The translations under genes were made by a program, and so were the position numbers. The notes beneath the pieces were generated by a model. It saw nothing but the letters and a program-made list of their open reading frames with translations. It searched no databases and was not told the origin of the DNA. A DNA stretch of 54,516 nucleotides from Bacillota bacterium (GTDB lineage: Bacteria > Bacillota > Limnochordia > Darwinibacteriales > Darwinibacteriaceae): NCBI GenBank assembly GCA_012838305.1, contig DUPN01000079.1, positions 1 through 54,516 on the forward strand, written 5' to 3'. Positions 1 to 54,516 of the stretch are shown here, piece after piece (within the stretch, counting starts at the first letter, position 1; each line of letters starts with the position of its first letter).

Positions 1-1
1 C

Positions 2-304
2 ACGGAGAACACGGTGTATTTTGCCATCAAGACCGGCTATCTGCCTGTAACCTACTCTGGCTTGAACTCCGCTGAGTATCAGCAGTTCCTGGCGGATAAT
101 CCCCACAAAGCCGCAGTGGCGAATCTGGATGCCTTTGGATATGGGTACTGGCAACCGACCATTGCCGCTTGGGAGGAAGCCCGCGGTGTTATCGGGCAAG
201 CGGTGGAAAGAGTCTTCTTGGGTGAACCCATTGAATCAACTCTGGCAGAAGCGCAAATGCTAGTAGAAGAAGCCATCGAGGACATGCTGTCCCAGCGCTA
301 TTAG
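2..304 (+). CDS. Extracellular sugar-binding protein of an ABC importer, C-terminal part only
   Basis: The reading frame is already open at the first complete codon (position 2), so the gene begins before the window and only about 100 C-terminal residues are seen. The peptide carries the TGYLPV string near its start, followed by an amphipathic helical tail (KAAVANLDAF, ARGVIGQAVERVFLG). This arrangement is typical of the C-terminal lobe of family 1 solute-binding proteins (UgpB/MalE type), which catch sugars or glycerol phosphodiesters outside the membrane for an ABC importer. A GTG at 14 is internal and not a real start. A strong terminator follows 26 bases after the stop, so this is the last gene of its operon. 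The substrate cannot be told from this fragment. Confidence 0.8.
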   Translation, partial: TENTVYFAIKTGYLPVTYSGLNSAEYQQFLADNPHKAAVANLDAFGYGYWQPTIAAWEEARGVIGQAVERVFLGEPIESTLAEAQMLVEEAIEDMLSQRY

Positions 305-329
305 TATGGAGCTTTAGCGACAGAGAAGA

Positions 330-357
330 GGCACGGGAGTGACTCCCGTGCCTTTTT
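330..357 (+). terminator. Intrinsic terminator after the binding-protein gene
   Basis: A perfect 10-bp stem (GGCACGGGAG / CTCCCGTGCC) with a 3-base loop is followed directly by TTTTT. It separates the binding-protein gene from the phosphatase gene. Confidence 0.93.
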
Positions 358-385
358 CTAGCCTGTGAGACGAAAGGAAACCCCC

Positions 386-916
386 ATGAACAAGAAAAAA
401 GCGGTCTTTTTAGACCGGGATGGAGTATTGAACAAGTCCTTTGGCTTTCGGCCTCCCAATAACGCCAGTGAACTCCAGATCCTCCCAGGCGCGCCCCAGG
501 CCGTGGCCAAGCTCAGCCAGGCCGGGTTTTTGGTGTTTGTCGTGACAAACCAAGGAGGCGTAGGCCTTGGTTATATGACCAGCGAGAATCTGGCGAGCAT
601 CCACGAAAAGCTCACGCAGGAGGTGGAAAAGGCAGGAGGAACCTTCACAGAGATCATGGCCTGCATCCATAAACCGCGAGCGGGCTGCGCCTGCCGTAAA
701 CCCAAACCAGGGATGCTGCTCGACTTAGCCCACAAGTATAATGTCGACCTACGAAAAAGTTTCATGATCGGAGATCGCGATATGGATATCCAGGCCGGCC
801 AGGCCGCCGGCACGACCACTATCCTGATCAAATCCAACGAAAAGACCGAGCAAACGGCCGATTACACTTGCCCAAATTTGCTTGCTGCCAGTGAACTCAT
901 TTTAGGCCTCTCCTAG
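386..916 (+). CDS. gmhB: HAD-family sugar-bisphosphate phosphatase, GmhB type
   Basis: The 176-residue protein has the HAD nucleophile motif FLDRDGVLN (Asp10 and Asp12), the motif-II TNQGG segment, and a late GDRDMD motif. Between them, C-x-H...C-x-C (ACIHKPRAGCAC) is the structural zinc site that marks the GmhB/HisB-N subgroup. GmhB removes the 7-phosphate of D-glycero-D-manno-heptose 1,7-bisphosphate on the way to ADP- or GDP-heptose; HisB-N acts on histidinol phosphate. No other heptose or histidine gene is in the window, so the substrate is open. The start is ATG 386 because AAAGGA lies 7 bases upstream; an in-frame GTG at 365 has no such site. The 3' end overlaps the convergent aroQ gene by 15 bases. 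Confidence 0.82.
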   Translation: MNKKKAVFLDRDGVLNKSFGFRPPNNASELQILPGAPQAVAKLSQAGFLVFVVTNQGGVGLGYMTSENLASIHEKLTQEVEKAGGTFTEIMACIHKPRAGCACRKPKPGMLLDLAHKYNVDLRKSFMIGDRDMDIQAGQAAGTTTILIKSNEKTEQTADYTCPNLLAASELILGLS

Positions 917-1345
917 GCGTCCCCGCTCAAAGATGGCATAAAGGGCCAGAAGATATGACGTAATGCCGAAACCGCTCACCTGACCCACGCAGACAGGGGC
1001 AAGTACCGATCGGGATCGAAACTCCTCCCTAGCCTGGATGTTGCTGAGATGTACTTCAATAGTGGGAATATCAGCTGCTTGGAGAGCATCCCTCAGGGCG
1101 TAGCTGTAATGGGTAAAAGCAGCGGGGTTGAAGACAAGCCACTGGTATACTCCCCGGGCCTGATGGATGCGGTCGATAAGCATACCTTCCTGGTTGGACT
1201 GGAAAAAGTCAACATCCAAACCAAGCTGGGACCCCAGAAGTTCAATCTCTTCGTTGATTTGATCCAAGGTCTTCGTGCCATAAAGTTCGGGTTGGCGCTG
1301 CCCTAGCAGGTTCAGGTTCGGACCATGAAGTACCAATACTTTCAT
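902..1345 (-). CDS. aroQ: Type II 3-dehydroquinate dehydratase
   Basis: This 147-residue protein has the usual length for type II dehydroquinases, cytosolic dodecamers that convert 3-dehydroquinate to 3-dehydroshikimate by anti elimination. The N-terminal HGPNLNLLG followed by a Tyr-Gly on the mobile lid, NPAAFTHYSYALRDAL in the middle, and EVHLSN...REEFR..S near the C-terminus are family signatures that include the catalytic Tyr, His and Arg. Its ATG overlaps the aroF stop codon by 4 bases (ATGA), so the two are translationally coupled as a two-gene shikimate operon. The last 15 bases overlap the convergent gmhB end. Confidence 0.96.
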   Translation of the reverse strand: MKVLVLHGPNLNLLGQRQPELYGTKTLDQINEEIELLGSQLGLDVDFFQSNQEGMLIDRIHQARGVYQWLVFNPAAFTHYSYALRDALQAADIPTIEVHLSNIQAREEFRSRSVLAPVCVGQVSGFGITSYLLALYAIFERGRLGEA

Positions 1346-2166
1346 TCGTTCTGCTCCTCCTCCAAAAAACGTACCAAACGATGTAAGGTCCCGACCAAGG
1401 CTCGATATCTAGCGGGTTTCAAGGACTGGGGCCCATCGGACAAGGCTTGTTCTGGATGGCTGTGCACCTCGATCATGAGTCCGTCGGCTCCGGCCACAAG
1501 GGCCGCTTTCGCCAATGGTTCGATCAAATTCCAGTCACCAGAACCATGACTGGGATCAACCACAACAGGCAGATGGGTCAACTGTTTTAGGATGGGTATG
1601 GCGCTAATGTCCAGGGTATTCCTGGTGAAGGTATTCGAGAACGTGCGAATTCCCCGCTCACACAGGACCACCTGGGAATTTCCTGCGGCCATGATGTATT
1701 CGGCCGACAGGAGAAACTCCTCAATGGTGGCGGCTACACCGCGCTTGAGGAGAACAGGTTTCTTTTGACTCCCCACTTTCTTCAGCAGGGCAAAATTCTG
1801 CATGTTGCGGGCCCCGATCTGCAGCATATCCACTGCGCCGGCCACTGTATCCACTTCTACTTCTGACATCACTTCGGTCACCACAGGGAGTCCCACTTCA
1901 TCGCCAGCTTCTCTAAGAAAACGTAAGCCTGCCTCTCCCAAACCCTGAAAACTGTAGGGAGATGTCCGCGGTTTATAGGCTCCGCCCCGTAGAATATGGG
2001 CTGAACCCTTAATCTGCCTCGCTATCTCGGCGATCTGATCGCGATCCTCCACCGAGCACGGACCGGCTATATATACCTTAGACTCACCGCCTATGGCAAC
2101 GTCTCCAACATAGACGATTGTATCCTCAAATTGGTAACTTCTACTCGCCAAACGCAGCGACTCCAC
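1342..2166 (-). CDS. aroF: 3-deoxy-7-phosphoheptulonate (DAHP) synthase, short I-beta form
   Basis: The protein catalyses the first shikimate step: PEP plus erythrose 4-phosphate gives DAHP. IAGPCSVE, LRGGAYKPRTSPYSFQG, LQIGARNMQNF, LLKRG, CERGIRTF, DPSHGSGD and EVHSHPEQALSD are the barrel motifs that bind PEP, metal and E4P. I place the start at GTG 2166 (274 residues): GAGGGGG lies 8 bases before it and a near-consensus promoter lies just upstream at 2192-2220, so longer starts (TTG 2238, ATG 2193) would precede or overlap the promoter. The usual N-terminal ferredoxin-like regulatory domain is therefore absent, as in some archaeal enzymes. The frame does stay open upstream to a TAA at 2275-2277 and that translation recalls the end of such a domain (see findings). 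Confidence 0.93.
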   Translation of the reverse strand: MESLRLASRSYQFEDTIVYVGDVAIGGESKVYIAGPCSVEDRDQIAEIARQIKGSAHILRGGAYKPRTSPYSFQGLGEAGLRFLREAGDEVGLPVVTEVMSEVEVDTVAGAVDMLQIGARNMQNFALLKKVGSQKKPVLLKRGVAATIEEFLLSAEYIMAAGNSQVVLCERGIRTFSNTFTRNTLDISAIPILKQLTHLPVVVDPSHGSGDWNLIEPLAKAALVAGADGLMIEVHSHPEQALSDGPQSLKPARYRALVGTLHRLVRFLEEEQNE

Positions 2167-2191
2167 AGTGTATGCCCCCTCATCTATGTCC

Positions 2192-2220
2192 ATTCTATCG
2201 ATGGCCTCAGGCTCTGTCAA
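2192..2220 (-). promoter_or_regulatory. Sigma-A promoter for aroF-aroQ
   Basis: Read on the minus strand, TTGACA (2215-2220) is followed after exactly 17 bases by TAGAAT (2192-2197). The predicted transcript would begin near 2185, just before the GAGGGGG ribosome-binding site and the GTG start at 2166. This promoter decides the choice of start. Confidence 0.75.
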
Positions 2221-2236
2221 TTCACCGTATACCCAC

Positions 2237-2272
2237 AAAAAAACCGACTTTCCCTTCGATGGAGAAAGTCGG
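2237..2272 (-). terminator. Intrinsic terminator of the pnt operon
   Basis: On the minus strand CCGACTTTC and GAAAGTCGG form a 9-bp stem around an 11-base loop and are followed by TTTTTTT. It starts 15 bases after the pntB stop and ends upstream of the aroF promoter. Confidence 0.9.
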
Positions 2273-2286
2273 CCTTATTCCTAATG

Positions 2287-4806
2287 CTACGCATCGCCTG
2301 AAGTGAGGGATTGGACGAGAGCAGCCAGGGTGCTGGCGGCATCTCCTGCCACAAAGGTGCAATTGGGGGCATCATACAAAGTGTTCTCTACACCGGCATA
2401 CCCCGGTGAACGATCCAGATTGTACACGAGGACATGGCGTGCCTGCTCCACACGTAAAATGGGCATCCCATAGATAGGCGTGTCGATATGCGTATTGGCA
2501 GCAGGGTTTATTACATCGTTGGCGCCCACAACAATGGCCACATCCACCTTCTCGAACTGATCATTGATCTGATCCATCTCCAACATCAACTCATAGGGTA
2601 CATCCACTTCGGCTAAGAGCACATTCATGTGTCCAGGCATGCGGCCAGCCACGGGGTGAACGGCAATCTCCACCCGCACACCTCTCTTTTGCAGGAGCTC
2701 CAAGAGCAGTTTCACTTGTCCTTGAGCCTGGGCTAAGGCCATGCCATAGCCGGGCACGATCACAACCCGCTTCGCCGCAGCCAGAAGCTCTGCTGGGTTT
2801 GCCTTGTGGACAGACTCCTCAACTGCCTGTTCCGAATCGCCCCAAGAGCCAGCAGCTGAAGGCGTTTCTCCCTTCACTGCTGCGATAATTTTCGCCAGAC
2901 TCTCCTTGGCATCTCCCAAGAGCATTTCCACCTTGTCCATGCCATAGAGGCTGTTATCGACTCCGGCGTAGCCCGGCTTCGTGTCATAGTTGCAGATCAG
3001 CACATGGGCGGCCCAATCTGCTCGAATAATGGGCATCCCGTAAATGGGAGTGCCCTCGAGCTCGATGGCTGCCGGATTGACAACATCATTGGCTCCTACA
3101 ATAATAGCCAAATCGGTAGTCTGCAAAAACTCATTGATCGCATCGAGTTCATAGAGCAAATCATAGGGTACATCCACTTCAGCTAGGAGCACATTCATGT
3201 GGCCGGGCATGCGTCCTGCCACGGGATGGATACCGTAACGCACCTCTTTGCCCTGGCTCTGCAGGAGCTCTCCAAGCTGCTTGACCTGACCTTGGGCTTG
3301 AGCTAAGGCCATTCCATAGCCAGGAATGATCACAACCTTTTTGGCCGAGTTTACCTTGGCTCTCATATCATCTTGAGCATGTGCCCCACTTGGTTTCGAA
3401 TCCTTCTCGCCCTTTAGCGCTTGGAGTACTTCGCCCAAGCTTTCCTTAGCGTCGCCCAGGAGAAGCTCCACTCGGTCCATTTCGTACAGACTGTTATCCA
3501 CGCCGGCATAGCCTGGTTTGGTATCATAGTTGCAGACCAGGATCCTCCTGGCGTAGTCGGCACGAATGATGGGCATTCCATAGATCGGAGTGCCCTCCAG
3601 TTCCATGGCTGCAGGATTGACCACATCGTTTGCCCCCACGATAATGGCTACATCTGTATCTTCCAGAAAGGCATTGATGTCATCGAGTTCGTAGAGCAAA
3701 TCATAGGGTACATCCACCTCAGCCAGGAGCACATTCATGTGTCCGGGCATGCGTCCTGCCACGGGATGAATACCGTAGCGAATTTCTTTACCCTGACTCT
3801 GCAGCAAATCTCCCAACTGTCTCACCTGCAGCTGGGCCTGGGCTAAAGCCATTCCGTATCCAGGAATGATCACAACTCGCTGCGCAGAGCGCAAAGCATC
3901 TCCCCAAGCCGGTACTGCCTCAGCCTTGTCCTGAGCAACTTCAGCCTCTGCAGGAGAAGTCTTGGTCTCACCTTCATGGTTTAGGCCCACCTTGGGCGTG
4001 ACAGTGGTTTTGCCAAGGAGAATATGCAGCAGACTCGTATTCATGGCTCTGCACATAATCTGGGTCAGGATCAAGCCCGACGACCCAACGATGGAACCCA
4101 CCACAATCAGAAGGGCACCATTGGGCAGGGCAAAACCTGCAATAGCACCGGCCACCCCCGAAAAGGAGTTCAGGAGCGAAATCGTAATAGGCATATCCGC
4201 TCCCCCCACTCGAATGGTAAAGACGTATCCCCAGTAGAGAGAAAGAACGGTGAGGATAACCGCATGAACCAGAGGAGAGCCTACACCAAATGTGAGTCCC
4301 AAGGCCGACAGTGCCATGATGCTTAGGGTGGAATACAGTTGGAGGTTGTGGAATGCCAAATGCATCGGGCGCTGGTTCATCCTGCCATGAAGCTTCGCCG
4401 CGGCCACCAGGCTGCCGCTTAAGGTCACTCCACCCACGATAACGGCCAACCCCGAGGTAAACCAGGTAAAGGGAGTGAGACCCCCGATGAAGATGGTCAT
4501 GAGGGCAACCAAAGCCGAAGCACCTCCACCAAAGCCGTTCAGCAAAGCCACCATCTGCGGCATTTGAATCATAAGCACTTTGGCCGCTAACCAGACACCC
4601 AGAGCGGAACCTACAATTATTCCCGCCAATATTACGGGCATGGTCACAATCTGCGCCTCGATCAGGGTCACGATAATGGCGCCAGCCATAGACCCGGCAC
4701 CAACCAAGTTGCCTCCCACTGCCGTTTCAGGCGAGTTCATAAGACGGATTCCGTAGATGAATCCAGCAATAAACAGCAACTGCAGAACCCATGATAAGGT
4801 CGACAT
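2287..4806 (-). CDS. pntB: NAD(P) transhydrogenase beta subunit with three tandem NADP(H)-binding domains
   Basis: The 839-residue protein is far longer than the usual PntB (about 460). Residues 1-265 form the membrane domain dII with several hydrophobic helices and the conserved GGADMP and LLNSFSG segments. Position 90 is Asn, as in the Thermus-type enzyme, where E. coli has His91. After a charged, Ala/Glu-rich linker there are three full copies of the NADP(H)-binding domain dIII: residues about 307-465, 487-645 and 677-837. Each has PGYGMALAQAQ, HPVAGRMPGHMNVLLAEVDVPY, VGANDVxNPAA, PIYGMPI and PGYAGVxN. The enzyme couples proton flow to hydride transfer between NADH and NADP+. No stop or frameshift lies between copies. 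The KRS triplet that holds the NADP 2'-phosphate in E. coli is replaced in all three. Its start directly abuts pntA2. Confidence 0.95.
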   Translation of the reverse strand: MSTLSWVLQLLFIAGFIYGIRLMNSPETAVGGNLVGAGSMAGAIIVTLIEAQIVTMPVILAGIIVGSALGVWLAAKVLMIQMPQMVALLNGFGGGASALVALMTIFIGGLTPFTWFTSGLAVIVGGVTLSGSLVAAAKLHGRMNQRPMHLAFHNLQLYSTLSIMALSALGLTFGVGSPLVHAVILTVLSLYWGYVFTIRVGGADMPITISLLNSFSGVAGAIAGFALPNGALLIVVGSIVGSSGLILTQIMCRAMNTSLLHILLGKTTVTPKVGLNHEGETKTSPAEAEVAQDKAEAVPAWGDALRSAQRVVIIPGYGMALAQAQLQVRQLGDLLQSQGKEIRYGIHPVAGRMPGHMNVLLAEVDVPYDLLYELDDINAFLEDTDVAIIVGANDVVNPAAMELEGTPIYGMPIIRADYARRILVCNYDTKPGYAGVDNSLYEMDRVELLLGDAKESLGEVLQALKGEKDSKPSGAHAQDDMRAKVNSAKKVVIIPGYGMALAQAQGQVKQLGELLQSQGKEVRYGIHPVAGRMPGHMNVLLAEVDVPYDLLYELDAINEFLQTTDLAIIVGANDVVNPAAIELEGTPIYGMPIIRADWAAHVLICNYDTKPGYAGVDNSLYGMDKVEMLLGDAKESLAKIIAAVKGETPSAAGSWGDSEQAVEESVHKANPAELLAAAKRVVIVPGYGMALAQAQGQVKLLLELLQKRGVRVEIAVHPVAGRMPGHMNVLLAEVDVPYELMLEMDQINDQFEKVDVAIVVGANDVINPAANTHIDTPIYGMPILRVEQARHVLVYNLDRSPGYAGVENTLYDAPNCTFVAGDAASTLAALVQSLTSGDA
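2296..2778 (-). repeat. dIII coding repeat, copy 3 (C-terminal)
   Basis: This segment codes for residues about 677-837 of PntB, the most diverged copy: VVIVPGYGMA, VEIAVHPVAG, NLDRSPGYAGVEN. It occupies the position of the single dIII in normal PntB proteins, so it may be the ancestral one. Confidence 0.85.
2872..3348 (-). repeat. dIII coding repeat, copy 2 (middle)
   Basis: This segment codes for residues about 487-645. Its protein is nearly identical to copy 1 over long stretches (VRYGIHPVAGRMPGHMNVLL, CNYDTKPGYAGVDNSLY), while the DNA differs at many third positions. This points to a duplication that is not brand new but is under strong constraint. Confidence 0.88.
3412..3888 (-). repeat. 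dIII coding repeat, copy 1 (membrane-proximal)
   Basis: This segment codes for residues about 307-465, directly after the linker that follows the membrane domain. The spacing of the GYGMA motif is 180 residues from copy 1 to copy 2 and 190 from copy 2 to copy 3. Confidence 0.88.
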
Positions 4807-5097
4807 CTACGATTTCCTCCTCCGCCCGCTTTTGAACATCCTCAACATGCGGTCCGTCACCAAAAACCCTCCCACAACGTTGATCATGGCCAGAACAATG
4901 GCGACAAAACCCACCAGTTGGCTGCCTGTGGCCAGCGCAAGGCCTGTAGTGGTCAACGCTCCGATAATGGTAATACCGGAAAGCGCGTTCATACCCGACA
5001 TCAGTGGGGTATGAATCAAACTAGGTACATCACTGATTAATTTGTACCCCAGTAGCGCTGCCCCCACAAAGACCAGGACTAAGACAAACTCTCTCAT
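4807..5097 (-). CDS. pntAB: NAD(P) transhydrogenase alpha subunit 2 (membrane part)
   Basis: The 96-residue protein consists of three hydrophobic helices and a basic tail (FKSGRRRKS). SLIHTPLMSGMNALSGI carries a His (residue 29) at the place of the proton-path histidine known in the split alpha2 subunit of the Thermus enzyme, which fits the Asn at the matching place in PntB. It supplies the membrane helices that in E. coli are fused to the C-terminus of PntA. Its ATG overlaps the pntA1 stop by one base (TAATG) and its stop abuts pntB, so the three subunits are translationally coupled. Confidence 0.94.
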   Translation of the reverse strand: MREFVLVLVFVGAALLGYKLISDVPSLIHTPLMSGMNALSGITIIGALTTTGLALATGSQLVGFVAIVLAMINVVGGFLVTDRMLRMFKSGRRRKS

Positions 5098-6278
5098 TAA
5101 ATTTCTCCCCTCAAACGCATGGACTCCAATGCGCCCTCATGCACAACATGACCATCCCTTGTCACTAGTGTTTCCTTGACGATAACGTCCTCTAGATTCA
5201 AGGTAATCTTCCCGGCCTCAACAATATTATCCACGAAATGCAGAACGTTCTTGGAGAACATGTCAGTCGAACTTGTTGGCATGGTACCAGGGATATTCTT
5301 GGTTCCGTCGACGATCACACCATAGTGTTCCTGAACAACACCGCCTTCACTCAAGGCACAGTTTCCTCCCTGATCAATCGAGATGTCCACGATCACGGAT
5401 CCTGGTTTCATAGATTTGACCATTTCCTCCGTGATCAAGATCGGGGCTTCTTTCCCAGGTACTAAGGCCGAGGTAATCAGGATGTCGGATAGGGCCACAG
5501 TAGCCTTGAGGGCCTCTCGTTCTTTCTCCAGCCATTCAGGGGTAAGGTGTTTGGCGTAACCCCCTTCACCAATGGCCAGGTCTTGGGGGATACCTAAATC
5601 CACGATGCGAGCTCCGAGACTCTGGGCCTGTTCACGTGCATCAGGGCGAATATCTGCGGCATAGACCACCGCGCCCATTCTCTTGGCTGTGGCAATCGCC
5701 TGCAATCCCGCTACCCCAGCTCCGATCACTAAGACCTGACCGGGCTGGATCATTCCCACAGCGGTACCCATCAAGGGCAAAAACTTGGGGATCCTATTGG
5801 CCGCCATCAGAAGACCTTTATAGCCGGCTACCGTACTCATGGAGGTCAGGGCATCCATGCTTTGAGCACGAGAAATCCTTGGAATGGAATCAAGGGTCAA
5901 AGAGACAACGCCCCTCTTAGCCAAATCTTGCACCATTTTATGGTTTCCTGGAGAAGCAGGATGCAAGAAAGTAATCAGCACCTGTCCCGAGCGCAGCAAA
6001 TCGGTCTCATGCAGATTGAGTCCTTCATGGAACTGCGGCTCCTTTACCTTCAAGATCAAATCTGCAGCAGCATAGACCTCTTTGACCTCGCATAGTGTGG
6101 CGCCTGCTTGTTGGTAAGCCTCATCGCTGAAAAACGCGCCTAGGCCAGCCCCAGCTTCCACCAAGACTCTGGCTCCACGTTTCACGAACTGACTCACAGT
6201 TTCAGGTGTTGCCGATACCCGCCGTTCGCCAGCGAGGATCTCTTTCGGCACCCCGATCGTCAAACCAGCATATTTCAT
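5097..6278 (-). CDS. pntAA: NAD(P) transhydrogenase alpha subunit 1 (NAD(H)-binding)
   Basis: The 393-residue soluble subunit (dI) binds NAD(H) and passes hydride to dIII. GVPKEILAGERRVSATPETV opens the alanine-dehydrogenase-like fold. PRISRAQSMDALTSM holds the Arg, Gln and Asp of the RQD loop, VLVIGAGVAGLQAI is the dinucleotide-binding turn, and ADIRPDAREQ gives the Asp that binds the NAD ribose. The acid residue and the RQD loop separate it from plain alanine dehydrogenase, as do the two following genes. GGAGG lies 7 bases before the ATG. It is first in the operon pntA1-pntA2-pntB. Confidence 0.96.
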   Translation of the reverse strand: MKYAGLTIGVPKEILAGERRVSATPETVSQFVKRGARVLVEAGAGLGAFFSDEAYQQAGATLCEVKEVYAAADLILKVKEPQFHEGLNLHETDLLRSGQVLITFLHPASPGNHKMVQDLAKRGVVSLTLDSIPRISRAQSMDALTSMSTVAGYKGLLMAANRIPKFLPLMGTAVGMIQPGQVLVIGAGVAGLQAIATAKRMGAVVYAADIRPDAREQAQSLGARIVDLGIPQDLAIGEGGYAKHLTPEWLEKEREALKATVALSDILITSALVPGKEAPILITEEMVKSMKPGSVIVDISIDQGGNCALSEGGVVQEHYGVIVDGTKNIPGTMPTSSTDMFSKNVLHFVDNIVEAGKITLNLEDVIVKETLVTRDGHVVHEGALESMRLRGEI

Positions 6279-6284
6279 TAGCCA

Positions 6285-6384
6285 TCCTCCATCCTTGATG
6301 ATATATCAACATTATTCGAAGTGGATTACGAAATCCCTTTCGTGTTTCTTGTGAAATTAACACTTATTCAACAAGAAAAGACAC
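6285..6384 (-). promoter_or_regulatory. Leader region of the pnt operon with overlapping hairpins
   Basis: On the minus strand ACGAAA-GGGA-TTTCGT and GGATT-TCGT-AATCC share bases and exclude each other. Further upstream TTGTTGAA and TTTCACAA form a loose inverted repeat about 10 bases apart, recalling half-sites of the NADH sensor Rex but with the wrong spacing. I could not fix a convincing -35/-10 pair. Function is not shown. Confidence 0.25.
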
Positions 6385-6426
6385 AAAAAAATAGCCAGGG
6401 ATGTTAATCCACAAAAACACCCCTGG
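6385..6426 (-). terminator. Intrinsic terminator of the diaminopimelate dehydrogenase gene
   Basis: On the minus strand CCAGGGGTGTT pairs with AACATCCCTGG (11 bp, one G-T pair) around a 10-base loop and is followed by CTATTTTTTT. Confidence 0.88.
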
Positions 6427-6449
6427 GTTTTTTCGCCTTTCGTTCAACA

Positions 6450-7349
6450 CTAGACCAAGTGCTGGATCAATTCATCAGTTTGGCCGGGAAAATAATCAAG
6501 TAACGGAATCTCCAAAAGCGTGTAGGCACCGGGTTCTTGCTTAAGACTGGCCCTCGCCGCGGCCACCATCACCTGCGCTGTGAGCGCTGGATTGTTGATG
6601 CGCATTTCCCACTTGAATCGTTGATTTGCTGTCCGGCCCGATGTACCTGTGCGCTCCAACAAGACTCCATGACCCACATCCTGAATAGCTTCAATAGATC
6701 CAACCTGAAAAACATGGGTTTCATCGTTTTGGAAATAGGGATCGGCCTGAATAGCTTGCTTGATGGCGGCAAAGTCCGCTTGAGGTTTGAGTTTCACGTA
6801 CACCAAGCGGCGATGGACACCGGACCCCACGGGAATTGTCATCGACAGAGCATCTTCCACTCCCTGCAAGGCCTTCACAACCACCGTATGCCCCATACTC
6901 ATCCCTGGTCCGAAATTCGTGAAGCTAAGGCCCCGGGGAGCCATGATCTCCATCAGGGCCCGAACCACGGAATCGGTTCCTGGATCCCATCCGGCTGCGA
7001 TCACGCCGACGGTGCCATGCTGCTTGGTCTGTTCGCTCAATTGCCTGCGGTATTCGACCAAGGAATCACCATGAATATCATAACTGTCCACGGTATTGAT
7101 TCCTGCAGCGGCCATGGCACTGGCCATCGCCGGTACACTGCGCGTAGGGACGCAGAGAAGTGCAACATCAACTTGTTCTAAATCCGAAATCTTGCTCACC
7201 ACAGCAATGCCCGCGAGTTCAGACAGCCGCTGATCGTCACGGACTTGGCGGCGAACCACCCCGGCCAGCTCCAGATCGGAAGCTGCCAGAATGGCCTGTA
7301 CTGCGTATTTCCCAATATTCCCATAGCCTACAACCGCTACCTTGATCAT
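6450..7349 (-). CDS. ddh: meso-diaminopimelate D-dehydrogenase
   Basis: The enzyme reductively aminates tetrahydrodipicolinate with NADPH and ammonia to meso-diaminopimelate in one step, feeding lysine and peptidoglycan. IKVAVVGYGNIGKYAVQAI is the N-terminal Rossmann turn, CVPTRSV and DSYDIHGD lie in the substrate region, and GWDPGTDSVVRAL and GPGMSMGH are family signatures. The start is ATG 7349, giving 299 residues, the length I recall for the Symbiobacterium enzyme and shorter than the Corynebacterium one. GGGGGA lies 6 bases before it; an in-frame TTG at 7367 would precede that site. It is a single gene with its own terminator. Confidence 0.92.
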   Translation of the reverse strand: MIKVAVVGYGNIGKYAVQAILAASDLELAGVVRRQVRDDQRLSELAGIAVVSKISDLEQVDVALLCVPTRSVPAMASAMAAAGINTVDSYDIHGDSLVEYRRQLSEQTKQHGTVGVIAAGWDPGTDSVVRALMEIMAPRGLSFTNFGPGMSMGHTVVVKALQGVEDALSMTIPVGSGVHRRLVYVKLKPQADFAAIKQAIQADPYFQNDETHVFQVGSIEAIQDVGHGVLLERTGTSGRTANQRFKWEMRINNPALTAQVMVAAARASLKQEPGAYTLLEIPLLDYFPGQTDELIQHLV

Positions 7350-7369
7350 CAGCATTCCCCCGTTCAAAC

Positions 7370-8293
7370 TCAGTTAAAATTGTTTTTCAACCAGCCGAGT
7401 ACCCTCTGGAGATACTCTGAATCGTTTTCCGGATAGAGAAAATCCTTGGTGACCAGGTGCTCGTCTCCTTCCCGAAACCAGGTTTCCACCTTGGCCCCTG
7501 GACCTAGGCTGAGCGTAATGCGTTCCAAATTCAAAACGGAGACCAGGGGATCGTCTGTAGAGTGCATGAGCAGAGCTGGTCTTCCAGCTAAATTCGCCGC
7601 CTGCTGCTGGGGATACAATCCGCGGTTTTTCCAGCCAAACTTGACCAAGGTATACAACTGCACGAAGGGCTTTTCCAGCATGGCCACCAGCAGAGGGGTC
7701 CCGCTGAAGTAAAGATTATCCCTGAACAAATCGGGCCAGGAGGAGAAGGCCCCAATACTGATCACACCGTCAAGCTCGGAGTACAAACCGGCGCCATTGA
7801 TGGCAACTACACCCCCAAGGTCGGCCCCGAAGGCCACCAGGGGAACATCACCAAGATTTTCCTGAATATATTGTATACCCGCCAGTAGATCATAATGCTC
7901 CATGTAGCCTAAATATACTTGTTCTCCTGCGCTTGCGCCATGGCTGCGCATCTCAATTAACAGCGAGGCAAAACCGTGTTCCGCCAAGGCTCGGGCATGT
8001 CCCCAAAAGGCGCTGACAGGTGGGTGCTCGAGACCGCCCAGGAAGATCACGACCGCCTTGGGTTCTTGCACTTCCAGCTCCCAAGCGGCCAGTTCATATC
8101 CATCATCGGTCAGCAGAGATAATGGCTTAACCTCAAGCCCCCACTCTCGGGGATGATACACAACTTCGAAATCCACGTGTCTGTTAATGACGGTCCCTGT
8201 AACCAAGTGCGGTAAGGCCGCCAAGATAACGAGGGATCCCGTCAGCACAAAGAAAGCGGCTAACAGGATCAAGAGCTTGACTCCCCTCCCCAT
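7370..8293 (-). CDS. Membrane-anchored alpha/beta hydrolase with Asp in the nucleophile elbow
   Basis: The 307-residue protein begins with one hydrophobic segment (residues 6-30), probably an uncleaved anchor, followed by an alpha/beta-hydrolase fold: VVIFLGGLEH, LLIEMRSHGASAG, and the elbow FGADLGG. The elbow reads G-A-D-L-G, so residue 158 is Asp where most family members have Ser. HSTDDPLV (Asp248) and GDEHLV (His279) supply the other triad positions. An Asp nucleophile is normal in epoxide hydrolases and haloalkane dehalogenases but unusual for this COG1073-like group, so it could be a changed activity or a dead enzyme. The start at ATG 8293 follows the upstream stop by one base, with GAGGG before it. 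Confidence 0.75.
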   Translation of the reverse strand: MGRGVKLLILLAAFFVLTGSLVILAALPHLVTGTVINRHVDFEVVYHPREWGLEVKPLSLLTDDGYELAAWELEVQEPKAVVIFLGGLEHPPVSAFWGHARALAEHGFASLLIEMRSHGASAGEQVYLGYMEHYDLLAGIQYIQENLGDVPLVAFGADLGGVVAINGAGLYSELDGVISIGAFSSWPDLFRDNLYFSGTPLLVAMLEKPFVQLYTLVKFGWKNRGLYPQQQAANLAGRPALLMHSTDDPLVSVLNLERITLSLGPGAKVETWFREGDEHLVTKDFLYPENDSEYLQRVLGWLKNNFN

Positions 8294-8294
8294 C

Positions 8295-9413
8295 TTAGGC
8301 ACCCTCTTTGAGCTGACCGTCAAGGATATCCTGGATAATCCTCTCCATCTCCGACGTTTTCGCCTCCACATCAGCAACCAACTTCAGCTGGGCTCTGGCC
8401 CGATCCAAATTGTGCCGAGGATGCTCGACACGGAAGTAACGATCCCCATCGAGATAGTCCGTTAGAAAACGCATACCGATCTCCAAGGTGATCAGTTTGA
8501 CCGCAAAGACCAAGTGACCAATTTCCGCAGAATGGAGGAACTCCTTGACCATACTTAGATACCCCGAGGAAAACGCGGCGAAGAGTTTTAGGTCAAGGGC
8601 CACCCGTTCCAAATCCGTTTCGTCTTCCCTGGCGGTACTGGCGCCAAAGCGAATGGAATCGCCAAAGTCGTAGAGGGCTGAACCTGGCATTACGGTATCC
8701 AAATCTAAGACACAGATGCCTTCGCCCGTTACTTGATCGAACATAACATTATTCAGCTTGGTGTCATTGTGGGTTACACGCAGAGGAATCTCTCCGCTCT
8801 GGAGCAAATCCACGATAACGCCGGTTTCTTCAGCGCGCTCTAAGATAAAGTCAATCTCCCTCTGAACATCGGCGACACGTCCTGCGGGGTTCGCCTCGAT
8901 CACCTGCACCAGGTCGTTCAAACGCTTGCGAGTATCATGAAACCTATCGATGGTTTCATAGAGCGAATCAGCGGGAAAATCGCTCAGGAGGTGCTGAAAT
9001 TGGCCAAATGTGCGGCCAGCATGATAAAAGTGCAGAGGATTCTCCACTTTTTGATAGGTGCGTGCTCCTTCAATGAAATGATAGGCACGCCAGTACTCAC
9101 CTTGGGGACTTCGGAAAAACGATCGGCCCTGCATGGTGCGGACAACACGCATCGTCTCCCTGTCGGGATCACCTTTCTGCTCCTTGATTTTCTTCCGCAG
9201 GTGCTCGGTGACTGCTTCAATGTTCTTCATAACCTCTTCAGGCCGGCGAAAGACGTGATGGTTGATACATTGCAGGACATAGCGCTTCATGCTATCTCCA
9301 GATAGATAATCCAGGAAAAATGTATCGTTAATATGGCCATCGGTACAGACTTCTGCACCTACGTATTCGCCCTCAAAGGAAAAATGTGGGATGATCTTAT
9401 CCAAGCGCTTCAT
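8295..9413 (-). CDS. Phosphotransferase of the N-acetylhexosamine 1-kinase type
   Basis: The 372-residue protein has the aminoglycoside-phosphotransferase/choline-kinase fold. LQCINHHVF near residue 50 is the nucleotide-pocket strand, THNDTKLNNVMFD (residues 214-226) is the catalytic loop with Asp217, and CVLDLDTVMPG (Asp237/Asp239) is the metal-binding loop. HNDTKLNN and DLDTVMPG together are characteristic of NahK-like anomeric kinases, which make HexNAc-1-phosphate. The gene ends next to the hydrolase and its ATG overlaps the end of the upstream nucleotide-sugar dehydratase by 17 bases, fitting sugar salvage for a surface glycan. The exact sugar is inferred only. Confidence 0.8.
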   Translation of the reverse strand: MKRLDKIIPHFSFEGEYVGAEVCTDGHINDTFFLDYLSGDSMKRYVLQCINHHVFRRPEEVMKNIEAVTEHLRKKIKEQKGDPDRETMRVVRTMQGRSFFRSPQGEYWRAYHFIEGARTYQKVENPLHFYHAGRTFGQFQHLLSDFPADSLYETIDRFHDTRKRLNDLVQVIEANPAGRVADVQREIDFILERAEETGVIVDLLQSGEIPLRVTHNDTKLNNVMFDQVTGEGICVLDLDTVMPGSALYDFGDSIRFGASTAREDETDLERVALDLKLFAAFSSGYLSMVKEFLHSAEIGHLVFAVKLITLEIGMRFLTDYLDGDRYFRVEHPRHNLDRARAQLKLVADVEAKTSEMERIIQDILDGQLKEGA

Positions 9414-11325
9414 GTGCTTTCTCCCCCAAACTAGTAACTGCCGCTTCGAGCAGCCCTTGTTCAACCACTTCACCCTCAGGCTCATTGGATACAATGACAA
9501 AGTCCGGCAAGAACGTTTGGATGAACTTGGCTGCAGACGTCTGATCGGTGGGCAGTGCCGCCAAGTGATCCTGCTCAAAGGCCTGTATTGTGGTTTCTAA
9601 CAGAGGCAGATCCAACCAGGAGGGCTTAGCGACAAAGATCCTTTCGTGGGTTGTGGCATTCACACCTTCTTCATCTGTCAGAAGCTCCTCGAAGAGCTTC
9701 TCGCCTGGCCTCATGCCAGTGATCTTGATATCAATATCAGTATAAGGCTGCAGCCCGGAAAGGCGAATCAATGTGGTGGCTAAATCCAAGATGGACACTG
9801 GATCGCCCATATCCAGCACGAAAATCTCTCCTTTGCTCGCCAAGGCGCCCGCCTGCAGAATCAATTGTACTGCTTCTGGAATGGTCATGAAGTAGCGGAT
9901 CATCTTCTCGTGAGTGACTGTCACTGGTCCACCAGCCAAAATTTGCTTGGTGAAAAGGGGAATCACACTTCCCCGGCTCCCCAAGACATTTCCGAATCGC
10001 ACAGCAACATATGTAGTGGCGCTGACAGTGTCCAGGTACTGGATGATCATCTCGGCCACTCGTTTGGAGGCCCCCATGACACTGGTGGGATTGACTGCTT
10101 TGTCTGTGGAAACCAACACAAAGCGTCTTGCCCCAAAACGATGGGCAGCCGAAGCCACCTGATATGTACCATAGACATTGTTTTTGATGGCTTCTTCAGG
10201 ATTTTGCTCCATTAGGGGCACATGCTTATGGGCTGCCGCATGGAAGACAACTTGCGGCCGATACTCGGAAAAAACGCGGTCTATGGCTCGTCGGTCCCGG
10301 ATATCCTTGACCAAAGCTACCAGGGGTACGTCACTTGTGGCTCGAAGTTCCATTTCAATGTCATACATATTGTTTTCACAGTTATCCAGAAGGAGGAGAG
10401 CTTTGGGCTTGAAGAGGATGATCTGCCTGCACAATTCGGAGCCTATAGAGCCGCCGGCCCCCGTCACCAAGACAACATGCCCTCTAATATATGCACTCAT
10501 ACCAGCAATATCTACTTTCACTGGGTCACGACCCAAGAGGTCTTCGATTTGCACTTCCCGTATCTTGCTGACCGTTACATTCCCCTCAATCAGATCAAAG
10601 ACCCCGGGGAGGATTTTTACGGTTTTTCCTGTGGCCTGGGCAGTGGTCACAATCTCCCTGATCACCTTGCGCGGCACAGAGGGCATGGAGATAATGATTT
10701 CGTCCACATCATACTGCTCCACGATTTGAGACACTTGCTCTTTTGGGCCTAAGACCGGATAACCTAGTATCCTCTGGTTCTGCTTAGCGGGATCATCGTC
10801 CACAAATCCCACCAGCTTAACCTGTGCTCCATAGTGATTGCGGAGCTCCCTGGCGACCAACACCCCTCCGTCTCCTGCGCCAATAATCAGGATGTTCTTG
10901 AGTGCGCTTCGACGCCTGTCGGGCAAAAAACCCGTGAAGTGACGGGCAATGAGCCGCCACACGAAACGACTGGCCCCTAAAAGGGCAATGTTCAAAAACC
11001 AGTCCAAAACAACAATGCTTCGGGCGGGAAGGGAGCCGAACCAAAACAAACACAGCACCACATTAAAAAAAGATCCGACAGATGCTGCGCCAACGATGGC
11101 CAAAACCTCATCAATGGAGGCGTAACGCCAGGCCCGTTTGTAGATGCCAAAGAAGTAATTGCTCAGTAAACGACTCACTGTATAGGGAAGAAAGACAGAA
11201 AGATAAAATTGCCACTGATAGGCTGGAACAACCTCAAAACGAATGAGCAACGCTCCTATAAAAGCCAGGTTAATCAGTATAACATCAAGAGCAAGAAAAA
11301 AGCCGATACGCTTCCAGCGATCCAT
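9397..11325 (-). CDS. UDP-sugar 4,6-dehydratase/epimerase, membrane CapD/PglF family
   Basis: The 642-residue protein starts with four membrane helices (about residues 1-125). A first Rossmann domain follows (LIIGAGDGGVLVARELR), then the catalytic SDR domain with VTGAGGSIGSELCRQI. STDKAVNPTSVMGASKR places Met where most SDRs have the catalytic Tyr, which is the known signature of the inverting and retaining UDP-GlcNAc 4,6-dehydratases (PglF, WbpM, CapD). Such enzymes make precursors for bacillosamine-type or N-acetylated deoxysugars at the membrane. The start at ATG 11325 has GGAGG 7 bases upstream; a longer frame to 11352 lacks one. It is coupled to the kinase-like gene. Confidence 0.92.
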   Translation of the reverse strand: MDRWKRIGFFLALDVILINLAFIGALLIRFEVVPAYQWQFYLSVFLPYTVSRLLSNYFFGIYKRAWRYASIDEVLAIVGAASVGSFFNVVLCLFWFGSLPARSIVVLDWFLNIALLGASRFVWRLIARHFTGFLPDRRRSALKNILIIGAGDGGVLVARELRNHYGAQVKLVGFVDDDPAKQNQRILGYPVLGPKEQVSQIVEQYDVDEIIISMPSVPRKVIREIVTTAQATGKTVKILPGVFDLIEGNVTVSKIREVQIEDLLGRDPVKVDIAGMSAYIRGHVVLVTGAGGSIGSELCRQIILFKPKALLLLDNCENNMYDIEMELRATSDVPLVALVKDIRDRRAIDRVFSEYRPQVVFHAAAHKHVPLMEQNPEEAIKNNVYGTYQVASAAHRFGARRFVLVSTDKAVNPTSVMGASKRVAEMIIQYLDTVSATTYVAVRFGNVLGSRGSVIPLFTKQILAGGPVTVTHEKMIRYFMTIPEAVQLILQAGALASKGEIFVLDMGDPVSILDLATTLIRLSGLQPYTDIDIKITGMRPGEKLFEELLTDEEGVNATTHERIFVAKPSWLDLPLLETTIQAFEQDHLAALPTDQTSAAKFIQTFLPDFVIVSNEPEGEVVEQGLLEAAVTSLGEKAHEALG

Positions 11326-11389
11326 GATCGTCCCTCCAACACTCCAGTTCACTTCTGACTAAAATTCGTGACAGACATTGGAAATCCTG

Positions 11390-12733
11390 TCAACGATGGA
11401 CTGCTCCCCGAGATCGGTACGAATTCGAAGCAGGATCCTGCCAAATCGCCTGGGCAAAGGTACTATCCTCACTAACTTCCTGGTACTGCCGGCGAGCCTC
11501 TGTCTGACAGCGGGTGCAGCATATCCAGGGCGTCAAGACAATGGCCACAGGTTCCCGAGCCCTACTGGAACGGGTGTACATCATCCGCCAACCGGAACAG
11601 TCCCCGCAGAGGCGAATGTACTCCTGTTGGCTCTCGTAAATATTGTCTGTGTCATAGTAAATCTGACGCTGTCTTTGGAAAAAATCGGCACTGCCGAAGA
11701 TTTGCTCCAAGTCAGCTTCCGAACGCTGCTGCCACAGCTCCCCAACCTCATCGCAGACGCGCTTCACTTGGTCGGTGACTGCTGCGCTTTGCCTGTCCTG
11801 GGCACGCAGACCTTGGGGTTCCTTAACTCTAGAGTAATCCAGACCGGCCAAGGCCAACAGTAAACCAACATTGATGTAGGGCAGGGCGCTTTCAATAGAG
11901 TACCCGCCCTCCAGGACAACCAAATCCGGGGCCAAAAGCTCGGTGAGCTGCGCATAGCCCTGCGCAGAAAAACGCATGTTGGTGATGGGATCCGAAAAGT
12001 GATTGTCCTGACCTGCTGCATTGATCACGAAATCCGGTTCCCATTCCTTTAGGATGGGCAGCACAACCCTTTCCATAACCAGGAGCATACCCTGATCACC
12101 CGTTCCGGGAGGTAAGGGGATATTCACGGTCTGTCCATAGGCGCCAGGACCCCCCCGTTCCGAGGTGAATCCTGTCCCGGGATAAAGCGTTCTCCCGTCT
12201 TGATGCAGCGAGATATGCAAGATTCCAGGATCATTGTAGAAAACGTCTTGGGTTCCATCGGCATGATGGGCATCTGTATCAACGATGGCAACCCTTAGAT
12301 TGGCACCTAAGCGCGCCCTGAGGTGATCGACCATAATGGCCTCGTTATTGAGCACACAAAATCCCCGAGAGCCGTGGACGACGCGATTGCCATGATGACC
12401 CGGTGGTCGAAGCAAGGCAAAGGCCCTCTTGACCAGACCATCGAGGACCAAGTCGGCGGCGGCGATGGTTCCCCCCGCAGCGATGCGATGGGACTCCGTG
12501 ATCTTCTCCTCAAGGCTCGGCAGCACTATGTGCGTGCGCAAGATCTCCTCGTCCCGCGCCAGGCGGGGGCGATATTCTCGGATGGCCGGGTGATCGAACA
12601 GCCCTTCTTCTTGGATCTGATCTCTGGTATAGAGCAGCCTTTCTTGACGCTCAGGATGATCAGGGCCAATGGCCCAATCAAATGCGGGGAAAAACACCAA
12701 CCCCACCCGGGGAACATTCTGTTCTGTCATCAT
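11390..12733 (-). CDS. Histone-deacetylase-family deacetylase with a C-terminal cysteine cluster
   Basis: Residues 1-320 form an arginase/deacetylase fold. LRPPGHHGN holds the catalytic His pair, IVDTDAHHADGTQDVFY gives the zinc-binding Asp/His residues, GFCVLNNEAI is the lid region and VLEGGYS is the C-terminal signature. Relatives remove acetyl groups from polyamines or proteins (AcuC, ApaH-like). The last 120 residues are not part of the usual fold and carry C-x2-C (LCGDC) and CC-x2-C (ICCTRC), which look like a zinc ribbon. The ATG overlaps the upstream hydantoinase-like stop by 4 bases (ATGA), so both act in one unit. The substrate is unknown. Confidence 0.85.
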   Translation of the reverse strand: MMTEQNVPRVGLVFFPAFDWAIGPDHPERQERLLYTRDQIQEEGLFDHPAIREYRPRLARDEEILRTHIVLPSLEEKITESHRIAAGGTIAAADLVLDGLVKRAFALLRPPGHHGNRVVHGSRGFCVLNNEAIMVDHLRARLGANLRVAIVDTDAHHADGTQDVFYNDPGILHISLHQDGRTLYPGTGFTSERGGPGAYGQTVNIPLPPGTGDQGMLLVMERVVLPILKEWEPDFVINAAGQDNHFSDPITNMRFSAQGYAQLTELLAPDLVVLEGGYSIESALPYINVGLLLALAGLDYSRVKEPQGLRAQDRQSAAVTDQVKRVCDEVGELWQQRSEADLEQIFGSADFFQRQRQIYYDTDNIYESQQEYIRLCGDCSGWRMMYTRSSRAREPVAIVLTPWICCTRCQTEARRQYQEVSEDSTFAQAIWQDPASNSYRSRGAVHR

Positions 12734-14403
12734 GATTCCCCCTTAATTCTGCGGGCCTCCGGCCGCAACTGTGCTCTCACCATATGGGTTTGTCCCACTG
12801 TTCGAAAACCCCTGACCATCTGAAAACTCTCTTCTTCGACCACATAAATCTCTGAGCTCCCATCGTAGCCTAAGCTCCGGGCATACTCCCTTGTCTTTTC
12901 CTCTGCAAGCTGACGTGCTTTGGCTAGGTCAAAGAACAGGGGCCGGTGAATTTCCCCTTGATAGCCCATCTCGGGAATGGTCACGATACCGAGCTCCGTA
13001 TCTGCTTGAAGGGTAATCCCCACAGTGGCCCTGGCTGATGCTGCTCCAATGGCATTTGCCCCAGAGCTAAAGGGTACAACCTCCCAGGGAAGACCCAGAG
13101 CCTCACCTAGAGCTGGGACAAAGACCGGAGCTGGCGCCCCTAATCCTACCACCGCCCCTGGTTTAAGCTCAGGCGGATGCAAGACTTCCCGCACAGTATA
13201 GAGCGGCATCGTCTCCAGCTCATGATAGAAAGACTCAACTGCCTGAACCAACCTTGTGGTGAAGGCCTCTATCACTTGCTGAGCCAAAACGTCCCACTGA
13301 AGACCGAGTGCTTGACCCCACCGCAAGAAGCCTTGTCTGGCTGCCTCCTCCGAGCCCAGTTTAGCCAAACCCAAGGCTACTGCAGCATCGGTCGTTGTCA
13401 AGCGGTCACCGCCTAGGCAGAGGGGATTGCCTGCCCGTTTCGGGCCAATCACAATTCCTGTTCCCTTTTGATAGGCCAGTTCACTGTCGCCGCCGAGCCC
13501 AATGGACCGGGTGAGTACGGCTGGCACCAATGTCTTGTATCCAGCGATTGTGGCCCCATCGCGTTCAAAGAGGACTTCACCTTCGACCACTGCCGCTAGA
13601 TCCGTGGTGGTCCCACCAATATCCACAATCAGGTAGTTCTTGGCTTTGCACTGGGTTAAGGCCTGAGCACCCATGATGCTCGCCGCCGGTCCCGATAAAA
13701 TCGTCTCAATGGGTCTTTGGACAGAGTCATGCAAGGTCATGGTGCCCCCATCCGCTTTCAGAAGCAGCAGTTCTGAGATGGGGTCCGTGATCGCCGTCTG
13801 CAGCATGTCCACAAAGTCCAAGTGATGCTTTGCCACACTGGCGTTAAGGCACGTAGTGACAATGCGCCTGGGAAAGTTGGCGCGGCCGGAAAGCCGTGAA
13901 CCTAGGCTTATCACACCTCTGTGCCATTTGGCCAGTTCCTCGCTGAGTGCCTGCTCTTGGCTGGGGTTTCGCCCAGAGAACTTACCCACGACGGCCAAGG
14001 CATATCCTTGCATCTCCTGCAAGACGTCCTTTAAGGAAGCGACCTGTTCCATCCGAAGAGGGCTGACTTCCCGGCCTCTATGGTCAATATAACCATCAAG
14101 CTCATAGATGGGAAAGGGAAATGCCAAGCTGCCCAGGTTCACCCCTGGTCCGGGTACCACCACGGCCACAGTTGGGGTTCCCCGTCCCTCCACGATGACA
14201 TTGGTGGAGAGGGTGGTGGAGAGATGCAGCCTGATCGGATCGGACCTGTGATAGTGGGCCAAAATCTCTCGCAAGGCTTGCGTTGTGCTTTGAAAAAGGT
14301 CTTGATGGTTTGTGGGCACTTTGGCCACAGCCCGGACCTGATCGCCAAAAAGCAGGGCAGCGTCGGTATTGGTACCTCCCACATCGATTCCAATAACGTA
14401 CAT
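12730..14403 (-). CDS. Hydantoinase/oxoprolinase-family ATPase (HyuA-like)
   Basis: The 557-residue protein has the two phosphate-binding motifs of the family: VIGIDVGGTNTDAALL at the N-terminus and IVDIGGTTTDLAAV in the middle, with LSTTLSTNVIVEGRG, LSGPAASIMGAQ and SIGLGGDSELAY between and after them. Family members use ATP to open cyclic amides (5-oxoproline, N-methylhydantoin) or carboxylate ketones, usually with a B subunit. No HyuB-like gene is present, and the length is below the roughly 680 residues of the two-subunit type. It is translationally coupled to the deacetylase-like gene, which suggests two consecutive amide-cleaving steps; that is inference. Confidence 0.88.
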   Translation of the reverse strand: MYVIGIDVGGTNTDAALLFGDQVRAVAKVPTNHQDLFQSTTQALREILAHYHRSDPIRLHLSTTLSTNVIVEGRGTPTVAVVVPGPGVNLGSLAFPFPIYELDGYIDHRGREVSPLRMEQVASLKDVLQEMQGYALAVVGKFSGRNPSQEQALSEELAKWHRGVISLGSRLSGRANFPRRIVTTCLNASVAKHHLDFVDMLQTAITDPISELLLLKADGGTMTLHDSVQRPIETILSGPAASIMGAQALTQCKAKNYLIVDIGGTTTDLAAVVEGEVLFERDGATIAGYKTLVPAVLTRSIGLGGDSELAYQKGTGIVIGPKRAGNPLCLGGDRLTTTDAAVALGLAKLGSEEAARQGFLRWGQALGLQWDVLAQQVIEAFTTRLVQAVESFYHELETMPLYTVREVLHPPELKPGAVVGLGAPAPVFVPALGEALGLPWEVVPFSSGANAIGAASARATVGITLQADTELGIVTIPEMGYQGEIHRPLFFDLAKARQLAEEKTREYARSLGYDGSSEIYVVEEESFQMVRGFRTVGQTHMVRAQLRPEARRIKGES

Positions 14404-14427
14404 ACTAGCCCCCCTGTCCTTACTTTA

Positions 14428-15117
14428 TCACTGGGAACAACCTAGACTCTGTAAACTCGAGACAACCGCATTGCTGTCCCCCCCCTGCCCAGAGAGGAAC
14501 TCACGCTTGATTAAGCCCACATTCTTGGCGTAATACGCGTATTGAACGGAGTCCTCCATATCGAGACTTTGGTTTTTGACCACCACGACGTCATAAAAGG
14601 TTCCCAAAGGTACCGTGATAACTTCATCGACGGCCACAATCTCCCTGTGAAAGCGCTCATCACTCCAGGTATGGCCAGGAACAAGCGGAGTCTGCAGCAG
14701 GACAAGATTCCTGGGCTGACCTGCTCCCCGCTCCAGACGGTCCTCCTCATCAAGGAGACTCTGGTCCCCATAGTATTCCTCTTCCGACCACACGATCTTC
14801 AGTTCATGGGCGCCACATTCTAGTACCTGGACCAAATTTGTGCCGCTTAGGTCCTCCACCTGGAGGATGCCAGGGACAGCAAAGGTAATCTGGCGGGTAA
14901 ACGCAGCATATTCCATCCCTTCTCCGGCAAAAGAATAGGTAAGCCCTTGCAGAGGAGGGAAATACGCCCGCAAGTCCACTTGTCCCGGCAGAGAATCTAT
15001 TACATCCACCCCGTTTTCGCTTTGGGGTGTGAGCAGTTCCATCCAGCGGATGGCCAAGGCCACGAAAAACACAAGAACTAAAACGGAAAGACTCCATCCC
15101 CAACCCTTGCGGCTCAT
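14428..15117 (-). CDS. Membrane-anchored extracellular protein of unknown function
   Basis: I do not recognise a named family. The 229-residue protein has one N-terminal hydrophobic segment (WSLSVLVLVFFVALAIRW), then an outside domain rich in beta strands. GLTYSFAGEGMEYAAFTRQI, LVPGHTW and the stretch TVPLGTFYDVVVVKN...YYAKNVGLIKRE recall lipid- or cell-wall-associated Firmicutes proteins in which PLGTF and YYAKxVGL are conserved, but no catalytic residues stand out. It lies between the hydantoinase-like gene (24 bases) and the MATE gene (10 bases), so it is probably co-transcribed with them. Confidence 0.65.
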   Translation of the reverse strand: MSRKGWGWSLSVLVLVFFVALAIRWMELLTPQSENGVDVIDSLPGQVDLRAYFPPLQGLTYSFAGEGMEYAAFTRQITFAVPGILQVEDLSGTNLVQVLECGAHELKIVWSEEEYYGDQSLLDEEDRLERGAGQPRNLVLLQTPLVPGHTWSDERFHREIVAVDEVITVPLGTFYDVVVVKNQSLDMEDSVQYAYYAKNVGLIKREFLSGQGGDSNAVVSSLQSLGCSQ

Positions 15118-15127
15118 ACACTCACCC

Positions 15128-16600
15128 TCACTTTATCTTGACCTTTTTCCACTTACCGGAATTATAGCGTAACAAAACCAAAGCGGATCGTAAAAGCTGA
15201 TCCGTGACCAATGCAATCCAGGCACCATCAAGGCCCCAATGGAACACATTGATCAAGAGTAGAGCCAATCCCGGCCGTACCAGAAGAACCGTCACAAAGG
15301 TGATCACCATCGTAGCCCGCGTATCGCCTGCACCCCGCAGAGCGCCCGCTAGAATAAACTGGGACGATTGAAAGGGCTGGATCAGGGCGACCAGTTTCAA
15401 GATGCGAGTTCCCTGTTCGATCACGGACAGGTCATTGGTGTAGAGGCTGACGATCTGCCGACCGAAGAAAAAGAAGGCAGCGGCCAAAAAAAGTGATACG
15501 GCCATCCCCAGCCGCCTAGTATGATTGCTGTAGCTTTGGGCCATATCAGGTCGCTTTTTCCCAAGACTTTGCCCCATCAGGGAGGTGGCTGACACCGCGA
15601 AAGCTTGTCCCGTCATAAAGGACATGGCTTGGATGTTCATGGCGATTTGGTGGGTCGCATAAACGATAGTACCCAAAGATGCCACCGTTCTGGCGTACAC
15701 AATCACACCTGTGCGCATCGCAAATTGCTCAATCATAGACGGAATACCGATGGTCACAATGTTGCGCACATGATTCCACTGAATCTTGATACCGCCTTTG
15801 AGGCGCAAATGCAGGTAGTGGTCTCCCTTCAAGACAACTCGCAAAGCCAATCCAAAAGCCACAGTCTGTCCAATGATCGTCGCCAAGGATGCACCAGCCA
15901 GTTCCAGGCGGGGGAAACCATAGTGCCCGTTGATGAGCAGGTAGTTGAGGACAACATTGACCAAATTGGCCATAAGATTATAAACCATGGCCACCCTGGT
16001 GTGCCCCACGCCCCTTAGAGTCGCCGTAAAGGTCGAGGTCAGTGCCAAAGGAACCAACCCAATCATTTGGATCTGCAAATAGACGGTTCCTCCCGCGAGT
16101 GTCTCTCGATCGGCGGCACCCATAAACCGTATCATGGCACCCGCGTTAAAATAACCTACGATGGAAGCAGCCAGGGACAGCGCAAACGTTAAGAGGAGAG
16201 CCTGCCGGAGGATTTCGTTAGCCTTTTTTGCATCTCCCGCACCCCGGTAGCGTGCCACCATGGCTGTGGCTCCCACATTCATCGCCATAAACATGGTCAT
16301 GAACAGGAATTTCGGTTGTGTCGTTAAGCCAACCGCAGTAATTGCCCAGGGCCCGAGGCCTCCGACCATCATTAAGTCTACCATAGAAGTGAGCTGGGTT
16401 AGCGTCAACTCAATTAGGGAAGGCCAGGCTAGGCGGACGACGTCCGAATAGAGCATCCGTGACGTTATGCCCTCCGGCAATACTTGGCTAACCCGGTCTT
16501 CTGATACACTCTCTTGACCAGGCTCGACCCGGTCTAGTGCTAGGAGATGGTGCCCAGCCGCCTTTTTGGCCGGCACCTCTTGCACTTCTGTTTTTGACAT
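15128..16600 (-). CDS. MATE-family multidrug/sodium antiporter
   Basis: The 490-residue protein has an N-terminal cytoplasmic extension of about 50 residues and then 12 hydrophobic helices in two similar halves. VRLAWPSLIELTLTQLTSMVD opens the first half; AMVARYRGAGDAKKAN, LRGVGHTRVAM and the matching LRGAGDTRATMV in the second half are the repeated MATE signatures. Such proteins export cationic drugs or metabolites in exchange for sodium or protons. The gene is at the head of the minus-strand run leading to the hydantoinase-like and deacetylase-like genes, so it could export their product, which is inference. Two small hairpins sit in its leader (16621-16674). Confidence 0.92.
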   Translation of the reverse strand: MSKTEVQEVPAKKAAGHHLLALDRVEPGQESVSEDRVSQVLPEGITSRMLYSDVVRLAWPSLIELTLTQLTSMVDLMMVGGLGPWAITAVGLTTQPKFLFMTMFMAMNVGATAMVARYRGAGDAKKANEILRQALLLTFALSLAASIVGYFNAGAMIRFMGAADRETLAGGTVYLQIQMIGLVPLALTSTFTATLRGVGHTRVAMVYNLMANLVNVVLNYLLINGHYGFPRLELAGASLATIIGQTVAFGLALRVVLKGDHYLHLRLKGGIKIQWNHVRNIVTIGIPSMIEQFAMRTGVIVYARTVASLGTIVYATHQIAMNIQAMSFMTGQAFAVSATSLMGQSLGKKRPDMAQSYSNHTRRLGMAVSLFLAAAFFFFGRQIVSLYTNDLSVIEQGTRILKLVALIQPFQSSQFILAGALRGAGDTRATMVITFVTVLLVRPGLALLLINVFHWGLDGAWIALVTDQLLRSALVLLRYNSGKWKKVKIK

Positions 16601-16629
16601 TCTATCCTATCCCTCATTTGAAATGGCTT

Positions 16630-16674
16630 GTGCCATGGGCACACCTTCCTTAAATAGTTCCCCAAAGGGGGAAC
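16630..16674 (-). promoter_or_regulatory. Two hairpins in the leader of the MATE gene
   Basis: TGTGCC-ATG-GGCACA and GTTCCCC-AAAG-GGGGAAC lie in tandem between the divergent MATE and spore-protein genes. Neither is followed by a T-run. They could be protein-binding sites or 5'-UTR structures. Confidence 0.3.
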
Positions 16675-16741
16675 CCGTTCCTCCCTGAGTTTCGCATATT
16701 CACCAAGTAATCGGGGACAATACAAGCGGGAGTGATGACCA

Positions 16742-16927
16742 TTGAAACGTCGCCGAGGCATCATGTCGGAGAGGCTCAAATATGAGCTAGCCGACGAGCT
16801 GGGATTTTCCCACAAAGTGAAGGACGGTGATTGGGGTAACATCACCACCCGCGAGGCTGGTTCCCTGGTTCGAGCTGCCATTGAGCGGGCTGAGAAGCTC
16901 ATATCAAAGGGAGCAGGACCTAACTAA
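16742..16927 (+). CDS. Small acid-soluble spore protein, alpha/beta type (SspF-like)
   Basis: The 61-residue protein reads MKRRRGIMSERLKYELADEL and then DWGNITTREAGSLVRAAIERAEK, the SspF/SspH-type arrangement: a basic start, KYELA-ELGF, and WG-IT-REAG-LV. These proteins coat DNA in the dormant spore and protect it from UV and heat. The start is TTG 16742, supported by GGGAGTGAT about 4-5 bases upstream and by the Arg-rich N-terminus expected for the family; ATG 16763 would remove it. Expression in the forespore under sigma-G is the family rule, but I did not find a clear sigma-G promoter. This gene is the main evidence for a spore-forming host. Confidence 0.88.
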   Translation: MKRRRGIMSERLKYELADELGFSHKVKDGDWGNITTREAGSLVRAAIERAEKLISKGAGPN

Positions 16928-16933
16928 ACCAGC

Positions 16934-16964
16934 AGGAGGCCACCCAAAACCTGGGTAGCCTCCT
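16934..16964 (+). terminator. Probable terminator of the spore-protein gene
   Basis: AGGAGGC pairs with GCCTCCT, and after one mismatch ACCCA pairs with TGGGT. The tract after the stem is only moderately T-rich. Confidence 0.55.
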
Positions 16965-16987
16965 TGCTCCTGTTCTCTTTGCTGTCC

Positions 16988-17368
16988 CTATCGGGATGAC
17001 GTGCTTATATAGACGCCGCTGCGCGGGCCGACCCAATTGTGTCGAACCAAAAGCGAGAGACGACCATGGGGCACTCCCCGCATAAAAAAGTAACCATCCC
17101 TATCTGTCAAAACACTCTGGCCTGTTGCGACCACTGTCACCTCGGCATTGCGCAGGGGCTCGTAGTGTCGGCTCGTGTTGGGCCGTGTTGTATAACGGAT
17201 ATGATGATCTCGATGATCATAGGAAAGATAACCCCACACTTCGGACCGATAGACCGGTGCCGGCTCGATCACAATGGGCACATCAAGATTGAGAAACACT
17301 CTGCCTTGACATCCGACCAAGAATGCGGCCATCAAGACCACAATCATCAGTCGCCATGTTCTGCTCAT
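16988..17368 (-). CDS. Small lipoprotein with a carboxypeptidase-regulatory-like domain
   Basis: The 126-residue protein has a lipoprotein signal: basic MSRTWR, a hydrophobic core, and the lipobox LVGC with Cys20 as the predicted lipidated residue. After Pro-rich IVIEPAPVYRSEVWG, the C-terminal half (PLRNAEVTVVATGQSVLTD, then DGYFFMRGVPHG) matches a small beta-sandwich of the carboxypeptidase-regulatory type, often used in surface structure or carbohydrate contact. The start at ATG 17368 has GGAGGAGG upstream; the longer frame to 17497 would overlap the lacI end. Function unknown. Confidence 0.72.
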   Translation of the reverse strand: MSRTWRLMIVVLMAAFLVGCQGRVFLNLDVPIVIEPAPVYRSEVWGYLSYDHRDHHIRYTTRPNTSRHYEPLRNAEVTVVATGQSVLTDRDGYFFMRGVPHGRLSLLVRHNWVGPRSGVYISTSSR

Positions 17369-17456
17369 ACCAATCCTCCTCCTCCCCCATTTATCCCTCT
17401 GCTGCATTATACTACAGGATTCGTCACGGGCTTCCCTTTTCTTACTGTCCCAGCAA

Positions 17457-18479
17457 CTATTTTCCTCCTGGTACCGGTCCAATCGTGTTGGTCTCATTGA
17501 TGATCTCCACGGGCAAGGTCAGCTGTATCGGTTCCTTCTTTTCAATCTGTCCCAACAGCACCCTGGCCACTTCCTGCCCTAAGCGAAAGACAGGTTGCTG
17601 TACCGTAGTTAAGGGAGGCGTGAGATACTGCCCGACCTCGATCCCGTCAAAACCCATAATAGAAATGTCAGCGGGAATCTTTAGACCGGCCTCCGACAGG
17701 GCCTGAATGGCCCCGATGGCCATGAGATCATTACAGGAGAAAATGGCGGTGACAGCACCTGCTGTTATCTGTCTAAGATTGTCCCGGACAGCGTTATATC
17801 CTCCCTGGCGCGTGAAGTCACCCGGCCATACCAAGTCGTCCCTGCGCTCGACTCCTAAGGCCTGCAGGCCATCATAATAGCCTGCCAATCGTTTTTCTGT
17901 GGAAACCAAACCGGGCTCTCCAGTGATTGTGGCAATACGTGTGTGCCCCAGGGAACCAAGGAGGCGAACGGCTGCAAGGGCTCCACCACGGTTATCCCCA
18001 TCGACCCAGGACACATTGTTCCCAACGGTACTGCCCAAAAACACAAAGGGAACCCCAGAGTCCCTCAGTAACTCTACTCGTTCGTCCCGAAGCAGAGGTT
18101 CTGTAAGCACAATACCATCCACCCTGCTGTGGGCCACCAGTTGAGCTAAGGTCTCCATCACCCTCCGTTTTCGAACCTGGGGAATCAACAGACTGTAGCC
18201 CTGTTCAAACAAGGTTTCGCTTACACCGTGCAAATACTCTAGGAAGAAAGGGTCCGCAATCGTCCGGGGAGCTTTTGGAAACATGAGTCCGATGGTCTTA
18301 GTGCGCCGTCTGGCCAAGTTACTGGCCACCATATGCGGCTGATAATTGTATTGTGCTGCCACATCCAGGATGAGAGACTTGGTTTCCGGCTTCACCCTTG
18401 GATCATCAGCCAAGGCCCGGGAAACCGTGGCCTTAGAATAACCGCACTTCCTGGCTAATTCAGCCATGGTGATTTTCAT
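17457..18479 (-). CDS. LacI-family transcription regulator
   Basis: The 340-residue protein starts with the LacI helix-turn-helix and hinge: MKITMAELARKCGYSKATVS and ALADDPRVKPET. A periplasmic-binding-protein-like effector domain follows (TIGLMFPKAPRT, GIVLTEPLL, VSWVDGDNRGGALAAVRLL, MGFDGIEVGQYLTPPLTTV). Such regulators repress sugar genes and release DNA on sugar binding. GAAGGGGG lies 7 bases before ATG 18479. The nearest genes (small lipoprotein, divergent msrB) are not sugar genes, so the target is unknown; it may act elsewhere or on itself. Confidence 0.93.
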   Translation of the reverse strand: MKITMAELARKCGYSKATVSRALADDPRVKPETKSLILDVAAQYNYQPHMVASNLARRRTKTIGLMFPKAPRTIADPFFLEYLHGVSETLFEQGYSLLIPQVRKRRVMETLAQLVAHSRVDGIVLTEPLLRDERVELLRDSGVPFVFLGSTVGNNVSWVDGDNRGGALAAVRLLGSLGHTRIATITGEPGLVSTEKRLAGYYDGLQALGVERRDDLVWPGDFTRQGGYNAVRDNLRQITAGAVTAIFSCNDLMAIGAIQALSEAGLKIPADISIMGFDGIEVGQYLTPPLTTVQQPVFRLGQEVARVLLGQIEKKEPIQLTLPVEIINETNTIGPVPGGK

Positions 18480-18553
18480 GCAATGGCCCCCTTCATCCAG
18501 GATTCTCATAAGAAATGCAGAAAGGACATACACTGAGATCAGAGGTGATGACG

Positions 18554-18997
18554 ATGGATCAGAAGCTATCCTTGGATCAGCTCCGAGAGAAGCTTAGCAA
18601 AGAGCAGTTTTGGGTTACCCAGGAAAATGGAACTGAGCCGCCATTTCAAAACGCCTATTGGAATAACACCAAGCCGGGAATCTATGTAGACGTGGTTTCA
18701 GGTGAACCACTCTTTTCATCCACCCATCAATACGACGCAGGATGCGGTTGGCCCAGCTTCACCCAGTCCATCTCCAAGGATGCCTTGAATTACAGCAAGG
18801 ACAAGTCCCACGGCATGATTCGCACAGAAGTGCGCAGCGCTCAGGCAGACTCCCATCTGGGCCATGTTTTTCCCGATGGACCACCAGACCGGGGCGGTCT
18901 ACGTTATTGCATTAACAGCGCTGCTTTGCGCTTTATCCCCCAAGAGGAACTGGGAAAAGCTGGCTACGGTCACCTAGCCCATCTGTTCCAAGGCTAG
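18554..18997 (+). CDS. msrB: Peptide-methionine (R)-S-oxide reductase
   Basis: The 147-residue enzyme repairs the R form of methionine sulfoxide in proteins, using thioredoxin. [29 protein letters not shown] and [12 protein letters not shown] are the MsrB signatures; the Cys in RYCINS is the catalytic one. The two CxxC zinc motifs of the E. coli type are absent. ATG 18554 has AGAGG 8 bases upstream; ATG 18548 is the only close alternative. No MsrA domain is fused. The 3' end overlaps the convergent HAD gene by 24 bases. Confidence 0.95.
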
Positions 18998-19684
18998 CCG
19001 AATCACTTGGGCTACTCCATCCTCTTCGTTACTGGCTGCGATGTAGTCTGCAGCTTCTTTGACAACGGGTTCAGCATTACCCATGGCGACTCCAAGTCCC
19101 GCCCACTGAAGCATGGCGAGGTCGTTGCGGCTGTCCCCCACCGCCACCACCTCACTAGGTGCGATACCGTACAAGGCCGCCACTTCCGCCAAACCTGTGG
19201 CTTTGCTCACACCTTTGGGGTTGATCTCGATATTGGTCGGTGCCGAGGCCGATACTTCGAACTCTCCTAAGCTCATCAACAAATCTCGGAGCTTGGAGAT
19301 GATGGCTAGGTCCTCATGATGGATACCCACTTTCAAACTGGCACCACCATCCGAGGCTGATCCGATAGCCCAATATCCGGCACCATGTTCTTTGGCTACG
19401 TCGATCAGTCTAGCCACTTGGTCTGCGGGCAAGAGATGTCGAGCCAAGATGTGCTGATGATCGCGCCAAATTTCGGAGCCGTTGACCAGCACCATGGGCG
19501 ACGTGGGCGACACCGCGCTCCAGTACTGCTCAGACCAGCGCCGACCGCGACCGGTGGCAATGGAGACAATGAGACCTGCTTGCTCAGCTTTTGCTATCCA
19601 TTCGAGGTTTTGTGCTGAGATTTCCTGCTTGTTATCGAGGAGAGTTCCGTCTAAATCTAGTGCAATCAGCTTATATGTAAACAT
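18974..19684 (-). CDS. Cof-type HAD phosphatase
   Basis: The 236-residue protein begins [19 protein letters not shown], with the Asp-x-Asp nucleophile motif. ATGRGRRW and LVNGSEI mark motif II and the C2 cap, and [25 protein letters not shown] is the acidic motif IV of Cof/YbjI-like phosphatases. These dephosphorylate sugar phosphates, FMN or similar metabolites with low specificity. The start at ATG 19684 has GGAGG 5 bases upstream. It is a short form of the family, which usually runs to about 270 residues. It is divergent from the redoxin gene. Confidence 0.88.
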
Positions 19685-19817
19685 AAACGCCTCCAATCCT
19701 GGTTCCCCTGATAAGCAATTCTGCATCGCTCGCCCATACCCTTCCCCAAAAGAAACAGGCAAAAGGCAGGAGATCGGAGCATGTTATGGAAACCTAACTC
19801 AAAGGAGGTTGAAAATA

Positions 19818-20396
19818 ATGGCATTTACCCTAGCCTTGGGAAGTGTTGCCCCTAGCTTTACCTTACCCGCCACCGATGGCCGCAGCTACAGTCTGAAGGA
19901 TTTTGACTCTGAGTATGTGGTGGTCTTTTTCACCTGCAACCATTGTCCCTATGTGACCAATTCCGACGAAATAACGCGCAAGACGGCGGAGAAATTCCAA
20001 GCGCAAGGCGTGAGCTTTGTGGCCATTAATTCCAATAGCGCCAACACCTACGCAGAGGATTCCTTCGAAAATATGGTCAAACGCATGGATCAGCACCGCT
20101 TCCCCTGGGTCTATCTCCATGATCAAAGTCAGGCTGTGGCCAAAGCCTATGGCGCGTTGCGCACACCTCACTTCTTCGTCTTCGATAGAGACCGCAAGTT
20201 GGTCTACACAGGTCGAGGGGTGGACAATCCCCGAGAACCGCAGAAAATTACGACCTATGACTTGGAGAACGCCTTGACCGAACTGGTGGCAGGCAAGCCA
20301 ATCACCACCCCCCTTACCAACCCCATTGGCTGTAATGTGAAATGGGATGGCAAAGATCCTCATTGGATGCCGGCGGAGGCTTGCGATCTCGTCTAA
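19818..20396 (+). CDS. Thioredoxin-fold redoxin (AhpC/TSA-like) with CxxC
   Basis: The 192-residue protein reads [19 protein letters not shown] and [18 protein letters not shown], an AhpC/TSA-like thioredoxin fold with a CNHC active site. This combination defines a widespread cytosolic redoxin family annotated as thiol-disulfide isomerase or peroxiredoxin-like. No signal peptide is present, so it acts in the cytoplasm. A Cys-x-V-x-W segment (GCNVKW) near the C-terminus is also usual for the family. AAAGGAGG lies 9 bases before ATG 19818; longer frames cross the divergent HAD gene. It is a single gene with its own terminator. Confidence 0.88.
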
Positions 20397-20409
20397 TGTT
20401 TCTTATCCT

Positions 20410-20443
20410 GGACCTCCCTTACTGAGCAGCGGAGGTCCTTTTT
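20410..20443 (+). terminator. Intrinsic terminator of the redoxin gene
   Basis: GGACCTCC and GGAGGTCC form a perfect 8-bp stem around a 13-base loop, followed by TTTTT. Confidence 0.9.
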
Positions 20444-20447
20444 CTTG

Positions 20448-21536
20448 TCATCCCAGCTGATCAAGGAGAAAATCCAAGATCTCCCTGGCGGTGGGGGGAC
20501 ATCCCTGGACATAACGGTCAAAACCCCTGGTACAACTCCCTACGCCAAACTCCATGCCCCCCTGCCCTTGGAAGCCTTGTCCAATAACGAATTTGTGCGG
20601 GATCCTGTCCAGAAACCCACCCTCCCTCAGGCGCCCTAAGGCATGGATCAAACTCCCATAACAAGCTGAACAAGCTTGATCTTCGGTGATATGGCGGGCT
20701 AACTCTTGCACTTGCCTGGTGGGTTTGATGCGGTCCGTGGTATGCTGGGCATTAAGGACCACAACCTCACTGGATGGTCCGAAAATCCGTCCCACCTCAA
20801 GCCTGGCTGCCAGTTCAATATAGGGGATATCCGCGGGTTCCCAGCCCAGCAGGTGGGCGACGTAGGAGTCCACCAAGACTGGATCGGTGCCCAGAATGAT
20901 GCGGTCCATCTGCACAGGATTACCGCCTTCCTCAAAGTCCAAATCACCCAGGAGACCGTCCACAACAACCAAATCGATGGGCACCGCCTTGCTCAGATAG
21001 GCAATGGGCCGATGAAGACCGAGACTGTGAAAGCGGCGTTTTTCCCCGTTGGGAATGCAGCCCTTGAGATTCTTGAGGGCACAGGTGATTTTTGTCTGAC
21101 AATGTCCTTTCAAGACCGGGAAGTTGATCAGGTAGTCGATGGTATTCATCGTGTTACAGACCTTTAGATCTAGGCCTTCCACATGGCGGGTGTGGAAGCC
21201 GTCTTGCTGCAAATCCACCAAATCAATCCCGTATCGCTGGGCCAGATCCGCATATCCGCACACTTGAAACGCGTGCTGGGTACTTGCCCCAATCCAGGAT
21301 CCTTCCAGGATCACGAGGTCCGAAAACCCATGTTCCTGGAGGTACTGAATGGCCCCCTCCACCACTTCTGGTGCGGTGGTTGCTCCCTCTTGGGAGGGCC
21401 TGGCCACCACTAAGTTCGGTTTTAAGCCAATGCGGGCTCCACTCGGGATTTTCTTGGCTACATCAACCTTGTGGAGCAGCTCTTTCACCATCTCCAACCC
21501 GTGCTGGCCATAGCTAACATAAAGGGTTTCGCCCAT
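20448..21536 (-). CDS. DUF362-domain protein
   Basis: The 362-residue protein matches the DUF362 family: GLKPNLVVARPSQEGATTAP, VILEGSWIGAST, FPVLKGHCQTKITCALKNLKG, VVDGLLGDLDFEEGG, and a C-terminal GQGFQGQGG..GVGSCTRGF...GCPPTA. The family is linked to anaerobic metabolism and often has [4Fe-4S] ferredoxin domains; here only scattered Cys residues occur (CSAC, SCT, GCPP), and no complete ferredoxin motif. The biochemical role is unknown. It is transcribed toward the redoxin gene and stands alone. Confidence 0.85.
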   Translation of the reverse strand: MGETLYVSYGQHGLEMVKELLHKVDVAKKIPSGARIGLKPNLVVARPSQEGATTAPEVVEGAIQYLQEHGFSDLVILEGSWIGASTQHAFQVCGYADLAQRYGIDLVDLQQDGFHTRHVEGLDLKVCNTMNTIDYLINFPVLKGHCQTKITCALKNLKGCIPNGEKRRFHSLGLHRPIAYLSKAVPIDLVVVDGLLGDLDFEEGGNPVQMDRIILGTDPVLVDSYVAHLLGWEPADIPYIELAARLEVGRIFGPSSEVVVLNAQHTTDRIKPTRQVQELARHITEDQACSACYGSLIHALGRLREGGFLDRIPHKFVIGQGFQGQGGMEFGVGSCTRGFDRYVQGCPPTAREILDFLLDQLG

Positions 21537-21624
21537 ATCACATCACCTACCATATTAGGCTAAAATGGAGGATTCAAGTGGAACACCTTGAACTCTCCGG
21601 TAAGAAGACTTGGGGAGGACAGCT

Positions 21625-22554
21625 ATGGAAACAAAGACCTTTTTCCTATCTACAAAAGATGCCACCGATCTCTTTGTGCGCCATTGGGCGGAGGCCAAAC
21701 GCCCCCAGGGGGTACTCCAGATCGCCCATGGCATGGCCGAACACAGTGCACGTTACGAACCTTTTGCCCGCTACCTCAATGGACAAGGTTTCATTGTGGT
21801 AGCCAGTGATCACAGGGGTCATGGGCGAACTGGAGAAAAGTCGGGACAGATGGGCTACTTCGCCAAGACGAACGGCTTTGATCAGGTCGTGGATGATCTG
21901 TATGTCGTACGCTCTTGGATTCAAGAGCAGTATCCCCAGCTGCCCATTTTTCTGATGGGGCATAGCATGGGTTCCTTTCTCACCAGACGTTACCTGCAAC
22001 GATATGGAGCCACGATTGCGGGAGCCATATTGATGGGTTCAGGCGGCAACCCGGGGTTTGCCCTCAAGCTGGGGAAGCTTATTGCCCGTTGGCAAATGCG
22101 TTCAGATCCTGCCAAGCCCAGCAGACTATTGGACAAGATGTCCTTTGGTTCGTATAATCGAGGTATTCAAGATGCCAAGACCAAGTTCGACTGGCTCTCC
22201 CGGGACCAAGAAGAGGTGAAAAAGTACTTAGCAGATCCCCACTGTGGCATGATCTGCAGTTCAGGTTTTTTCTTTGACCTTTTTACTGGATTGGAGCTAA
22301 TCCATGACCCAGCCCTGATCAACCAAATTCCCAAAGCAACTCCTATCTTGGTTGTTAGCGGCGATCATGATCCCGTGGGCGGTCATGGTCGAGGCATCGC
22401 AGAATTTGTGGGTCAACTCAAAAAGCAAGGCGTTCTCAATATCGAAATGAAGCTGTACCCAGGGGCCCGACATGAACTGCTGAACGAGACCAACAAAGAG
22501 GAGGTCATGGCTGATCTTGCCCGCTGGCTCCATCAGCAGCTTCCGCCGGGCTAA
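21625..22554 (+). CDS. Alpha/beta hydrolase, monoacylglycerol-lipase-like
   Basis: The 309-residue protein has an early oxyanion-type loop (QIAHGMAEHSARY), the nucleophile elbow LMGHSMGSF with Ser, SGDHDPVGG with the acid and GARHELLNE with His, all in the order of monoglyceride lipases and lysophospholipases (PldB/YtpA group). It has no signal peptide. GGAGG lies before ATG 21625. The natural ester is unknown. It ends at a hairpin shared with the convergent arsC-like gene. Confidence 0.9.
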   Translation: METKTFFLSTKDATDLFVRHWAEAKRPQGVLQIAHGMAEHSARYEPFARYLNGQGFIVVASDHRGHGRTGEKSGQMGYFAKTNGFDQVVDDLYVVRSWIQEQYPQLPIFLMGHSMGSFLTRRYLQRYGATIAGAILMGSGGNPGFALKLGKLIARWQMRSDPAKPSRLLDKMSFGSYNRGIQDAKTKFDWLSRDQEEVKKYLADPHCGMICSSGFFFDLFTGLELIHDPALINQIPKATPILVVSGDHDPVGGHGRGIAEFVGQLKKQGVLNIEMKLYPGARHELLNETNKEEVMADLARWLHQQLPPG

Positions 22555-22557
22555 TGC

Positions 22558-22580
22558 AAAACCCCCATAAAGGGGGTTTC
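22558..22580. terminator. Shared convergent terminator
   Basis: AAACCCCC-ATAAA-GGGGGTTT lies between two convergent genes. On the minus strand it is followed by TTTTGC, on the plus strand by TTTCTG, so it can end transcripts from both sides. Confidence 0.75.
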
Positions 22581-22588
22581 TGTCACAG

Positions 22589-22945
22589 TTAACCAAGGAG
22601 TTTCCGCCATTCATCCGGCTTAAAACCCACAAAGACTCTGTCATCCCCTATCAACAAGGGGCGTTTGATCAACATACCATCACTGGCCAAAAGCTCAATC
22701 TGTTCTTCTGGATCCAGCGTGGGCAGGCGGTCCTTCAACCCTAGGGCACGATATTTCTGCCCACTGGTGTTGAAGTATTTCTTGAGTGGATGCCCTCCCC
22801 GGGCTATCCACTGGGCTAGCTCCTCAGCACTGGGGTTCTGTTCCTTAATGTCCCGGTACGTATAGGAAATACCGTGCTCGTCCAGGAAATCCTGGGCCTT
22901 ACGACAGGTACTGCACCTGGGATAGCATAGAAAGGTGTAAGGCAT
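22589..22945 (-). CDS. ArsC/Spx-family thioredoxin-fold protein
   Basis: The 118-residue protein begins MPYTFLCYPRCSTCRKAQDF. The CSTC pair at the start of a thioredoxin fold, HPLKKYFNTSGQKYRALGLK, LIKRPLLIGDD and VGFKPDEW are the signatures of the ArsC/Spx/YusI group, which includes glutaredoxin-like arsenate reductases and the RNA-polymerase-binding regulator Spx. The C-terminal GFKPDEW is usual for the YusI/YffB-type proteins rather than Spx. Possible starts are ATG 22945 and GTG 22954; ribosome-binding sites are weak for both. It lies just downstream of pfk, likely in the same transcript. Confidence 0.85.
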   Translation of the reverse strand: MPYTFLCYPRCSTCRKAQDFLDEHGISYTYRDIKEQNPSAEELAQWIARGGHPLKKYFNTSGQKYRALGLKDRLPTLDPEEQIELLASDGMLIKRPLLIGDDRVFVGFKPDEWRKLLG

Positions 22946-22959
22946 CACAAACACCAGAG

Positions 22960-23979
22960 TTAGGCTAAGAGCCTAGCGAGTTGCATTTCAAGATAGGCAG
23001 GATCAAGATACTTTTTGCCTCCTGCAACTTCCTTCAAAGGTACGGCTTGCATGCGGCCTTCCAGCTTTGTAACCATATAGCCCGTCTTTCCGGCTAAAGC
23101 CAAATCAACCGCTTCATTGGCAAAATCCGCAGCCAACTGTACATCCGCGGGCGAAGGAACGCCGCCCCGGAGAAGATAACCCATGACTTGCACCCGAGGT
23201 TTGCGACCTGTAGCTTGTTCGAACTTCTCACCTACAATGTGGCTCACTCCTGCAGTGTACACATTGCCGAAAGCATCCTTACGCAGTTCACCGCGATCTA
23301 CGCCCTTCAGCTCAATTCCTTCCGACACAATGGCTAAGCCTGCTCTCCCAGTGCGCTTCTTGAATTCAGTCATCTTGGCGATCATCTCTTCCAGATCCAT
23401 AGGCCCCTCTGGGCACATACAGGCACAGGCCGGCGTGTTAATCGCGGTGGCCAAAGCCAGCCAGCCGGCATCGCGACCCATCACTTCAACAATCATGTCC
23501 TTATCATGGCCCACATTGCTGTTGATCACACTGTTAATATAGCTCGATGACTGCCGCACTGCAGTCTCATAACCTAATGTGTAATCTGTAAAGCGCAGAT
23601 CATTGTCGATGGTTTGGGGAGCTCCAACCACGTTAAAACCTAGTTCAGCGAGGTGAGCTGCTACTCCCAGGGTATCATCTCCGCCCATGCAGATCATGGC
23701 ATCGATCTTGCGGTCTTCTAGGCTGGCCAAAACCAAATCCATTTGTTGGTCCTTGATGGGGTTCTTGCGTTCGCTTCCGAGCATGGTTCCAGGTGTGTGA
23801 CGATGCGGTGCGAGCATATCTCTATTCAACGCCACCGCGTCGTTGTTCACCATACCAAGCCAACTGCTGCGAAACCCTGTCAACGTATGACCTTCATTTT
23901 CCAAACGATGTGCTAGGAAATATAGAAAATCATTGATACCTGACGAATCTCCTCCACCAGTCAATACACCAAAATTCAT
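22960..23979 (-). CDS. 6-phosphofructokinase with mixed PPi/ATP signature
   Basis: The 339-residue enzyme phosphorylates fructose 6-phosphate. MNFGVLTGGGDSSGIND binds the phosphoryl donor, PQTIDNDL carries the catalytic Asp, VEVMGRDAGWLAL the substrate Met-Gly-Arg, and GYLLRGGVPSPADV follows. The donor loop reads GGDDT (residues 99-103): Asp102 replaces the Gly of ATP enzymes (Gly104 in E. coli), a hallmark of PPi-dependent PFK. The second marker, Gly124 in ATP types and Lys in classical PPi types, is Gln122 here. The donor is therefore uncertain. GGAGG lies before ATG 23979. A tandem repeat in the leader (24033-24065) may be its operator. Confidence 0.9.
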   Translation of the reverse strand: MNFGVLTGGGDSSGINDFLYFLAHRLENEGHTLTGFRSSWLGMVNNDAVALNRDMLAPHRHTPGTMLGSERKNPIKDQQMDLVLASLEDRKIDAMICMGGDDTLGVAAHLAELGFNVVGAPQTIDNDLRFTDYTLGYETAVRQSSSYINSVINSNVGHDKDMIVEVMGRDAGWLALATAINTPACACMCPEGPMDLEEMIAKMTEFKKRTGRAGLAIVSEGIELKGVDRGELRKDAFGNVYTAGVSHIVGEKFEQATGRKPRVQVMGYLLRGGVPSPADVQLAADFANEAVDLALAGKTGYMVTKLEGRMQAVPLKEVAGGKKYLDPAYLEMQLARLLA

Positions 23980-24032
23980 ACGTCTAACCTCCACAATCGT
24001 ATTGATCTATGCATCATTTCCCCTAATGCCAC

Positions 24033-24065
24033 GGCACTATTTTCGTATGTTGGCACTGTTTTCCT
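24033..24065. promoter_or_regulatory. Tandem direct repeat upstream of pfk, possible operator
   Basis: GGCACTATTTTCGT (24033-24046) and GGCACTGTTTTCCT (24052-24065) match at 12 of 14 positions and are spaced 19 bases start to start, about two helical turns. On the minus strand the unit reads roughly GAAAAYAGTGCC. They lie 54-86 bases before the pfk start. I do not know a regulator with this site. Confidence 0.4.
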
Positions 24066-24105
24066 TCTGGAACCGTTAGAGTTAACCTAAAGTTAGCGTC
24101 GGGAG

Positions 24106-26127
24106 CTAAATGTTAAATATTTTCGTTAAAAAACCATAGATGTCCGTGTTCTCCTGGATAATCTTGATGATCGATTTGCCATGTCCATGTCCAGACTTCG
24201 TGTCCACCCTAAGCAAGATGGGGGCACTTCCCCTTTGGGCTTCTTGCAGAGCTGCGGCGAACTTGAAGGCGTGGCCGGGCACAACCCGATCATCACCATG
24301 GGCGGTGATCACGAAGGTGGCTGGATAGTCCGCAGGATGCACATTGTGTAGAGGTGAGTAGCGATACAAAAAAGGAAAATGGTCCGCCTTATCCGGGTCC
24401 CCATACTCCGGAATCCAATAGCGGCCCACCGTGAACCGGTGGAAGCGCAACATATCGGTGACGGGGACAATACAGAGCACCGCTCCATAGAGATCAGGTC
24501 TCTGCGTCATACAGGCCGATACCAGCAAACCACCATTGCTGCGCCCTTCAATTGCCAGTCTTTGCGGCCTGGTGTAGTTGTTCTCGATCAGCCACTCCGC
24601 TGCAGAGATGAAGTCATCGAAGACATTTTGCTTCTTTTCTAACATGCCTGCGAGATGCCACTTTTCTCCGTACTCACTGCCTCCCCGCAGGTTTGCCACC
24701 GCATAGATGCCTCCTAGTTCTAGCCACAAGATCCTCGACGGGGAGAAGGACGGAGTAATGGAAATGTTAAAGCCGCCATAGCCATAGAGTAAGCACGGGT
24801 TGTTTCCATCCAATTTCAGTCCGCGGCGGTGCACCAGGTACATGGACACTTCAGTGCCGTCTTTGGATGGGTAAAACACCTGCGATGTCTGGAACTCTTC
24901 AGGGTTGAACTTCAGCTCCTGCCGACCAAAGAACTCTAGCGCACCCGTCTCCAAGTCGTAGTGCAAGTTCACGTCGGGGTACAAAAAGGATGTAAACCCT
25001 ATGAAAAGCTCGCTTTGATGCTGTTTTCCAGAGAGGCCTTGCACAGAACCCATCGTTGGTAAGGGGATCTCTTTCCTGAACTCACCATCTGATCCATAGA
25101 TACGCAGGACAGACTGGACATTGTGCATGAACGAAACCACAAATTCGCTGTGCAGATAGCGCGCCTCTGCGATCACATCCTCCCCTTCGGGCAACACCTC
25201 GACCCAATTCTCCCTGGAGGGCCTGTCTAGTTCCACGGCAACAATCCGTCCCTTGGGAGCAGCCAAATCGGTGAGCAGATAAAACCGGCTACCGTCATTA
25301 CCCAAAAAGGTGTAGCTGGCTTCACCAGGCTCAAACAGGTGGACAAAGACCTTAACTTCCCCGGGTTTCTGGACATAAAGGCCATTGCGCGGGTCGGTAC
25401 CATGGCGCACATGAAGGAGCAAATAGTCTTCGTCAGCTGTGAGAAAAGGTGAGAAGCTCAGTTCTTTGGCCTGTGGATCGTCGTAAACCAAGGTGTCTTC
25501 GTCCTGCGGCGTACCGAGTGTATGCCAATAGACTTGGTTATAATTCACTTCATCCTCAGGTGCTACAGTACCTGGTTTGGGGTAACGGCTATAGTAAAAG
25601 CCCTGTTCCCCCAGCCAAGCCATATTGGTAAACCGGCACCACTGGATCACTTCGTCCAGGTTCTCCCGCCGATCTAAGTCTCGAATATGGATGTCTTGAC
25701 GGTCACTGCCGCTGACCGAAACGGTATACGCCAGGTATTTTGCCCCATCATCCAGGCTATAATTACTCAGGGCGACCGTTCCGTCTTCGCTCCACAAATT
25801 GGGATCCAGCACAACCTCAGGCTCTCCTGACAACCCCTCTTGTCTATACAGCACCGGTTGAGGCTGCAAGCCGCTATTCTTTTGGTAAAAATACCAGGGG
25901 CCTACTTGGACTGGATGAGAAACCCTTGGGTAATCCCACAGATCTATTAAGCGCTCTTCCAGTTCAGGGCGGGGATCCTCACCGGCAAAAAAATCTGCTC
26001 TCACCCCTTGCTGTCGCGCAATCCATTCTTTTACCTCAGAATCCTCACTGTCTTCCAGCCATCGATAGGGATCAGCCACCGCTGTTCCGTGAAAGTTATC
26101 GATGATCCTGTCCTTCCTGATTGACAT
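24106..26127 (-). CDS. Prolyl oligopeptidase (S9A family)
   Basis: The 673-residue protein has the two-domain layout of prolyl oligopeptidase. ADPYRWLEDSEDSEVKEWI is the N-terminal signature, a seven-bladed propeller follows (about residues 75-395), and then the hydrolase domain: YGYGGFNISITP, LRGGSEYGEKWHLAG, the elbow IEGRSNGGLL with the nucleophile Ser, HGDDRVVPGH with Asp and KSGHGHGKS with His. No signal peptide is present, so it should cleave short cytosolic peptides after Pro. The length is typical. It is a single gene behind pfk in the same direction. Confidence 0.95.
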   Translation of the reverse strand: MSIRKDRIIDNFHGTAVADPYRWLEDSEDSEVKEWIARQQGVRADFFAGEDPRPELEERLIDLWDYPRVSHPVQVGPWYFYQKNSGLQPQPVLYRQEGLSGEPEVVLDPNLWSEDGTVALSNYSLDDGAKYLAYTVSVSGSDRQDIHIRDLDRRENLDEVIQWCRFTNMAWLGEQGFYYSRYPKPGTVAPEDEVNYNQVYWHTLGTPQDEDTLVYDDPQAKELSFSPFLTADEDYLLLHVRHGTDPRNGLYVQKPGEVKVFVHLFEPGEASYTFLGNDGSRFYLLTDLAAPKGRIVAVELDRPSRENWVEVLPEGEDVIAEARYLHSEFVVSFMHNVQSVLRIYGSDGEFRKEIPLPTMGSVQGLSGKQHQSELFIGFTSFLYPDVNLHYDLETGALEFFGRQELKFNPEEFQTSQVFYPSKDGTEVSMYLVHRRGLKLDGNNPCLLYGYGGFNISITPSFSPSRILWLELGGIYAVANLRGGSEYGEKWHLAGMLEKKQNVFDDFISAAEWLIENNYTRPQRLAIEGRSNGGLLVSACMTQRPDLYGAVLCIVPVTDMLRFHRFTVGRYWIPEYGDPDKADHFPFLYRYSPLHNVHPADYPATFVITAHGDDRVVPGHAFKFAAALQEAQRGSAPILLRVDTKSGHGHGKSIIKIIQENTDIYGFLTKIFNI

Positions 26128-26228
26128 AGCTACGCCCCTCTCCCATTTCGTCTCCTTTCTTTTTTCGCCGAGGACGGTCTGGTACCCTTTTTCTGGGCCG
26201 CAAAACCGCCGCCCGGGCGGACATCGGC

Positions 26229-27125
26229 CTAGATGGCCTTGAGAAACTGTTCGAAACGCAAAGCGAGACGATCCCGATCGGGCTGTTCAATTTGTTTTTT
26301 TGGCAAGGCCAGCTTGCTCCGGTGGATCCCCTGAATACCATGGCGCAGCATGGGTCCATCATGTTCCCTAAGCAAATCCTCTCGTACAATGATTCGATAC
26401 TCTGGCGTCACTCCGATGAAATGGCGGTCATAGGCGGCATGGTGAATCTTACAAAGGGAGAGGCCGTTGCTCACAACCGGTTCTCCCTGGGGATCACGAT
26501 CAGGCGTTATATGGGCTGCATCGAGAAGTTCCGCATGGCGCAGTTGACAAAAGGCGCATTGATGACCATAAGCCTGGAGCACCCTGGCCCGAAAGGTCTT
26601 TTGATGCAGACGAACCCTGAAGCTGGCGGTAACGTAGCGGCGGCGACACTCCTGTCCGTCTTCGCCTAGCAGCAGACCAGGCTGGGCATGCTCCACATCA
26701 TCCACGGCAATCGTGAAGGCCAGGTTGCGGCGGTCCTCCCCGATAACGAAAACGGGCCACGCAGCCAAGTACTTGCCTGGTAATAGACCATAGAAATATA
26801 CAAGGGGCACCCTCTCCATCCAGGCTTGCCGCAGCCCTGCGTTCTCAAAGTGGTTGGGATCGGTCCCCCGATACTTGTAGCGTAAGAGACCGTCTGCCGT
26901 TAATCCATCGTCGTAGTGCCCCTTTGATGACGTCCTAATGGACAGGGGAATGGACTTGAACGCCTTGGGCTTCCAGATGCCCTGTTGACCTACGAGAGCT
27001 ATTTTCTGACCCTCAAAGGTGAAGTTATTCTGTAGTACAGCCCACGGCAGAACATCATCATACAGCACAGACTGCTCCTGGAGCCAGCTAAAAACAGCTA
27101 AGCGAATCTGAACTTCCCGGGTCAC
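26229..27125 (-). CDS. HNH endonuclease-domain protein, possible restriction-type nuclease
   Basis: The C-terminal part of this 298-residue protein has a complete HNH core: CAFCQLRHAELLDAAHI, then NGLSLCKIHHAAYDRHF, with the paired Cys (C-x2-C) and the His and Asn of the beta-beta-alpha-metal fold. The N-terminal two thirds, with RYKYRGTDPNHFENAGLRQA and PLVYFYGLLPGKYLAAWPVFV, match COG3440-type predicted restriction endonucleases. No methyltransferase lies nearby, so it may be a modification-dependent or stand-alone nuclease. AAGGAGGAA stands 6 bases before the GTG start at 27125. A GC-rich palindrome at 26209-26220 after the stop could help termination. Confidence 0.82.
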   Translation of the reverse strand: MTREVQIRLAVFSWLQEQSVLYDDVLPWAVLQNNFTFEGQKIALVGQQGIWKPKAFKSIPLSIRTSSKGHYDDGLTADGLLRYKYRGTDPNHFENAGLRQAWMERVPLVYFYGLLPGKYLAAWPVFVIGEDRRNLAFTIAVDDVEHAQPGLLLGEDGQECRRRYVTASFRVRLHQKTFRARVLQAYGHQCAFCQLRHAELLDAAHITPDRDPQGEPVVSNGLSLCKIHHAAYDRHFIGVTPEYRIIVREDLLREHDGPMLRHGIQGIHRSKLALPKKQIEQPDRDRLALRFEQFLKAI

Positions 27126-27195
27126 CGCGGATTCCTCCTTCAGATGGTGTTAATTACCATATTCTGGTCCAAAAGGGAAACCCCTTTTTCCAAAG

Positions 27196-27233
27196 AAAAA
27201 ACGAGGGTGATGTGCTCACCCTCGCCCTTTTTT
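27196..27233 (-). terminator. Intrinsic terminator of hsp20
   Basis: CGAGGGTGA and TCACCCTCG form a perfect 9-bp stem with a 5-base loop. On the minus strand it is followed by TTTTTT; on the plus strand a T-run also follows. Confidence 0.9.
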
Positions 27234-27237
27234 CGTG

Positions 27238-27654
27238 CTAGTGAATTTCGATTTCCCGATGGCTCGGTCCGTTGGCTGCTTTGGGGAATCTGACCTCCAG
27301 GACGCCCCTTTCATAGCTGGCCTGGACATCCTCGGGATTCACATTGCCCACGTAGAAACTTCGCTGGCTGGACATTTGCCTTCTCTCACGACAGATGTAG
27401 TTATCCCGGTCTTCCGATGTAATCTGATCTTGACGAACCGCCACGGTCAAGTACCCATCATGCACCGAGAGTTTAATGTTTTCCTTTTCGACGCCGGGAA
27501 GATCGGCCTGAAGAGTATATCCTTCTGGCGTCTCCTTCACATCCACACTGAAGCTTTGCCAGGAAAAATCCGGCCAGTTGAAGAGATTCTGAAAAGCCTG
27601 CGGCACCATGAAGTCTCCCCTACCCTGTCTGCGAAATGGCATAAGTCTATACAT
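27238..27654 (-). CDS. Small heat-shock protein, Hsp20 family
   Basis: The 138-residue protein has an alpha-crystallin domain (about residues 35-125): FSVDVKETPEGYTLQADLPGVE, LTVAVRQDQ, RRQMSSQRSFYVG, ASYERGVLEVRFPK. The last motif (A-x-x-x-x-G-V-L-x-V-x-F/L-P-K) is the family signature. The protein holds unfolding proteins in large oligomers; the C-terminal IEIH gives the I-x-I anchor. GGAGG lies 8 bases before the ATG. CtsR-like direct repeats overlap its promoter, which fits heat-shock control. Confidence 0.95.
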   Translation of the reverse strand: MYRLMPFRRQGRGDFMVPQAFQNLFNWPDFSWQSFSVDVKETPEGYTLQADLPGVEKENIKLSVHDGYLTVAVRQDQITSEDRDNYICRERRQMSSQRSFYVGNVNPEDVQASYERGVLEVRFPKAANGPSHREIEIH

Positions 27655-27689
27655 TCTGCGTACCTCCTAGCTTTGTTATTCTTAGTCAC

Positions 27690-27718
27690 ATTTTGCCACA
27701 AACGTCAGGGAACGTCAA
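27690..27718 (-). promoter_or_regulatory. Predicted hsp20 promoter
   Basis: On the minus strand TTGACG (27713-27718) and CAAAAT (27690-27695) are separated by 17 bases. The -35 lies inside the CtsR-like repeats. Confidence 0.5.
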
Positions 27719-27735
27719 AGTCAAATAAGGTCAGT
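27703..27735 (+). promoter_or_regulatory. Tandem CtsR-like operator boxes
   Basis: The known CtsR box is GGTCAAA-NAN-GGTCAAA. Here CGTCAGG-GAA-CGTCAAA (27703-27719) is followed, sharing one base, by AGTCAAA-TAA-GGTCAGT (27719-27735). The GTCA cores recur every 10 bases for the first pair and the middle spacer base is A in both. A third match, GGTCAGA-CAA-TGTCAAA (27802-27818), overlaps the end of the helicase gene. Confidence 0.6.
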
Positions 27736-27803
27736 GCTGCCTTCTCTACCACTATTTTGTGCAGATTTCGGCAAAAAACTCTGCCTTTCTTCGGTTTTCA
27801 AGG

Positions 27804-29939
27804 TCAGACAATGTCAAATGAAATGGTGTTAAAGTCCCAATCAACTCGGCTCAAAGCATGCACGAAAGGTGAGAGATCCTGGCCGTTGGCGAACAAGGCC
27901 AAACGACGCATGGCCCGACTAGCGCCCACGAACAGAAGCTTACGCCTACATTCCTCAAATTCCCGAATTTCGCCTTGATCCGTCAAGTCTGCTTTTAGCC
28001 CAGGAAAGGAGTCTTTCTCCACATGGGCGATGACCACAGTGGGGAATTCCAGCCCCTTGGACGTATGCAAGGTCATCACCTTGACAACCTTCTCCTTCAG
28101 GTGCAACTCGTCCCCTTTGACGTGCTTGGCCCTCAATCCCAAGTTACTCAAGGCTGCCGCCACATCGCTGGCCTGCTTGTTAGAAAGGGTCAAAACGGTA
28201 CCCGTCCATACCGGCAAACGCAATCCGTGAGCCGAATTCTCCAGGAATTCTGCGATCTTCTCGTACTGTTCCTGGCAGCTCCGCGTTACAAATACCTGCG
28301 GTTTCGGTCCTTGATGAACAGAGGAAGTGACGAGTGTCTCAGCATCAAGCTCCGAGGCACCCAAAAACCCCCTGCAAGCGGCTGCGATCTGTTTTGTGCT
28401 GCGATAGTTATGGTGCAGGATGGTTGAACGGCCCCGAAAATCAAGAAACTCGTGGACCTTGCTCCAGGAAAAGCCTCGGTTGTAAATGCTTTGATTCGCA
28501 TCGGCCGTAAAGAAAAGACCACGGGGCGACTTACACAACTCGGCGCAAAGAGCAAGGCTGACCGGACTCAGGTCCTGGGCTTCGTCCACAATGACCACGT
28601 CATATTGGGCAATCTTCACCCTCTGCTCCTGCAGCGCGTCCAAGGCCAGTCCCCGGTAATACTCCCAGGAGCGTCCCTTCTCGGCGCTAAGGCGGAGAGT
28701 TTCTTGATACACTTCCCACACCAAGGTGCGCAGCGCTTGCCCAAAGGGCACTATTCTGCCAATCCGTTCGGTCTGGAGGTACTGCTCCAGACTTCGAATG
28801 CGCCGGCCTTCCACCACCCACTCAATCTCTTCTACGAGATAATTCGCCCGCAAATCCGCCAGGGTAAACCAGGCCGTGGAGGCCTTTTCCTCGTGCGCCG
28901 TCAAGACATTATCCTTGGCTTCCTGCACATACGAAGCCAGATCATGCAGGGGTGTAAAATCGGTCTCGGTGCTAAGAACAATCTGCCGAACCAAGGGGTC
29001 AAGGTTGGTCACAACAACCTGATCGAGGCGGTCGGGGATTAACTCACTCAAGAGCTGTTTTGAGGCATTCATCAAGGATTTTCCATAGGTTAGGAAGAGG
29101 ATGCGGGGCAAGGGTTCAAAAAGCTTATACTGTTTGGGATCCAAAAGATTCTTGACCCGATACAAGGCAACCAGGGATTTGCCTGTACCCGGTCCCCCCT
29201 TCACGAGGGCGGGACCCTGCAAAGAACGGGCAGCCACCCTCTCCTGCTCAGGTGAAAGCTTGAGTAGAAACCGGGTGAGAGTACCATCTCTGAATCGTTC
29301 CAGATCCGTGACATTTTCTAGACTAAAGTCCGGCTGTTCATCCAACTGCTGCAGTGTGGGAGGGTTGTACCAATGCTGTACAACCTTGATCGTCTCTTCG
29401 GGAAGGTCAAGTTCGAGAATTTCCTGAAGGCTGCTGCACCGCAAAATTAATCGGCGTTGATCGTGGGGAATCCTCCAGTGATCCAAGAGCTCGGCAAAGG
29501 GTCCGTCCTGGGCCCTGTGCTGGTCGTCGATTTCGGGCCGATCCTCGGGCGCCCAACTCTCTTCAGTACCACTGGGATACCAGCTCCGATGCTGATCAAA
29601 AGGGGTCGTTTGCAGGACCTTGGGGCGCGCTGCTTTGGCTTCCTGGGCGGTCATCAAAACCTCGCTATCCCCCAGATAGCGGCGGTAGATATCACCCCGT
29701 CTTCCAACTGCGAGTAAGCTGATCACGCGGTTTCCCACTGCATAGATCAGGCGGTAATCCCCCAGCCGAACCCGGTAGACATTTTCGTATTGCTGCTTGA
29801 ACACTCGTTTTACATTGGGAGCCCGGAAGGGATCCTGTTCCAGGCGACCTATACACCTAGTTATACCATTTTGGGTGCTCTGGGGTACAGCCATAAAATC
29901 CTTCAAAAACGCGTCTTTCACCACGACTTCAAACGACAC
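27804..29939 (-). CDS. UvrD/Rep-like helicase fused to an N-terminal RelE/ParE-like domain
   Basis: Residues 1-90 of this 711-residue protein look like a RelE/ParE toxin fold: VVVKDAFLKDF, then YRVRLGDYRLIYAVGNRVIS and AVGRRGDIYRRY, including the Arg and Tyr positions used by RelE-type RNases. After a linker the superfamily 1 helicase follows: Walker A GGPGTGKS (248-255), the motif-II segment IVDEAQDLSPV, HHNYRSTKQIAAAC and VMTLHTSKGLEFPTVVIAHV. It is shorter than UvrD or Rep. The start is GTG 29939, with GGAGGG upstream; the longer frame to 29981 would overlap the next gene. No antitoxin-like small gene is adjacent. Confidence 0.85.
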   Translation of the reverse strand: MSFEVVVKDAFLKDFMAVPQSTQNGITRCIGRLEQDPFRAPNVKRVFKQQYENVYRVRLGDYRLIYAVGNRVISLLAVGRRGDIYRRYLGDSEVLMTAQEAKAARPKVLQTTPFDQHRSWYPSGTEESWAPEDRPEIDDQHRAQDGPFAELLDHWRIPHDQRRLILRCSSLQEILELDLPEETIKVVQHWYNPPTLQQLDEQPDFSLENVTDLERFRDGTLTRFLLKLSPEQERVAARSLQGPALVKGGPGTGKSLVALYRVKNLLDPKQYKLFEPLPRILFLTYGKSLMNASKQLLSELIPDRLDQVVVTNLDPLVRQIVLSTETDFTPLHDLASYVQEAKDNVLTAHEEKASTAWFTLADLRANYLVEEIEWVVEGRRIRSLEQYLQTERIGRIVPFGQALRTLVWEVYQETLRLSAEKGRSWEYYRGLALDALQEQRVKIAQYDVVIVDEAQDLSPVSLALCAELCKSPRGLFFTADANQSIYNRGFSWSKVHEFLDFRGRSTILHHNYRSTKQIAAACRGFLGASELDAETLVTSSVHQGPKPQVFVTRSCQEQYEKIAEFLENSAHGLRLPVWTGTVLTLSNKQASDVAAALSNLGLRAKHVKGDELHLKEKVVKVMTLHTSKGLEFPTVVIAHVEKDSFPGLKADLTDQGEIREFEECRRKLLFVGASRAMRRLALFANGQDLSPFVHALSRVDWDFNTISFDIV

Positions 29940-29974
29940 TCTGCTCCCTCCCTGATCCTTTGGACATGCTGCCT

Positions 29975-31054
29975 CTACCAAACAAGTCCTCTGGCATCCA
30001 CATCCAAATACTCCAGACTGCCATCGAGCTTTTCTAAATAATATCCATTGCTAAGATTCACCACTGTGCACACATGAACAGGGATAATCTCAATCCGCTG
30101 GCCGAGGACAAAGGCATCCTCTTTGGCCTCAATGATGCCGTGTTCCTCATTCACCCTGACCACTCGAGCCCCGGGCATACATGGAATAAACCCGTGTCCC
30201 AAGCCCAGCAGGCTTCCTTCTGAGAGCACTTTGCTGCCAGCGTCGACAATAAATCGACCGGGAGCAGGATTGCTCACCACAGTTGCCAGCACTCTTAAGG
30301 CCACATGGTCCTGGTCAATCACGAATTTCATCTCACTGAAATCATTGAAGACATAGGTTCCTGGACGCCATTCGGTGACTCCGGTCACGAGGGTTTTTCC
30401 GTGACAGGCCGGTGTCGAACCACTGCTCACCGTGGAGATGGCGAAACCTCCTTGGCGGAGACTCCCTGCAGCCCATAACAGCCTTTCAGCCGCGATCTTG
30501 GCCGAAGCAAGCATGGACTCGAGATCAGTGCATTGATGCAGATGGCCTTCATGGGTCATCACTCCAATCAATCGGATATTCGGGAGTTGATGGACTGCTT
30601 TGGCCAAGGCCAACGCCTCTTCAGGCCGAACACCATCACGATTGCCACCAGTGTTAATGATCATCACGAGGTCAAATTCTGTCTTCTCCCGAGCACCCCA
30701 CTCACTCCATCGCTGGGCGGCCTGTGCACTGTCAAAGGCCACTTTTAAGCGGCACCGCTTGTTAAGTTCGCTTGCCCTGGTTAACTGGTAATCGCCAAAG
30801 AGCGGATAGGCAATGAAAATGTCCTCAATTCCTCCAGTAGCCATCACCTCGGCCTCACTCACCGTAGCGCAGGTGACACCGACGGCACCTGCTTCCATCT
30901 GCATTTTGGCGATGCGGATATTCTTGTGGGTCTTAATGTGAGGACGAAGGTCAACTCCTGCTGTCGTAGCCCAAGAGGCCATCTGCTGGATATTACTCCT
31001 TAGGATCTCTAGATTAACCACCAAACTGGGGGTGGGAATCTGACGTTTATGCAC
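29975..31054 (-). CDS. D-threonine aldolase / D-serine dehydratase-like PLP enzyme
   Basis: The 359-residue protein has an alanine-racemase-type barrel with the PLP lysine in LRPHIKTHKNIRIA, followed by GAVGVTCATVSEAE and IEDIFIAYP. The C-terminal beta domain has VNEEHGII and PVHVC, whose His and Cys bind the divalent metal in D-threonine aldolase and D-serine dehydratase. The reaction is thus likely D-3-hydroxy-amino-acid cleavage or dehydration. Start GTG 31054 has AAGGAGG 7 bases upstream, and the product then begins HKRQIPTPSLVV, as is normal in the family. It is 35 bases before the helicase gene and probably co-transcribed. Confidence 0.88.
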   Translation of the reverse strand: MHKRQIPTPSLVVNLEILRSNIQQMASWATTAGVDLRPHIKTHKNIRIAKMQMEAGAVGVTCATVSEAEVMATGGIEDIFIAYPLFGDYQLTRASELNKRCRLKVAFDSAQAAQRWSEWGAREKTEFDLVMIINTGGNRDGVRPEEALALAKAVHQLPNIRLIGVMTHEGHLHQCTDLESMLASAKIAAERLLWAAGSLRQGGFAISTVSSGSTPACHGKTLVTGVTEWRPGTYVFNDFSEMKFVIDQDHVALRVLATVVSNPAPGRFIVDAGSKVLSEGSLLGLGHGFIPCMPGARVVRVNEEHGIIEAKEDAFVLGQRIEIIPVHVCTVVNLSNGYYLEKLDGSLEYLDVDARGLVW

Positions 31055-31106
31055 CTTACTACCTCCTTGATCAAGCATTTCTTAAGGGATGCAGATGGAC
31101 AAAGAC

Positions 31107-31135
31107 AAAAAAGGCGGCGTTCCAAGGAACACCGC
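31107..31135 (-). terminator. Intrinsic terminator of the diguanylate cyclase gene
   Basis: On the minus strand GCGGTGTTCC pairs with GGAACGCCGC (one G-T pair) around a 2-base turn and is followed by CTTTTTT. Confidence 0.88.
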
Positions 31136-31151
31136 TTCCTATGCACAACAT

Positions 31152-32297
31152 TCAACTGGCCACTCCGACCTGATTTCTTCCGCGATTTTTGGCGGTGTAC
31201 AGTGCCCGATCAGCCCTGTGGTAGTAATCACGTGCTTCCTCTGTACCCGTCAGAGTAGCAACCCCAAAGCTCGCCGTAATTTTCACGGCGTTCTGCTCGA
31301 GATAAAACGTATGCTTCTCCACGAGATCCCTTAACCTTTCCGCCGCAATAGCGCCTTGCTTCAGAGAGGTGTTTGGGGCGAGAATCACAAATTCCTCTCC
31401 CCCCAGGCGAACGAGGGTACTGCCGCTGCGAATATTCTCCTGGAGAAGCTGGCCAAAGGCCCTGAGAAGATCGTCGCCGGCTAGGTGTCCGTAGGTATCA
31501 TTGACATTCTTAAAATGATCAATGTCACAGATGATGATGCAGCAATTGGCCCCTGTACGCCTCACCAGATCCACTTCCTTCTGCATCAGCTCATCAAGGA
31601 AATGCCGATTGGGAAGCTGGGTCAGGTAATCATGATAGGCCATTTTTCTCAGTGACGCCTGCTGCTCCTCGATGGTTCGTTCCTGACGTTTGGTTCGCTG
31701 GAAGTGCTGCCAATTGACCCAGGATAAGGCCAGACCCATGGCGTTGACCACCAGTCCGTTAACTAAGGCGGAACTCTGCAGATTTGCTGAGGACATCTCC
31801 AGCACAGAAAAGGCAGTCCGAAAGGCAGCAAAGGACAAAAGGAACACAAGAATCGCCTGCTTAGGAGTGAGATAATAAAATGTACCCACGATGGTCACGC
31901 TGATCACAAGAGGCGTGATACCGGGCATCACCAGATGATCGATGAGGGTGATACATAGCCCGGAGGACAGCACAAAGGCAATGACAACATAAATGAAAAC
32001 CCTTTGCACTCTGATGCTGGATTGGCGCTTCATGAGCCAGCTCACAAAAAAGATGATCAGGCTGACCATGCTCACAAGAAGGTTCACTTTGACAATCAGG
32101 CTGCGCCACAAAATCTCAGTGGCGTCCACTGGTTCCTCCTGCAGCCAAAAAGCCAAGGAGGCTAAGAGATTGCCCGCTGCGAGAATGGGGGCCGTCCAAA
32201 AAATACGCTGTAGAGTTGCGGTTACAGCGTCGTTATAGTTCTCGCTTTCCACGGCCAATGCCGAGCGCACATTGCTCCACCAAGCACGGTTCTTCAT
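31152..32297 (-). CDS. Membrane-bound diguanylate cyclase (GGDEF domain)
   Basis: The 381-residue protein has an N-terminal membrane sensor of about six helices (residues about 28-195), a short coiled region (KRQERTIEEQQASLRKM), and a GGDEF domain. The domain carries HDYLTQLPNRHFLDEL, CDIDHFKNVNDTYGHLAGDD and the active-site loop GGEEF (299-303). It should make cyclic di-GMP from GTP. The RxxD inhibitory site before the loop is not present (RSGS). ATG 32297 has AGAGGTGA 8 bases upstream; the frame is open to 32459, but that part overlaps a strong terminator and looks like leader. The expected signal for the sensor is unknown. Confidence 0.88.
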   Translation of the reverse strand: MKNRAWWSNVRSALAVESENYNDAVTATLQRIFWTAPILAAGNLLASLAFWLQEEPVDATEILWRSLIVKVNLLVSMVSLIIFFVSWLMKRQSSIRVQRVFIYVVIAFVLSSGLCITLIDHLVMPGITPLVISVTIVGTFYYLTPKQAILVFLLSFAAFRTAFSVLEMSSANLQSSALVNGLVVNAMGLALSWVNWQHFQRTKRQERTIEEQQASLRKMAYHDYLTQLPNRHFLDELMQKEVDLVRRTGANCCIIICDIDHFKNVNDTYGHLAGDDLLRAFGQLLQENIRSGSTLVRLGGEEFVILAPNTSLKQGAIAAERLRDLVEKHTFYLEQNAVKITASFGVATLTGTEEARDYYHRADRALYTAKNRGRNQVGVAS

Positions 32298-32504
32298 AGG
32301 CTGACTCACCTCTCCCACGATGACTTGGCTTGCTCCTTCTCTTATTCGCACTATTTCAGGGTAATCCTGCATAAAAAACAGGTCTGGCCGTTTCGGAGCG
32401 ACCAGACCTTTATCCTCTGGCAACCTAGCTTTGCTAGAGTTTGCCATACCTCCTGACAATCAAAATGATCATCCCCCCTTCGTTAGAAAGTGTGGGTCCC
32501 ACTG
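32298..32504 (-). ncRNA. Candidate attenuator/riboswitch leader of the cyclase gene
   Basis: A promoter at 32511-32519 would give a leader of about 207 bases. In order it holds: a hairpin GGCAA...TTGCC with inner CTAGC-AAA-GCTAG (32419-32445), a possible antiterminator pairing of CCAGA with TCTGG, and a strong intrinsic terminator (32373-32409), all before the cyclase start. Three short strings (GGCAAAC, GCAAAGC, GGTTGCC) occur in the order seen in the cyclic-di-GMP-I aptamer core, but the P2 and P3 arms are missing, so it is not a canonical member. Confidence 0.5.
32373..32409 (-). terminator. Intrinsic terminator inside the cyclase leader
   Basis: On the minus strand AGGTCTGGTCG pairs with CGGCCAGACCT (11 bp, one G-T pair), with an 8-base loop, and is followed by GTTTTTT. 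It lies between the cyclase promoter and the chosen cyclase start, so it can act as an attenuator. Confidence 0.88.
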
Positions 32505-32510
32505 ATGATC

Positions 32511-32519
32511 ATTATAGCA
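32511..32519 (-). promoter_or_regulatory. Extended -10 promoter of the cyclase leader
   Basis: The minus strand reads TGCTATAAT, a full TATAAT with the TGN extension. The -35 place (32534-32539, ATAGCA) is poor, as is usual for extended -10 promoters. Confidence 0.65.
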
Positions 32520-32535
32520 TTTACACTGATGGCTG

Positions 32536-32826
32536 CTATCCCGAAGTCACTTCGGACGCATTCTTTCCTGCGGCACCGACAATCTTTCGAATACTGTCGT
32601 AGCTTAGGTGATAGCGTTCCATTAAGGAATATATGCTTTCCCCTTTGGCTCGCCGACGCACGATCTCCAAATTGCGCTTTTGAATCTGATGTCTCGTCCC
32701 GCTGAGCTCACCCCACCTTAGCCTCTCTTCGGGTCGCTTGGGAATATAGAGCTCCACCCCCTGCACATACTCTTGAATAGCTTCAAGCAGGGTTTCTGGC
32801 AGCACATCTTCGGCTTTAATATACAT
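32536..32826 (-). CDS. CD3324-family small helix-turn-helix protein
   Basis: The 96-residue protein begins MYIKAEDVLPETLLEAIQEY and VQGVELYIPKRPEERLRWGE, then GTRHQIQKRNLEIVRRRAKG and SIYSLMERYHLSYDSIRKIV. This matches the CD3324 family of Firmicutes, in which the last segment is a helix-turn-helix and the first part is a conserved YIxxxxxLPxxLLxxIQxYVxGxxxYIP region. It is probably a small DNA-binding regulator; no target is known to me. A perfect inverted repeat directly before its start may be an autoregulatory site. Confidence 0.82.
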   Translation of the reverse strand: MYIKAEDVLPETLLEAIQEYVQGVELYIPKRPEERLRWGELSGTRHQIQKRNLEIVRRRAKGESIYSLMERYHLSYDSIRKIVGAAGKNASEVTSG

Positions 32827-32867
32827 AAGGCCAACGTCCCCCTTTTTTGATACTGGGCGTTGGCCTT
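32827..32867. promoter_or_regulatory. 10-bp inverted repeat before the HTH gene
   Basis: AAGGCCAACG (32827-32836) and CGTTGGCCTT (32858-32867) are perfect complements 21 bases apart. One arm touches the ATG of the HTH gene and the ribosome-binding site GGGGGA lies in the loop. It could be an operator for that protein or an RNA hairpin affecting its translation. Confidence 0.5.
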
Positions 32868-32898
32868 TTCATGACAAAGCAAGATCAAGAAGGGAATC

Positions 32899-32967
32899 TC
32901 AATCCCCAAGATCAGGCAGACCAACGCCCATGGTTTGAAGCGCACGGATATTGAGAATTTTAATCAC
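32899..32967 (-). CDS. Possible 22-residue small ORF
   Basis: GTG at 32967 is preceded at 7-8 bases by GGGAGG and by a plausible promoter. It codes for a short amphipathic peptide beginning IKILNIRALQTMG and ending VGLPDLGD, with a TGA at 32899-32901. There is no homologue I recognise. It precedes the HTH gene by 72 bases and could be a leader peptide, a secreted signal, or not translated. An overlapping frame beginning GTG 32945 has no ribosome-binding site. Confidence 0.3.
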   Translation of the reverse strand: MIKILNIRALQTMGVGLPDLGD

Positions 32968-33000
32968 TTGGCCCACCTCCCTTTCGTTTGATCTGCCCCT

Positions 33001-33029
33001 AGGATACACCAAAAAGCTGTTGGGAGCAA
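33001..33029 (-). promoter_or_regulatory. Predicted promoter of the small ORF and HTH gene
   Basis: On the minus strand TTGCTC (33024-33029) is followed after 17 bases by TATCCT (33001-33006). Each hexamer matches consensus at 4 of 6 positions. Confidence 0.4.
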
Positions 33030-33040
33030 GGTAAATTCGT

Positions 33041-34045
33041 TTAGGAATTGTTCTTTCCGGTCTGCTGCTCAAAACGCCAAGCGTCCCGAGCCATTTCCGT
33101 TAAGTCCCTTTTCGCAGTCCAGCCAAGCTGTTCACGGGCTTTACGTACATCTGCATAACATTCAGCAATATCGCCTGCTCGCCTAGCTGTGATGGTATAG
33201 GGGATCTTCAGGTTATTGGCCTTTTCAAAGGCTTCCACCAGCTCGAGAACGGATGTCCCCTTGCCCGTGCCCAGATTGTAGATGGACACCCCTGGCTCAG
33301 CCCGCTCTAAGGCCAGCACATGTCCTTCTGCCAAGTCAACAACGTGAATGTAGTCCCTAACCCCAGTACCATCGGGAGTGGGATAGTCGTTTCCGAAGAC
33401 CTGGAGTTCTCCTAAAACCCCTTTAGCCACCTGGGTAAGATAGGGCATCAGATTATTGGGCACTCCTTGCGGCGCTTCGCCAATTAGACCGCTTTCATGG
33501 GCGCCTACGGGATTGAAGTAACGCAGCAAGGTCACGGCGAGCTGTGGGTTGACCTCTGCCACATCAGTAAGCATCCTCTCGCAGATCGCCTTGGTTTCTC
33601 CATAGGGATTGGTTCGGTGCCCTAATTCCATGGTTTCGACAAAAGGCACCTGATTCTCGCCATACACTGTGGCGGAAGAACTGAACACAAAGCGATCGAC
33701 TCCATGTTTGAGACAATTGTCCAAGACCACCATGGTGCTGAGGAGATTGTTGCGGTAATAGGCCAAAGGTACTTGCACCGACTCCCCTACCGCCTTTAGT
33801 CCCGCAAAATGGATAACACCCTCGGGTTGATGCGTGGAAAATATGAGATCCACGGCCAGATCACTGGTGGCATCCGCTTCATAAAAGAGAGGCCTCTCCC
33901 CGGTGATCTGGGCTATTCGTTCGATAACCTCCCTGTGACTATTGACCAAATTATCTACAATGATGACCTCGTGTCCGCCGTTTAGAAGCTCGACACAAGT
34001 ATGACTGCCAATATAACCTGCCCCGCCCGTCACTACGATCCGCAT
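33041..34045 (-). CDS. galE: UDP-glucose 4-epimerase
   Basis: The 334-residue enzyme interconverts UDP-glucose and UDP-galactose. VVTGGAGYIGSHTCVELL binds NAD, VFSSSATVYG supplies the catalytic Ser/Thr, NPYGETKAICE gives the Tyr-x-x-x-Lys pair, and LLRYFNPVGAHESGLIGE and NLGTGKG complete the GalE pattern. The length is standard. It has no Leloir partner genes here, but the alpha-galactosidase operon 2 kb away would deliver galactose. Confidence 0.96.
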   Translation of the reverse strand: MRIVVTGGAGYIGSHTCVELLNGGHEVIIVDNLVNSHREVIERIAQITGERPLFYEADATSDLAVDLIFSTHQPEGVIHFAGLKAVGESVQVPLAYYRNNLLSTMVVLDNCLKHGVDRFVFSSSATVYGENQVPFVETMELGHRTNPYGETKAICERMLTDVAEVNPQLAVTLLRYFNPVGAHESGLIGEAPQGVPNNLMPYLTQVAKGVLGELQVFGNDYPTPDGTGVRDYIHVVDLAEGHVLALERAEPGVSIYNLGTGKGTSVLELVEAFEKANNLKIPYTITARRAGDIAECYADVRKAREQLGWTAKRDLTEMARDAWRFEQQTGKNNS

Positions 34046-34069
34046 GTTTTCTCACCCCATACCTTTCCA

Positions 34070-34705
34070 TCACTCCGCCAACGCCCGGAGTCGTCTCTGA
34101 ATTTCGCTGTGATCATATCTAAAAGCCTGTTGCTTCGCCCAAGTACAGGCAAGGGCGTGGTCTGGGTGTTCGGGATCTCGATAGGCATCCAGAAACTCCC
34201 GAAACCCAGCTAGGCCCCTCATACTATCGTGGGGAGCAGCCTCTTCTCCTGCGAGCAGGGTGGGATAGGCTAAAGCATAATTCTCCACAATTTGCTCCAA
34301 TGTGACTGTAATCTCCCATCTATGGCGTAGGTCATAGACATAGTGCAGTAGGCCCTCTTCTAGCAGGTACTCGTCAACTGCAGTCTGCTCTGGGCTGCGC
34401 ACCACGGTACGCATTTGCTCCAGCTGAAGCCGGGCAAAGGATGTCCCCAGAGCTGTGAGGGTTTGTTCTATCTGCTCTTGATTCTCCCTGTATTCCTGGT
34501 AGACCTGGTGAGCCTGATTATCATTGGTTACTCTCAATTGATGCCCTGGGAGAGAAAACATGTACAAATGGCAGTCAGAAAAACTGAGGCTATTCTGTAT
34601 CACCTGATGAAGCCGGGCAAAAGTTGCGCCTTCCGGCAAAATCACTTTCCGCCAAACCAGCGGACTTGACTGGTCCAACTCAATCCTAACCTGATACGCT
34701 TTCAT
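34070..34705 (-). CDS. Plasmid pRiA4b ORF-3-like family protein
   Basis: The 211-residue protein begins with the signature of the pRiA4b ORF-3 family: AYQVRIELDQSSPLVWRKVI, LPEGATFARLHQVIQ, and later a YDLRHRWEITVTLEQIV strand and GGV-like cleft (here GLAGFREFLDAYRDPEHPDHA). The fold is seen in many bacteria and some mobile elements, without a proven function. In this copy a central insertion of about 50 residues (QEYRENQEQIEQTLTALG and following) separates the two conserved parts. GGAGG lies 5 bases before ATG 34705. It diverges from exoA. Confidence 0.78.
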   Translation of the reverse strand: MKAYQVRIELDQSSPLVWRKVILPEGATFARLHQVIQNSLSFSDCHLYMFSLPGHQLRVTNDNQAHQVYQEYRENQEQIEQTLTALGTSFARLQLEQMRTVVRSPEQTAVDEYLLEEGLLHYVYDLRHRWEITVTLEQIVENYALAYPTLLAGEEAAPHDSMRGLAGFREFLDAYRDPEHPDHALACTWAKQQAFRYDHSEIQRRLRALAE

Positions 34706-34812
34706 CCTGGCCTCCAAATGTGGATTCCCCCTTTTTGGCCTCCCCAGCCAGATCTCCCCCAGCAGGAATGGCGGGTCCTGGTAGAGAACTTGACGAAAGA
34801 AGGAGGTTTGCA

Positions 34813-35568
34813 ATGAAGCTAATTTCGTGGAATGTCAACGGACTAAGAGCTGTAATGAACAAGGGATACATGGATTTTTTCCAGGATATCGATGCTGACA
34901 TCTTCGCTGTACAAGAGACAAAAATGCAGGAAGGTCAGCTTGAGCTGGAGCTGGCGGGCTATGAACAGTATTGGAATAGTGCCCAAAAGAAAGGTTACTC
35001 TGGAACTGCCATCTTTACGAAACATAAACCCCGGGCGGTCCTGTACGGATTAGATATGGAAGAACATGACCAAGAAGGGCGCCTGATCACACTGGAGTTC
35101 GACTCATTTTTCCTAAGCAACGTCTATACCCCCAATTCCCAAAGGGGCCTAGCTCGCCTAGACTACCGCATGAAATGGGATGACGCCTTCCGCCAATTCG
35201 TATCCGATCTGAGCGGCCAAAAGCCTGTGATCATCTGCGGCGATCTAAATGTGGCCCACACGGAAATTGACCTGAAAAACCCAGCCACCAACAGAAAAAA
35301 CGCGGGTTTCACCGATGAAGAAAGGGCCAAGTTCTCCGAGCTGTTGGAGTCCGGCTTTATTGATACCTACCGCCACTTTTATCCCGATAAAACAGATGCT
35401 TACACCTGGTGGTCGTATTTTTCCAACGCCAGAGCACGGAATATTGGGTGGAGGATCGATTACTTTTTGGTGTCAGAAGCCCTGGAGGGAAAACTGACGG
35501 AGGCGCGCATTCATGATCAAGTATTGGGAAGTGATCACTGCCCGGTGGAGCTGGAGATCGAGTGCTAG
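34813..35568 (+). CDS. exoA: Exodeoxyribonuclease III
   Basis: The 251-residue enzyme is an AP endonuclease and 3'-5' exonuclease of base-excision repair. KLISWNVNGLRAV, IFAVQETKMQ (metal-binding Glu), GYSGTAIFTKHKP, VYTPNS, ICGDLNVAHTEIDL (catalytic Asp and Asn), DTYRHFYPD, RIDYFLVS and GSDHCPVELE (catalytic Asp-His) cover all family motifs. AGGAGG lies before ATG 34813; the longer frame to 34720 crosses the divergent gene leader. It overlaps the convergent HD gene by 4 bases. Confidence 0.96.
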   Translation: MKLISWNVNGLRAVMNKGYMDFFQDIDADIFAVQETKMQEGQLELELAGYEQYWNSAQKKGYSGTAIFTKHKPRAVLYGLDMEEHDQEGRLITLEFDSFFLSNVYTPNSQRGLARLDYRMKWDDAFRQFVSDLSGQKPVIICGDLNVAHTEIDLKNPATNRKNAGFTDEERAKFSELLESGFIDTYRHFYPDKTDAYTWWSYFSNARARNIGWRIDYFLVSEALEGKLTEARIHDQVLGSDHCPVELEIEC

Positions 35569-36155
35569 GAGGGTGCTGCACCGTTAGAATGATAAAGGGC
35601 ATGGAGCCTTTTTAGCTCGGCAAAGTTCTCCTGCAGTATCGTCACCTGGCGACAAATCGGGTGTTTCTGATCGTGAATCTGTTCAGGGAAGTTGGTTCGG
35701 GTCAACTCGAGCATCACTTCGGTCTCGCCATGGTACTTACGGAAGATCTCGCCTGCTCTCGCCGAAAATCCCTGCTCTTTTTGGACCCATTCGCAGAGGT
35801 CTCTTAGATTGGCGATGCGATCGGCCAGCTTTAAAATGGCTCCGTCTTCTTCCGCAAAAAGATTGTGCAGGTAGTCATCTTCCTCGCCTTCCTTCCGCGT
35901 GATCAGATCCAAAAGCCTGACCTCTTTCGCTCCCAATCCCACCATGGACTTCACCCGTTCCAGCGTATACCCATCTTTGGCGTAATCCTCCACCACATCG
36001 TGGAGGATAGCCACATTGAGTAGCCGAAGAATCCGGATATTGTCCTCCTGCAAATCCAGAAAGCAAAAGTCAACCACGTCCCTGGGATGTTCTACACTGT
36101 ATTTGTCCAAGCCTTCCCGGCGTGTTGTGCCATAGAGTTTCTCCACCAGATCCAT
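35565..36155 (-). CDS. HD-domain phosphohydrolase, SpoT/MESH1-like
   Basis: The 196-residue protein has a short HD domain: YSVEHPRDVVDFC gives the first His, AILHDVVEDY the HD pair followed by Glu-Asp, and GAILKLADRIANLRDL the last Asp. The order is that of the (p)ppGpp hydrolase domain (SpoT, MESH1), but typical RelA/SpoT neighbours such as the synthetase domain are absent, so it is either a small alarmone hydrolase or another nucleotide hydrolase. I take ATG 36155; GTG 36173 is possible, with a weak site. It is convergent with exoA. Confidence 0.7.
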   Translation of the reverse strand: MDLVEKLYGTTRREGLDKYSVEHPRDVVDFCFLDLQEDNIRILRLLNVAILHDVVEDYAKDGYTLERVKSMVGLGAKEVRLLDLITRKEGEEDDYLHNLFAEEDGAILKLADRIANLRDLCEWVQKEQGFSARAGEIFRKYHGETEVMLELTRTNFPEQIHDQKHPICRQVTILQENFAELKRLHALYHSNGAAPS

Positions 36156-36269
36156 GGCGTTGGTCTTACTCACAAGAATCCACAGCTCCCTTCCACATCT
36201 AGGTCCGCGACAATCCACTCGTTCACTTCGCTAGCTCGCCTGCAGTCCCTCCCCCAAATTCGGGGAAAA

Positions 36270-37643
36270 TCAGCCCAGTCTCAAATCTCCCCGCTGCTGC
36301 AGATCCTCCAGCATTTGCCGGTACATGGCCGGATCAATCCTATACTTGTAGCGGTAAATCAGATACCCTGCCACAATAAAGACCAAGGGCAGTATCAGCA
36401 TGGCCGATTTCATCAGCCACAGTCCCTGTGCCGTTACGTCCGCAGGGGTCAGTGCATCATTGATGCCGGAGACGATGACCGTAGCTCCCACTATCCCGCT
36501 GGCGATGGCTCCCCCCATTTTGTTAATGAAAGGCTGCAGCGAAAAGGTAACACTCTCATTGCGTTTACCAAGTTTCCATTGGCCATACTCCACGGTGTCG
36601 GCCAAGAACATTAACATCAGAATCTGGATAAAAGCCTGTCCTAAGAACATCAAGATACCTGCCGTGCCGATAAAGAGCATATTCATGGGCGAAAAGAAGA
36701 AGATGAGGTAACCTAGCACCACCAAAGCCGTCGCCGCGCTATAAAGGGACTTGCGGCTAAAGGCTTTACTAAAGAGGGGAAAGACCGCCAGAGCGCCGAT
36801 TTGCGACACCCCCAAGATGACAGCAAAGATGGAGTACATGCCCTCATCTCCATAGGCATATTTGAAGAAATAAAGACCAAAACTTGTGGTGGTAACATAG
36901 CCGATCATAAAAAGCGACATGCTGATGGCGGTAAACAGCAGCTGATCGTTATCCACAATGGCCCGCAACATGCCCTTCAGCGTAGTTGGGGTTTCCTGTT
37001 TAAAGGCATCCCTCTTCTCCTTTACCCCGAAGACAGTAATGGCCTGGCCAACCCACATGATGGCCACCAAGGCCATGGTAAACACTGTATAACCACGGGT
37101 CATACTCCCCAGGCGATTACCCAGGGCAGTGGTTAAAGGAACAAGGCCAGCCACAACCGTAAACAGCCCGATGTTAGCACAGATCTTAGCAAACGACCCA
37201 ATCTTCTCCCGCTCTTTTTGATCCATACTCAGAGCAGGCAGCATAGACCAGTAAGAGATATCATTGGTGGTGAAGGCCATGCCCCACAACAGATACAGTA
37301 AGCCGAAGACCACCACAAAGGCGGTTCCCGTGAGACCGAAGTCTGTGAACAGGAGCACCGTGATCATGCCCGAAGCGAGGGCCCCAAAGGAAATCCAGGG
37401 CTTGAACTTGCCGTACTTCGTCTTGGTGTTATCCACAATCACACCCATAACCGGATCGTTTAGGGCGTCAAAAATGCGAGAGAGCATGATGATTCCGTTG
37501 ATCCACCACAGGATGGCGCTGGGTGTCCCTAAGATGTCCGTAAGGTAGAAAATCAGATACATGCTGACCATGGTGTACACCATGTCCCGCCCAACCGTTC
37601 CCAAACCAAAAGCGTAGATGTTGCGTTTCGTTGTCGTTTCCAT
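36270..37643 (-). CDS. GPH-family sugar:cation symporter (MelB-like)
   Basis: The 457-residue protein has 12 hydrophobic helices. YAFGLGTVGRDMVYTMVSMY, DALNDPVMGVIVDNTKTKYG and FKPWISFGA near the first cytoplasmic loop are the glycoside-pentoside-hexuronide signatures; in MelB the Asp residues of these first helices bind sodium. It would import a galactoside or glucoside with H+ or Na+. It is the last gene of the operon GH13-GH36-symporter, with only 10 bases after the galactosidase stop. GGAGG lies before ATG 37643. Confidence 0.9.
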   Translation of the reverse strand: METTTKRNIYAFGLGTVGRDMVYTMVSMYLIFYLTDILGTPSAILWWINGIIMLSRIFDALNDPVMGVIVDNTKTKYGKFKPWISFGALASGMITVLLFTDFGLTGTAFVVVFGLLYLLWGMAFTTNDISYWSMLPALSMDQKEREKIGSFAKICANIGLFTVVAGLVPLTTALGNRLGSMTRGYTVFTMALVAIMWVGQAITVFGVKEKRDAFKQETPTTLKGMLRAIVDNDQLLFTAISMSLFMIGYVTTTSFGLYFFKYAYGDEGMYSIFAVILGVSQIGALAVFPLFSKAFSRKSLYSAATALVVLGYLIFFFSPMNMLFIGTAGILMFLGQAFIQILMLMFLADTVEYGQWKLGKRNESVTFSLQPFINKMGGAIASGIVGATVIVSGINDALTPADVTAQGLWLMKSAMLILPLVFIVAGYLIYRYKYRIDPAMYRQMLEDLQQRGDLRLG

Positions 37644-37653
37644 GAGATTCCTC

Positions 37654-39987
37654 CTAGCTGATCGTTTCGAACAGATAGAGACTGGAGCCATAATCCCCCA
37701 AGAGCCGGATCTGGGGATTGTAGTGACTGCCTACGAATTGGTTGTTGAGTTTGACTCCAACCATCAACGCATCGCCATAGGCTTCGTAGCTTTCCACGCA
37801 ATCGGTAAGGGCGTAGAATCTGTTGGCATTACGCAGGATAAACCCTTCGGGATGGAGTGTCCAGGGCATAATATGTTTGAGCAAGCCTCCAAAACGCTGA
37901 AGGAATAGGCGCTGGGGCCTCGTGCTCAGACTGTAGCGGGCATGGGGATCGACAGCGGTCAGGGGCAATCGATCGTATCCTTCACTAGCGCTGGACAAGG
38001 TTTGAAAGAAGCCCGCAATCCCCCTGCGACCGTCTCGAGACAGGACCTGCCAATGGACTTTGTTCGGCTTGATGGCCCGGTGGCGAAAGAAGCGGCCATA
38101 CTGAAAGAGGGAGCGCTGGGCTTTGTAGAATTCAATTTGTCCCCGAATCTCCTTTTTTTCCATTGGCGTGAGGTATTTCAAGTCCAGTTCGTAGCCTAAA
38201 CACCCGAAGGCGGATACATTAAAACGAGTGGAAAGGGGAGTGTTGCGCAGCGTCTGTTGGTGAGGCGCCTCGGACACATGGCAGCCTTGGGTGGACAAGG
38301 GGTACAGGTGGGACAGACCGCCTTGGATCTTCAACCGTTCGATGGGGTCTGTATTGTCGGAAACCCAGATCTGCGGCGAATAGCAGAGCATCCCCAAATC
38401 AAAACGATTGCCCCCAGAAGAGCAGCTTTCCAGCAAAATGTGAGGTCGCGGCCTGAAAATTCTGGCCAAGATATCGTAGAGCCCTAGGATATAACGGTGG
38501 TGAAACTCGCCCTGGTTGCTCAGTTGGGGTGAATACGCATCGGCAATATGACGGTTCATATCCCATTTTACATAGGAAATATCCACTTCATCCAAGATCT
38601 CCCCTACCGACGAGACAATATAGTCCCGCACCTGAGGATTGCATAGATCCAAGACAAGTTGATTACGGCCCAGGACTGCCTCTTTCCCGGGGGTTCTTAC
38701 GGCATAGTCCGGGTGCCGGCGATAGAGAACACTATCGGGATTCACCATTTCCGGCTCAAACCAAAGGCCGAAATCGAGCCCTATCTTCTTGATCCTCTTC
38801 GCCAGGCCGCCCAATCCAGAGGGGAGCTTCTTGCGATTTACAGAGTAGTCTCCTAGCCCGACATGATCGCTGTTCCTCGCGCCAAACCAGCCATCATCGA
38901 GGACAAAAAGCTCCACACCTAGTTTTTTGGCCGCCTTGGCTAGCTTCAAGAGCTTGCGTTGATTGAACTGGAAGAAATAAGCTTCCCAACTGTTGATCAA
39001 AACCGGCCTCTCTTTGTTCTTCCACTCCCCGCGCACAATATGGTTATTGATGAAGTCATGGAAATTATGACTAAGCCCATTAAATCCTTGCGAACTAAAG
39101 GTCATAATGGCCTCAGGTGTCTCAAAAGAATCCCCCTGGTGCAATTCCCATTCAAAGCAATGGGGATTTACGCCCAGCTGCACCCGGAGCAGGTCGTGAC
39201 TACTGAGCTCAACTGCGCCATAGTGATTCCCGCTATACACTAAATTGAACCCATAAACCCAACCATGATCATCCTGGGCACCCTTTTCCGCCAGCAGCAA
39301 TCCGGGATTATGCCGATTACTGCTGGAACCTGTGGTGGAGGAGTTGATATACAGACCATAGTGGATGGGCCTGGAGTGGAGATGGCTCTCCCTAATCCAG
39401 CCTCCATCTAGGGTCAGGAATTGGAAGTCTCTGTTCGGAAGGTCCACCATCATGCTCATTATGCGCCGGATGGTGAGGCTGTGGTCACTTTGGTTTTTCA
39501 AAACAGCGCGTCGCGTAATCACATTATCTTGCTCGAAGACGGTGTAGTACAATAAGAGCAGCGCTTGATTGGATGCATCCAGTAGGGTAATCTCCAGGGT
39601 CTGGCACTCCGCCTCTTCCCCGTATGCCGAAGGAAGCTGTTCCATGGGCAGAAAACCAGGCAAGATGCGATGACCCTGGTATAGAAAATCCGACGTAAAG
39701 GTACCATCGGGCATCTTCGCTTCCAAAGGAGCGTGGCGATAATCGCCGCGGCCAATTCCCGACCACTCCAGTGGTATTTGGTCTAGACAATAGTTGGGAT
39801 CCGACGGATTATAGGTAATACTTGAGCCAATTTGAGCAATGCGCTTCAGGGCCAGACCTTCAGCGGACTGCAGCTCCAGCCTGGGACCATAGTGAATGTG
39901 CTCCAGGTGCCCGAATTTGCTGACCCGAAACCAATAGCTCGTATCGCAAGTCGTCAGGCGAAAGAGATGATCTGCAAACTCAATCAT
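37654..39987 (-). CDS. Alpha-galactosidase, GH36
   Basis: The 777-residue protein matches the bacterial GH36 pattern: an N-terminal beta-supersandwich, then the barrel with INSWEAYFFQFN, FVLDDGWFGARN, GLDFGLWFEPEMVNPDS, and the nucleophile in SYVKWDMNRHI (first Asp of KWD). The acid/base is in IWVSDNTDPIERL, where SDNTD has the Asp, and LLESCSSGGNRFD is the substrate loop. It removes terminal alpha-galactose from melibiose or raffinose. It is cytoplasmic (no signal). It is co-transcribed with the alpha-glucosidase, whose stop lies 3 bases upstream of its ATG. Confidence 0.96.
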   Translation of the reverse strand: MIEFADHLFRLTTCDTSYWFRVSKFGHLEHIHYGPRLELQSAEGLALKRIAQIGSSITYNPSDPNYCLDQIPLEWSGIGRGDYRHAPLEAKMPDGTFTSDFLYQGHRILPGFLPMEQLPSAYGEEAECQTLEITLLDASNQALLLLYYTVFEQDNVITRRAVLKNQSDHSLTIRRIMSMMVDLPNRDFQFLTLDGGWIRESHLHSRPIHYGLYINSSTTGSSSNRHNPGLLLAEKGAQDDHGWVYGFNLVYSGNHYGAVELSSHDLLRVQLGVNPHCFEWELHQGDSFETPEAIMTFSSQGFNGLSHNFHDFINNHIVRGEWKNKERPVLINSWEAYFFQFNQRKLLKLAKAAKKLGVELFVLDDGWFGARNSDHVGLGDYSVNRKKLPSGLGGLAKRIKKIGLDFGLWFEPEMVNPDSVLYRRHPDYAVRTPGKEAVLGRNQLVLDLCNPQVRDYIVSSVGEILDEVDISYVKWDMNRHIADAYSPQLSNQGEFHHRYILGLYDILARIFRPRPHILLESCSSGGNRFDLGMLCYSPQIWVSDNTDPIERLKIQGGLSHLYPLSTQGCHVSEAPHQQTLRNTPLSTRFNVSAFGCLGYELDLKYLTPMEKKEIRGQIEFYKAQRSLFQYGRFFRHRAIKPNKVHWQVLSRDGRRGIAGFFQTLSSASEGYDRLPLTAVDPHARYSLSTRPQRLFLQRFGGLLKHIMPWTLHPEGFILRNANRFYALTDCVESYEAYGDALMVGVKLNNQFVGSHYNPQIRLLGDYGSSLYLFETIS

Positions 39988-39990
39988 GAC

Positions 39991-41607
39991 CTAGGCCTCC
40001 TTCACAATAACGGCCTCATAGGGTCTTAACCTACCATCGTACCCTTGTCGTTCATAATTCGATAGCAGCAAGACTGCTCCTTCCCACGGAGCTCGTTTCT
40101 CCGTGAGGGAGAAATTGAGGAGAATCACCAAGGACGCCCCATCCAAACTGCGGCGATAAATAAAGAGGTCTTTGCTGATCTTGAGGGTTTCAAAACTGCC
40201 CGCCTTCAGGATGTCATTTGTCTGTCTCAAGGCGATCATTTTCTTGTACATGCTGCGAATGGATGTGGGGTCACTTATTTGCGCTTCCATATTGATTTTT
40301 TCATAGTTTTTGTTGACGCCAAGCCAGGGTCGGCCGGTGGTAAAGCCAGCGTTAGGGCCGGAGTTCCATTGTAGCGGGGTACGGGCGTTATCCCTTGAAG
40401 TGGCTTTGATCATCCTCCAACGCAGGGCTGGGGGAAATCCTAAGCGTTTTGCTATCCCATAAATGTTGTGGGACTCAACGTCCGCCAGTTGATCCATGCT
40501 TGTAAAATCAAAGTTGGTCATGCCAATCTCTTGTCCTTGATAAATAAAGGGGGTGCCTCGCAGGCTGAGAAGCATGATACAGAGAAGCTTAGCGGACTTG
40601 TCCCAATAGACTCCATCATCGCCAAAGCGGGATACAGACCGGGGCTGATCGTGATTTTCAAAATAGTTGGCATTCCAGGGCAGTACATTCTGCCAGTGAC
40701 TGATCGTTTTGGCGAAGCGACCGGCATGGAATTTCCGTTTGAACCACTTCACAATGTATTGATCCGTCTCCATATGCGCAAAGGAGAAGATCATGTCCAG
40801 CTCTTTCCTCTCCGGGGCCATCAAATCCAGCGCAGTTTGGGGAGTGACAAAGACGGTTTCTCCCACAGTGAAACAATCATAGTGGTCCAGAACCTCACGG
40901 CGCAGTGTACGCAGTATCTCATGGGTACCCTCCTGGGAGAGATAGTGCTCGCTGCCGGTGAGTATTAGGGCTCTCCTCCCGTCAGCCAAACTTGACTTGT
41001 ACAGGATGTTGATCACATCGCAGCGAAAACCGGCCACACCCTTACGGAGCCAGAAACGCATGATCTCCTTCACTTCCTGCAATACCCGGGGGTTTCTATA
41101 GTTCAGATCAGGCTGGTTCTTGGCAAAAAGATGCAGATAGTACTGACCGCTTTGTTCATGAAATTCCCAGGTTCCGCCTCCAAAAAAGCCCGTCCAGTTA
41201 TTCGGGGGTTTTCTACCCCTACCCGACTTCCAGATATAGTAGTCTCTGTAGGGGCTGTTCCTGTCCTGACTCTGCAAGAACCAAGGATGCTGATCCGAGG
41301 TATGATTGATCACGAAATCCATCACGATTCTAATGTCGCGTTTTTTTGCCTCCGCCAGCAGCTGATCCATGTCCTCCATTGTGCCTAGCTCAGGGTGGAT
41401 CCCTTGGTAGTCACTGATATCATAGCCAAAATCCACATTGGGCGAGGGGTAAACCGGGCTCAACCAGATGATCCCTACACCAAGGTCCTTAAGATTATCC
41501 AAGCGGGAGATGATCCCTTGCAGATCCCCAATTCCATCCCCGTTGGTATCTTGAAAACTACGGGGATAGATCTGATAGACCACCCGCTCCTGCCACCATT
41601 CGAGCAC
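39991..41607 (-). CDS. GH13 alpha-glucosidase (oligo-1,6-glucosidase type)
   Basis: The 538-residue protein begins WWQERVVYQIYPRSFQDTNG with DGIGDLQGIISRLD, and carries DFVINHTSDQHPWF (region I), GFRCDVINILY (nucleophile Asp, region II), FTVGETVFV (acid/base Glu, region III) and NYFENHDQPRSVSRFGDD (region IV). The Val after the region II strand and QxDLN (QPDLNYRNP) put it with the alpha-1,6/alpha-1,4 short-oligosaccharide glucosidases rather than amylases. It is the first gene of the symporter operon, cytoplasmic, and likely handles glucosides that enter with galactosides. Confidence 0.94.
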   Translation of the reverse strand: MLEWWQERVVYQIYPRSFQDTNGDGIGDLQGIISRLDNLKDLGVGIIWLSPVYPSPNVDFGYDISDYQGIHPELGTMEDMDQLLAEAKKRDIRIVMDFVINHTSDQHPWFLQSQDRNSPYRDYYIWKSGRGRKPPNNWTGFFGGGTWEFHEQSGQYYLHLFAKNQPDLNYRNPRVLQEVKEIMRFWLRKGVAGFRCDVINILYKSSLADGRRALILTGSEHYLSQEGTHEILRTLRREVLDHYDCFTVGETVFVTPQTALDLMAPERKELDMIFSFAHMETDQYIVKWFKRKFHAGRFAKTISHWQNVLPWNANYFENHDQPRSVSRFGDDGVYWDKSAKLLCIMLLSLRGTPFIYQGQEIGMTNFDFTSMDQLADVESHNIYGIAKRLGFPPALRWRMIKATSRDNARTPLQWNSGPNAGFTTGRPWLGVNKNYEKINMEAQISDPTSIRSMYKKMIALRQTNDILKAGSFETLKISKDLFIYRRSLDGASLVILLNFSLTEKRAPWEGAVLLLSNYERQGYDGRLRPYEAVIVKEA

Positions 41608-41633
41608 CTTGCGTCCCCTCCTTCAGTCCATCC

Positions 41634-42365
41634 CTAAAGGATCTGCTTCAAAAACTTCTTCGTCCTTTCTTCGCGCGGGTTCTCAAAGATCTGTTCCGGA
41701 GGTCCCTGTTCTACGATGACCCCTTCGTCCATAAACACGACCCGATCTGCCACCTGGCGGGTGAAACCCATTTCATGGGAGACAACCAACATGGTCATAC
41801 CCCCTTGGGCCAAGTCTGTCATGACCTGCAGCACTTCGCCAATCATCTCCGGATCAAGGGCGCTGGTTGGTTCATCAAAGAGCATGATTTGAGGGTTCAT
41901 GGCCAAAGCCCGGGCAATAGCTGCCCTTTGCTGCTGCCCCCCGGACAAAGTGGCCGGCTTTTTGTGAGCCTGGTCCTTGATTCCCACTCTCTCCAGATAG
42001 TGCAGGGCAATCTCCTCCGCCTCGCTCTTATCCATTCCCCGCACTGTTCGAGGTGCTAGAGTCACATTCTTCAAAATGGTCATGTGGGGATAGAGGTTAA
42101 AGGATTGAAACACAAAACCCACTTCCCGCCTTAGCTCCACAAGACTTTTCTGCCCCTTCAGCTCGATACCGTTGACAATGATATGGCCCTCCTGAATGCT
42201 CTCCAGACCATTGAGAGTCCGCAAAAGGGTGGACTTACCGGAGCCGGACGGACCAATGAGGACCACCACTTCGCTCCGCTCCACTGCTAAGCTGACGCCT
42301 CTGAGCACATGCAGCTGATCATACCATTTATGGACGTTCTCCATTTTTATTATCGCAGTTTCCAC
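41634..42365 (-). CDS. Amino-acid ABC transporter ATPase (GlnQ/ArtP type), orphan
   Basis: The 243-residue ATPase has Walker [11 protein letters not shown]-loop [11 protein letters not shown], signature [15 protein letters not shown], Walker [15 protein letters not shown] and the switch His (VSHEMGF). [11 protein letters not shown] and the length put it with polar amino-acid importers. There is no permease or binding protein beside it, so its partners are elsewhere. GGGGGA precedes the GTG start at 42365; ATG 42344 is an alternative. It is 26 bases past the glucosidase operon but has a separate role. Confidence 0.92.
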
Positions 42366-42499
42366 TGTTCATCCCCCAGTATCTATCACGTATGCACTGT
42401 TCCTCTTGCATCGTAGTGCATCTTCTCCTTATTCGTCAACTACTCCTTTATTTCGGACCACAAGACAGCTATAATAAAGCGGTGAGGTGGGATCAGCAA

Positions 42500-43405
42500 A
42501 TGCACATCTTCCAGGCGAATCTAGGGGAAATCGCGGCCTTAGCCGCAGCTTTCTGTTGGACACTGAATGCCGTGGCCTTTGAAGCAGCCGGTAAAGAGGT
42601 TGGATCCCTCTCGGTCAACTACATCCGGTTCTTTGTGGCCTTTCCCCTACTAACCCTGGCCAATCTGGCCACAAGGGGTTTGGCCTTCCCCACCGATGCC
42701 ACCGCAGTGATATGGTTCTACCTTTCCCTTTCGGGACTAATCGGCTTTGTCCTAGGGGACATTTTCCTCTTTCAAGCCTTCGTCGAGATCGGATCGCGTC
42801 TGACACTCCTGATCACTTCTCTGGGTCCTCCCATCGCTGCTTTAGCGGGTTTTTTGATCATGAAGGAACGGATTTCCCCTTTGGGGCTCTTGGGCATGTC
42901 GACCACGATCTTCGGCATAGGTTTGGTGGTCCTTACCGGCAATCCCAAAGAGAAGAAAGTCACATTCAATCGACCGCTTCGGGGTATCGTTTTCGCCTTC
43001 CTTGGAGCATTGGGACAAGCTCTGGGCCTTATTTTCAGTAAGATGGGCATGGGGACGTACAGCCCCCTGGCAGCCACCCAGATCCGCATCTTAGCCGCCT
43101 TCTTTGCCTTTACGCTTATGATCACACTGGGGAAGAAGTGGCCGGAAATTAGGCGAGCGTTTGGACACAAAAAGGCAATCGGTCAGATTACCCTAGGGGC
43201 TATTTTAGGTCCTGTTGTCGGGGTCACCCTGTCCCTCCTGGCCCTGCAGTTTGCCCCTGCAGGTGTTGTCTCCTCCATTACATCCCTGTCTCCGATCTTG
43301 ATTATCCCCTTCTCTCTCTTAGTTTTGGAAGAAAAAGTGCTCCCCAAAGAGATACTGGGAGCACTCATTTCCATCGCCGGTGTCGTCTTACTGTTTCTCC
43401 GCTAA
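42500..43405 (+). CDS. EamA-family (DMT) transporter
   Basis: The 301-residue protein has about ten hydrophobic helices in two EamA repeats: ALAAAFCWTLNAVAFEAAGK and later RGIVFAFLGALGQALGLIFSK, each with the closing segment of the family (ALAGFLIMKERISPLGLLGM, IPFSLLVLEEKVLPKEILGA). Such proteins export or exchange metabolites or amino acids. A TATAAT (42470-42475) with a poor -35 lies 25 bases upstream. The start is ATG 42500; the frame open to 42392 lacks a ribosome-binding site. It overlaps the convergent rocD by 18 bases. Confidence 0.9.
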   Translation: MHIFQANLGEIAALAAAFCWTLNAVAFEAAGKEVGSLSVNYIRFFVAFPLLTLANLATRGLAFPTDATAVIWFYLSLSGLIGFVLGDIFLFQAFVEIGSRLTLLITSLGPPIAALAGFLIMKERISPLGLLGMSTTIFGIGLVVLTGNPKEKKVTFNRPLRGIVFAFLGALGQALGLIFSKMGMGTYSPLAATQIRILAAFFAFTLMITLGKKWPEIRRAFGHKKAIGQITLGAILGPVVGVTLSLLALQFAPAGVVSSITSLSPILIIPFSLLVLEEKVLPKEILGALISIAGVVLLFLR

Positions 43406-44596
43406 GACCTTGGCAATCCGCTCTAACGCCCAATCAACCTCTTCCTTGGTGATCACTAAAGGAGGAGCAAATCGAATGGTATAGTCATGGGTTTCCTTGC
43501 ACAAAAGCCCCTCGTCCATGAGCCGCTCACAGAAGATTCGAGCCTTGCCATACTCTTTCTTAATCTCCACACCAAGGAGCAGGCCTTTGCCTCGAATCTC
43601 CTGAACATAGGGACTTCTTATCTTTTCCAAACCCGCCCGGAAATACGCACCGAGTTCGAAGGCATTCTCCACTAATCGTTCTTCCTCGAGCACCTCCAGG
43701 GCTGCTTCGGCCACGGCTGAACCCAAAGGATTGCCTCCGAAGGTCGAGCCATGATCTCCCGGTCCAAACACATCCATCACAGCCGAGGCAGCGAGCACAG
43801 CGGATACTGGATAGACACCGCCGCCCAGAGCCTTCCCCAAGATCAACACATCGGGCCTAGCGTCTTCATACTGATAGGCAAAGAGTTTGCCCGTCCGACC
43901 AAGGCCTGTTTGAATTTCATCCAACATCATCAGCACATTGTGCCTGGTGGCGAGTTCTCGCATCCTAGCCAGATAACCCTCGGGAGGAGTTAACACTCCC
44001 CCTTCACCCTGGATGGGTTCGGCGAGGATCGCCACGGTGTTCTTGGTTATCGCTTTTTCTAGAGCCTCGATCTGGCCGAAGGGCACGCTCACAAACCCCG
44101 GCGTAAATGGACCGAAACCATAGCGATACTGGTCTTCGGTGGAGAAGCTGATGATGGTCACGGTGCGACCGTGGAAGTTGTTGTCGAAAACGATGATTTC
44201 ACTTTGTTTCTCGGGTACACCCTTTTTGAGCAGACCCCACTTGCGAGCAGCCTTGATTGCTGTCTCTACAGCCTCTGCCCCCGTATTCATGGGCAGGGCT
44301 TGTTCGTAGCCTGTGATCTGGCAGAGCTTTTTCAGAAAAGACCCCATTGTTTCATTGTGAAAGGCCCTAGATGTCAAGGTAATCTTGCCCGCTTGCCGCA
44401 GCAACGCATCAACAATTTTGGGATGCCTGTGCCCCTGATTCAAAGCAGAGTAGGCAGAGAGCATATCTAAGTATTTCTTACCTTCCAGGTCATGGACCCA
44501 GACCCCTTCTCCCCTTTCGATCACGACGGGAAGGGGACAATAATTCTTGGCACTATATCGTTCCACATCCTTGATGAACGCATCAGTACGATCCAC
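43388..44596 (-). CDS. rocD: Ornithine aminotransferase
   Basis: The 402-residue PLP enzyme transfers the delta-amino group of ornithine to 2-oxoglutarate, giving glutamate semialdehyde. NYCPLPVVIERGEGVWVHD, YSALNQGHRHPKI, LPMNTGAEAVETAIKAARKW, EPIQGEGGV, LDEIQTGLGRTG, the lysine in VLILGKALGGGVYPVSAVL, and STFGGNPLGSAVA are those of RocD. Its upstream neighbour is the COG2403 P-loop gene, 21 bases away, so both are in one transcript. It links ornithine/arginine breakdown to proline or glutamate. Confidence 0.95.
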   Translation of the reverse strand: MDRTDAFIKDVERYSAKNYCPLPVVIERGEGVWVHDLEGKKYLDMLSAYSALNQGHRHPKIVDALLRQAGKITLTSRAFHNETMGSFLKKLCQITGYEQALPMNTGAEAVETAIKAARKWGLLKKGVPEKQSEIIVFDNNFHGRTVTIISFSTEDQYRYGFGPFTPGFVSVPFGQIEALEKAITKNTVAILAEPIQGEGGVLTPPEGYLARMRELATRHNVLMMLDEIQTGLGRTGKLFAYQYEDARPDVLILGKALGGGVYPVSAVLAASAVMDVFGPGDHGSTFGGNPLGSAVAEAALEVLEEERLVENAFELGAYFRAGLEKIRSPYVQEIRGKGLLLGVEIKKEYGKARIFCERLMDEGLLCKETHDYTIRFAPPLVITKEEVDWALERIAKVLAEKQ

Positions 44597-44617
44597 GGAA
44601 ATCCTCTCCTTCGCTGA

Positions 44618-45958
44618 CTATCCTAGCTTATGCTTCTTCATGAAATCAGCCAACACCTCGGCGAGATCGGGTTTGCCGATCTCCTGCAAATCATAGTACA
44701 CCCTGGTAGTGGGCTGTTGGATCGTAACAATTCGATTCAGATCAATGGGTGTTCCGATGATGACCGAGTCACAATCCACCCTAGCAATGGTGGCTGCCAA
44801 ATCCGCCCTCTGTTGATCGCTATAGCCCATGGCTGGGAGGAGTCTGCCTACATGGGGATAAATCGCATAGGTTTCAGCGAGCTTGCCAACGGCCTGAGCC
44901 CTGGGATCAACTATCTCAGCAGCCCCGTACTTCTGAGCAGCAATGGTTCCTGCGCCCAACTTCATTTCGCCGTGGGTGAGCGTGGGGCCGTCTTCTACGA
45001 TAAGTACCCTTTTACCTTTGATCAGGGTGGGGTCTTCTACCTGGATGGGCGAAGCCCCGTCGATCACGACCGCCTCAGGATTGACCTTGCGAATGCTCTC
45101 CCTGACGATCTCAACATTCTCTGGAGCAGCACTGTCGATTTTGTTGATCACAACAACGTCGGCCAGACGCATGTTAACCTCCCCTGGATAATAGGAGAGC
45201 TCATGCCCGGCCCGGTGGGGATCGGCCACAGTAATCATGAGATCGGTTTCAAAGAAGGGGAAGTCATTGTTCCCGCCATCCCACAAAATCAGATCGCAAC
45301 CTTCGGGATCGCTTTCTGCTTCCCGCAAAATGGCTTCATAGTCGACGCCTGAATAAATCACATTGCCCCTTTCAATATGGGGTTCATACTCTTCCATCTC
45401 TTCGATGGTGCACTTGTGTTTAGCCAAATCATCGATGGTGGAGAATCGTTGCACCTTTTGGGCCGCCAAATCGCCATAGGGCATGGGATGTCGGATGGCC
45501 ACAACCTTCAGACCCTGCTCCATCAAGTACTCTGCCACTTTGCGGGATGTTTGGCTCTTGCCTGTTCCCGTCCGCGTAGCACACACCGCAATAACTGGTT
45601 TCTTGCTCCTGATCATCGTCTGACGGGGTGCTAAAAGGATGAAGTTTGACCCGGCAGCATTGACAACGGAACTCAGATTCATGACGTCCACATAATGTAG
45701 GTCGCTATAAGAGAAGACGCAGTCATCAACATTGTATTTTTTTATCAAGTCCACGAGTTCCCCTTGTTCATAGATGGGAATGCCCGCGGGATAGAGTTGT
45801 CCTGCTAGTTCCGGGGGGTATTTACGCCCATGAATATCCGGAATCTGGGTGGCAGTAAAGGCAACCACATTGTACTTCTCCTTGTCCCTGTAATAGGTAT
45901 TGAAGTTATGAAAGTCCCGGCCTGCAGCTCCAATAATAATGACGTTGGTTCTTGACAT
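44618..45958 (-). CDS. P-loop nucleotidase related to cyclic 2,3-diphosphoglycerate synthetase (COG2403)
   Basis: The 446-residue protein has an N-terminal Rossmann-like part (VIIIGAAGRDFHNFNTYYRD) with NVVAFTATQIPDI, then a P-loop domain with GTGTGKSQTSRKV, LILWDGGNNDFPFF as Walker-B-like strand, HRAGHELSYYPGEVNMRLAD and VVVINKID, a G4-like motif. The family is called GTPase or cyclic 2,3-diphosphoglycerate synthetase-like; the archaeal enzyme is the only biochemically named member. In Firmicutes it often sits near ornithine/carbamoyl genes, as here with rocD. GAGGTGG precedes the ATG. A leader RNA element lies upstream. Confidence 0.88.
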   Translation of the reverse strand: MSRTNVIIIGAAGRDFHNFNTYYRDKEKYNVVAFTATQIPDIHGRKYPPELAGQLYPAGIPIYEQGELVDLIKKYNVDDCVFSYSDLHYVDVMNLSSVVNAAGSNFILLAPRQTMIRSKKPVIAVCATRTGTGKSQTSRKVAEYLMEQGLKVVAIRHPMPYGDLAAQKVQRFSTIDDLAKHKCTIEEMEEYEPHIERGNVIYSGVDYEAILREAESDPEGCDLILWDGGNNDFPFFETDLMITVADPHRAGHELSYYPGEVNMRLADVVVINKIDSAAPENVEIVRESIRKVNPEAVVIDGASPIQVEDPTLIKGKRVLIVEDGPTLTHGEMKLGAGTIAAQKYGAAEIVDPRAQAVGKLAETYAIYPHVGRLLPAMGYSDQQRADLAATIARVDCDSVIIGTPIDLNRIVTIQQPTTRVYYDLQEIGKPDLAEVLADFMKKHKLG

Positions 45959-45989
45959 AAACTACCACCTCATCCTTCTCACCATGGTG

Positions 45990-46062
45990 ATCTGCCAGGG
46001 AGCTGAGCTCCTTTATATTTATTACATCTTTTTCGCATAATAATAAATATATTCTGGCAGAT
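45990..46062 (-). ncRNA. Predicted three-way-junction leader RNA upstream of the COG2403 gene
   Basis: On the minus strand ATCTGCCAG and CTGGCAGAT form a perfect 9-bp outer stem. Inside are two hairpins: TATATTTATTA/TAATAAATATA (11 bp) with a 16-base loop, and GGAGC-TCA-GCTCC. The junctions are AA, AA and none. It ends 32 bases before the start codon. The element is 73 bases; no conserved bases of purine or other known riboswitches were found. Confidence 0.5.
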
Positions 46063-46080
46063 TTTATATTTTCTACTTAA

Positions 46081-46109
46081 ATGTTATCATTTCCCCCGTC
46101 CTGATTCAA
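46081..46109 (-). promoter_or_regulatory. Predicted promoter of the COG2403-rocD transcript
   Basis: On the minus strand TTGAAT (46104-46109) is followed after 17 bases by TAACAT (46081-46086). A start near 46074 would place the whole three-way-junction element in the leader. Confidence 0.45.
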
Positions 46110-46154
46110 GGAAAATCACCTAAATTGAAGGACTCAAATCGCCTGGAGACTAGA

Positions 46155-46192
46155 ATAAGAGCCCTCACGCAGGTGCGACAGGGCCTCTCGTC
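46155..46192 (-). terminator. Possible terminator of the ribose-type ABC operon
   Basis: On the minus strand AGAGGCCCT pairs with AGGGCTCT with one bulge, around an inner CAC-CTGC-GTG, then TATTCT. The T-tract is short, so it is uncertain. Confidence 0.4.
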
Positions 46193-46201
46193 CAGGTATA
46201 T

Positions 46202-46642
46202 CTAGCCAATTCCCAACTCGCCCAAGAGCACGATCGCAGTCTCAATGGCGCCTTCGCACACTTGCCTTTTTTGGGCCGCAAACCCCTTTGCGGCCTCGGC
46301 ATCCCGAGGATCATAGCCCAAGATCTCGCGGCAATACAGGGTGCCCTGCCGCTGGGCATACCCTTCCATAAAAGCTGAGGTCAATTCAGAGGATTTTAGC
46401 TTGGCGGCCTGATCACCTGCCAAATATCCTTCTCTCATACCAAGCACCATAACCGCACCACTGACCGCTCCACAAACTTCGCCCCTACGCATCCCTCCGC
46501 CGAAACCCGAGGCCAACTTGAGGGCCAACTGGCCTTCCCTCTTCTCCGGAGGGTAAAAGGCACCTACAACTGCCTGTGCGCAGTTGAAACCTTCCTGGAA
46601 CAGCCTGCGTGCTGCTTCCACTCGCTCATTCAACTCTGTCAT
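46202..46642 (-). CDS. C_GCAxxG_C_C family redox-type protein
   Basis: The 146-residue protein has the family's four Cys elements: FNCAQAV, RRGEVCGAVSGAVMVLG, LYCREILGYD and QVCEGAI, with the GGGMRRGE loop. The family is typical of anaerobes, and its Cys residues are thought to bind a metal or flavin-linked cofactor; no biochemical function is settled. AAGGAAAAG precedes the ATG. It comes 11 bases after the permease of the ribose-type operon and so is the fourth gene of that unit, an unusual companion for a sugar importer. Confidence 0.88.
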   Translation of the reverse strand: MTELNERVEAARRLFQEGFNCAQAVVGAFYPPEKREGQLALKLASGFGGGMRRGEVCGAVSGAVMVLGMREGYLAGDQAAKLKSSELTSAFMEGYAQRQGTLYCREILGYDPRDAEAAKGFAAQKRQVCEGAIETAIVLLGELGIG

Positions 46643-46653
46643 CTTTTCCTTCC

Positions 46654-47697
46654 TTACGCTCTTTGTTTTCTTTGTAGAAGTACGGCCATGACAACAATTA
46701 GGCCCTTAAACGCTTCCCGCAGGAAAGGAGGCACACCAAAAAGGTTGAGCAGATTATTCATGACCGCAATGATCAACATGCCCAAGACAGTACCCAAAAT
46801 GGTACCCCGTCCGCCGGCCATGCTCGTTCCACCGACAACGGCGGCAGCAATGGCATCCATCTCCATGCCGCTTCCAGCGTTAGCGTAATCCATAGAACCT
46901 ATGCGGGCGACCTGCACAACAGAGGCTATGGCCACGAGTATCCCCATGAGCGAGTACGTTCGTGTCTTGACTCTGTTGACATTAACCCCCGAGAGCTGGG
47001 CTGCCCGTTCGTTGGAACCCACTGCAATCACCTGTCGTCCAAAGGTAGTCCTCTTGGAGACAAAGTACAAGATCAGGGCAATCACTGCCCAATATACGAT
47101 GGGCATGAACATCAGCCCACCCACCTGCAAATTGCTGATTTGCAGAAAATCCCTGGGAACCCTGGGATTATAACCTTGCATAAAGTGCTGCGTAACACTG
47201 CGAAACACCTTCATTGCACCCAAGGTGGCAATAAACGGAGCAATGCGCCCCCTGGTGATCAGAAGACCAATGCCTGTTCCGAGCAGATAACCCAGGGCGA
47301 GCGCGGCCACAATGGTAATGGCGTAGGCCGGCACGCCAGTCATCCCTGCCGCCCCTAACACCCCTTTGGCTCCGGTATCAATGAGGGTCATAATCACAGC
47401 CCCTGTGGCCACCAGCGTGGACCCTACTGCTAAGTCAATACCGCCTGTGATGATCACAAACGTCATGCCCAAAGAGACAATTCCCACACCTGCATTGTTC
47501 CGCAGAATATTGATCCAGTTGCGGAACCATGAGTTAAACCAGTGCCCAAAGGAATCATAGTCAAACCCCAGCACCAGCGTCTGCAAAACCACGAGCAACA
47601 GCAGAACCAGGGCGATGCCTACATGCGAATCGGCCGCCCTTTTTTCCATCAGCCGTTTCATAACGTTCTTCTTTTTTGGTCCTTTCCCAGCCTGCAT
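46654..47697 (-). CDS. Ribose/galactose-type ABC permease
   Basis: The protein (about 347 residues) has a short basic start and 8-10 hydrophobic helices. SLGMTFVIITGGIDLAVGSTL is the central RbsC-family motif, and AIAAAVVGGTSMAGGRGTILGTVLGML the second signature. It forms the membrane pore of a CUT2 importer together with the ATPase and binding protein that precede it. The start is either ATG 47697 (GGGGGG 11 bases upstream) or ATG 47706 (only 2 bases); both follow the ATPase stop. Confidence 0.93.
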   Translation of the reverse strand: MQAGKGPKKKNVMKRLMEKRAADSHVGIALVLLLLVVLQTLVLGFDYDSFGHWFNSWFRNWINILRNNAGVGIVSLGMTFVIITGGIDLAVGSTLVATGAVIMTLIDTGAKGVLGAAGMTGVPAYAITIVAALALGYLLGTGIGLLITRGRIAPFIATLGAMKVFRSVTQHFMQGYNPRVPRDFLQISNLQVGGLMFMPIVYWAVIALILYFVSKRTTFGRQVIAVGSNERAAQLSGVNVNRVKTRTYSLMGILVAIASVVQVARIGSMDYANAGSGMEMDAIAAAVVGGTSMAGGRGTILGTVLGMLIIAVMNNLLNLFGVPPFLREAFKGLIVVMAVLLQRKQRA

Positions 47698-47713
47698 TTT
47701 CTGCATCGCCCCC

Positions 47714-49204
47714 CTATACTGCATCGAGCACACCGCCTGTGGCCAGCCGCATAATGTCATGCTCCGTCATGGCCGCGCCTGCTACTTCTCCTTGAATTTC
47801 GCCATGGTACATAACGAGTGCCCGATCACAAAGGCGAATGATCTCCTGGGCTTCACTGGACAAAACCACGATGGCCATCCCTTTCTCGCTTAACTTGAGA
47901 ATAATCGCATAAATCTCTTCTTTTGCTCCCACATCAACCCCTTGGGTTGGATTATCGAGAATCAATAACTTCGGGTTGGCCGCCAGCCACTTAGCTAACA
48001 CAACCTTCTGCTGGTTCCCTCCAGAGAGCGTATTGATGGCGTCACTGACATCTTGCATGGTAATGTCCAGTTCCTTCCTTTGGCAGCAAAAAAGCTCCAG
48101 GTGTCGATCCTGATCAATCACTCCTCTTTTGGCAAAGAGAGGCCAGGCCACAATGGATGCGTTTTCCAGGACATTCATATCTTTAATGATACCGTTTTCC
48201 TTGCGGTTACGGGGAAGATAGCCGATGCCTAGTTTAAGCGCCTGCTCCGTACTGTGGATTCGCAGGGGTGCACCATGTAGGAACATCCGGCCAGAGATAC
48301 TCTTGTCAGCACCAAAGACAGTCTGGAAGAGGGCACTGCGACCGTCACCCAAAAGCCCCGTCACCCCGAGTATTTCCCCCTCTCGAACCGAAAGAGATAT
48401 GTTTCGAAAGTCCTGTGCGTGGGTGAAATCCTCCAGCCGTAACACTTCCCGACCTAGATTTCGTGTTCTGGCCGAAGCACGAATCTCGAGGGCATGGCCA
48501 ACCATACAACGGGCCAAATCATCCGTGGTGACATCCTCCACTCGTCCTTCGGCCACCAACTCACCATCTCTAAGCACCAGGTAACGTTGGCAGATCTCCA
48601 TGACCTCACCGAGCTTGTGGGAGATAAACACAATGCCCACACCTTGCTCCTTGAGAGTTCGCATCATCTGAAAAACCCGTTCGATTTCCGGTTCCGTCAA
48701 GGATGTGGTGGGTTCATCCATGATGATCACTGAAGCGTCCATCATGATCGCTCGACAGATTTCCACAATCTGTTTGTAGGAGGCGTCCAGATCTCGCACC
48801 ATGGTATTGGGATCGAGGTCGATGTTCATACGGCGGAAGATATCCTCTGTTTCTTGATACATCCGCGTCCGATCGAGGCGTCCCCACTTGTCTTTACGTT
48901 CTCGCCCTATAAACATATTCTCAAAGATCGGCAGGTCGTTAATGAGATTGAGTTCCTGATGAATAAAGGCGATACCCGCGCCAAGCGACTGCGCGGGCGT
49001 AGTAAACTTTACCTTCCGTCCGCTAATCAAAATTTCGCCAGAGTCCATAGGATGAACTCCGCCCAAAATGTTCATAAGGGTGGACTTGCCGGCACCATTT
49101 TCTCCGATCAGCGCGCAAATTTCACCACCCTTGATGGTGATGGATACATCCTTAAGGACCACATTTGCTCCAAACGACTTGGTTATCCTGTTCATCTCAA
49201 TCAC
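47714..49204 (-). CDS. CUT2 sugar ABC ATPase (RbsA/MglA type)
   Basis: The 496-residue protein carries two nucleotide-binding halves. The first has GENGAGKSTLMNIL, AFIHQELNLINDLP and VIIMDEPTTSLTE; the second has a degenerate P-loop (GLLGDGRSAL), the signature LSGGNQQKVVLAKWL, and LLILDNPTQGVDVGA. YLPRNRKENGII is the typical MglA-like loop. It drives a single-sugar importer. The GTG start at 49204 has only a weak ribosome-binding site. A strong hairpin lies before it. Confidence 0.94.
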   Translation of the reverse strand: MIEMNRITKSFGANVVLKDVSITIKGGEICALIGENGAGKSTLMNILGGVHPMDSGEILISGRKVKFTTPAQSLGAGIAFIHQELNLINDLPIFENMFIGRERKDKWGRLDRTRMYQETEDIFRRMNIDLDPNTMVRDLDASYKQIVEICRAIMMDASVIIMDEPTTSLTEPEIERVFQMMRTLKEQGVGIVFISHKLGEVMEICQRYLVLRDGELVAEGRVEDVTTDDLARCMVGHALEIRASARTRNLGREVLRLEDFTHAQDFRNISLSVREGEILGVTGLLGDGRSALFQTVFGADKSISGRMFLHGAPLRIHSTEQALKLGIGYLPRNRKENGIIKDMNVLENASIVAWPLFAKRGVIDQDRHLELFCCQRKELDITMQDVSDAINTLSGGNQQKVVLAKWLAANPKLLILDNPTQGVDVGAKEEIYAIILKLSEKGMAIVVLSSEAQEIIRLCDRALVMYHGEIQGEVAGAAMTEHDIMRLATGGVLDAV

Positions 49205-49224
49205 AGCATCACATCCATATGCAA

Positions 49225-49248
49225 GGAGGTGGCTTTGGGGCCACCTCC
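49225..49248 (-). promoter_or_regulatory. Intercistronic hairpin between binding protein and ATPase genes
   Basis: On the minus strand GGAGGTGGC and GCCACCTCC form a 9-bp stem with a 6-base loop, without a long T-run. Such hairpins often stabilise the upstream binding-protein mRNA and lower downstream expression. Confidence 0.6.
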
Positions 49249-49262
49249 CACACTCTTAGACT

Positions 49263-50204
49263 TTAGTAGGGCGAATTGTCGTCGATGAAGTCGAGGTAGT
49301 TATCTCTATCCACAAGGGTCGTGGGGATGATCTTCACAGCTTCTACCTCTTCACCCTTGAGGACTTGCAGTGCTACATCCACTGCGTCCCGAACCATGGC
49401 GGGGCTGTATAAGGCAGACTGAATCCAGATGTCCTCGTTCTCCGGCATCAGCTGGAAGTATTCCTGCATACCGCCGCCTCCGGTGATAACCTTAATATCG
49501 GTTCGTCCCGCTTCGCGGATGGCCTGGAGTACACCGAGGGAGGTCTCATCATCCATGGAGTACACGGCATCAATCTTGGGATTCCGGATCAAAATATCAG
49601 CAAAATCCTTGAGGCCATCCTCCCTCGTGAACTGGGTTGCATAGGTGAGGATATTCAGATCTGGCGCTATGGTAGCTACTGTATCGAGAAAGCCCTTCTT
49701 CCGCAAAGCCGAAACAGAGCCCGATGTTGGCACTTCCAACATAACCACTGTTGCCTTAGGGCCTACTTTGTTTACGATGTAATAGGCACCTTGGACTCCC
49801 ATGTCTTCATTGTCCCCCGACACCCTGTAGATGCCTTCCAGGTCAATCACGATGTCAAAGTTGACGATGACAATACCAGCATCTAAAGCTCTCTCCATGG
49901 GCACTTCCATTCCTTCCCACTGTGGGAAAGCCACGATGGCTTCTGCACCCCATGTCATGAGATCATCGAGTTGGGCCGTCATTTCTTCCGCATTGGAGCT
50001 GGTTTGGATACGATAGTCTACCTCAGATCCAAGTTCCTTCAGGCGTGCTTCCGCATTGTAGGCCACAGCCGCAACCCAGCCATGGGTTACTGCAGGAGCC
50101 AGAACACCTATTTTGTACTGCTGTGCGGCCATGACCATCGGTGTCGAGGCAAATCCAGAAAAGACCAAAGCGAGGGCTAAAATTACGAACAATAACCTCT
50201 TCAT
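49263..50204 (-). CDS. CUT2 sugar-binding protein
   Basis: The 313-residue protein begins with a signal peptide (basic MKRLLF, hydrophobic core, cleavage near MVMAA-QQ). The mature part is a type-1 periplasmic-binding fold: KIGVLAPAVTHGWVAAVAY, DAGIVIVNFDIVIDLEGIY, VSGDNEDMGVQGAYYIVNK, DAVYSMDDETSLGVLQA and VITGGGGMQEYF. No lipobox Cys is at the expected position. This is the first gene of binding protein-ATPase-permease-C_GCAxxG. The sugar is unknown; the QYWxx-type galactose contacts are not clear. Confidence 0.93.
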   Translation of the reverse strand: MKRLLFVILALALVFSGFASTPMVMAAQQYKIGVLAPAVTHGWVAAVAYNAEARLKELGSEVDYRIQTSSNAEEMTAQLDDLMTWGAEAIVAFPQWEGMEVPMERALDAGIVIVNFDIVIDLEGIYRVSGDNEDMGVQGAYYIVNKVGPKATVVMLEVPTSGSVSALRKKGFLDTVATIAPDLNILTYATQFTREDGLKDFADILIRNPKIDAVYSMDDETSLGVLQAIREAGRTDIKVITGGGGMQEYFQLMPENEDIWIQSALYSPAMVRDAVDVALQVLKGEEVEAVKIIPTTLVDRDNYLDFIDDNSPY

Positions 50205-50349
50205 TGCACATGTCCCCTTTGTTTTTTGCTAGATTGGAGTCTCACTTCCGACTCTATGATCAGTATTTCTCCACGAATTCTACGCAACCCTTCTTTAGTT
50301 GAGGCCCATACAGCAAAAACCATTTCCCTCTTTTGCTCTTGCAGCAAAG

Positions 50350-50372
50350 GGCCCGGGCAGTTCACCCGGGCC
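50350..50372 (-). terminator. GC-rich terminator of the aminomutase gene
   Basis: GGCCCGGG and CCCGGGCC form a perfect 8-bp stem with a 7-base loop, 12 bases after the aminomutase stop. The tract after it (CTTTGCTG on the minus strand) is only weakly T-rich. Confidence 0.55.
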
Positions 50373-50384
50373 TTGTAGAATCCG

Positions 50385-51635
50385 CTAAAAATATTCCTTT
50401 ATGTCACGAGTAGGTGAATTCGGGTAATCGAACACCTTACCCTCCCATGTTCTGATTTTGACGAAGTTCTTGCCCCTTGAGATTAGATACTGTGGTGCAA
50501 TCGGCGTTTTTCCGTGCCCCTTGGGTGCATTGATAATGTATGTGGGAATAGCCATACCTGAGGTATAGCCCCGTAAATACTCCATAATTTCAATACCATC
50601 ATCCACTGACGTGTTAAAATGTGTAGTCCCAATGACGCGTTTGGCATGAAAGATGTAGTAAGGCCGTACTCTAAAGCGCAAGAGCTCTTGGTTCAAGAAG
50701 CGCATGACATATTTATCGGCGTTAATTCCATTGAGGAGCACCGCCTGGTTCCCCAAGGGGATTCCGGCGTTAGCCAATTTGTCACAAGCGTCTTTTGCCT
50801 CCTGGGTGAGTTCTTTGGGGTGGTTAAACTGGGTGTTCACATAAAGTGGTGGGTATTTTTTGAGTATGTTTACAAGCTGGTCGGTGACCCTTTGGGGCAT
50901 GGTCGCCAGCACCCTGGTCCCGAGCCGCACGTATTCGATGGAGGGAATAGCATGGAGTTCTCCTATGAGCCAATCAAGCGTGGCATCGGAGAGGAGTAGA
51001 GCATCTCCGCCTGTCACCAAGACATCACGGATTTCTGGATTTGCTCGAATGTAGGCAATGGATTTCTCCAGTTTTTCTCTGGAAGTATGGTGATCATCAG
51101 AACCAATGTTTCTTCGCCGTTGACAATGTCTGCAATACATAGCACATTGGTTGGTCACATTGATGATCACTCGATCGGGGTAACGCCGGGTGATGGCTCC
51201 TGCTGGATTCGTAAACTCTTCCGCCATGGGATCGGTCAGTCCAGTGTCCCTTAACTCTGCAACCATGGGTATAGCCTGAAGCTTGATGGGATCGTACGTA
51301 TTGTCGTCATCAATTAACGACAGATAATAGGGTGAGATACTCCAGCGGTACTTTTCGGCCACCCTTTGCACGGCGTCAGCTTCCGCTGGATCCAAGGAAA
51401 TGAATCTGCGCAGCGTATCGAGATCAGATATTCTGTTTTTCAGCTGCCACCTGTAGTCCTTCCAGTTTTCCTCGGTCCCCTTTAGGTGGGTGAGAATCTT
51501 CCTCTTCTTTTCTTCCATCTTTGCTTGCTCCGCCGCGGCCATTCCCGAAGGGATCCTTTCCTTCACATCAAGATAATCCTGGATCCTGTCTTTCAGTTCG
51601 CTTGCCCTCTTTAGGGCTATCTGTTTTTTAGTCAT
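50385..51635 (-). CDS. eam: Glutamate 2,3-aminomutase (radical SAM)
   Basis: The 416-residue enzyme is a KamA-family radical SAM protein with CAMYCRHC (Cys164, 168, 171) for the iron-sulfur cluster and a PLP-binding NAPKGHGKTP region. Lysine 2,3-aminomutase uses two Asp residues to hold the side-chain amine (in YQCD and VDAP). Here the same places are Lys332 (FHAK) and Asn369 (IINAP), the residues reported for the clostridial glutamate 2,3-aminomutase. It should therefore make L-beta-glutamate, a compatible solute. GGAGA lies before the ATG. A strong promoter with a palindrome between -35 and -10 precedes it. Confidence 0.93.
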   Translation of the reverse strand: MTKKQIALKRASELKDRIQDYLDVKERIPSGMAAAEQAKMEEKKRKILTHLKGTEENWKDYRWQLKNRISDLDTLRRFISLDPAEADAVQRVAEKYRWSISPYYLSLIDDDNTYDPIKLQAIPMVAELRDTGLTDPMAEEFTNPAGAITRRYPDRVIINVTNQCAMYCRHCQRRRNIGSDDHHTSREKLEKSIAYIRANPEIRDVLVTGGDALLLSDATLDWLIGELHAIPSIEYVRLGTRVLATMPQRVTDQLVNILKKYPPLYVNTQFNHPKELTQEAKDACDKLANAGIPLGNQAVLLNGINADKYVMRFLNQELLRFRVRPYYIFHAKRVIGTTHFNTSVDDGIEIMEYLRGYTSGMAIPTYIINAPKGHGKTPIAPQYLISRGKNFVKIRTWEGKVFDYPNSPTRDIKEYF

Positions 51636-51677
51636 GGCATCTCCTTTCCCGAGTCAATTGCTGTACAGTGTTTTTTC

Positions 51678-51706
51678 ATTATACTATGAACACAAGTGTT
51701 CGTCAA
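51678..51706 (-). promoter_or_regulatory. Promoter of the aminomutase gene
   Basis: On the minus strand TTGACG (51701-51706) and TATAAT (51678-51683) are separated by 17 bases. The predicted transcript starts near 51671, 36 bases before the ATG. Confidence 0.8.
51688..51701. promoter_or_regulatory. 14-bp palindrome inside the aminomutase promoter
   Basis: GAACACAAGTGTTC is a perfect 14-bp inverted repeat that lies between the -35 and -10 hexamers (it touches the last base of the -35). Its position suits a repressor. The Gram-positive LexA box has GAAC-N4-GTTC, while here the gap is 6 bases, so it is not a standard LexA site; a TetR-type site is possible. Confidence 0.55.
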
Positions 51707-51848
51707 AATAGGCTCGAGGATGGCGAGGCAAAAGTCCTGTCACCATTGGATTTTGCGAAAACTTGCAGCATAGTCTGTACACCCTCAATTGAATCTAGTG
51801 GACTGCCTTCAGAAAACCTCCCTTAACCGGTTACCGTAATTCCAGGCA

Positions 51849-52460
51849 TCAGGATGACCGAGACAGAACGGTCAGAACCACCCTCAGGGCCGTGAGCATC
51901 TCAGCTAGACTCATGGAAGGAGCCTCCTTCTTGGACGACGCTTGCTCCGGCAGATAGGGAAGATGGATGAACCCTGCCCGGATGGGCAATCGGCTTTCAT
52001 TGATATAGTGCAGGATTCCATACATGGTATGGTTACACACAAAGGTCCCGGCGCTGTTGGACGTCGCAGCGGGAATACCCGCCTTTTGCACTTCCTCCAC
52101 GAGAACCTTGATGGGAAGCGTGGCAAAATAGGCGGCAGGAGCTCCCTCCATGATGGGAGCATCGCAGGGTTGGTTTCCATTGTTATCGGCAATCGCGGCA
52201 TCATCGATATTGAGGGCCACTCTCTCCAAGCCGATCCCGGTGCGTCCGCCTGCTTGACCCAAGGCTATGACCACGTCGGGCTGAACAGTGCTGATCGCCT
52301 CGATCGCTTGATCGATGGACTCACCGAAAACGGTGGGCAATCGCCTGGAGATCACCTGTATCCTATCAAAGCGCTCGAAAGATAGGCTCTGCGCTACTTC
52401 CCAGGAAGGATTGACTGCCTCGCCTCCAAAGGGCTCAAATCCCATCAATAGGGCCTTCAC
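51849..52460 (-). CDS. pcp: Pyroglutamyl-peptidase I
   Basis: The 203-residue Cys peptidase removes N-terminal pyroglutamate from peptides. LLMGFEPFGGEAVNPSWEV is the first signature, LGQAGGRTGIGLERVALN carries the catalytic Glu, SNSAGTFVCNHTMYGIL the nucleophile Cys, and GFIHLPYLPEQ the His. The GTG start overlaps the end of the dehydrogenase gene (GTGA), which shows coupling. A 10-bp palindrome TAACCGGTTA (51824-51833) lies after its stop. Confidence 0.95.
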   Translation of the reverse strand: MKALLMGFEPFGGEAVNPSWEVAQSLSFERFDRIQVISRRLPTVFGESIDQAIEAISTVQPDVVIALGQAGGRTGIGLERVALNIDDAAIADNNGNQPCDAPIMEGAPAAYFATLPIKVLVEEVQKAGIPAATSNSAGTFVCNHTMYGILHYINESRLPIRAGFIHLPYLPEQASSKKEAPSMSLAEMLTALRVVLTVLSRSS

Positions 52461-53839
52461 TGGCGCAGACCCCCTTCACCCTGTCGTTCATGGGCATCGC
52501 CCGCCTTGATAAGCTGCTGCGCATAGTGTTCTAGTAAACCCAAATCGCCAAGGAGCTGCAGAATCGTATAACGGGGTCGAATCTCCTTCGCATAGACAAG
52601 TGCATCGAAAACTAGCCGGAGTCCTAATCCAGCCTGGGCCGGTTCAAATGGCGCCCCCACCGTCTGGAGATACTCCTGGACGCGGGAGGGAGACGGAACC
52701 GTGGTCAGTGTTCGGAGGATTTCGTCCCAATGCTCGGCTATGACCATCCGCCTTTTCTGGCAGAGCGCAGGATCGTTCTTCTTGACTCTTTCCTCCAAGG
52801 CCAAAACCTCCTCGGCGCCTTTGAGAAAGGCCTTCCGAATGCCAAGGGCCCATTGATCCTTCTCCAGAGCAGAGGCATGCAAAAAAGTCCTTGGGTCCAG
52901 TTCGTCCCCTAGCAGCATCTGATAGAGTCGCAGGATCGACACTGTGCCGATTCCCACACCGGTTCCATGCAGAATAGGATCGCCACCTTCCCACAGCAAG
53001 CGCATTTCCCAAAAATGCGCGAGATGGTGTTCACTCCCCGAGGCTGGTCGTGAATTCTCCACATAGCTGATAGCTACTCCTGACAGGATCAATGTCTCCA
53101 TGAGCTCTCCTATGGCGCCCCGATCGCCGGCAGCAATTCCTTCTCGCAGTCGTATCGTCCTTTCCAAAGACTCTCGAGTCAACTTGGCTACCCGCTCACA
53201 ATAGTACTCGCCGTTAATGATCGCCGATAGCTTCCAGTCAGTTAAGGCCGTATACTTGCCAACCACATCACCGAAGCCTGCCGCGATCATATCTTTAGGC
53301 GCTTCCGCAAGTATCGTGCGATCGGCAATAATGGCTTTGGGAACGTGGCACTCAAAGGTTGTTTTCAAGTTATTCTTCAACAAAGGGGCCACCGATGAAG
53401 CGTAACCATCCATGGACGGAGCGGTGGCCACGATAAAGTAGGGTAAGCCCAGTCGGTGACTGAAAAAACGAGAGATGTCATTGATGGTCCCGGACCCAAC
53501 CGCCACAATCAGGTCACAGTCAGCATCAAAGTTAATCAGCAATCGTCCCAGGGCATCTTCATCTGGTGACAAGGCTGCATCATCAAACACAAAGGAAGAA
53601 TAGGACATTCCCTGCGTGAACAGTATCTCCAGTACCTGCCCGCCAGCGATCTTTGCGGTGTTCTTGTCGGCCACAATAAAAGGTTTCTGGTAACCGCCTC
53701 TTCGGATCAAGTCCGCTAGTTTGCCCATGGCCCCATCACTGATCTCCACCGCTTCAATGCCGGCAAAGTGTGTCCGTCCACACTCACATGCTATTGGTCT
53801 GTTGAGGTAATGTCCCAGATCCACTGGCTCCAATGCCAT
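52457..53839 (-). CDS. egsA: sn-Glycerol-1-phosphate dehydrogenase (AraM/EgsA type)
   Basis: The 460-residue protein belongs to the metal-dependent glycerol-1-phosphate dehydrogenases. IVAVGSGTINDISRF binds NAD(P), TAPSMDGYASSVAPL is the family loop, AAGFGDVVGKYTALTDWKLS gives the metal-binding Asp, and SGSEHHLAHFWE and LHGTGVGIG the two His positions. The enzyme makes glycerol 1-phosphate, the archaeal-type stereoisomer; in Bacillus it feeds heptaprenylglyceryl phosphate. An early CECGRTHF adds two Cys in the N-terminus. It overlaps pcp by 4 bases. The ATG at 53839 has AAAGGGGA upstream. Confidence 0.93.
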   Translation of the reverse strand: MALEPVDLGHYLNRPIACECGRTHFAGIEAVEISDGAMGKLADLIRRGGYQKPFIVADKNTAKIAGGQVLEILFTQGMSYSSFVFDDAALSPDEDALGRLLINFDADCDLIVAVGSGTINDISRFFSHRLGLPYFIVATAPSMDGYASSVAPLLKNNLKTTFECHVPKAIIADRTILAEAPKDMIAAGFGDVVGKYTALTDWKLSAIINGEYYCERVAKLTRESLERTIRLREGIAAGDRGAIGELMETLILSGVAISYVENSRPASGSEHHLAHFWEMRLLWEGGDPILHGTGVGIGTVSILRLYQMLLGDELDPRTFLHASALEKDQWALGIRKAFLKGAEEVLALEERVKKNDPALCQKRRMVIAEHWDEILRTLTTVPSPSRVQEYLQTVGAPFEPAQAGLGLRLVFDALVYAKEIRPRYTILQLLGDLGLLEHYAQQLIKAGDAHERQGEGGLRQ

Positions 53840-53894
53840 ACCAATCCCCTTTCCTTGTTCTGCTTCAAGAATTGCAGTCCCAAAAACGTTCGCC

Positions 53895-54446
53895 CTACTC
53901 CATCAGCCTAGCTCTCTGAAGTGCAAGGACAATGATGGGAATGATCACAACCTGGAGAGCTATACCTGGCAGCGCATCCCAGACTGCGCCCGCTGCAAAC
54001 ATCTGCCAGCTAAAGGCCTGGCCAGACAGACCATAGACCAAGACACTCGCCACTCCCCAGACAACTCTCCCACCAAGCATTGCTGCTAGAAGGGACAGAA
54101 GGATAGAGCTCGGCGTCCGTGACCAGAAGCGGTAAAACACTCCCGCCAAAAAGCCATAGGCCCCTAACTCAAAGGACATGACAAAGGCGGTGGGAAACAC
54201 CGGAGGGGTTCCAAACATAAAACCGCGCAACAAGGGAGTTACAATACCAATGATCAATCCGTAAGGACCTCCAAGTACAAATCCGCTGAGCAGTACTGGG
54301 ATGTGCATCGGTAAGAGACGACGGCCCACACTGGGGATCTGCCCCGTCAAGAAAGGCATCAGCAGCCCGAGCGCCACCAACAGTCCAGCTAACACAAGGT
54401 GTTTTGTCGATTGTCTTGTCGATTGTTTTGTCGTTGATTTCTTCAC
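53895..54446 (-). CDS. ECF transporter S component
   Basis: The 183-residue protein has about six hydrophobic helices. LVLAGLLVALGLLMPFLTGQ, RRLLPMHIPVLLSGFVLGG, YGLIIGIVTPLLRGFMFG and PPVFPTAFVMSFELGAYGFL are typical of the ECF-family vitamin-binding S subunits. These bind a vitamin or metabolite and use a shared energising module, which is not in the window. The cofactor is not clear; the sequence pattern fits the PanT/RibU-like group loosely. The first 16 residues are a repeated basic Lys-Gln-Ser-Thr segment. Start GTG 54446 has GGAGGAAGACA upstream. Only 70 bases of its leader are visible. Confidence 0.88.
   Translation of the reverse strand: MKKSTTKQSTRQSTKHLVLAGLLVALGLLMPFLTGQIPSVGRRLLPMHIPVLLSGFVLGGPYGLIIGIVTPLLRGFMFGTPPVFPTAFVMSFELGAYGFLAGVFYRFWSRTPSSILLSLLAAMLGGRVVWGVASVLVYGLSGQAFSWQMFAAGAVWDALPGIALQVVIIPIIVLALQRARLME
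54399..54434 (-). repeat. Three 12-bp tandem repeats at the start of the ECF gene
   Basis: The unit reads roughly WCGACAARACAM on the minus strand, three times in frame, and codes for TTKQ, STRQ and STKH. Copy number could vary by slippage. Confidence 0.7.
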
Positions 54447-54516
54447 TGTCTTCCTCCATCAGTCATGTATTCCTTAGGACAATCAAGTTTTCGGCACAAT
54501 GGAAATGAAACCCTCC

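Follow-up and report, generated by a model that had tools for sequence, protein, structure and literature searches.

The three-domain architecture of membrane transhydrogenase has been reviewed as universally conserved (PMC5742237). In the known enzyme a mobile dIII domain moves between the NAD(H)-binding domain dI and the membrane domain dII, and in the dimer one dIII is up while the other is down (PMC5742237). In E. coli, loops D and E and the KRS motif have been tied to NADP(H) binding and specificity (PMC9529548). Two solved enzymes and one soluble dehydrogenase are the obvious points of comparison for the locus that we describe here. The PntA1-A2-B enzyme of Thermus thermophilus (PDB 4O9U) has the same three-gene layout and homologous dI, dII and dIII domains, but it has one dIII, keeps the motif as KRG, carries a channel histidine in alpha 2 where our locus has Ser, and has a dI without alanine dehydrogenase residues. 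E. coli PntAB (PDB 9l76) has homologous membrane and nucleotide domains and shares the invariant dIII positions with our locus. It differs in having two subunits, one dIII, an intact K424-R425-S426 and His91 in TM9, which is Asn in our case. L-alanine dehydrogenase, finally, is homologous to dI, and its Arg15, Lys75, Met133, Ser134, His96, Asp270 and Asn300 have equivalents in the PntA1 proteins of the clade described below. It is, however, soluble and free-standing and lacks the RQD loop, dII and dIII.

The locus lies in a stretch of 54,516 nt (contig DUPN01000079.1, assembly GCA_012838305.1), which we call the window and to which all coordinates refer. The window is contig 24 of a draft genome of 121 contigs. 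As in the known enzymes, dI, dII and dIII are encoded together and dIII follows dII in one chain, but it does so three times instead of once. Most likely, pntA1-pntA2-pntB encodes a membrane transhydrogenase of three subunits that belongs to a divergent clade, with dIII domains arrayed in tandem on its PntB. The features are as follows.

2287..4806, minus strand: pntB, dII plus three dIII, 839 aa (PF02233: a full match plus two further dIII matches, all in a single open frame)
4015..4806, minus strand: dII membrane domain, residues 1-264 (the model matches T. thermophilus dII as solved, with a TM-score of about 0.9 normalised to target length)
3889..4014, minus strand: linker between dII and dIII, residues 265-306, Ala/Glu-rich (pLDDT below 50 at 269-297)
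3409..3888, minus strand: dIII copy 1, residues 307-466 (motifs, tree, AlphaFold2 model)
3523..3531, minus strand: N-Y-D replacing K-R-S in copy 1, residues 426-428 (alignment)
3349..3408, minus strand: linker between copies 1 and 2, residues 467-486 (composition, AlphaFold2 model)
2869..3348, minus strand: dIII copy 2, residues 487-646 (motifs, tree, AlphaFold2 model)
2983..2991, minus strand: N-Y-D replacing K-R-S in copy 2, residues 606-608 (alignment)
2779..2868, minus strand: linker between copies 2 and 3, residues 647-676, Ala/Glu-rich (pLDDT below 50 at 651-667)
2293..2778, minus strand: dIII copy 3, C-terminal type, residues 677-838 (in one clade with the final copy of relatives that have two dIII, support 100/99)
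2413..2421, minus strand: N-L-D replacing K-R-S in copy 3, residues 796-798 (alignment)
4807..5097, minus strand: pntA2, the remaining dII transmembrane helices, 96 aa (PF12769; closest solved relative T. thermophilus alpha 2)
5097..6278, minus strand: pntA1, NAD(H)-binding dI, 393 aa, with R20, K79, H106 and D302 of alanine dehydrogenase type (PF05222, PF01262)
6450..7367, minus strand: diaminopimelate dehydrogenase gene, directly before pntA1 (TIGR01921, 309 bits against a cut-off of 180.6)

Elsewhere in the window, a 725-aa frame (27804-29981, minus strand) has, by eye, the look of a RelE/ParE-type N-terminus fused to a UvrD-like helicase; beside it lies a frame that looks, also by eye, like an HNH-type endonuclease (26229-27125, minus strand). 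A short tandem repeat with a unit of 12 bases stands at the window's end (54400-54433).

The initial annotation had proposed three full dIII domains in one uninterrupted frame, and this is what we find. The 839 codons of pntB contain no internal stop, and Pfam PNTB matches the product once in full and twice over dIII only (E about 1e-77 for each extra match). All four motifs listed at the outset are present in every copy: GYGMA (residues 316, 496 and 686), GRMPGHMN (351, 531 and 721), GANDV (391, 571 and 761) and GYAGV (432, 612 and 802). Y315, H345, R350, E361, D383, D392 and N395 (E. coli numbering), which are invariant across dIII, are likewise kept in all three. The PntB score against its NCBIfam equivalog profile (716 bits, cut-off 689) is summed over three matched stretches, which probably inflates it, and we therefore do not take it as functional proof.

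Copies 1 and 2 share 84% of their amino acids, 76% of their nucleotides and 51% of their third codon positions. Hence the third-codon divergence noted initially is real, while calling the two proteins nearly identical slightly overstated the case. Copy 3 is 59% identical in protein to copy 1 and 60% to copy 2; DNA identity among the three ranges from 61% to 76%, and the repeat units lie 540 and 570 nt apart, in register. Comparison of the window with orthologues from its genus bears out the early suggestion that the copies are under selection (dN 0.06–0.10 per copy, dS at least 1.2 or saturated). In the AlphaFold2 model each dIII is a Rossmann fold, mostly predicted with confidence, and by structure comparison the pntB model matches solved dII and dIII domains. 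The linkers had been described as Ala/Glu-rich and flexible. All three have low model confidence; the composition is right for the dII-dIII linker and the last one, but the middle linker is made of Lys, Asp, Ser and Ala.

Our searches also show that the window is not alone. Two to four dIII copies per PntB occur in anaerobes of at least three phyla: Bacillota, Desulfobacterota and Spirochaetota. Other genera of the window's family and order have two copies. Among 398 sampled genomes of the window's phylum, a PntB above the cut-off is present in 49, of which at least 20 (a manual count from the match table) have two or more dIII per frame; two of the genomes that consist of a single contig carry two (G280) and four copies (G287). 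The phylum sample around a Desulfovibrio MAG yielded three proteins with four copies and one with two. For spirochaetes, two copies were found in 5 of 65 genomes with a match, and the three cases that we inspected lie on genome-sized contigs of 2.8–2.9 Mb. In the open literature searched, which leaves subscription journals mostly outside coverage, we found no description of tandem or duplicated dIII in PntB.

Some loci look broken or unusual. On contig 1 of G119 (about 468900-471000), pieces of pntA and pntB with several stops appear to be a decayed operon. In L202 (G144) a two-dIII PntB is followed by a stop codon and then a 157-aa frame with a third dIII piece. L188 (G718, 238 aa) and L190 (G611, 203 aa) have a dIII match without dII and may be stand-alone or broken dIII genes.

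When the window's copies were aligned and placed in a tree of 167 dIII copies, the tree split with full support into a KRS group and a group that we call N-x-D. In the latter, Lys424 is replaced by Asn and Ser426 by Asp in 125/125 copies, most other conserved dIII positions being kept; in the former, Lys is present in 42/42 copies and Ser or Gly in 42/42. All three copies of the window are of the N-x-D kind (N-Y-D, N-Y-D and N-L-D). Confinement of tandem dIII to the N-x-D clade is nearly, though not strictly, complete: a KRS-type PntB of 668 aa (L186, genome G623) has two dIII, the only tandem case seen outside the clade, and hence the tandem form can arise elsewhere too. Single-dIII members also exist within the N-x-D clade, which shows that the array can be dispensed with. 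Loss of the channel histidine did not work as a mark of the clade. The window has Asn at beta 91, Asn at beta 222 and Ser at position 42 of alpha 2, but most of the KRS-type relatives retrieved also lack the histidine, which makes it doubtful as a defining feature. A first dI tree hinted that the N-x-D group is an ancestral grade that gave rise to canonical PntA. Since the likelihood improved when the group was constrained to stay together (p-AU 0.74), we make no such claim.

Relatives from the window's family that have two dIII place their last copy with copy 3 (100/99) and their first with copies 1 and 2 (100/93); copies 1 and 2 separate from each other within the genus. This position-wise grouping implies that the double goes back at least to the family and the triple to the genus. 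Elsewhere the copies mostly cluster protein by protein, which means either independent expansion or gene conversion, and within many proteins they are near-identical. On a tree that leaves dIII out, parsimony requires at least 10 changes between single and multiple dIII, and well-supported branches force at least 7 changes for the multi-dIII members of the N-x-D clade. From these sequence trees we infer that tandem dIII has been gained or lost repeatedly.

What could an array of dIII domains do? We tentatively favour, at somewhat less than even confidence, a tethered array in which a single dI and a single dII serve all the dIII carriers of a chain. Flexible linkers join each folded dIII to the one dII. 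While one copy, docked face-up on dI, transfers hydride, another would sit on dII and exchange its nucleotide in an ion-coupled step; any spare copies would wait on the tether. Hydride transfer and ion-coupled exchange could then proceed simultaneously on different copies, replacing the one-arm alternation of the textbook enzyme. The tandem lipoyl domains of pyruvate dehydrogenase E2 offer an analogy, as they too are carrier domains of variable number that visit active sites on flexible linkers (PMC8421416), but theirs is an unrelated fold with a covalently bound cofactor in a soluble complex. Several observations speak for a carrier array: the intact frame and folds, purifying selection on each copy, conservation of the triple in the genus and of the double in family and order, the invariant dIII residues kept in every window copy, position-specific clades, recurrence in three phyla and the mobile dIII of the known enzyme (PMC5742237). 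Against it stand the loss of KRS in every copy and the near-identical copies elsewhere, which could be passive duplications. We also predicted from the carrier array that multi-dIII proteins require longer tethers, and this prediction failed: within the N-x-D clade, the dII-dIII tether of multi-dIII members is not supported as longer than that of single-dIII members (p 0.32). The tether of the KRS-type protein with two dIII (L186) measures 63, above the range of 45–53 in single-dIII KRS proteins.

One could also argue that the array is the product of near-neutral unequal recombination in a repeat-prone gene. Extra copies would then be tolerated and add little function, and their ability to fold would be maintained because any domain that misfolds would poison the enzyme. 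Copy number does change frequently, many proteins contain near-identical copies, and close relatives manage with one dIII, all of which such a process would produce. It is harder to reconcile with the window's family, where distinct, position-specific copies are kept through genus and family, with the strong purifying selection on each copy, and with the recurrence of similar expansions in separate phyla. We regard this explanation as rather unlikely.

A further explanation is suggested by the motif. The initial annotation had labelled all three domains as NADP(H)-binding. This label is not secured, because the KRS motif linked to NADP(H) is replaced in every copy. An acidic residue at such a place in a Rossmann fold is typical of NAD sites. 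Moreover, in the window's family the C-terminal copies differ from the N-terminal ones at 425, 427, 428, 448 and 452: the equivalent of R425 changes from Y/F to L, 427 from T to R and 428 from K to S/A. These differences indicate that the copies are probably not equivalent, and the C-terminal copy has probably become specialised, having diverged from the N-terminal ones. Since it differs in and next to the KRS-equivalent motif, the initial idea that the copies might serve different nucleotides keeps some support. Some copies might bind NADP(H) and others NAD(H) or another nucleotide without a 2'-phosphate, with hydride exchanged between unlike carriers. The fixed K424 to N and S426 to D changes, the divergence of the C-terminal type and the part that loops D and E and KRS play in E. 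coli specificity (PMC9529548) would fit. However, in most copies the Asp of N-x-D is followed, at the first or second position, by a Lys or Arg that might restore phosphate binding, and N-x-D is common to all copies and cannot by itself tell them apart.

The gene next door also bears on this question. A diaminopimelate dehydrogenase-like gene occupies the same place before pntA1 in six relatives of the window's family, judged there from similar size or N-terminal sequence and in the window by its profile match. At the loci inspected outside the family, no such gene was seen beside the operon. The diaminopimelate dehydrogenase family uses NADPH. Its position beside the operon counts against unlike nucleotides and favours a role in NADPH supply, at least in the window's family; this neighbourhood suggests that the transhydrogenase supplies NADPH there. 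We also considered that the host needs the enzyme for want of an oxidative pentose phosphate route, but the host genome has G6PDH, which weakens this idea. Overall, we find it unlikely that the copies bind different nucleotides.

The partner subunit allows a more radical reading. PntA1 keeps the NAD-binding Asp and the RQD loop (D209, R137, Q139 and D142; the Asp and the Gln each in 52/52 clade members). At the same time, its R20, K79, H106 and D302 correspond to Arg15, Lys75, His96 and Asp270 of alanine dehydrogenase. The Arg15 equivalent is common to clade and KRS partners alike, but the equivalents of Lys75, His96 and Asp270 are fixed in 52/52 clade PntA1 and not conserved in 84 canonical (KRS) partners. 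Nine columns are common to alanine dehydrogenase and clade PntA1 and not to canonical PntA, whereas no column has the reverse pattern. Suppose, then, that the complex were a membrane-linked dehydrogenase, in which dI uses a site of alanine dehydrogenase type on an amino acid or oxo acid and passes the hydride to the dIII array. Residues of this type are essential in alanine dehydrogenase (PMC10401832; PMC4691113), and a profile search of the host genome found no alanine dehydrogenase over the family cut-off. Yet these residues make NAD contacts too (PMC4691113) and may simply be ancestral, PntA1 keeps the RQD loop together with other dI features, and its score against TIGR00518 (204.4 bits) is far under the alanine dehydrogenase cut-off of 391.85. 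We consider such a dehydrogenase very improbable. The broader proposal, which we likewise consider very improbable, is that the anaerobe clade is not a classical NADH/NADP+ transhydrogenase at all. Its alanine-dehydrogenase-like dI would oxidise or reduce a small substrate and swap hydride with a swinging dIII array, whose nucleotide would be other than NADP(H) alone or altogether, and the reaction would be ion-coupled. The clade would then possibly be a living link between alanine dehydrogenase and transhydrogenase.

An assembly artefact, the fault that the initial annotation had itself raised, would mean that a duplicated stretch was wrongly joined in a 121-contig draft, and it can be ruled out because the DNA of the copies is only 61–76% identical, the whole triple recurs in four other genomes of the genus at 78–80% protein identity (with pieces in three more, where contig ends cut it), sister genera have doubles, single-contig genomes elsewhere have two or four copies, and several drafts have runs of N within their dIII arrays, so that assemblers are more likely to lose arrays than to invent them. 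Such runs occur in L198, L199, L200 and L151, where copy numbers are under-counted.

Judged by homology, the tandem-dIII transhydrogenase is a variant of the known enzyme that occurs in several phyla; its function beyond that is what we infer. Current models explain coupling by the two dIII of a dimer alternating between dI and dII, and natural chains with two to four dIII break this textbook count. The lost NADP motif and the retained alanine dehydrogenase residues raise the question of what the enzymes of the clade carry. The clade appears to include cultured anaerobes, and its enzymes offer a handle on how many dIII must move and on whether face-up and face-down must alternate.
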